Shown here piece by piece: positions 1 through 33,344 of a stretch of DNA of 33,344 bases. Origin of the DNA: Clostridiales bacterium (GTDB lineage Bacteria > Bacillota > Clostridia > Christensenellales > CAG-138); NCBI GenBank assembly GCA_013824375.1, contig PNNR01000012.1:1-33344 (forward strand). The letters run 5' to 3'. Under the pieces are notes generated by a model, which ran no database searches, had not been told where the DNA came from, and saw nothing but the letters and a program-made list of their open reading frames with translations. Within the stretch, counting starts at the first letter, position 1, and each line of letters opens with the position of its first letter. Position numbers and translations under genes: made by a program.

Positions 1-1
1 C

Positions 2-2104
2 ATGGGCGTAGCGGTGACACTATCCTCCGCCTTGATCGGCATTCTCTGGCGCGTCATCCGGAAAAATCTGGAGAAGATGCGGCATATCGAGTTCTATCTG
101 CTCGGCATGGTCACCCACATCGTCATGATGTTGTGTGCGCTGTTCCTGCCGCAGGAGACGGTCCTGCCCACCGTGCAGACCATCGCGCTGCCGGTGCTGC
201 TGATCTATCCGCTGGGCACGCTCGCAATGAGCCTAATCATTACTTATGAACGAAAAAGCATCCGCACGGAGAAACTGTTGAGCGACAGTGAGATTCGTTT
301 TCTAAAGGTCATCGAACAGGCCCCCGTCGGGATTGCCATAGAAAACTCCGATGTGATTTCCTATGTAAACTCCGCATATGCGAGAATTCTAGGCATGACG
401 CGGGAGAAGATTAGAAGCGTTAACTGGCAAACCTATACGCACCCGGATGATCTCAATAAGGATTCCGCATTGTTCCAAAGGCTGCTCAAGGGCGAGATCG
501 ACGAATACGACCTGATTAAACGGTATGTAAGACCAAACGGAGAGATCGTCCGCGTACATCTTTTTGTGAGTATCTTAAACCGCACGGACCCGTATGAAAA
601 CAGCGACTATATCTGTATCGCGCAGGATATCACCCCGGACTATGATCGTGAACAGGATCTGCTCGCAAGCGAACGCAGGCACCGCGAAACGTCCAGGTTT
701 TTAAGCACATTACTCGACTCAATTCCCGATCACATCTTCTATAAGGATATTAACGGCATCTATCTCGGATGCAATCACGCGTTTGAGCAAGCTTCCGGAT
801 TTACGCGTGAGCACCTTGTCGGTAAAACGGACCATGAACTCTATGACCGCGACATAGCGGAGCTGTTTATCAGTAAGGATATGCAGGCGCTTCGTCAGAA
901 GAAAGAGTGCCGTTCTGAGGAAACCGTCGTTTTTCCGGATGGACGCGCATTGATTACAGAGACGCTGAAAACCCCGTTCTTGAATGACGAAGGCGAGCTG
1001 GCCGGTTTGATCGGCATCAGCCGCGACATCACAGATCGGAAAAAGAAAGAAGACAGGATCGAATATCTCAGCATTCACGACATGATGACGGGGCTTTTCT
1101 CGCGTATGTATTTCGACACGGAACTTTATCGTCTGGATGCGGCGAATGAACTACCTTATTCGGTCATCACCGGCGACATCAACGCGCTCAAACTCACAAA
1201 CGACCTCTTCGGGCACAACGAAGGCGACAAACTCATCATGGAGACTGCGAAACTGCTCGAATCGGCTTGCGGGCAGGGCATCGTCGCGAGAACGGGCGGA
1301 GATGAGTTCTCCATACTGCTCCCCGGGACGGAGGAGGAAGAGGCGAGCCAGATCGTCACGAAGATCAACCAGGCGTTTGAAGAACAGAAAGCGTTGCCGC
1401 GCGAACACAATTTTTTCCTGAGCATTTCGCTGGGTTACGCGACAAAGACGAAAGAGGAGCAAACCATCAGCGAGGTCCTCAAAACTGCGGAAGAGCACAT
1501 GTACCGCAGAAAGCTGCTGGAACACCAGAGCATTCGAAGCACGCTGCTTTCCACGATCAAGGAGATGCTGTTCTCAAGGAGCACCGAGACCATGGAACAC
1601 GCGGAGCGCATGGCGCAGCTCGCGCGGCAAATAGGAGCGGAGCTCGCGCTCAGTCAAACGGATATTGTTTCGCTGGAACTTGTGGCGATGCTGCACGACG
1701 TCGGAAAGATCGGCATCAGCAACAGCGTGCTCGACAAGCCGGGTAAACTGGACGAGACCGAGTGGGCGGAGATCAAGCGGCATCCGGAGATCGGCTACCG
1801 CATCGCGCTGACAATTCCAGAGCTGCAGGGCATTGCGGGTTATATCCTGTGCCACCACGAGCGTTGGGACGGGACGGGATATCCGCAGGGACAAAAAGGC
1901 GAGGAAATTCCGTATATCGCGCGGATTATCGCTGTCATCGATGCGTTTGATGCGATGACGCAAGACCGCCAGTATCGCAGCGGCATGTCGCTGAAGATGG
2001 CTGCCGGGGAGATCGTACGCTATGCGGGAACGCAGTTTGACCCTGTCGTCGCGCGCGTTTTCATCGAACGCGTGCTGCAACTTCCGTTTATACCCGAACA
2101 ATAG
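2..2104 (+). CDS. Membrane-anchored PAS-PAS-GGDEF-HD-GYP cyclic-di-GMP turnover protein (5' end truncated by window; N-terminus resembles the 5TM LytS-type sensor region)
   Basis: Intact GGDEF motif (ARTGGDEFSILLPG), HD-GYP motifs (MLHDVGKIGI...HHERWDGTGYP), two PAS-like segments, hydrophobic N-terminus; ORF starts at base 2, so the true start is probably upstream. Confidence 0.93.
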   Translation: MGVAVTLSSALIGILWRVIRKNLEKMRHIEFYLLGMVTHIVMMLCALFLPQETVLPTVQTIALPVLLIYPLGTLAMSLIITYERKSIRTEKLLSDSEIRFLKVIEQAPVGIAIENSDVISYVNSAYARILGMTREKIRSVNWQTYTHPDDLNKDSALFQRLLKGEIDEYDLIKRYVRPNGEIVRVHLFVSILNRTDPYENSDYICIAQDITPDYDREQDLLASERRHRETSRFLSTLLDSIPDHIFYKDINGIYLGCNHAFEQASGFTREHLVGKTDHELYDRDIAELFISKDMQALRQKKECRSEETVVFPDGRALITETLKTPFLNDEGELAGLIGISRDITDRKKKEDRIEYLSIHDMMTGLFSRMYFDTELYRLDAANELPYSVITGDINALKLTNDLFGHNEGDKLIMETAKLLESACGQGIVARTGGDEFSILLPGTEEEEASQIVTKINQAFEEQKALPREHNFFLSISLGYATKTKEEQTISEVLKTAEEHMYRRKLLEHQSIRSTLLSTIKEMLFSRSTETMEHAERMAQLARQIGAELALSQTDIVSLELVAMLHDVGKIGISNSVLDKPGKLDETEWAEIKRHPEIGYRIALTIPELQGIAGYILCHHERWDGTGYPQGQKGEEIPYIARIIAVIDAFDAMTQDRQYRSGMSLKMAAGEIVRYAGTQFDPVVARVFIERVLQLPFIPEQ

Positions 2105-2146
2105 GGGATACGCAAGGGCGGAGCCTTTGCCGAAAGAGAGCGCCGG

Positions 2147-2680
2147 ATGCCTCTGCGAATCGTATGCGACGATATCACAAAAATGCGTACGGACGCTATC
2201 GTCAACGCCGCGAATGAGCGGCTTGCGATGGGCGGCGGCGTTTGCGGCGCGATTTTTGCAGCGGCGGGTGCCGAAACGCTCGCACGCGCCTGCGACGCGA
2301 TTGGACATTGCGCCACGGGCGACGCCGTAATCACGTCCGGATTTGCGTTGCCTGTCAAACACGTCATTCATGCGGTCGGCCCCGTCTGGCAGGGCGGGCA
2401 CGCGTGCGAGACGGATTTGCTCGCATCGTGCTATTATCATTCGCTCCGGCTTGCGGAGGAGAACGCGATCACTTCCATCGCGTTTCCGCTGATCTCCGCG
2501 GGCATCTACGGCATGCCGAAGGAGATTGCACTCTCAGTTGCCATCATGCAGATCAACCGCTTTCTGGAGCGGAGCGAGATGGACGTCTACCTCGTGCTCT
2601 TTGACCGCGCGGATCTTTCACTCGCGGACGAGTGCAGAAATCGCGTTGACGCAGAGTGCAGCAAGCGCAACGAAGTCTAA
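2147..2680 (+). CDS. Macro domain protein (O-acetyl-ADP-ribose deacetylase-like)
   Basis: DAIVNAANERLAMGGGVCGAIFAAAG and VIHAVGPVWQGG...ISAGIYGMP are macro-domain signatures. Confidence 0.93.
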   Translation: MPLRIVCDDITKMRTDAIVNAANERLAMGGGVCGAIFAAAGAETLARACDAIGHCATGDAVITSGFALPVKHVIHAVGPVWQGGHACETDLLASCYYHSLRLAEENAITSIAFPLISAGIYGMPKEIALSVAIMQINRFLERSEMDVYLVLFDRADLSLADECRNRVDAECSKRNEV

Positions 2681-2707
2681 ACCGAATCTTTACCAACCAG
2701 AGACAAC

Positions 2708-2738
2708 AAATGCACCGGCTGCCGCACGGTGCATTTTT
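2708..2738. terminator. Intrinsic (probably bidirectional) terminator between convergent genes
   Basis: AAATGCACCG / CGGTGCATTT perfect 10-bp stem, T-rich 3' end, located between the converging genes at 2147(+) and 4146(-). Confidence 0.8.
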
Positions 2739-2754
2739 CTGTCTTGCGAGAGGA

Positions 2755-4146
2755 TTATTTTGCGACCTTTTCCTGATTGATGATGCCGCCGAACGCGGTG
2801 CGCAGACAGATACGGATATCCAGCCACAGCGACCAGTGCTCGATGTACCAGATGTCGTGCTTGACGCGCTCTTCAATCGAAGTGTCTCCGCGATATCCGT
2901 TCACCTGCGCCCAGCCGGTGATTCCGGGGCGAACGAGGTGCTTGAGCATATACAGCGGAACGGTCTCCTGAAATTGCTCGACATAGTGCGGCACCTCCGG
3001 TCTTGGCCCGATGAGGCTCATATCGCCCTTGAGCACGTTGAAAAACTGCGGCAGTTCGTCGATGCTGGTCTTTCGCATCAGGCTGCCGAAGCGCGTCTTA
3101 CGCGGGTCGTCGTTCTTTGTCCAGCCGGTACTTTCCGATGCGTTGACGCGCATAGAGCGGAACTTGTACATCTGGAAGGGGCGTTTGTTTTTACCCACGC
3201 GTGTCTGCTTGAAGATGATCGGCCCCGGACTGGAGAGTTTGGTTCCGATTGCCGCAAAGAGCATCAAAGGACAGGCGAGTATGATAAGCGCAATTGAAGA
3301 AACGATATCAAACAGCCGCTTCATCATCGCATTTACGGGGGAATCCAATGGTGTGGTGCGAAGGTTTAGCAGTTTGCATTCGCCCAAGGCCTGAATTGTT
3401 GTACTCGAAGGAATATAGTCATTGTAATGCGGAATGATCGAAACTTTTGTACCGTACTTCTCGGTTGCTGCGATGACCTTTGGAAGGAGCGTTGCCTGTT
3501 CGATATCCAGCGCTACGACTACCTCGTCGATATCCGATGATGAGAGCACCTCGTTGCCGTGAGTTTCCCAACTGCCGAGGCATGGCAGGTTTTCGATCAC
3601 GCAGTCCCCGACGTAACCGTCGATCACATACCCGAACTGAGGCGTACTTTGAATGGTTTTAACGTATTTTTTTGCGAGGAAGCCGCTGCCGATGAGGATC
3701 ACGTGCTTGAGATTGTAACCCTTACTGCGATAACGTGAGAGTACGGCGCGCACGAGCAAACGCTTTGTCAATACCAGTACGCTGGAGAGCACGAAAAAGA
3801 ACGCAAGCGCAGCACGCGAAAAATCGGTCAGCCGCAGCAGATAAAACGCAGCGCCGCCGCCGAGCACGGTCACCGCGTTGACGAACAGCACCCAACGGAA
3901 CTCGAACCGGAAGGGTTTGCCGCGTACGGAGTCGTAGAGTTGCGCGATCTGATAGCCGAGTACGCTGAACGTAGCAAACACAAACGCGAACCAGAACATG
4001 TTGCCAGGAATCAATGCGGGATTGTTTGAATCTTGCCGCACTATGAGCAGCCAAAACCAGGTGGCGGCATAATAAGATAACCCCACGGCTATAAAATCAA
4101 TCATTCGATTGATATATGTAAAAGTGCGTTGCCACCTTTTTATCAT
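2755..4146 (-). CDS. Undecaprenyl-phosphate sugar phosphotransferase (exopolysaccharide-initiating, WcaJ-like)
   Basis: N-terminal TM segments plus C-terminal bacterial sugar transferase domain (KRLFDIVSSIALIILACPLMLFAAIGTKLSSPGPIIFKQTRVGKNKRPFQMYKFRSM...DELPQFFNVLKGDMSLIGPRPEVPHYV). Confidence 0.95.
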   Translation of the reverse strand: MIKRWQRTFTYINRMIDFIAVGLSYYAATWFWLLIVRQDSNNPALIPGNMFWFAFVFATFSVLGYQIAQLYDSVRGKPFRFEFRWVLFVNAVTVLGGGAAFYLLRLTDFSRAALAFFFVLSSVLVLTKRLLVRAVLSRYRSKGYNLKHVILIGSGFLAKKYVKTIQSTPQFGYVIDGYVGDCVIENLPCLGSWETHGNEVLSSSDIDEVVVALDIEQATLLPKVIAATEKYGTKVSIIPHYNDYIPSSTTIQALGECKLLNLRTTPLDSPVNAMMKRLFDIVSSIALIILACPLMLFAAIGTKLSSPGPIIFKQTRVGKNKRPFQMYKFRSMRVNASESTGWTKNDDPRKTRFGSLMRKTSIDELPQFFNVLKGDMSLIGPRPEVPHYVEQFQETVPLYMLKHLVRPGITGWAQVNGYRGDTSIEERVKHDIWYIEHWSLWLDIRICLRTAFGGIINQEKVAK

Positions 4147-4516
4147 GCTGTACCCCTATCTCTTATCGTCTGTGCTGAAATGGTATGGCTTAAACCAACA
4201 CAACACGTGTGATTTTTTTGTACGAATCATATTTATCATATCCACTTGTTGTTTACTCGTCAACACCGCAGACGCTCAGAATCAAATGATAGAATAGTCA
4301 AGGGCTGAATTGCAGATAAAACCGGGAGATGCCCAGACCATCTGTCTGATTTTATTAAGATTTGCCATGTGAAAATATAAAGATTCATAAAAAACACTCG
4401 CCCTCGCGTGCAAGATGGAGTATTATTGTCTGGATATTGTGAATTATGCGCCGATCGGTATGTTTCTCTAGAGCGGATGCAGGCAAACGGCGCAGCGTAA
4501 GAGGAGGAACCATTTT

Positions 4517-5347
4517 TTGGATGCAACATTAAAAAAGGGATTGGAGCGTTTTGCGCTGGAAATCCGTATCGGCGTGCTGGAGCAAATGAAGGCGCGCGGG
4601 TTTGGCCACGTCGGTGGTTCGCTGAGTATTACGGATGCGCTTGCCGTGTTATACGGTTCGCAGATGCGCGTTGACCCCAAGAACCCCTGTTGGGCGGAGC
4701 GGGACAAGCTCGTCTGCTCCAAGGGACACGCAGGCCCCGCGGTCTACGCGGCGCTCGCACTCAAGGGATATTTTCCTTATGAAATGCTCAAGACGCTCAA
4801 CCAGCCGGGCACCAGCCTGCCCAGCCATTGCGACCGCAACAAGACGCCGGGCGTGGATATGACCACTGGCTCTCTGGGGCAGGGCACGAGCTTGGCCTGT
4901 GGCATGGCGCTCGGCGAAAAGCTCCGCGGACACGATGCGCGGGTATTTCTCGTCGTCGGCGACGGCGAAGCAAATGAAGGCCAGGTTTGGGAAGCACTGA
5001 TGTTTGCCGCGGCGAAGAAGCTTAGCAATCTCGTGCTGCTTCTGGACGTCAACGGCAAGCAGCTCGATGGCTGCACAAAGGATATTCTTGACACGTTGGA
5101 TCTGCACGCGAAAGTAGAGGCGTTTGGCTTTGATACCGTCAGCATCGACGGAAACGATATTGAGCTGGTCTACAACGCGCTTGAGCGCACGAGACAAGGC
5201 GGGGATAAGCCTTACGCCATCGTGCTCAATACTGTCAAGGGCAAGGGCATTGCCGCGGTGGAGCAGGCAAAGAGCAACCACAGCATGGCGGTCTCGACCG
5301 ATCAATGGAACGAATGGCTGCTCTCGCTGACGGCGCAGCTGGACTGA
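4517..5347 (+). CDS. Transketolase, N-terminal subunit (TPP-binding); TTG start
   Basis: GHVGGSLSITDALAVLYG, KGHAGPAVYAALA, GSLGQGTSLACGMALG, VVGDGEANEGQVWEA; GAGGAGG RBS just upstream of the TTG start. Confidence 0.95.
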   Translation: MDATLKKGLERFALEIRIGVLEQMKARGFGHVGGSLSITDALAVLYGSQMRVDPKNPCWAERDKLVCSKGHAGPAVYAALALKGYFPYEMLKTLNQPGTSLPSHCDRNKTPGVDMTTGSLGQGTSLACGMALGEKLRGHDARVFLVVGDGEANEGQVWEALMFAAAKKLSNLVLLLDVNGKQLDGCTKDILDTLDLHAKVEAFGFDTVSIDGNDIELVYNALERTRQGGDKPYAIVLNTVKGKGIAAVEQAKSNHSMAVSTDQWNEWLLSLTAQLD

Positions 5348-5361
5348 GGAGGGAAGACAAA

Positions 5362-6315
5362 ATGGAATTGATTTACGATGGAAGCATGGATTCCCGCCTG
5401 TTTAAGGATATTCTTGGCAAGACGATCCGCGAACTCAGCGAACAGGACAGCGATTTTATCTATCTCGACGCGGACTTGATGAGCTGCATCGGCACCGGCG
5501 CGTGGGCTTGCGAAAATCCCGACCGCGGCATCAACTGCGGCATCTCTGAATCGAACATGATCGGCGTAGCCTGCGGCCTCGCGGCGACCGGATTCAAGCC
5601 TATGGTACATACGTTCGGCCCGTTTGCTTCGCGCCGCGTGTTCGACCAGGTGTTTCTCTCCGCGGGATACGCGAAGAACGATATCACCGTCATCGGCACC
5701 GATCCGGGCGTGACGGCGACCTTCAACGGCGGCACGCATATGCCGTTTGAAGACGTCGCGCTGTACCGCACGATCCCGACCGCGACGGTCATCGACATCA
5801 CAGACGTACCGATGCTGATCAGCGTGCTCAAGCAGTGCAAAGATCTGCCGGGCGTGAAATACATCCGCGTGGGCAGAAAGAATGCCGCGAAGATGTTTGC
5901 GGACGGCACAGAGACGCCTATCGGCCCCGCGATCACCCTGCGCGAAGGCAAGGACATCGCAATCTTTGCCTGCGGCATCATGGTGCATGAAGCCATGCAG
6001 GCCGCAAACAAGCTCGCGGAACAAGGCATCGACGCCGCGGTGGTCAACTTCTTTACCATCAAACCGCTGGACGCCGAGGCAGTGAAAAAGTACGCCAGGC
6101 AGTGCGGCAACGTCGTAGTCGCGGAAAACCACAGCCGCATCGGCGGCCTCTACAGCGCGGTTTGTGAAACCCTTGCACGCGAGAACACCGCAAAGATCGA
6201 CGTGGTCGCGGTCAACGACGAATACGGTGAAGTCGGCCCGCAGGATTATCTGCAGAAGCGATTCGGCCTCACGGCGGAGCACATTGTAGAAACCGCCCAA
6301 GCGCTGCTCAAATAA
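5362..6315 (+). CDS. Transketolase, C-terminal subunit
   Basis: Transketolase pyrimidine-binding/C-terminal domains (GISESNMIGVACGLAATGFKPMVHTFGPFASRR...VVVAENHSRIGGLYSAVCE); start moved from 5305 to the ATG at 5362 preceded by GAGGAGGG. Confidence 0.93.
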   Translation: MELIYDGSMDSRLFKDILGKTIRELSEQDSDFIYLDADLMSCIGTGAWACENPDRGINCGISESNMIGVACGLAATGFKPMVHTFGPFASRRVFDQVFLSAGYAKNDITVIGTDPGVTATFNGGTHMPFEDVALYRTIPTATVIDITDVPMLISVLKQCKDLPGVKYIRVGRKNAAKMFADGTETPIGPAITLREGKDIAIFACGIMVHEAMQAANKLAEQGIDAAVVNFFTIKPLDAEAVKKYARQCGNVVVAENHSRIGGLYSAVCETLARENTAKIDVVAVNDEYGEVGPQDYLQKRFGLTAEHIVETAQALLK

Positions 6316-6335
6316 ATAAGCAATATGCAAATCAT

Positions 6336-6376
6336 ACGCGGAGACGAGAGACGAAAGCCCTCTTCTCCGCGTTTTT
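6336..6376 (+). terminator. Intrinsic terminator after transketolase genes
   Basis: ACGCGGAGA ... TCTCCGCGT stem followed by TTTTT. Confidence 0.75.
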
Positions 6377-6535
6377 GTGAATTTTATGAAATTTTATTGC
6401 GCGCGTGTTGCATAATCGATAAGATAGATGTAATCTGTTTGCAACATTATTCGCTGTGTGAACCGGCAGACTGTTTGTAAGACAGACGGCGGAGAAGCCG
6501 GAGAGCATATCATAACAAACATAAGAGAGCGCAGA

Positions 6536-6811
6536 ATGGAGTTTCAATTTTCGGAAGGGCGCGTATACGCCCTCAATGAACAGCAGGAAGTGATCGCTGA
6601 GGCGATCTACGTTCCCGTACGCGGCACAATCATCGATATCTGCCACACGTATGTTAGCCCTGCGCTGCGCGGGCAGGGCATCGCGGGGCAGCTGATGCAG
6701 GCAACGGTGGATGAGCTGCGGCGAAAAAACCTCAAGGCGGTCGCGAGCTGTTCCTATGCGGAACTCTGGCTGAATAGAAACCGCACCGCATGCACGGATA
6801 TCATCGCCTGA
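6536..6811 (+). CDS. Small GNAT-type N-acetyltransferase (YjdJ-like)
   Basis: MEFQFSEGRVYALNEQQEVIAEAIYVPVRGTIIDICHTYVSPALRGQGIAGQLMQATVDELRRKNLKAVASCSYAELWL, typical of the ~90-aa single-domain GNAT family; start trimmed to ATG at 6536. Confidence 0.85.
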   Translation: MEFQFSEGRVYALNEQQEVIAEAIYVPVRGTIIDICHTYVSPALRGQGIAGQLMQATVDELRRKNLKAVASCSYAELWLNRNRTACTDIIA

Positions 6812-7002
6812 GACTGCGGGAAGCTGGTCTTCAGAACCCACGCGAGAATAAAGCGATTTCGCTTTCCCCCACGTAATCAGGGCAAATCCTTCCTTGAAGT
6901 TATGCCGCTTGTATAACGGGAATAGTTGTGAACGAACTTTAAAATATGATTTGCGGCATGCATGAATCACCCGCTTTTAGTCATATGTATGCATAGAGTG
7001 TG

Positions 7003-7032
7003 TTGACAGCGGATCGCGAACGATACTACAAT
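7003..7032 (+). promoter_or_regulatory. Candidate housekeeping (sigma-A type) promoter upstream of signal peptidase gene
   Basis: TTGACA (7003-7008), 18-bp spacer, TACAAT (7027-7032). Confidence 0.6.
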
Positions 7033-7157
7033 CAGTTCATGATATGCGGCAGCCTGCTATTGCCGACGAAATGCATTCGGATGTCATCGTAATCGGCCTT
7101 TACACACGAACTGATGCATCGCGTTCGCAGAAGGCCCGGAAAACCAGAGGTCTTTGT

Positions 7158-7733
7158 ATGCAGAGTTCCGAAGGACACAGAGCGCACGGCAATCCAGCGG
7201 ACAGCTGGGCATATGAGCGCACAAACCATCCCCGAAAAAAGAAAAAACGCAAGGCTGCTGCCTTTGCCGTCATTCTCGTCGTACTGCTGCTGTGTGCGGC
7301 GATTTCGGTGCTCTATATTCGCCAGTATACCGTCACAGGAGATTCGATGGAGCAGACACTGATGGCGGGCGACCGGGTTTTCTACGTCGGATTTGTGCAG
7401 GCGGATTACGGCGATCTCATCATATTTGACGCAGGCGAAACCTACGGGCTTGTAATCAAGCGCGTCGCAGGTCTGGCGGGCGACCGGATTGAGATCATGC
7501 CGGACGGAACTCTGATCCGAAACGGCGAGGTTGTGGAAGAGCCATACATGATGCCCGACGCCTTCGGCAACAGCGCGGTGGAGGAGATCACCGTCGAGAG
7601 CGAGAAGCTCTTCGTGTTGGGCGATAACCGCGCAACATCTGTCGATAGCCGGGATGTGCGCGTGGGGCAAATCCCTCTGGATACCGTCCGCGGCGTGGTG
7701 ACGCGAATGCTGCGGGATACCAAAGCGAACTAA
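7158..7733 (+). CDS. lepB: Signal peptidase I
   Basis: Single N-terminal TM, catalytic GDSMEQTL box, KRVAGLAGDRIEI, LGDNRATSVDSR; start chosen at ATG 7158 with upstream AGAGG rather than 7044. Confidence 0.93.
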   Translation: MQSSEGHRAHGNPADSWAYERTNHPRKKKKRKAAAFAVILVVLLLCAAISVLYIRQYTVTGDSMEQTLMAGDRVFYVGFVQADYGDLIIFDAGETYGLVIKRVAGLAGDRIEIMPDGTLIRNGEVVEEPYMMPDAFGNSAVEEITVESEKLFVLGDNRATSVDSRDVRVGQIPLDTVRGVVTRMLRDTKAN

Positions 7734-7786
7734 TCTTTCTTTTCCGCCGAACGCGGACAAGAACAATCCGCAAAGGATCGTTTACA

Positions 7787-9760
7787 ATGCGAAAAACAAA
7801 CCAGAGAATCGTAAAAAGCGCAATCCTCCTGCTGCTCGTTGCCGCCATGATCGTCATGCTCGGCTGTACGGGCAAGACGGTGCGCGCGCTGGATTATTCT
7901 TTGGAGAACGATTTAACCACTGGAGAGCCGGGGGAGACCACGCCTGCGGACGAACCGCAGACGACGCCTGCTCCGGAGACGACGCTTGAGGCTGTTGTGA
8001 CGCCAACGCCGGACATTACTACTGGCATACCCGCTCCGGCGGACGGCGCGACGCCTCTGCCCGAAGCGACGGAGGCGCTGCTGCCCGCGCAAACGCCGGA
8101 ACTGCACCGCCTGATCGTCTATGTGGAAGATAACGGGGCCCTCCCGCTGGCAGGTGCGCGTGTCACGCTCTATCAGGACAGCTCTGTTCTCTACTCCGGC
8201 ATCACCGGAAGCGACGGATACGTTTCCTGGATGCTTCCGCCGGAATATTCCTATCGCGTGAGAGCCGTACTGAGCGGCTATCAAACGATAGGCGGAGACG
8301 AGCTTGCCTATGATTTGAAGCAGGAAACGTTCGTTAAGATCACACTCGCGAAATCTGCGACGGACGGGTCTGTTCTCCCGACGCCGACGCCGCTGCCTGT
8401 GCCGGCAAGCGCGCCGGGCAGGGTGTTCATCACTTGTCTGGATATGACGATCCGACAGAACCAGCCGGGATTTACCTTGCTGGATTTCGTGAGCGCGCAA
8501 ACAGAGTTCGGTCAGCCGGTTGCCGTTTGGGTTGTGGACAACGGAGGATTCCATGCAGACACACCCGGCAGCTACACCATCACCTACGGCGCATTTGAAG
8601 AAGGCGCGCTTGTCACCGCGACGCGCACGATCGCCGTCGAAGGCGAATTCGACGCGGCCTTCATACCGGAAGAGCCGAGCGCTCCCTCTGGCAGCAGCCA
8701 GGAACGTTATGAGATACTTCTTGCATACCGTGCCGCGGTTGGCGATCAGCTGAGCGAACGCATCGCGGCACTGAACGCGGCGTTTGAGCGGAAGATAGCG
8801 GCAGCCCTCGCGGAAAACGGAGAGGCGCGCATCCTTGCACCTTCCGCTGCGGAAAACGACACGGATGATATGACAACCACGGCCAGAGATGTGCAGCAGA
8901 CACTGGACGCAAAGGTCAACAACTGGGCTGATGTTCTCGCGACATTTCTAGCGCTGAACGCCAAATACGAAGAATATCCGCTCAACGCGATGCAGTTGGC
9001 GCAAATCCCTCTGGACAAGCTCGACAGCGTGTTCTGGGATATGAACCCGATCGAGGTGTTCCGCATGGACGGAACAGCGAATGTGCTGCTCGGCACAAAG
9101 ACTTATGAGGACATGGCGGATGCATATCACATGAGCGCTGACCGCAGGACGTTCCTCTACGAGCTCATGCAGCCGGAGTTCCGGCGAACGTTTGCCTCTA
9201 TGACGGGCAGCGCTGCGTTTATTGAGGGAGCGAATGAGCCTCTCGAAACGCTGCTCTCTATTTTGCCGGAGGATTCCAATGTTGAGCGGCAGCAGGTGGT
9301 CGATACCGCGCTCTCACTCGTCGGCAAAGTCTCTTATGTATTCGGCGGCAAGTATAATCGCCTTGGCTGGAACGATGAGTGGGGGAACGCGAATGTCGCG
9401 CAGTCCGGGGAGGAGATTCGCATCTCCAGAAAATCCGGTCTAGACTGCAGCGGGTTCGTCAGTTGGGTGTTCGTCAATGCTCTTGGCGATCGATCCGCAG
9501 TGCGCGTCATCGGCAACGGCTCAAGCAGACAATGGGTGAATTCTGAAGCGATCGGTTGGGACGAAGGGCGCGTGGGCGATCTTGCGTTCTACTGCGTGCC
9601 AGGCGAGAGGCAATACAATCACGTTGGCATCATTGTCGCTGTGGATGATGACGGAAGCTATCTTGTTGCGCATTGTTCTTCACTGCAGGACGGTGTGGTA
9701 GTTACCGACGGGTGGAGTACCGGATTCCGCTATTTACGCAGGCCGGCGTTCTTCCAGTAA
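7787..9760 (+). CDS. Secreted/lipoprotein NlpC/P60-family cell-wall hydrolase with Thr/Pro-rich linker and Ig/Cna-B-like modules
   Basis: Signal sequence ending MLGC (lipobox-like), TTPADEPQTTPAPETT linker, LAGARVTLYQDSSVLYSGITGSDGYVSW module, C-terminal SGLDCSGFVSWVF...GDLAFYC...NHVGIIV...AHCSS NlpC/P60 catalytic region. Confidence 0.88.
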   Translation: MRKTNQRIVKSAILLLLVAAMIVMLGCTGKTVRALDYSLENDLTTGEPGETTPADEPQTTPAPETTLEAVVTPTPDITTGIPAPADGATPLPEATEALLPAQTPELHRLIVYVEDNGALPLAGARVTLYQDSSVLYSGITGSDGYVSWMLPPEYSYRVRAVLSGYQTIGGDELAYDLKQETFVKITLAKSATDGSVLPTPTPLPVPASAPGRVFITCLDMTIRQNQPGFTLLDFVSAQTEFGQPVAVWVVDNGGFHADTPGSYTITYGAFEEGALVTATRTIAVEGEFDAAFIPEEPSAPSGSSQERYEILLAYRAAVGDQLSERIAALNAAFERKIAAALAENGEARILAPSAAENDTDDMTTTARDVQQTLDAKVNNWADVLATFLALNAKYEEYPLNAMQLAQIPLDKLDSVFWDMNPIEVFRMDGTANVLLGTKTYEDMADAYHMSADRRTFLYELMQPEFRRTFASMTGSAAFIEGANEPLETLLSILPEDSNVERQQVVDTALSLVGKVSYVFGGKYNRLGWNDEWGNANVAQSGEEIRISRKSGLDCSGFVSWVFVNALGDRSAVRVIGNGSSRQWVNSEAIGWDEGRVGDLAFYCVPGERQYNHVGIIVAVDDDGSYLVAHCSSLQDGVVVTDGWSTGFRYLRRPAFFQ

Positions 9761-9935
9761 AATTGTGGTTGCAATCGCTGAAAAAGCGCGTATAATTACA
9801 TTACAATCAACAATGTGACAGTATAGTGTATCGAAAAACGAACAGAAATGTAGCAAAACGATCGAGCACGAACCTTCCGAAAGCGAAATATTACGATGTA
9901 ACAGCGTTATGCGGCATAACCACATGTATATTCGC

Positions 9936-9964
9936 TTGACAATCATGTATGTATTTGATATTTT
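9936..9964 (+). promoter_or_regulatory. Candidate sigma-A type promoter in long intergenic region upstream of Tad locus
   Basis: TTGACA (9936-9941), 17-bp spacer, TATTTT (9959-9964). Confidence 0.5.
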
Positions 9965-10404
9965 AGTTGTTAGGAACAATTGTTATTAAGCAGCATATGC
10001 GTGATTCATCGTAGGAAGGCGCAATATAAGACTGTTAAGGAATTATGAATTTTTGCGCAATCTTATGCAATAAGCCACGACTTCGGTTATGATAGAAAAC
10101 AAAGAAGTTAAGCCGGAATTTTACGGATACAGGCAAGTTGCAGCATCGTCAACGAACAATTATTTTTGAATAATAAGCAAAGATACTTTGTTCAAAACCC
10201 TCATACCACAGAATGCGTATCTCGATCAACAGCACGCACACCGGGTTGGAATAGGCTTAGATATTGAAGATGAAGTCTATCTGGGAGCAAGAATATTCGC
10301 CCGCTACCGATGGAATATGCAGCGATATTCTATAAAATATAAATAGATGCTTCAACGTACTTTTCTCGACACATGAACCTTGAAAGCTGTATATCTGTGC
10401 GATT

Positions 10405-10495
10405 CTTCCCACGCAAATGGCACACCCTGCGAAAGCAGGGGTCGCAAAGCTATAGGGCCTAACGGCAGAAATGCCCACGGTAGCCAGTTTCCGAA
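10405..10495 (+). ncRNA. Cyclic-di-GMP-I riboswitch (GEMM) aptamer
   Basis: ACGCAAATGGCACACCCTGC-GAAA-GCAGGGGTCGCAAAGCTATAGGGCCTAACGGCA-GAAA-TGCCCACGGTAGCCAGTTTCCG; carries the GEMM-I core (hairpin with GAAA tetraloop, CGCAAAGCTATAGGGCCTAA, GGTAGCCAG). Confidence 0.93.
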
Positions 10496-10558
10496 TGAAG
10501 AACTCACGTTTCACACGATGGCCGGTTACGGTTTAATTGTGTTACAAAAAACGGCGCC

Positions 10559-10600
10559 GGTTCAGATTCACTTTGGGATTTGGACCGTTATTATTTTCTT
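10559..10600 (+). terminator. Candidate intrinsic terminator / riboswitch expression platform
   Basis: GGTTCAGATTC-ACTTTG-GGATTTGGACC: 11-bp RNA stem (including G-U pairs), followed by the U-rich GUUAUUAUUUUCUU; lies between the aptamer and the first Tad gene. Confidence 0.65.
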
Positions 10601-10673
10601 AGGGCTTCATTGACCGCTTTACAACGCCTTGCAATCCTCAACAGACCAATTTTTATGACGTAGGAGAAAAAAC

Positions 10674-11300
10674 ATGCAGGCATGGCTGCCTATCGTATAT
10701 GGCACAATCTCGGGAGGGTTACTAGCGGTTCTGGCGCGGCTTCTCTGCGGGGTATTACTAAAAAATCGCGGCCTTGCCCCTAACATTGGGCGCAAACACT
10801 TTTGGATTATGCTTGCGAGCATGGCGCTGGTTGGCGGTATCATCGGCTGGCGGGCGGGGGTCTCGTTTCAGGGACTGTACCTGCTGCTCATCCTTCTCGT
10901 TGCGGCCTGCGCGTTTTATATCGACGCGAAGAACCGCGTGATCCCAAACGAGCTGGTGCTCTCGATCCTCATTTTATCAGCGGTGTTCGGGATCACAGGC
11001 GCGATCCGTTTTCAAATCTGGCACTCCCTCTTGGGGCTCGTTGTGTGTTTCATCATCTTCTTTCTGCCCGGTCTGTTTGGAAAACAGGTCGGTGCGGGAG
11101 ATGTCAAGCTCGCCGCCGCCATGGGGTTTGCGTTGGGGCTGACCGGCAGCCTGTACGCGATCGCGTGCATGGGTGCGCTGGTACTCATATATACCTTCCT
11201 CGATAATCGCCTGCCGCTCGCGGAGCGGCTCAAGACAATGATCCCTATGGGACCGTTTCTTGCGATTGGATTGGTCGCGGTGTCGATCATCCTTTCATAG
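10674..11300 (+). CDS. Prepilin peptidase, A24 family (CpaA/TadV-like)
   Basis: Polytopic; FYIDAKNRVIPNELVL and GAGDVKLAAAMGFALG aspartyl protease motifs. Confidence 0.92.
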   Translation: MQAWLPIVYGTISGGLLAVLARLLCGVLLKNRGLAPNIGRKHFWIMLASMALVGGIIGWRAGVSFQGLYLLLILLVAACAFYIDAKNRVIPNELVLSILILSAVFGITGAIRFQIWHSLLGLVVCFIIFFLPGLFGKQVGAGDVKLAAAMGFALGLTGSLYAIACMGALVLIYTFLDNRLPLAERLKTMIPMGPFLAIGLVAVSIILS

Positions 11301-11504
11301 CGGCTTCCCGGTTATGCTGTTAAGCCAGCCAAGACTGGAGTTGTACCCGCAAAACACCTTGAAAACCGCGATGTGATCAAATCTGTGAAGATCATATCGG
11401 ATGAATTTCGCTACTTGGCTCAAATGTCAGAACGGTCTGCATCCTCTGATAGAACGTTCGGCGTCAAGTTCGCGAAGAATCTCATGGAAAGGAGGATATT
11501 ATCA

Positions 11505-11657
11505 ATGAAAAAGTTTTTCATGAATGAAGAAGGCCAGGGCATGGTGGAATACGGCCTCATCATCGCGCTCGTCGCGGTCGTCGTGATTGCGGCCATCGCG
11601 CTGCTCGGCAACGGCGTGAGCAACACCTTTAACACGATCACTAACAAACTGGGCTAA
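11505..11657 (+). CDS. Flp/Fap-type pilin, first copy
   Basis: MKKFFMNEEGQGMVEYGLIIALVAVVVIAAIALLGNGVSNTFNTITNKLG: Flp G/XXXXEY processing motif; AAAGGAGG RBS upstream; start trimmed from 11373. Confidence 0.92.
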   Translation: MKKFFMNEEGQGMVEYGLIIALVAVVVIAAIALLGNGVSNTFNTITNKLG

Positions 11658-11696
11658 GGAAGCGCATCGATACTCAAGAGAAGAGGATGCAGTAAG

Positions 11697-11846
11697 ATGG
11701 TATTTTTCTGTTTAAATGAAGAAGGTCAAGGGCTTGTCGAGTACAGCCTGATCATTTTGCTTGTCGCGTTTGCCGTCATCGGCGCGCTGACGCTGCTCGG
11801 ATCAAACGTCACCGCATTTTTTAGGAATTTTGCGAATAATTTCTAA
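11697..11846 (+). CDS. Flp/Fap-type pilin, second copy (49 aa; absent from supplied ORF track)
   Basis: Manual translation MVFFCLNEEGQGLVEYSLIILLVAFAVIGALTLLGSNVTAFFRNFANNF*; same EEGQGxVEYxLI motif; AAGAGGA upstream of ATG. Confidence 0.88.
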   Translation: MVFFCLNEEGQGLVEYSLIILLVAFAVIGALTLLGSNVTAFFRNFANNF

Positions 11847-12000
11847 TATGCGAAAGCGTGATTCGCGCAACGTTGCAGACAGCATGGTGGAAAGGCGTAT
11901 TTGGCGTCGTTGTTTCTTTCGTTAATCGAAGGTGTGATTCCATCGGATTGTATTTTTTCTCTGAGTGAGAGGATTCCGAAAACTGACCCTGTTTGAACTG

Positions 12001-12096
12001 ACGCAAAGGCCAGCTGACCGCTTGGTTTTGCGTACAGATCGGAGACAGGATTTCCGGAATGAGAACGACCATTTTATTAGGGCGTTCTCATTCCGG
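12001..12096 (+). other. Tandem hairpins in the pilin-tadE intergenic region
   Basis: ACGCAAAGGCCA...TGGTTTTGCGT (12001-12033, imperfect) followed by a perfect 14-bp inverted repeat CCGGAATGAGAACG (12054-12067) / CGTTCTCATTCCGG (12083-12096), 15-nt loop. Confidence 0.6.
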
Positions 12097-12217
12097 TACT
12101 CATTCGTTTTGGCATCTTCGGTATCTCTGACGCTGTGGTCTAGTCTGCAGCGCGAGAGATGCGGATGATGAAGCATCAACACCTTAACGCCAACGATTTA
12201 AAAAGGAGGGAGAAGCC

Positions 12218-12649
12218 GTGAAGAAGATTCTATTGAAACGGAAACTGACACGAAAACGCCGCGAAGGCGGGCAGTCTGCGGTTGAGCTGGCGTTGACGCT
12301 CCCTCTGCTGCTGCTTCTGATTTTCGGCATGTTGGAAATGGGATGGGTTGCCTCCACAAAACTTTTACTGGATAATGTCACGCGGGAAGGCGTCCGCTCC
12401 GGCATCATCGCGACCAGCACTTCTGCAAATACGGCGGATGTGATTGAGCGCATCAACGGTATGAAACCAGATTATCTTCCGGGCACATTCTCAGTAACGG
12501 TCACTTATTCGACCCCTTCCAGCTTTCGCGACGGAGACATCACAGTTGTGACGACATATAATCTCGCACCGCTAACGCCGCTGACAGGATTTTTGACGGA
12601 AGACGGTACATTCCATCTGCGCTCGGAATGTACGATGAAGATGAGTTAG
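12218..12649 (+). CDS. TadE-like pseudopilin/pilus assembly protein
   Basis: RREGGQSAVELALTLPLLLLLIFGMLEMGWVASTKLLLDNVTREGVRSG is a TadE-like N-terminus. Confidence 0.88.
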   Translation: MKKILLKRKLTRKRREGGQSAVELALTLPLLLLLIFGMLEMGWVASTKLLLDNVTREGVRSGIIATSTSANTADVIERINGMKPDYLPGTFSVTVTYSTPSSFRDGDITVVTTYNLAPLTPLTGFLTEDGTFHLRSECTMKMS

Positions 12650-12681
12650 CGCAGAGCCGGAAACTCTCGCAAAGGGAAGAC

Positions 12682-12893
12682 AAAGAGTGCTAAAGAAAAG
12701 AGTGCTAAAGAAAAGAGTGCTATAGAAAAGAGTGCTAAAGAAAAGAGTGCTAAAGAAAAGAGTGCTATAGAAAAGAGTGCTAAAGAAAAGAGTGCTAAAG
12801 AAAAGAGTGCTATAGAAAAGAGCGCTATAGAAAGAGTGCTAAAGAAAAGAGTGCTATAGAAAAGAGTGCTAAAGAAAAGAGTGCTATAGAAAG
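12682..12893 (+). repeat. 15-bp minisatellite, about 13 full units plus flanking partial units
   Basis: Units A = AAAGAAAAGAGTGCT and B = ATAGAAAAGAGTGCT in the order AAB AAB AAB B' AB A(B partial); B' (12827-12840) is a 14-bp unit lacking one A; unit 9 has AGC instead of AGT. Confidence 0.97.
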
Positions 12894-12905
12894 GACGCGG
12901 TTGCA

Positions 12906-13925
12906 ATGAAAGCATGGTTGAAACAGCTTTTCCATTGGCTACGAAGCCAAGAATGCGGGCAATCACTGCTCATTATCATATTCGCAATAACAGCAATGAT
13001 CGGGGTTGCAGCGACAGTCACTGACCTGGGCGTAGCATATGTCAAGACGGCGCAAACGCAGACTGCGGTGGATGCAGCCGTACTTGCTTCCGGAATGACG
13101 CTGCCGGTCAAGAGTGGAGACACGGCCGCTATTGCAAAAACGACTGCGGTTGCAAAAGAGTACCTCGTGAAAAACGGCGTCACCGATACGACAAATACAA
13201 CCGTTACGCTGGGAGACCTCAGCGGAGGCAGTTACTATTCTGTCTATGTGAACCAACCCGCTTCTGCGGACACTGCGTTTGCTAAGATTTTCGGCATCAA
13301 TGTCATCACATTTCAGCGCGATGCCAAGGCAAAGGTTGTGACGTGCACCGCGCTTTCCGATCTGGTGCCGCTGTCGATCCGACAGAGCGTTTTAGAGCAA
13401 ATCATCGCGGAAGGCAAATCGATGCACGCCATTTTGAAATATGGATTGAAAGACGAAAACGTCGATAACGGCGCGTTCGGCGCGATCGATCTCGACGGTG
13501 TCAAGGGCGGCGGCGCAAACGACTATACCAACTGGCTTGCAAACGGTTATCAGGCGAAACTGACGGTCGGTACGGTGCTGCCCATCGAGCCGGGCAACAT
13601 GACCGGGCCTACGTATTCCGGCATCGTAGAACGCTACAACGCGTGCACGCATTACGCTTCCGAAGGCGGATGTAAAATCACGAAATATGTCGATGACTGC
13701 CCGCGCGTAATGAAGATTTCGGTCATCGAATATACGGACAGCTCCAACAAATACGTTCGCATCAAAGGGTTTGCGGCGTTCGTACTGGAAGACTATTCGA
13801 CCTATGCGGATAAGGGATGTGTCATTGGTTCTTATGCGAACATGGTCAACATTGGCTCGGCCGACGGGGATCTGACCGGAACCAAGCCAGCGTTCGGCGT
13901 TTACAGTCTGGTCTTGACGAACTAG
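12906..13925 (+). CDS. TadG-like pilus assembly protein (Tad N-terminal domain)
   Basis: CGQSLLIIIFAITAMIGVAATVTDLGVAYVKTAQTQTAVDAAVLASGMTLP matches the TadE/G-like N-terminal pattern; located in the tad operon. Confidence 0.87.
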   Translation: MKAWLKQLFHWLRSQECGQSLLIIIFAITAMIGVAATVTDLGVAYVKTAQTQTAVDAAVLASGMTLPVKSGDTAAIAKTTAVAKEYLVKNGVTDTTNTTVTLGDLSGGSYYSVYVNQPASADTAFAKIFGINVITFQRDAKAKVVTCTALSDLVPLSIRQSVLEQIIAEGKSMHAILKYGLKDENVDNGAFGAIDLDGVKGGGANDYTNWLANGYQAKLTVGTVLPIEPGNMTGPTYSGIVERYNACTHYASEGGCKITKYVDDCPRVMKISVIEYTDSSNKYVRIKGFAAFVLEDYSTYADKGCVIGSYANMVNIGSADGDLTGTKPAFGVYSLVLTN

Positions 13926-13936
13926 GATTTTTCATC

Positions 13937-13986
13937 GGGTTGGGAATGGATCGCTCGGAATAGAGGACGCACCCGTTTCCCAACCC
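13937..13986 (+). other. Intergenic stem-loop between tadG-like and cpaB-like genes
   Basis: GGGTTGGGAA (13937-13946) / TTCCCAACCC (13977-13986), perfect 10-bp stem with 30-nt loop, no T-tract. Confidence 0.6.
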
Positions 13987-14000
13987 AAATCGGAGGTTGC

Positions 14001-14777
14001 ATGAAAAAGGTTGTTCTCTTCGCGATCATCGCGGCGCTCTGTGCGGGCGCCTTGTTGTATTTTTATCTAGGCAAGCTGGAAGCGCAGAAAGAAGTCAAGA
14101 TCGAGTATGACAACGTACTGGTCGCCGCGGCGGATATTCCCGCGTTCACACCGATCTCAATCGAGATGCTGACATTCAAACAGATTCCGAAGGGGTATGC
14201 GCATCCGCAAGCCGCACATACGGTTGAGGAAGTGGTCGGCTATGTTACCGAGCGAGACGTTCTTGCAGGCGAAGAGATCATTCCGACAAAACTCAAACAG
14301 TTCGGCGAAACAGACAGCGGACTATCCTACGTCGTGCCGGAAGGCATGCGCGCGGTTACGGTTGCAGTTGACGAAATCTCTGGCGTCGCGGGATTTTTGA
14401 AGCGTGGGGACTATGTAGATGTGCTTTCCTATACGACAGCGTCCGTCCAAATCGAAAAGACGGAACAAGCGGCGGACGGAACTCAACTAACTACACAATC
14501 CACGCAGTCCGTCAACACGACGGTGGTCGCGGCGCAAAACGTTCAGGTTGTTGCGATCGGCATGTCGCTTTCTGCCGCATCTACCGATGCAGCGGATAAC
14601 GCGGCCGCGGTTGGTTATAATAGTGTAACGCTGTTGCTGACACCGGAAGACGCAATGCGTGTGATGCAAGGCTCAAAGAGCGGTATTATTATGCTGATCC
14701 TCCGTGCGTCGGGCGACCACGCTCCCAACACGGAAAAACCGATTGTGAACGACACGCTGTTGGAACAGGCAAAGTAA
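14001..14777 (+). CDS. cpaB: Flp pilus assembly protein CpaB/RcpC (SAF domain)
   Basis: N-terminal TM, VLVAAADIPAFTPISIEMLTFKQIPKGYAHPQAAHTVEEVVGYVTERDVLAGEEI...VPEGMRAVTVAVDEISGVAGFLKRGDYVDVL. Confidence 0.93.
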   Translation: MKKVVLFAIIAALCAGALLYFYLGKLEAQKEVKIEYDNVLVAAADIPAFTPISIEMLTFKQIPKGYAHPQAAHTVEEVVGYVTERDVLAGEEIIPTKLKQFGETDSGLSYVVPEGMRAVTVAVDEISGVAGFLKRGDYVDVLSYTTASVQIEKTEQAADGTQLTTQSTQSVNTTVVAAQNVQVVAIGMSLSAASTDAADNAAAVGYNSVTLLLTPEDAMRVMQGSKSGIIMLILRASGDHAPNTEKPIVNDTLLEQAK

Positions 14778-14785
14778 GGGATATC

Positions 14786-15913
14786 ATGGATAGTGTTCGC
14801 ATTATGCTGGCGGCGCATTCCGCCGACGACAGAAAACTGATTTCCAGTCTGCTGACGGATGAGGCGCTCCGCGTTGTCAGTTCGTTCCGACCGGATGCAG
14901 ACGGGCTGAGGAAAGCCTCTTCCCAACCCGCGGACGTGCTGCTGGTCGGCACGCGCGCGCAACCAACGCAGGAGCTTGATTTCGCGGAGCGAATGTTCAC
15001 CACACGAAGCGATATCACGATCATCCTGCTTGCGCCTGCGCTGGACAGCCGCACGCTCGCACGCGCGATGGAATGCGGTATCGCGCGCGTGATAGACATC
15101 AGCAGCAGCGAGCATGACATCTGTTCGCATATCACGGCGACGGCGCACCGCGACCTGAATCGCAGAAACACAACGCAAAAAATAGCAAGCTACGATTCCA
15201 AGATCGTCGCTTGTTATTCACCCAAGGGTGGTGTTGGCAAGACAACGCTTGCTGTCAACCTCGCCTATGCTCTCGCGACAATGAACAAGAAAGTAGCGCT
15301 GATCGACCTGAGCTTACAATTCGGGGAGGTTGGCGTTTTTTTGGATATCGCCAAGGGAGATACAATTGCGGATATGGTGGAGGAGCATTCTTTTGAGCTT
15401 TCCACCATCAAGAGCTATCTCATTCGGCATCAGAGCGGAATTCAAGTTATGCTCTCCAGCAGTTCGCCTGAGTATGCGGAACTGATTCAATCAACGCACA
15501 TCAACGCGATTCTATCCACGCTACGGACGGAGTTTGACTATGTCGTGGTTGACATGGGTGTCACCTTCGGGGACTGCGCGATTGCTGCGATGGAGACCGC
15601 GGATACAATATTGCTTGTAGTCAACGAGGATATCGCGTCACTTCACGACGCGAAGCGCAGTATAAAAGTTATGGAGGCGCTCAATCAACAGGATAAGCTC
15701 AGGATCGTTGTAAACAAGGATGGCATTTCAACCATCACGGTGAAAAATGTAGCGAACCTGCTGGAGGCGACACCCGTACTTGTGATTCCATTTGATCTAA
15801 AGGCGGCGATGCTTGCCGTTAACCGGGGAATTCCGATGCTCAGCTGTGCGCCAAATTCCAAGGCGAGCAAAGAAATTCGCGCCTTCGCGCAAGCCATGAT
15901 CCGGAGGATGTAA
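14786..15913 (+). CDS. CpaE/TadZ-like ParA-family ATPase with N-terminal (pseudo)receiver domain
   Basis: YSPKGGVGKTTLAVNLAYALATMNKKVALIDLSLQFGEVGVFL deviant Walker A MinD/ParA fold; position in tad operon. Confidence 0.92.
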   Translation: MDSVRIMLAAHSADDRKLISSLLTDEALRVVSSFRPDADGLRKASSQPADVLLVGTRAQPTQELDFAERMFTTRSDITIILLAPALDSRTLARAMECGIARVIDISSSEHDICSHITATAHRDLNRRNTTQKIASYDSKIVACYSPKGGVGKTTLAVNLAYALATMNKKVALIDLSLQFGEVGVFLDIAKGDTIADMVEEHSFELSTIKSYLIRHQSGIQVMLSSSSPEYAELIQSTHINAILSTLRTEFDYVVVDMGVTFGDCAIAAMETADTILLVVNEDIASLHDAKRSIKVMEALNQQDKLRIVVNKDGISTITVKNVANLLEATPVLVIPFDLKAAMLAVNRGIPMLSCAPNSKASKEIRAFAQAMIRRM

Positions 15914-15915
15914 GC

Positions 15916-17223
15916 ATGGGACTATTGGAGCGATTGGATAAAAAAACGCCTGCCATGCAAACCGGCGGATCGCAGGCAGAGGCGGACGAAAACGCCGCGC
16001 TGCGGGATAAGGTACATTATCAGGTTGTCGAAGCGCTTAACAAGCGCGACGAAAAGCACAGCGGCGGCACGAGCGAAGTGGATACACGCGCGATCATAGA
16101 AGCCGCTCTGGAGCAGCACGCTGCCACTATGGCACGGCCGGAGCGCAACCGAATCGCTATCGAGATTTACGATTCGATCCGCGGCCTGGGCCCGCTGGAA
16201 AAATTATTGGCCGACGAAACCGTCACCGAAATCATGGTCAACGGCGCGAAGCAGGTTTTCGTGGAACGCAAGGGCAAGTTATTGCAGAGCGACGTGACGT
16301 TTTATGACAACGAGCAACTGCTCAATGTCATCGACCGCATCGTCTCGCCGTTGGGAAGACACATAGACGAGGCAAACCCCATGGTAGACGCGCGTTTGCA
16401 AGATGGGTCGCGCGTCAATGCGGTCATCGCGCCGCTCTCGCTGAAAGGGCCGATTCTGACGATTCGAAAGTTTTCAAAAACCCCGTTGACCGTTCAGAAT
16501 CTGATCGATTTCGGGAGTTTAACGATCAAAATGGCGGCATTTCTCGAGGCTTGTGTCAAAGGCAGACTCAACGTTGTTGTCTCCGGTGGTACCGGCAGCG
16601 GAAAAACCACGTTGCTCAATGTGCTTTCCGCTTACATCCCGAATGACGAACGTATCGTCACTATCGAGGACGCGGCGGAAATCCAGCTCCAACAGCAGCA
16701 TGTGCTGACGCTGGAAGCCAGACCGGCAAACCTGGAAGGAACCGGACAGATCACCATTCGCGATCTCGTACGAAACGCGTTGCGTATGCGTCCTGATCGG
16801 ATCATCGTCGGTGAGGTTCGCGGCGGAGAAGCGCTGGACATGCTGCAGGCGATGAATACGGGCCATGACGGCTCGCTGACGACCGGCCACGCGAACTCAT
16901 CGCGCGATATGCTTTCACGTTTGGAGACTATGGTGCTCATGGCGGGCATGAACCTGCCGATTCCCGCGATTCGTCAACAGATCGCGTCCGCTATTGATAT
17001 CATCGTGCAGCAGTCGCGTATGCGCGACGGCAGCCGCAAGGTGATTGGCATCAGCGAGGTGCTCGGCATGGAAGGCGACATTATCGTCATGCAGGAAATA
17101 TTCACCTACGATTATGGCGACGGGCGCACACCCGGACGCTTCCGCGCGACCGGAATCAAGCCGCGTTGCGCAGATAAACTCGTTGCGGCAGGCGCAGGCC
17201 TTAAAGACGAATGGTTCCAGTAA
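15916..17223 (+). CDS. tadA: Tad secretion ATPase TadA/CpaF
   Basis: [99 protein letters not shown]. Confidence 0.97.
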
Positions 17224-17280
17224 ACTTGAAGTGATGGGACAGACTACAACAATGAACGGATCGGAAAGGAGCTGGAGAAT

Positions 17281-18210
17281 ATGATTCGAGCACTGGTCGT
17301 CGGGACGGTTGTGATCGCGCTATATTTCTTCTTCTATCTGATCGCTGTTGCGCGGACGAAAAATAAGCGCAAGATGGACGAACGAGTTCGCTTGTTCTTT
17401 GATCTCGGTTCGGAAGGAAACACCAGCCGCCGCGCGAACAAGGAAAGAAACAAAAAGAATCCGCTACGATTGGATCAAATCGCAGACGAGCTCTATGTCG
17501 CCGGCATTGCCTTGCGCGCGGAAGAGTTCATCACGCTTTGGATCATGACTGGCGGCGTAATCCCCGCTATCGCGCTGTTCCTAGGCGCACCGCTCACGGT
17601 TTGTATCGCATTAATTATCGTCGGCGCAGCGTTGCCAATTGTTCTTGTTGCGATCAAAAGGAACAAACGTCTTGCGTTACTTGGCACACAGCTGTCAGAT
17701 GCGTTTTCGATCATCTGCAACGCACTTCGTGTAGGCCAGTCGTTTCAATCTGCGATGAAAAACGTTGCAGACGAGATGGAAGAACCCATCTCTCGCGAGT
17801 TCATGCGTGTCTACCGTGAAACGCAATACGGCATGCCACTCGAGACTAGCCTAGGCCGTCTCGTGAGTCGCACGAAAAATTCGGATTTGGAGCTGATGTG
17901 CTCCGCCGTCATCATTCAGCGGCAGATTGGCGGAAACCTCGCGATCATTCTGCAAAACATTTCTGACACGATCAATCAGCGCATACGTCTGCGCGGAGAG
18001 ATACGCACTATGACTTCTGCGGGGCGCATGAGCGGTTATATCATTGGTGCGCTGCCGGTGTTCATCATATTGCTGCTGATGTTCATCAACCCCGGTTATA
18101 TCAACATGTTTTTTATAACGAGCACGGGTCGGATCATGCTGCTCGTCAGTGTGGTGTTGGAGACCATCGGTTTCTTGATTGTTAGAAAAATTGTCAATAT
18201 TAAAATGTAG
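17281..18210 (+). CDS. tadB: Tad inner-membrane platform protein TadB (T2SF domain)
   Basis: T2SSF domain pattern (LPDAFSIICNALRVGQSF-like LSDAFSIICNALRVGQSFQSAMKNVADEMEEPISREF...), C-terminal TMs; directly after tadA. Confidence 0.92.
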   Translation: MIRALVVGTVVIALYFFFYLIAVARTKNKRKMDERVRLFFDLGSEGNTSRRANKERNKKNPLRLDQIADELYVAGIALRAEEFITLWIMTGGVIPAIALFLGAPLTVCIALIIVGAALPIVLVAIKRNKRLALLGTQLSDAFSIICNALRVGQSFQSAMKNVADEMEEPISREFMRVYRETQYGMPLETSLGRLVSRTKNSDLELMCSAVIIQRQIGGNLAIILQNISDTINQRIRLRGEIRTMTSAGRMSGYIIGALPVFIILLLMFINPGYINMFFITSTGRIMLLVSVVLETIGFLIVRKIVNIKM

Positions 18211-18225
18211 GGAGGAGGATGCCGG

Positions 18226-19152
18226 TTGCGTCTAGCTGTGCTGTTTTTTACAATTTCGGTGTTCCTCACCCTGGTCGCACTGCTGCAGAATTTCGGCATG
18301 AAAAGCGACCAGATGCGGAAGCGCTTCTCGCAGGTGATCGAAACAGAGCGCACCTACAGCGATGAAGAACTCAAGAAATCTTTTTCAGAGCGTGTGATCA
18401 AACCTATGATCAAGCGCATTTCAGATGGCGTAAAACGATCCGCGGGAAACAGAAAGCCTGTCAGCCAGAGCAAAGCTACCTTAAAGCTGGAAAAACAACT
18501 CAAAGCATCCGGGCTCGCACTGTCGCTGCAGGAGTATAGCTTCATAAAAACTACGCTGATCCTTTTATTCTTTCTGTCCGGCATTGTGTTGTTTTTATTA
18601 CTGCCGGTTCACATGCTTTTGCGAGTGGTCATCATGATGGTGATGTGGAACATACCGATGTTTGGAACCGCCAGATTTCTTACGTCTCGCGTGAAGAAAC
18701 GAAAAGACGCGATTCTGCGCGAACTGCCGGAGACGATGGACGTTCTTGTTGTGAGCGTCGAGGCGGGTCTCGGGCTTGACGCAGCGATCGTAAGACAATA
18801 TGCTAAGAATAAAAATGTCGTTCTCACAGAGCTGAACAACGCCATCCGCGAGGTGCAGATGGGCGTTCCGCGCAGAACGGCGCTGAAAGAGATGGCGGAT
18901 CGCTGTGATGTCAAAGAGTTGACTGTGTTTATTACTGCGCTTTTGCAGGCGGATCAGCTTGGCGTTCCGATCAAGAGCGTACTGGATACACAGGCGGATC
19001 GTCTCCGCGTCGAGCGTAAGCAGAGAATTCAGGCGCAGGCAGCAAAAGCACCGATTAAAATTATGCTGCCGACGGTCGGCTTCATATTTCCGGTGATCTT
19101 CATCATTCTCTTAGGCCCTGCGGCCGTGAGTATGGTTTCAACGTTGCGGTAA
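18226..19152 (+). CDS. tadC: Tad inner-membrane platform protein TadC (T2SF domain); TTG start
   Basis: LPETMDVLVVSVEAGLGLDAAIVRQYAKNKNVVLTELNNAIREVQMGVPRRTALKEMADRCDVKELTVFITALLQADQLGVPI; GGAGGAGG RBS. Confidence 0.93.
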   Translation: MRLAVLFFTISVFLTLVALLQNFGMKSDQMRKRFSQVIETERTYSDEELKKSFSERVIKPMIKRISDGVKRSAGNRKPVSQSKATLKLEKQLKASGLALSLQEYSFIKTTLILLFFLSGIVLFLLLPVHMLLRVVIMMVMWNIPMFGTARFLTSRVKKRKDAILRELPETMDVLVVSVEAGLGLDAAIVRQYAKNKNVVLTELNNAIREVQMGVPRRTALKEMADRCDVKELTVFITALLQADQLGVPIKSVLDTQADRLRVERKQRIQAQAAKAPIKIMLPTVGFIFPVIFIILLGPAAVSMVSTLR

Positions 19153-19233
19153 CGAAGGATCATGGACTGGGAGAAGAACATTCCGAAAGAGATCGGTGAT
19201 GCGACCGCGCATAAACAGTAACGAGGATAATAC

Positions 19234-19575
19234 ATGAGGACAGTCGAAATCAGAAAAAACGGAGAAATAATCGCGGAGGTTTGGCATGCAAAGGGATATT
19301 TTGCCCGGCTGCGCGGACTGTTGGGGCGAACGCTGCAGGAAGGCGGAGGAATGCTGCTGACTCCTTGTAACGCGATACATACATTTGGGATGAGGTATGC
19401 GATTGACGCGCTCTATCTCGACAAAGAAGGTTGTGTGCTTCGGGTGGATGAAGCGATTCAACCCGGCAAGGTTATGCCGCTACAGCGCGGCGCAAGGCAT
19501 GTTCTCGAGTTGCAGAAAGGTTGCGCAAACCGGCGCAGTGTTTCGGTCGGAGACGTTTTGGAGGTAATCCGATGA
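19234..19575 (+). CDS. DUF192 family protein
   Basis: AKGYFARLRGLLGRTLQEGGGMLLTPCNAIHTFGMRYAIDALYLDKEGCVLRVDEAIQPGKVMPLQRGARHVLEL. Confidence 0.92.
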   Translation: MRTVEIRKNGEIIAEVWHAKGYFARLRGLLGRTLQEGGGMLLTPCNAIHTFGMRYAIDALYLDKEGCVLRVDEAIQPGKVMPLQRGARHVLELQKGCANRRSVSVGDVLEVIR

Positions 19576-20510
19576 ACGAGCGAATGGAACGAACCGAAAT
19601 CGGGATTGACTCCCTGCGCAGCCGTATGGATGCGGACGCGCGGTTTCGGCGCTCTATGTCCGGTTATGACCCGCGGGATGTGCGCGCATATGTGGAAAAC
19701 GTCAAACGCATCTTTGCGCAGCAGACGAAAGCCGCTAAGCAGGAACAGGAAGCTCTGCTCGCACAACTGGAATCGGCAAAGAGCGAGATCCAGGCGCGGA
19801 ACTGTGCCATCAAAAAACTGAAAGACCTACTTTATGAACGTGACTCGCAGCTAAACAATGCAAGCACGCGCATCAATACGCTGTTGCAGTCCGTCAAAGC
19901 GCACGGCGCGGAGAGGGAAGAGCTGGAGCGCCTTCGCGTTGAAGCTGCAGGCAGCGGGAATTCGGAACACGTCCGCGCATTGGAGAAAGAAACGCAGCAA
20001 CTGCGTTCAGCGTTGGCGCAGGCTTCCAACCTTGTCAATACCTGGAAAGCGGAGCGCGAACGCCTGGTTGAAGCGAATGAGCGTCTGCACGAGGAGGTCT
20101 ACTATCTGCGCTCGCTGACGATGAAGACCGCGCAAGAGCAGGATTCCGGCTACAGATTTGAGCAGAGCAGTACAGCCTTTGAGCAAACCGTTCGTCCGAT
20201 TCAGTCTGAGGTTATTACGGCAAAGAACCGGTTTGTACAGCAGCCAATACAGCCGCCTTTACACCAACCCGTTCAACAGCAACCCGTTCAGCAACCCACG
20301 CAACCCGCGCAAAACGCCGCAGCCCAGCAGCAAAAGGAGTTCGCACAGATTGCGGATAAGCTTGCGACCATGTTCGCCGAGGCATATCAGATGATCAGCC
20401 AATTCAAGAGTAATCTGAACGCACAGCCCGAACAGCCGCGCCACCAGCCGCAGATGCAGATTCTGCGCCCGGAAATGGTCAACGCGGACACATTCTATCC
20501 AAGAAGGTAA
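19572..20510 (+). CDS. DivIVA-like coiled-coil protein with Gln/Pro-rich C-terminal region
   Basis: ATGA start/stop overlap with the DUF192 gene; FRRSMSGYDPRDVRAYVENVKRIFAQQTKAAKQEQEALLAQLE DivIVA-type N-terminus, long coiled coil, QQPIQPPLHQPVQQQPVQQPTQPAQ. Confidence 0.75.
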   Translation: MNERMERTEIGIDSLRSRMDADARFRRSMSGYDPRDVRAYVENVKRIFAQQTKAAKQEQEALLAQLESAKSEIQARNCAIKKLKDLLYERDSQLNNASTRINTLLQSVKAHGAEREELERLRVEAAGSGNSEHVRALEKETQQLRSALAQASNLVNTWKAERERLVEANERLHEEVYYLRSLTMKTAQEQDSGYRFEQSSTAFEQTVRPIQSEVITAKNRFVQQPIQPPLHQPVQQQPVQQPTQPAQNAAAQQQKEFAQIADKLATMFAEAYQMISQFKSNLNAQPEQPRHQPQMQILRPEMVNADTFYPRR

Positions 20511-20561
20511 GGCGAGAACCCGAAACAGCACACCAAAAATATAATTTTAGCGGGTATAAAA

Positions 20562-20606
20562 AAAGCGCAAAAGCTCCGGCTGAGGGCAGCCGCGCATTTG
20601 CGCTTT
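20562..20606. terminator. Bidirectional intrinsic terminator between convergent genes
   Basis: AAAGCGCAAA...TTTGCGCTTT with inner CGGCT/AGCCG stem. Confidence 0.8.
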
Positions 20607-20663
20607 CTTTCTGGGGTGAAAGGCTAATCGCCGAGACGGATCGCAGCATGTTTCAATTGCTCA

Positions 20664-21098
20664 TCAGGATTTTGCGTTTTGATACAGCAGCAGCTTTCTC
20701 GCGATAAAATTCCAAAACAGTACGACCGCAGACGCAATCACTTTGGAGATCATGTAGTAAAGCAACACAATTTCAGTGAAGAAATAGAGCAAGATCTCGG
20801 TTAAACCCAACCCGACCAGCCCGATGAGCGCATAACCCGCAAACTCCAGTGCACGACCCACACGCGCAGTCTGCGCGCGAAACACGAGCGCGCGGGAGAG
20901 GAAAAAGTTGAACAGCAGCCCCGCGACAAACCCGAAGCAAGCGGCAAACAGATAATGCAGCCCCATTTGCACGCAGAGCCAGAGCACACCCGCATCGACA
21001 AGGAAAGAACACCCGCCGACGAATACGTAGCGGAAAAACTGGATGGTTGGCCGTGTAGTTGGCTCCACTAAGAGCTTTTTCAAGGGGTTTTGTTGCAT
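20664..21098 (-). CDS. GtrA-family membrane protein
   Basis: FFRYVFVGGCSFLVDAGVLWLCVQMGLHYLFAACFGFVAGLLFNFFLSRALVFR; start trimmed to 21098 (MQQNPLKKLL), with GGAGGAAGT upstream; supplied ORF extends spuriously. Confidence 0.92.
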   Translation of the reverse strand: MQQNPLKKLLVEPTTRPTIQFFRYVFVGGCSFLVDAGVLWLCVQMGLHYLFAACFGFVAGLLFNFFLSRALVFRAQTARVGRALEFAGYALIGLVGLGLTEILLYFFTEIVLLYYMISKVIASAVVLFWNFIARKLLLYQNAKS

Positions 21099-21117
21099 AC
21101 TTCCTCCAGTCTGACCG

Positions 21118-22671
21118 TTACGATTTCTTTTCGTGATAACTTTGCTCGGTGTTGACGTTCCAAATGTTATCGCGGCGATTGATTCCGGCGCGTATGTTCT
21201 CAACTGCCTCAAATGCGGTTGCCATGGAATGGTCCATGTTGTTATAGCGATGCTGTCCGTTGCGTCCGATGCAGTAGAGATTTTCAATCGTGTCGAGATA
21301 CGCCTTGACGGCATCAATCTCGCTGTAGGTATCGAAATAGGCGGGATACGCCTTTTCAACCCGTTCACGGCAGCTGTCCAGCACGGGCGTATCCGCATCG
21401 ATGACGCCGATGCGCACGAGCTCGCTGACAGCAAGCTTCACACACGCTTCTTCTGTAAGCGACCAGAACGCGTCGCCTTCCGCGCAGAAATATTCCAACC
21501 CGATCCAGACCGTGTTGACAGGGTTTTGTACCATATAAGGCGACCAGTTGTTGAAGATCTGGATGCGCCCGAGCATCACGCCCGCGTCCTGTACATAGAT
21601 CCAGCAATCGGGAACGATATCCCCAAGCGTCGGCATGCCGGTCGTGTTCTTGAGATTGAGCCGGTTAACCAGAAGACCCACCGTGACAAAATCGCGGTAA
21701 GGCAACCCGCTTGAAATGCGCTTGACATCTTCCTTTGCGTCCGGCAACCCCGCGACAAGAGAGCGCAGCGGCATGGAAGAAAGAACCAGATCGCAAGGGA
21801 TAGACTCAGTACCACAGCAGACCGCAGCGATATGATTTTCTTCTTGCGTCAATCCCGTGACTTTCTTACCCGTCACGACGACTCCGCCGCGCGCGCGCAC
21901 TTCGTCGCAAACCGTTTCCCAGAGTTGCCCCGGCCCGAATTTCGGATAGGAGAATGATTCGATCAGTGATGTCTCAACCGTGCGACGGTTCACCGGCAAA
22001 AGACGCTGGAGGATATTTCTGATCAGCGCGAGGATGGAGAGCCCCTTGACGCGCTGGGCGCCCCAGTCGGCGGAGATGCTCCGCGGATGGCGGCCCCAGA
22101 CCTTTTCGGTGTAGCTCTCAAAGAACATGCCGTAGAGCACCCGCCCGAAGCGGTTGATATAGAAGTTTTCCAGAGACGTTTCTGGCAGCTTTCGCACGCA
22201 GGCCTTCAGGTAGGAAAGCCCCGCCCGAACTGTCGTCCAAAGCCCCATATTACGGATGGTCGCCCATTTGAGGCTGATCGGATAGTCGTAAAAATTTCCG
22301 CCAAAATAGATGCGCGAGACGCGCTGGCGGTTGAGCATCACCCGGTCTTCTGTCTCTGGATCGGGTCCGCCGGGTGAAAGGCGAGGGGTTCTATTGAGCA
22401 GGCGCTCGTCCAGCGCAGGTTGCCCCTGCGTGGGCAGCATCCGCTCCCACCATGCGGTGACGCGCTCATCCTTGGAAAAAAAACGGTGTCCGCCGATGTC
22501 CATCCGATTTCCGGCATGGCGCACGGTCTTGGAGATGCCGCCTACGCGCGTATCTTCTTCTAAAATAGTGACGTCATAGCGCTCCGGCTGCTTAAGCAGC
22601 TCATATGCTGCGGTCAGCCCTGCGGGACCCGCGCCGATGATGACCACATGCGTCTTGTTTGTTTGTGACAT
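21118..22671 (-). CDS. NAD(P)/FAD-dependent oxidoreductase, UDP-galactopyranose mutase/amine-oxidase-like
   Basis: [64 protein letters not shown]-terminal [28 protein letters not shown]. Confidence 0.9.
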
Positions 22672-22826
22672 GATTGCTCCTTATGCGCGACAGCGAAGAG
22701 ATCAATAGAATGACAGATCGTGTAACATTTCGATCCATCATACCATTTTTTAAGCGCGAAAAAAAGACACATGGACGATTTGAAATGAAAACTAGAACTG
22801 CTTGCAAGAGAAGAGGTCGAAAATAG

Positions 22827-24344
22827 ATGCGTTTCAAAAAACAACAAACGACAAATTCGGGAACACAACCGGATGCCATCGAACTGCCGACGAATCAGCA
22901 AAAACAGAACAAAGCGATTTTGATTGTGCTGATGTTTTTGCCGTGCCTGGTCGTCAATCTGCAACTCGACAACGACATCTGGTTTCTGCTCAACAGCGGA
23001 AGATACGTGCTTCAGCACGGCATCCCGACGATCGAGCCTTTTTCGATGCATCAGGGATTCAGCTTCCTCATGCAGCAGTGGCTTTCAGCAACCATATTCT
23101 GGAGTATTTATAGCAAACTCGGCGCGGTCGGCGTGATCGTGCTCTTGCTCGTGGTTTATGCCGCAATCGTGTTCGTCGTCTATCGACTGACAAGCCTGAT
23201 CTCGGAAAACAATCTTGCCGCGACGTTTCTTGCGACGCTCTTCACCGCATCTGCGCTCAAGCCTGTCATGTTCACTCGTCCGATGATCTTCACGATGCTG
23301 ATTTTATTGTGCGAACTGTATGTTGTGGAGCGGTTCATTCGCTCCGGCAAGGCCGCGTTTCTGATTCCGCTGCCGATTCTTTCCGTATTGCAGATTAATC
23401 TGCACGCAGCAATGTGGCCGATGCAGTTTGTAATACTCCTGCCGTATATGATCGATTCTTTCCGCTTCAAATTGTTCTTTCTGGAAGGTCAGGGGTTTGC
23501 AAAGCGTTATTTTTTCCCTGCAGTGGGGCTGATGTTCGCGGCGGGATTTCTCAACCCCTACGGGTTAGATGCTATGACGTATGTATTCCGCTCCTACGGG
23601 TTTGCGGAGATCGGTATGGTTTTGGAGATGATGGCGCCGGATATCAACAACGGTTCCGGCAAGTTCATCTTCGGTGTGTTTATTCTTCTTCTCGCAATCT
23701 ACATGCTCAAAAGGAAGCGCAGCACACGCCTGCGTTATGCGTTGCTGCCGCTTGGAACGGCAATCCTCGCGCTGTCTTCCGCGCGGAGCTTTGCGCTGTT
23801 CGCAGCATGCGGAATATTCCCGCTCGCGTATTTTTTACGGGATGTCGTGATTCCCGAAGGCAAAATCAAGTCCGAGAAGAACGTCTTTCGGCTGCGCGCG
23901 TTTCTGATCGCGCTTGTCGTGCTTGCCGCAGGCGGGCTGTTTGTCCAGCGTGTGTTCAAGGCGGTTCAGGCGGGAGAATCGCCCGCGGTTTCGCAGGCGA
24001 TGGATTACCTCGTCGAGCAGGAAGAAAAAGACGGCATGGTGCTCTACACGGGTTATAACGACGGCGGTTATGCGGAGTTCTTGGGATTCAAACCTTACAT
24101 CGACCCCAGAGCAGAAGTGTTTGTGAAGAAGAATAACCAGAAAGCCGACGTAATGAAGGAGTATCACGACCTGCAGCTTGGCGAGCTGTACTACAAAGAT
24201 GTATTGGAAAAGTACGGTTTCACACACCTGCTGATCTCCATAGGCGATATCCTGATCACCTATCTGCCGCATGACGACACGTATGAGAAGATCTACGAAG
24301 ACGACATCTATCAGATATACCGGTTGAAAGCCGGTGCGGATTGA
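22827..24344 (+). CDS. Polytopic membrane protein of unknown function (possibly glycan-related)
   Basis: 505-aa uninterrupted ORF with about ten hydrophobic segments and a C-terminal soluble domain; ends at a terminator. Confidence 0.8.
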   Translation: MRFKKQQTTNSGTQPDAIELPTNQQKQNKAILIVLMFLPCLVVNLQLDNDIWFLLNSGRYVLQHGIPTIEPFSMHQGFSFLMQQWLSATIFWSIYSKLGAVGVIVLLLVVYAAIVFVVYRLTSLISENNLAATFLATLFTASALKPVMFTRPMIFTMLILLCELYVVERFIRSGKAAFLIPLPILSVLQINLHAAMWPMQFVILLPYMIDSFRFKLFFLEGQGFAKRYFFPAVGLMFAAGFLNPYGLDAMTYVFRSYGFAEIGMVLEMMAPDINNGSGKFIFGVFILLLAIYMLKRKRSTRLRYALLPLGTAILALSSARSFALFAACGIFPLAYFLRDVVIPEGKIKSEKNVFRLRAFLIALVVLAAGGLFVQRVFKAVQAGESPAVSQAMDYLVEQEEKDGMVLYTGYNDGGYAEFLGFKPYIDPRAEVFVKKNNQKADVMKEYHDLQLGELYYKDVLEKYGFTHLLISIGDILITYLPHDDTYEKIYEDDIYQIYRLKAGAD

Positions 24345-24368
24345 TAGGCAGAAACGAACGCAACACAA

Positions 24369-24392
24369 AAGAGGATGCACGTGCATCCTCTT
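24369..24392. terminator. Bidirectional terminator: perfect 24-bp palindrome between convergent genes
   Basis: AAGAGGATGCAC|GTGCATCCTCTT flanked by A-rich and T-rich tracts. Confidence 0.8.
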
Positions 24393-24411
24393 ATTTTGAT
24401 TCTTGCGAAAC

Positions 24412-25557
24412 CTATTTGTTGAGATCCAGCACGCGCCGCAAAAACGGCACCTTCACCTGAATCGCCCGCTCCGGGCAAAGTTCCTGGCAGCAATAGCAAC
24501 GGATGCACCGATCATATTGATAGCCCGGCGGATTACTCTTGTTTCCGTCGTGCCAGTCGACCGCTTTCGGCGTTACGGGGCACATCTTTACACAGATTCC
24601 GCACTTGACGCAGCGTTGGGCTACGATATACGGCCTGGGCGTCAGCGCTTGCTTAATGAACTTTGGCTGCAAACGCTTGGACGATTCCGGTTCCGGATTG
24701 CGATTGACGTTGTAGTCGTTCGCGATAAACTGTTCAATCGGATCGCCCAACAGACGGATGTTTTCCGCGTGATACGTGCCCGCGCCCATCTCTTCGCCCG
24801 CGCGGTTGGTTAGTACCAGCGCGGGGTCAAGGTTCATGATCCGGCACATGGTCGCGTCTAGCGCGATTGGGTCGGTGGAGAACAGCAGCACTTTCATCTG
24901 CTTCGGGTCGCCGCCGCGCGGACCGTTGCCCTCCATCGCCAGGATGCCGTCCATGATGTACAGGCGCGGATGCACAAACGAGTTGAGATCGACCAGCATT
25001 TTCGCAAAATCGTAAGCGTCGGGGACCTTCACGTGAAATTCGCCCTTGAGCGCTCCGGGCACGCAGCCGAACTGGTTTTTGACCGCGCCCGTAACGCGTT
25101 GGAACGCGTGCGTCTTCATCTTTGGCAAGCTGATGACCCCGTCGCTTTCCAGCACAGCGTTGGCGAGCGTGAACCTCTTATTCTGCCTGCCGCCTGGAAA
25201 GGAGATGTCGGAACCCGCGCGAAAATCGCCGAGAGGGATGCCGAGTTCTTCGGCAACTTCCGCACAACCGGTCTTTTTCGCAACGGTGTCAGGGGATTGA
25301 AATCCCGGCGAGTCGCCATAATAAAGCTGCGCGCCCGCTTTTTGCAGCACGATGGAAACCGCGCGGAACACAGCGGGATGCGTGGTTACGCATTTTTCTG
25401 GCGGGTCACCCGTAAGCCAGTTGAGTTTCAAGAGGATTTTCTCGTTTGGCTGAGTGAAGTTGCTTGCGCCACCGAGCAGAGAGATACCCCGCTCGACTGC
25501 GGCGAGCACTTCGGTGTTTTCATAACTCCCGCAGGAAATGATCGCAACATCAGACAT
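24412..25557 (-). CDS. DUF362 domain protein with two C-terminal 4Fe-4S ferredoxin motifs
   Basis: LLKLNWLTGDPPEKCVTTHPAVFRAV...YYGDSPGF; CVKCGICVKMCPVTP and CIRCYCCQELCPERA. Confidence 0.92.
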   Translation of the reverse strand: MSDVAIISCGSYENTEVLAAVERGISLLGGASNFTQPNEKILLKLNWLTGDPPEKCVTTHPAVFRAVSIVLQKAGAQLYYGDSPGFQSPDTVAKKTGCAEVAEELGIPLGDFRAGSDISFPGGRQNKRFTLANAVLESDGVISLPKMKTHAFQRVTGAVKNQFGCVPGALKGEFHVKVPDAYDFAKMLVDLNSFVHPRLYIMDGILAMEGNGPRGGDPKQMKVLLFSTDPIALDATMCRIMNLDPALVLTNRAGEEMGAGTYHAENIRLLGDPIEQFIANDYNVNRNPEPESSKRLQPKFIKQALTPRPYIVAQRCVKCGICVKMCPVTPKAVDWHDGNKSNPPGYQYDRCIRCYCCQELCPERAIQVKVPFLRRVLDLNK

Positions 25558-25602
25558 AATGATTTCCCTTCTTGCGATTCTATGCTTCCGGCTTTTTCAA
25601 TC

Positions 25603-27204
25603 TTAATACACCTGCACAGCCGCACGTTCTACAGATAGGCTTTTTTTATACGCTGTGATAAACGCGTCAAAACCAGCCGCTTCCTCTTCGGTAGCCGAGA
25701 CGGTGACGCCCTTTGCTCCGCGGAATACGCGTGCGGTGAGGTAATCCGAGAGTGATTCGTAGTGAGATTGATTCTTAAGGTAAGCAGCCAGCACCGCCAT
25801 GCCCCACGGACCGCCTTCGCCTGCTGTCTCCATGACGGTAACAGGCGTACCAAGGGCGGCGGACATGATCTTTTGTCCGATACCCGCAGTCTTGAAGAAC
25901 CCGCCGTGACCGGTCATCGCGTCCAACCCGATCCTTTCGGCGGCGAGGATATCCATGCCAATGCGCAAGGATGCGCAGGCGGAGGTTAGGTGCGCGCGCA
26001 TGACGTTTGCAAGCGTAAACGCGGCATCCGGCTTGCGGAAGAGCAGAGGGCGGCCTTCGTCGAGATTGGTCACCGGTTCACCAGAGACATAGTTGAACGT
26101 CATGATGCCGCCACAATCCGGTACGCCTTCCAGTGCTTTTTGATAGAGCGTTTGATAGAGCGTATTTTCGTCAAACTCTGCACCGAGCGCCGTCGCAGCC
26201 TCGCCAAAGAGGCGAATCCACGCGTCGATATCGCTCGAGCAGTTGTTGCAGTGCACCATCGCGACCGGATCGCCCGCGGGCGTGGTCACCATGTCCACCT
26301 CGGTATAGTAGCGCGCGAGCGCTTTTTCCAGTACAAGCATCGCGAACACGCTCGTGCCGGCGCTGACATTGCCCGTGCGCTGGCGAACGGCGTTGGTTGC
26401 GACCATGCCGGTGCCCGCGTCACCTTCCGGTGCGCAGAAGGGGATGCCGCTTTCCAACGTGCCGCTGGGATCGATGAGTCTTGCGCCATCAAGGGATAGG
26501 CTTCCGGCAGGCGCGCCGGCAGGGAGCAGCCTTGGGAGTACGGAGGAAATGTTCCAATTGAAACCGTATTCCTCTACAAGCTGCTGGAACGAAACCATCA
26601 TCTTCTCATCGTATGCGAGCTTGAAGGAGTCGATCGGAAACATACCGGAGCCGTCGCCGATGCCGATGACCTTCTCGCCTGTAAGACGATAGTGGATGTA
26701 ACCAGAAAGCGTCGTTAAAAACGCGATAGCGCCCACATGCTCCTCGCGATTCAGCATCGCCTGATAGAGGTGCGCGATGCTCCAACGTTGCGGAACATTG
26801 AAATCAAATCGCGCGGTGAGCTGTTCCGCCGCGGCAGCGGTTGTGGTGTTGCGCCAGGTGCGGAAAGGTGCGAGGAGCCTGTCCTCTTTGTCAAATGCGA
26901 GATAGCCGTGCATCATCGCGGAGACGCCCATCGCGCCGACGCGCGTAAGCCTCACGCCATATGTCTTTTCCACGTTTTCGGCGAGCTTTGCGTATGCGTC
27001 CTGTAAGCCTGCAAACACATCCCCCATGGAGTACGTCCAGAAACCGCCTTCGAGGCGATTTTCCCAGTTGTGCCCGCCGGAGGCAAGCACGGCATGGTCG
27101 CCGTCGATCAGCACCGCCTTGATGCGCGTGGAGCCGAATTCGATGCCGAGATACGTACTGCCGTCCGTGATTTTGGAAACGACCGGATTTGCTTGCTGTG
27201 TCAT
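25603..27204 (-). CDS. FGGY-family carbohydrate kinase (substrate not assignable)
   Basis: YLGIEFGSTRIKAVLID, GVSAMMHGYLAFD, TGNVSAGTSVFAML, GHGGFFKTAGIGQKIMSAALGTPVTVMETAGEGGPWGMAVLAAY; start trimmed from 27777 to MTQQANPV at 27204. Confidence 0.9.
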   Translation of the reverse strand: MTQQANPVVSKITDGSTYLGIEFGSTRIKAVLIDGDHAVLASGGHNWENRLEGGFWTYSMGDVFAGLQDAYAKLAENVEKTYGVRLTRVGAMGVSAMMHGYLAFDKEDRLLAPFRTWRNTTTAAAAEQLTARFDFNVPQRWSIAHLYQAMLNREEHVGAIAFLTTLSGYIHYRLTGEKVIGIGDGSGMFPIDSFKLAYDEKMMVSFQQLVEEYGFNWNISSVLPRLLPAGAPAGSLSLDGARLIDPSGTLESGIPFCAPEGDAGTGMVATNAVRQRTGNVSAGTSVFAMLVLEKALARYYTEVDMVTTPAGDPVAMVHCNNCSSDIDAWIRLFGEAATALGAEFDENTLYQTLYQKALEGVPDCGGIMTFNYVSGEPVTNLDEGRPLLFRKPDAAFTLANVMRAHLTSACASLRIGMDILAAERIGLDAMTGHGGFFKTAGIGQKIMSAALGTPVTVMETAGEGGPWGMAVLAAYLKNQSHYESLSDYLTARVFRGAKGVTVSATEEEAAGFDAFITAYKKSLSVERAAVQVY

Positions 27205-27516
27205 AATATGCCTCGATTCTGAATATAATCCTGTGGTTCTTGATTCGTCATAAACAGTGCATTGATTTTTCGACAAAAGCATCATAGCCCGATCAAATAA
27301 ATGCGTCAATATCATTCTACCATGCGCACACGAACGAAGCAAAACAACAAAATATGGACTCGTAATGTGCAGCAAAGAAGGCATGACTGTTGCATAATTA
27401 TAATTATTTAGCGCATACGTATAATATTTAGCTTTGCAACCGCTTTTTATTATGTTATATTTCTCGCTAAAGAATTTTTTACGCCGGATTGCGCGGCGGA
27501 GGACAGGAGGAGACGG

Positions 27517-28614
27517 ATGGATCAGCCAAGATACCTGATTCTGGAGAACGGACAGGTGTTTCGCGGGCGACCGTTTGGGGCCACGGGCCAGGTGATCGCT
27601 GAAATTGTGTTTACGACGGCTATGACCGGATATCTCGAGACATTGACCGATCCTAGCTATTACGGTCAGATGGTGGTGCAGGCGTTCCCGCTGATCGGTA
27701 ATTATGGAGTGATCCCCGCTGACTTTGAGGCGGAGAACCCCGCGTTGCAAGCGTATATCGTGCGTTCCTGGTGTCAAGTGCCTTCAAACTTTCGTAGTGT
27801 TGAAGACCTTGACACTTTTTTATTGTCGAGGGGAATCGTAGGACTATGGGACATCGACACGCGCGCGCTGGTCAAGATCATCCGCGAGCACGGCGTGATG
27901 AACGCGCTGATCACGGACGACCCGAATCCGGATGCGGAGACGCTGAATCAGCTCCGCAGCTATCGCCTCACGGGCGCTGTGTCGGCGGTCAGCGGGAAAG
28001 ACGCGGCGAGCCTGCGCGCGGATGCCGCTAAGCGGCATGTCGTACTCTGGGACTTCGGCGCGAAGCGAAACATCGCGCGGGAGCTTGTCAAGCGCGGGTG
28101 CGACGTGACCATCCTGCCCGCGCACGCAACCGCAGAGGAGATACTCGCGCACAAGCCGGACGGCGTTATGCTCTCCAACGGCCCGGGCGATCCTGTGGAG
28201 AACACCGCGGTGATCCGCGAACTCGCCTTGCTCTGCGCGGCGAATGTACCGATCTTTGGCATCTGCCTGGGGCACCAGCTGCTCGCGCTCGCGCGCGGCG
28301 GCGAGACGATGAAGCTCAAATACGGTCACCGCGGCGCGAACCAGCCGGTACAGGAGATCGCGAGCAAAAAGGTATACATCACAAGCCAGAACCACGGCTA
28401 CGCGGTTAAGACGGGGAGTGCCCTGCCGGAGAACGCGCGCATGAGCTTTGTCAATCTCAACGACGGCACCTGCGAGGGCATGGAATACCTCGATATCCCC
28501 GCGTTCTCGGTGCAGTTTCATCCCGAAGCGTGCGCGGGCCCGCTGGACACGCGCTATCTCGATCGGTTCATCGCGCGCATGGACGGCGCGGGTGCTTCGC
28601 AACAGATCGGTTAA
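27517..28614 (+). CDS. carA: Carbamoyl-phosphate synthase small (glutaminase) subunit
   Basis: YLILENGQVFRGRPFGATGQVIAEIVFTTAMTGYLETLTDPSYYGQMV; class I GATase triad FGICLGHQLLALA and FHPEACAGP. Confidence 0.97.
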   Translation: MDQPRYLILENGQVFRGRPFGATGQVIAEIVFTTAMTGYLETLTDPSYYGQMVVQAFPLIGNYGVIPADFEAENPALQAYIVRSWCQVPSNFRSVEDLDTFLLSRGIVGLWDIDTRALVKIIREHGVMNALITDDPNPDAETLNQLRSYRLTGAVSAVSGKDAASLRADAAKRHVVLWDFGAKRNIARELVKRGCDVTILPAHATAEEILAHKPDGVMLSNGPGDPVENTAVIRELALLCAANVPIFGICLGHQLLALARGGETMKLKYGHRGANQPVQEIASKKVYITSQNHGYAVKTGSALPENARMSFVNLNDGTCEGMEYLDIPAFSVQFHPEACAGPLDTRYLDRFIARMDGAGASQQIG

Positions 28615-28643
28615 CAACGGGTTTTCGACAAAAGGAGTAAAGT

Positions 28644-31600
28644 ATGCCACTGGATCAACAGATCAAGCGCGTGATGGTCATCGGTTCCGGTCCCATCGTG
28701 ATCGGACAGGCGGCGGAGTTTGACTACGCGGGCACGCAAGCCTGCCGTGCGCTGCGCGAGGAAGGGCTGGAGGTCATCCTCGTCAACTCCAACCCCGCGA
28801 CGATCATGACCGACCGCGCGATGGCGGATCACATCTACATCGAGCCGCTGACGCTGACCACACTCAAGCGCATCATTGAAAAGGAAAAGCCGGACAGCCT
28901 CCTCTCCACCCTCGGCGGGCAGACGGGGCTGACACTCTCAATGCAGCTCGCCAAGGACGGCTTTTTGCAGGAGCACGGGGTAAAACTGCTCGGCGCAAAC
29001 CCGGTGACCATCGCCAAGGCGGAGGATCGCCAGCTCTTCAAGGACGCGATGATCGAGATCGGGCAGCCCGTGATTCCCTCGCTTGTGGTGACGGAGCTGA
29101 CCTCCGCGCTCGCGTTCGCGGAAGAGATCGGCTATCCGGTCATCGTGCGTCCGGCGTTCACGCTCGGAGGCAGCGGCGGCGGCATCGCGGGGACACGCGA
29201 GGAGCTGACCGAGATCGCGACAAACGGCATCCGCATGTCGCCCATCCACCAGATTCTGGTGGAAAAATGTATCTCCGGCTGGAAGGAGATCGAGTTCGAG
29301 GGCATGCGGGACAAGAACGGCAACGTGATTACGATCTGCAGCATGGAAAACTTCGATCCCGTCGGCGTGCACACGGGCGATAGCATCGTGATCGCGCCCG
29401 CGGTGACGCTCTCCGACCGCGAATATCAGATGCTGCGCACGGCGACGCGGGACATCATCGACACGCTCGGCATCGAGGGTGGATGCAACTGCCAGTTTGC
29501 GCTGCATCCCACGAGCTTTGACTACGCGGTGATCGAGGTCAACCCGCGCGTAAGCCGCTCCTCTGCGCTGGCCTCCAAGGCGACGGGCTACCCCATCGCA
29601 AAGGTCGCAACCAAGATCGCGATCGGATACACGCTCGACGAGATTCAAAACGCGGTCACGGGCAACACATCCGCGTGCTTCGAGCCCGCGTTGGATTATG
29701 TCGCGGTCAAGCTGCCCAAGTGGCCGTTTGACAAGTTTGTCTACGGCAAGCGCACGCTCGGCACGCAGATGAAGGCGACAGGCGAGGTCATGGCGATCGG
29801 GCCTACGTTTGAGCAGGCGATCATGAAGGCGGTGCGCGGCGCGGAGATTTCGCAGGACAGCCTGAACATGGCGAAGCTTGCGGACATTCCGACGGAACAG
29901 ATTCGCGAGCGGCTCCACAACTGCGACGACGAGCGGCTGTTTGTGGTGTTTGAATCCCTCAAGCGCGGGATTTCAATGGATGAAATTCACCAGATAACGA
30001 TGATCGACATCTGGTTCCTCGCAAAACTCAAGCATCTTGCGGAGTATGAGAAGAGCATCGCGGCATCGGGCCTTTCCGACGAAGCGTATCTCGAAGGCAA
30101 GAAGCTCGGCTACCCCGACCGCGTGCTCGCGCGTATCAGCGGGCAGCCGGTTCGGGAACACCTCTACGCGGGCTATCGTATGGTCGATACCTGCGCGGCG
30201 GAGTTTGAGGCGCAGACGCCGTACTTCTACGCGGATTATGCCTGTGAAGTAAACGAGGCGCAAACCTTCCTGCAAAAGCACGACACGGGAAAACGCCGCG
30301 TGATCGTGTTCGGCTCGGGACCTATCCGCATCGGCCAGGGTATCGAGTTTGACTATGCTTCCGTCCATTGCGTCTGGGCGCTCAAGCAGGCGGGGTTTGA
30401 GGTGGTCATCGTCAACAACAACCCCGAGACGGTCTCCACGGACTTTGACACGGCGGATCGGCTCTACTTTGAGCCGCTGTTGCCGGAGGATGTGATGAAC
30501 GTCATCCACACCGAGCAGCCCTACGGCGTGGTGGTCGCGTTCGGCGGACAGACGGCGATCAAGCTCACGCGGTATCTTTCCGAACAGGGCGTACGCATCC
30601 TCGGCACCCCCGCGGACAGCATCGACGCCGCGGAGGATCGAGAGCGGTTCGATGCGCTCCTGGAGCAGCTCTCCATCAAGCGCCCGCTCGGCAAAACGGT
30701 CAAGACCGAGGAACAGGCGCTGGAAGCGGCAAATTCGCTGGGCTATCCCGTGCTGATTCGACCCAGCTATGTGCTCGGCGGGCAAAACATGATCATCGCG
30801 TTCTCGGATGACGACGTGCGCGAATATATGGGAATCATCCTTAGAAAGGGCATCGACAACCCGATCTTGATCGACCAGTACCTGATGGGTACCGAGATCG
30901 AGGTGGACGCGATCTGCGATGGTCAGGATATCCTGATCCCCGGTATCATGGAGCACATCGAGCGCGCGGGTGTGCATTCCGGCGACTCCATCGCGGTCTA
31001 TCCCGCGTGGAATCTCAACGGCCCGCTGATTGAGCGGGTAGTGGAGTATTCCAGAAAGCTTGCGCTCGCGCTTCGCACGCGGGGGCTCATCAACATCCAA
31101 TACGTGATCTACGAAAACGAAATCTATGTCATCGAGGTCAATCCGCGTTCTTCACGAACGGTGCCGTACATCAGCAAGGTCACTGGCGTGCCGATGGTCG
31201 ATCTCGCCACGCGCGCCATGCTGGGCGATTCGCTCAGCGAGATGGGCTTTGGCACGGGCTTATACAAAACGCCGCCCTACGTCGCGGTCAAAGTGCCCGT
31301 GTTCTCGTTTGAAAAGCTGGCGGACGTCGATATCCTGCTCGACCCGGAGATGAAATCCACGGGAGAAGTGCTCGGCATCGGCAAAACGCGGGAGGAGGCG
31401 CTCTACAAAGGCCTCGTCGCCGCGGGTTATAAGATGAAGCGGCGCGGAGGCCTACTCGTCACCGTGCGGGATCAGGACAAGGCGGATATGACCGACGCTG
31501 TGCGGAAGTTTTATGAGATGGGCTTTGCGCTCTATGCGACGAGAGGTACGGCAGCGGTGCTGGAACAGGCGCAGATGAAGGTACAGGTGGTCGAAAAACT

Positions 31601-32690
31601 CCACAAATCGCAGGGCGACAACATACTAACATTGATCGAGAGCGGAAAGATCGATTACATTCTTTCGACTTCTTCCAAAGGTCGGCTGCCCTCGCGGGAC
31701 AGCGTGAAGATCAGAAGAAAAGCCATCGAGCGCGCGGTACCGTGCATCACATCTGTGGACACGGCGAATGCCCTCGCGGACAGCCTCAGAAGCCGCTACT
31801 CCCAACACACCACGGAACTTGTTGACATCAATCACATGCGCACGGAGAAGATGCGCCTGCCGTTTACCAAAATGAACGGCACGAGCAACGACTATATCTA
31901 CTTCGACTGCATGAAGCAGCCGATCATAGCACCCGAATCGTTGAGCGTCTATCTCTCGGAGGAGCATGCGGGCATCGGCGGCGATGGCATCATCCTCATT
32001 GAGCCGTCCGACTGCGCGAATGCTTCCATGCGCATCTTCAACCGCGACGGCAGCGAAGGAAAGATGTGCGGCAACGGCATCCGCTGCGTGGGCAAATACC
32101 TCTACGACAACGGCATGACAGACCGAACAGAGCTTACGGTTGAGACAAAGAGCGGGATCAAGCACCTCAAGCTCTATGTGCGCGGCGGCAAGGTGAAGTC
32201 CGTCACCGTGGATATGGGCAGTGCGGAGCTGAAGCCGGAATTGATTCCCGTGCTGCTGGAGGGGGACAAGATCGTCTCCCGTCCGGTCGAGTTTGACAAG
32301 CAGACCTACAGCATCACCTGCGTCTCGATGGGCAATCCGCACTGCGTGGTGTTCTGCGACTATCCCGATCTGCTGCCGATTGAGAAGATAGGACCCTTGA
32401 TCGAGACCGCTGCGATCTTTCCGGATCGCGTGAACGTCGAGTTCGTGCAGGTGCTGGATCATCATACGCTCAAGATGCGCGTCTGGGAACGCGGCAGCGG
32501 CGAGACGCTCGCCTGCGGCACGGGCGCGTGCGCCGCGGTGGTTGCCGCCACCGAAAACGGCTTTTGCACAAAAGGCGAGGACATCACCGTGCGGCTGCGC
32601 GGCGGTGACCTGCTGGTACGCTATACCGACGAAACGGTGTGGATGACCGGTGACGCGAAGAAAAACTTCGAAGGCGTCGTCGAACTGTAA
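28644..32690 (+). CDS. carB: Carbamoyl-phosphate synthase large subunit fused in frame to diaminopimelate epimerase (CarB-DapF)
   Basis: CarB: two ATP-grasp halves (VMVIGSGPIVIGQAAEFDYAGTQACRAL; VIVFGSGPIRIGQGIEFDYASVHCVWAL) and MGS-like domain to about 31835; DapF: LPFTKMNGTSNDYIYFD, CGNGIRCVGKYLYD, MGNPHCVVFC, LACGTGACAAVVAA; no stop codon between. Confidence 0.95.
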   Translation: MPLDQQIKRVMVIGSGPIVIGQAAEFDYAGTQACRALREEGLEVILVNSNPATIMTDRAMADHIYIEPLTLTTLKRIIEKEKPDSLLSTLGGQTGLTLSMQLAKDGFLQEHGVKLLGANPVTIAKAEDRQLFKDAMIEIGQPVIPSLVVTELTSALAFAEEIGYPVIVRPAFTLGGSGGGIAGTREELTEIATNGIRMSPIHQILVEKCISGWKEIEFEGMRDKNGNVITICSMENFDPVGVHTGDSIVIAPAVTLSDREYQMLRTATRDIIDTLGIEGGCNCQFALHPTSFDYAVIEVNPRVSRSSALASKATGYPIAKVATKIAIGYTLDEIQNAVTGNTSACFEPALDYVAVKLPKWPFDKFVYGKRTLGTQMKATGEVMAIGPTFEQAIMKAVRGAEISQDSLNMAKLADIPTEQIRERLHNCDDERLFVVFESLKRGISMDEIHQITMIDIWFLAKLKHLAEYEKSIAASGLSDEAYLEGKKLGYPDRVLARISGQPVREHLYAGYRMVDTCAAEFEAQTPYFYADYACEVNEAQTFLQKHDTGKRRVIVFGSGPIRIGQGIEFDYASVHCVWALKQAGFEVVIVNNNPETVSTDFDTADRLYFEPLLPEDVMNVIHTEQPYGVVVAFGGQTAIKLTRYLSEQGVRILGTPADSIDAAEDRERFDALLEQLSIKRPLGKTVKTEEQALEAANSLGYPVLIRPSYVLGGQNMIIAFSDDDVREYMGIILRKGIDNPILIDQYLMGTEIEVDAICDGQDILIPGIMEHIERAGVHSGDSIAVYPAWNLNGPLIERVVEYSRKLALALRTRGLINIQYVIYENEIYVIEVNPRSSRTVPYISKVTGVPMVDLATRAMLGDSLSEMGFGTGLYKTPPYVAVKVPVFSFEKLADVDILLDPEMKSTGEVLGIGKTREEALYKGLVAAGYKMKRRGGLLVTVRDQDKADMTDAVRKFYEMGFALYATRGTAAVLEQAQMKVQVVEKLHKSQGDNILTLIESGKIDYILSTSSKGRLPSRDSVKIRRKAIERAVPCITSVDTANALADSLRSRYSQHTTELVDINHMRTEKMRLPFTKMNGTSNDYIYFDCMKQPIIAPESLSVYLSEEHAGIGGDGIILIEPSDCANASMRIFNRDGSEGKMCGNGIRCVGKYLYDNGMTDRTELTVETKSGIKHLKLYVRGGKVKSVTVDMGSAELKPELIPVLLEGDKIVSRPVEFDKQTYSITCVSMGNPHCVVFCDYPDLLPIEKIGPLIETAAIFPDRVNVEFVQVLDHHTLKMRVWERGSGETLACGTGACAAVVAATENGFCTKGEDITVRLRGGDLLVRYTDETVWMTGDAKKNFEGVVEL

Positions 32691-32702
32691 AGAGGTCGCA
32701 AA

Positions 32703-32734
32703 AAAAGCGCTTGGGATTTTTCCCAAGCGCTTTT
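32703..32734. terminator. Bidirectional intrinsic terminator
   Basis: AAAAGCGCTTGGGA-TTTT-TCCCAAGCGCTTTT, perfect 14-bp stem between convergent genes. Confidence 0.93.
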
Positions 32735-32747
32735 GTGTTGCGTAGTT

Positions 32748-33344
32748 TTATGCCGCCTCGAACTGGCTGTTGTACAGTTCCGCGTAGAATCCGCCTCTTT
32801 CGAGCAACTCTTTATGGTTGCCGCTTTCGATGATGTCGCCGTCCTTCATCACGAGGATGAGATCGGCGTTCTTGATCGTCGAGAGGCGGTGCGCGATGAC
32901 AAACGACGTTCTGCCGCTGGTGAGGCGATCCATCGCTTGCTGCACCATGCGCTCCGTGCGGGTATCGACGGAGCTCGTCGCCTCGTCGAGAATTAGCAGC
33001 GGCGCGTCCTGAATCATCGCGCGTGCGATAGTCAGTAGCTGCTTCTGCCCTTCCGAGAGGCTCGCCTTGTCGTTGAGCACAGTGTCGTAGCCGTCGGGCA
33101 GCGTCTTGATGAAGCGGTGCAGGCCGACGGTCTTGCAGGCTTCTTTGACCTGCTCATCGGTCACGCCGGGCTTGCTGTAGACGATGTTTTCGCGGATCGT
33201 ACCCTCAAAGAGCCACGTATCCTGCAGCACCATCCCGAACTGCGCGTGTACGTTTTCGCGCGGGACGTTCTGGATCGACACGCCCTCGATGCGGATTTCA
33301 CCGCCGTCCAGCTCGTAGAAACGCATCAAGAGGTTGACCATCGT
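32748..33344 (-). CDS. ABC transporter ATP-binding/permease protein, C-terminal part (truncated by window edge)
   Basis: Q-loop GMVLQDTWLFEGTIRENI, signature LSEGQKQLLTIARAM, Walker B LLILDEATSSVD, H-loop VIAHRLSTI. Confidence 0.95.
   Translation of the reverse strand, partial: TMVNLLMRFYELDGGEIRIEGVSIQNVPRENVHAQFGMVLQDTWLFEGTIRENIVYSKPGVTDEQVKEACKTVGLHRFIKTLPDGYDTVLNDKASLSEGQKQLLTIARAMIQDAPLLILDEATSSVDTRTERMVQQAMDRLTSGRTSFVIAHRLSTIKNADLILVMKDGDIIESGNHKELLERGGFYAELYNSQFEAA

Follow-up and report, generated by a model that had tools for sequence, protein, structure and literature searches.

A CarB-DapF gene fusion of single origin across many Bacillota families, with recurrent loss of a catalytic cysteine from its DapF domain

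The gene at positions 28644 to 32690 of the window, the whole stretch of 33,344 nucleotides from a gut-type Clostridiales bacterium (contig PNNR01000012.1) analysed here, very probably encodes a bifunctional CarB-DapF protein that goes back to a single fusion event and whose DapF domain might in addition serve CPSase in a non-catalytic way. The fusion is not peculiar to the window genome: it is old, arose once and extends across many families.

The gene was confirmed as one ORF of 1348 aa on the + strand, its coordinates, length and frame being exact. The NCBIfam CarB profiles NF003671 (1466 bits, curated cut-off 599) and TIGR01369 (1428 bits, cut-off 1027) covered residues 1-1052 of the product, and the DapF profile TIGR00652 covered residues 1074-1346 (275 bits, cut-off 114.65). 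Pfam placed the CPSase halves (D1/D2 twice), D3, an MGS domain at 949-1036 and two DAP_epimerase halves; CPSase and DapF domains were the only ones detected with NCBIfam and Pfam. The junction, ...TELVDINHM-RTEKMRLP-FTKMNG, is stop-free. These results bear out the preliminary description, which had claimed that the carB frame continues without a stop into a full DapF and that the fusion carries both catalytic-cysteine motifs of DapF. The features of the locus are as follows.

27517..28614, + strand: carA, CPSase small (glutaminase) subunit, 365 aa (Pfam CPSase_sm_chain and GATase)
28644..32690, + strand: carB::dapF fusion gene, 1348 aa (ORF, NCBIfam, Pfam)
28644..31817, + strand: CarB part, residues 1-1058, with two ATP-grasp synthetase halves and the MGS allosteric domain (NCBIfam, Pfam)
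31488..31751, + strand: MGS-like allosteric domain of CarB, residues 949-1036 (Pfam PF02142)
31818..31862, + strand: 15-residue linker from the end of the CarB alignment to the first DapF residue, with conserved Arg/Lys (fused-gene alignment)
31863..32687, + strand: DapF part, residues 1074-1348, 275 aa (TIGR00652; structure comparison)
32067..32069, + strand: codon for the first catalytic cysteine, Cys 1142 (DapF C69, equivalent to Haemophilus C73), kept in the window protein
32514..32516, + strand: codon for the second catalytic cysteine, Cys 1291 (DapF C218, equivalent to Haemophilus C217)

The gap between carA and the fusion gene is 29 bases, and carA lies directly upstream in 64 of the 70 fused genes surveyed. 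The fusion protein would be the CPSase large subunit, the partner of the adjacent carA product, with DapF carried on the allosteric end through a linker of fixed length. No dapL was seen beside the window gene. An ABC transporter gene lies downstream on the opposite strand, an arrangement conserved in two genomes of the same genus (G002 and G003).

The distribution of the fusion was determined with the DapF part as query, counting frames of 1300 aa or more. A matching long frame was found in at least 130 of about 1,000 sampled genomes, belonging to some 36 families of the phylum. By sample, the counts were at least 82 genomes in 13 families for the order, at least 32 genomes in 16 families for the class and at least 14 genomes in 7 families for the phylum; 88 distinct fused sequences were read. 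Within the window genus, five of the seven other genomes (G001-G004 and G006) carried an intact fused frame of 1349-1376 aa over both domains. The gene of G005 has a single in-frame TAG inside CarB and that of G007 is interrupted where its contig stops; the junction is open in both. The sole CarB found in the window genome (G000) and in each of G001-G006 is the fused gene. Separate carB and dapF genes in close relatives, which the preliminary description had named as evidence against a fusion, are thus not the pattern of the same-genus genomes.

The window genome assembly is fragmentary (60% complete), which favors the view that two genes were joined by an assembly or sequencing artefact. The probability of this is negligible, since independent genomes from many families, and the cultured isolate Ruminococcus sp. 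FC2018 (L051), carry the same frame, and the fused genes share a constant linker and one CarB clade. The artefact was accordingly ruled out, and the CarB-DapF fusion is genuine, as first proposed. A mobile or plasmid origin was also rejected: no plasmid record covered 80% of the fusion, and the best plasmid match, from Subdoligranulum, was an unfused CarB.

A CarB tree (1056 columns) grouped all 66 fused CarBs, the window CarB among them, in one clade with SH-aLRT support of 100 and with none of the 24 unfused CarBs inside. The stretch that joins CarB residue 1058 to DapF was exactly 15 residues long in 69 of 70 fused genes, as it is in the window. The single clade and the constant linker indicate that the fusion arose once, and rule out multiple independent fusions. 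Trees of DapF only (275 columns) were less resolved and allowed a few splits; they are too short to decide the number of origins. When CarB was surveyed in 327 genomes of the order, fused-type CarB without DapF was confined, among the matches listed, to one genus (g81, family f4), where five genomes have it. These CarBs end soon after ...TELVDINHMR, and those that could be placed nest in the fused clade beside fused members of the same genus; the absence of DapF in g81 is a clean secondary loss. Row L233 of the tree used for this placement, a wrong ORF, was disregarded.

The linker also bears on whether the window organism makes separate CarB and DapF products by internal initiation at a linker ATG, in which case the fused frame would have little meaning. 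The window has an ATG at linker position -4 with GGAG upstream at short spacing, and 11 of the 70 fused genes together have 12 linker start codons preceded by an SD-like sequence. On the other hand, linker position -2, which corresponds to the start Met of stand-alone DapF (MKFTKM), has been replaced in 69 of 70 fused genes (Leu in the window; Met in one), and nine of the 70 linkers contain no ATG, GTG or TTG. Separate translation would require neither the conserved linker length nor the conserved linker positions R(-8), K/R(-5) and hydrophobic(-2) of the 70 genes, and we consider internal initiation highly improbable.

The gene orders of unfused and fused genomes suggest how the single fusion came about. 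Among unfused relatives dapF is near dapL in 59 of 91 loci, and several have the order glutamine synthetase-ANTAR regulator-dapF-pyrG-dapL (e.g. L161, L168, L107 and L060). Several fused genomes have GS-ANTAR-(amidotransferase)-carA-carB::dapF-pyrG-dapL (L078, L128, L148), and others GS-ANTAR-carA-carB::dapF-dapL (L145, L076) or a shorter version of either order. We infer from these orders that carA-carB was placed before dapF and that fusion followed: in one event in Clostridia, carA-carB would have come to lie directly upstream of dapF in the glutamine synthetase-ANTAR-dapF-pyrG-dapL operon, and the carB stop would then have been lost, giving the fused frame. A second context of fused genes is an arginine cluster, argB-argD-argF-carA-carB::dapF. 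The window locus has neither the GS-ANTAR nor the arginine-cluster context. In the trees the window genus falls among genomes from other families (G705, G860); for most other members of the window family no CarB reached the cut-off applied, and the native stand-alone dapF of the family forms a clade of its own. It is plausible that the window genus acquired the fusion horizontally.

Compared with E. coli CarB (1bxr), the fusion protein has the full CarB length, both ATP-grasp halves, the MGS domain and an adjacent carA, and differs by a C-terminal extension of 290 residues made up of the linker and a complete DapF. The 19 catalytic positions of E. coli CarB, over both ATP-grasp sites, are all kept in the window protein and in 75 of 75 fused CarBs, with D207 as E. 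The CarB half would thus form carbamoyl phosphate from glutamine, bicarbonate and two ATP. At position N1015 of the UMP/IMP site, 69 of 75 fused CarBs have S or Y and 19 of 24 unfused ones have N, a hint that effector control of the fused CarBs may be altered.

The DapF part matched solved DapFs in structure comparison, best of all that of Bacillus anthracis (2otn, 44% identical), with which it shares the whole domain, both catalytic cysteines and the DAP-binding residues; it differs in that its N-terminus is joined to CarB with loss of its own start Met, and many fused homologues lack the first cysteine. An AlphaFold2 model of the MGS domain, linker and DapF (residues 936-1348) had a mean pLDDT of 91, about 57 in the linker, and a pTM of 0.67; its domains are reliable and the relative orientation of MGS and DapF is uncertain. 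All pocket residues for DAP binding (N, N, N, E, R) are present in the window DapF part, and comparison with G002 (dN 0.060, dS 0.60) indicates purifying selection. Decay of the DapF domain as a redundant copy was ruled out by this ratio and the conserved pocket. The CarB dN/dS of the pair L124-L129 was misframed and left out of account.

The DapF half would convert LL-DAP to meso-DAP, and both active sites of the window protein would work independently; catalysis by both halves is predicted from their residues. The window genus has a stand-alone dapF as well, of which the copy in the window genome (G000:C29:16636) is truncated where its contig ends; the fused epimerase is therefore not the only source in this genus. 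In at least 15 other genomes (G029, G101, G132, G063 and 11 more) a fused DapF with intact cysteines is the only DapF. Two of these, G132 and G063 (93-96% complete), have DapL and no Ddh, so by gene content the fused epimerase should be their only step from LL- to meso-DAP, consistent with predicted epimerase activity of the fused DapF.

Of the 88 fused DapFs, 43 have Ala, Gly, Ser or Phe in place of the first catalytic cysteine, a loss that needs 10-14 independent changes on the tree. Both cysteines are present in 44, and one more has lost only the second; 91 of 91 stand-alone DapFs keep both. Selection on the Cys-less domains is purifying, at rates like those of intact ones (L135-L073, dN 0.089, dS 0.53). 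Each of the 22 Cys-less genomes checked has another candidate route to meso-DAP: 19 have another DapF (fragments only in G030), and Ddh was found in the remaining three (G515, G571, G010), where no DapL scored above the cut-off. By comparison, another DapF is present in four of 19 Cys-intact genomes, the window genus being counted once, which makes for a strong association (Fisher p = 3e-5 in a test that ignores kinship). Lineages with another route to meso-DAP have thus repeatedly lost the catalytic cysteine yet kept the domain, and the simplest reading of these sequences is that DapF serves the CPSase protein in some non-catalytic way and that catalysis was dropped where it could be spared. 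Ligand binding by the DAP pocket (DAP sensing), oligomerisation through the DapF dimer and stability are candidate roles. The second role is not universal, genus g81 having shed the DapF tail and kept CarB.

The retention of the Cys-less domains could also mean that they are a different, one-cysteine enzyme of the DapF/proline-racemase fold, such as a dehydratase or eliminase. The 3-hydroxyproline dehydratases of this fold use one Cys; the model resembles them at 12-14% identity in structure comparison, and the second Cys is kept in 37 of the 43 Cys-less copies. However, both cysteines are gone in the other six, the replacements of the first (A, G, S, F) vary in a way unlike a fixed new catalytic residue, and the residues for DAP recognition are unchanged, so that a new enzyme is unlikely.

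A stronger alternative to the non-catalytic role, with a real chance of being correct although below an even one, is that the fusion is neutral and operon-derived: the two activities would share a transcript and a chain, and DapF would be kept for catalysis or for the stability of CarB, with no ligand-dependent cross-talk. In support of this, the genes were formerly operon neighbours, CarB and DapF have no shared metabolite, about half of the homologues keep the active sites of both halves, and one genus dropped DapF while CarB remained. Nevertheless, catalysis as the only reason for keeping DapF predicts decay of the Cys-less domains, and no decay was seen. A purely structural role needs no pocket, whereas the DAP-binding residues N60, N158, H160, N191, E209 and R210 are kept in 41-43 of the 43 Cys-less domains.

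The conserved pocket also suggests, tentatively, a more specific form of the non-catalytic role, possible but rather doubtful, in which DapF is a DAP-sensing allosteric domain of CPSase that has become a pure sensor in many lineages through repeated Cys loss and does both jobs in the window protein. DAP or a related diamino acid in the pocket would then couple the supply of carbamoyl phosphate to the status of cell-wall and lysine precursors. CPSase is a textbook allosteric enzyme at the branch point of pyrimidines and arginine. An unrelated enzyme kept on its regulatory end across many families would predict that CPSase is tied by regulation to the synthesis of lysine and the cell wall.

No published description of a CarB-DapF fusion was found in the literature covered, which mostly excludes subscription journals, and automated database records may list the fusion. 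The parts are well known, and the conserved CarB::DapF family and its recurrent catalytic loss appear undescribed. The earlier statements that no functional reason for the pairing was known and that it could not be said whether the fusion was on record both hold. The recurrent Cys loss, seen in no stand-alone DapF and always alongside an alternative meso-DAP route in the genomes checked, amounts to a natural experiment in the change from enzyme to putative regulatory domain. Gene counts based on the presence of DapF will miscall meso-DAP synthesis in these genomes.

In CAD and other eukaryotic CPSase multienzymes a further enzyme is attached at the C-terminal regulatory end of CPSase, and the fusion likewise extends CPSase at this end. 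CAD joins consecutive steps of one pathway, whereas DapF works in another pathway and shares no substrate with CPSase; ATCase and dihydroorotase domains were not found in the window protein. A DapF with more than one role is represented by NF038284, the bifunctional DapF/glutamate racemase of Chlamydia, a case of single-domain promiscuity (PMC5885031) instead of a fusion as in CarB::DapF. The window protein scored 119 bits against this model, for which the cut-off is 350.

Three loci (L056, L165 and L167) showed the gene order carA, stand-alone dapF, pyrG and dapL, with carB absent between carA and dapF. Since at least L165 falls within the DapF clade of the fusions, these carA-dapF loci suggest that carB was excised from the fused gene. 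The CarBs of five loci of genus g81 in family f4 (L232-L236) belong to the fused clade and their DapF tail is cleanly gone at the linker, the tail being retained in sister genomes of the genus. A single in-frame TAG was found within the CarB part of the fusion in a genome of the same genus as that of the window (L160, G005:C16:23364-26531), reflecting either a MAG error or a real break.

In two loci of family f198 (L223 and L244) both catalytic cysteines of the fused DapF were substituted (MSGN...AAGTS); the genomes carrying them are complete or near-complete and also contain a stand-alone dapF. The genome of the window has a second, stand-alone dapF as well (L189, G000:C29:16636-17328), truncated by the contig end. 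This gene shares about 45-48% identity with the fused DapF of the same genome and was placed in the native dapF clade of the window's family.

A fusion of typical Clostridia type was present in a record titled Treponema sp. MAG (L061, WQUW01000014.1), which probably reflects either a wrong label or a transfer of the gene. The carB-dapF junction region was also matched (65% over 86%) by a 4.8-kb 'Bacteriophage sp.' record from a phage collection (MT838905.1), probably a misfiled bacterial contig.

One CarB (L221, G446:C1:3045718-3048555) has 972 aa and its match ends at about residue 935-940; therefore the region of the allosteric MGS domain is apparently absent or replaced for the most part.

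The window also carries a pilus gene cluster:
10674-19152, Tad/Flp pilus genes (prepilin peptidase, TadE, RcpC/CpaB, ParA-like, T2SSE and two T2SSF)
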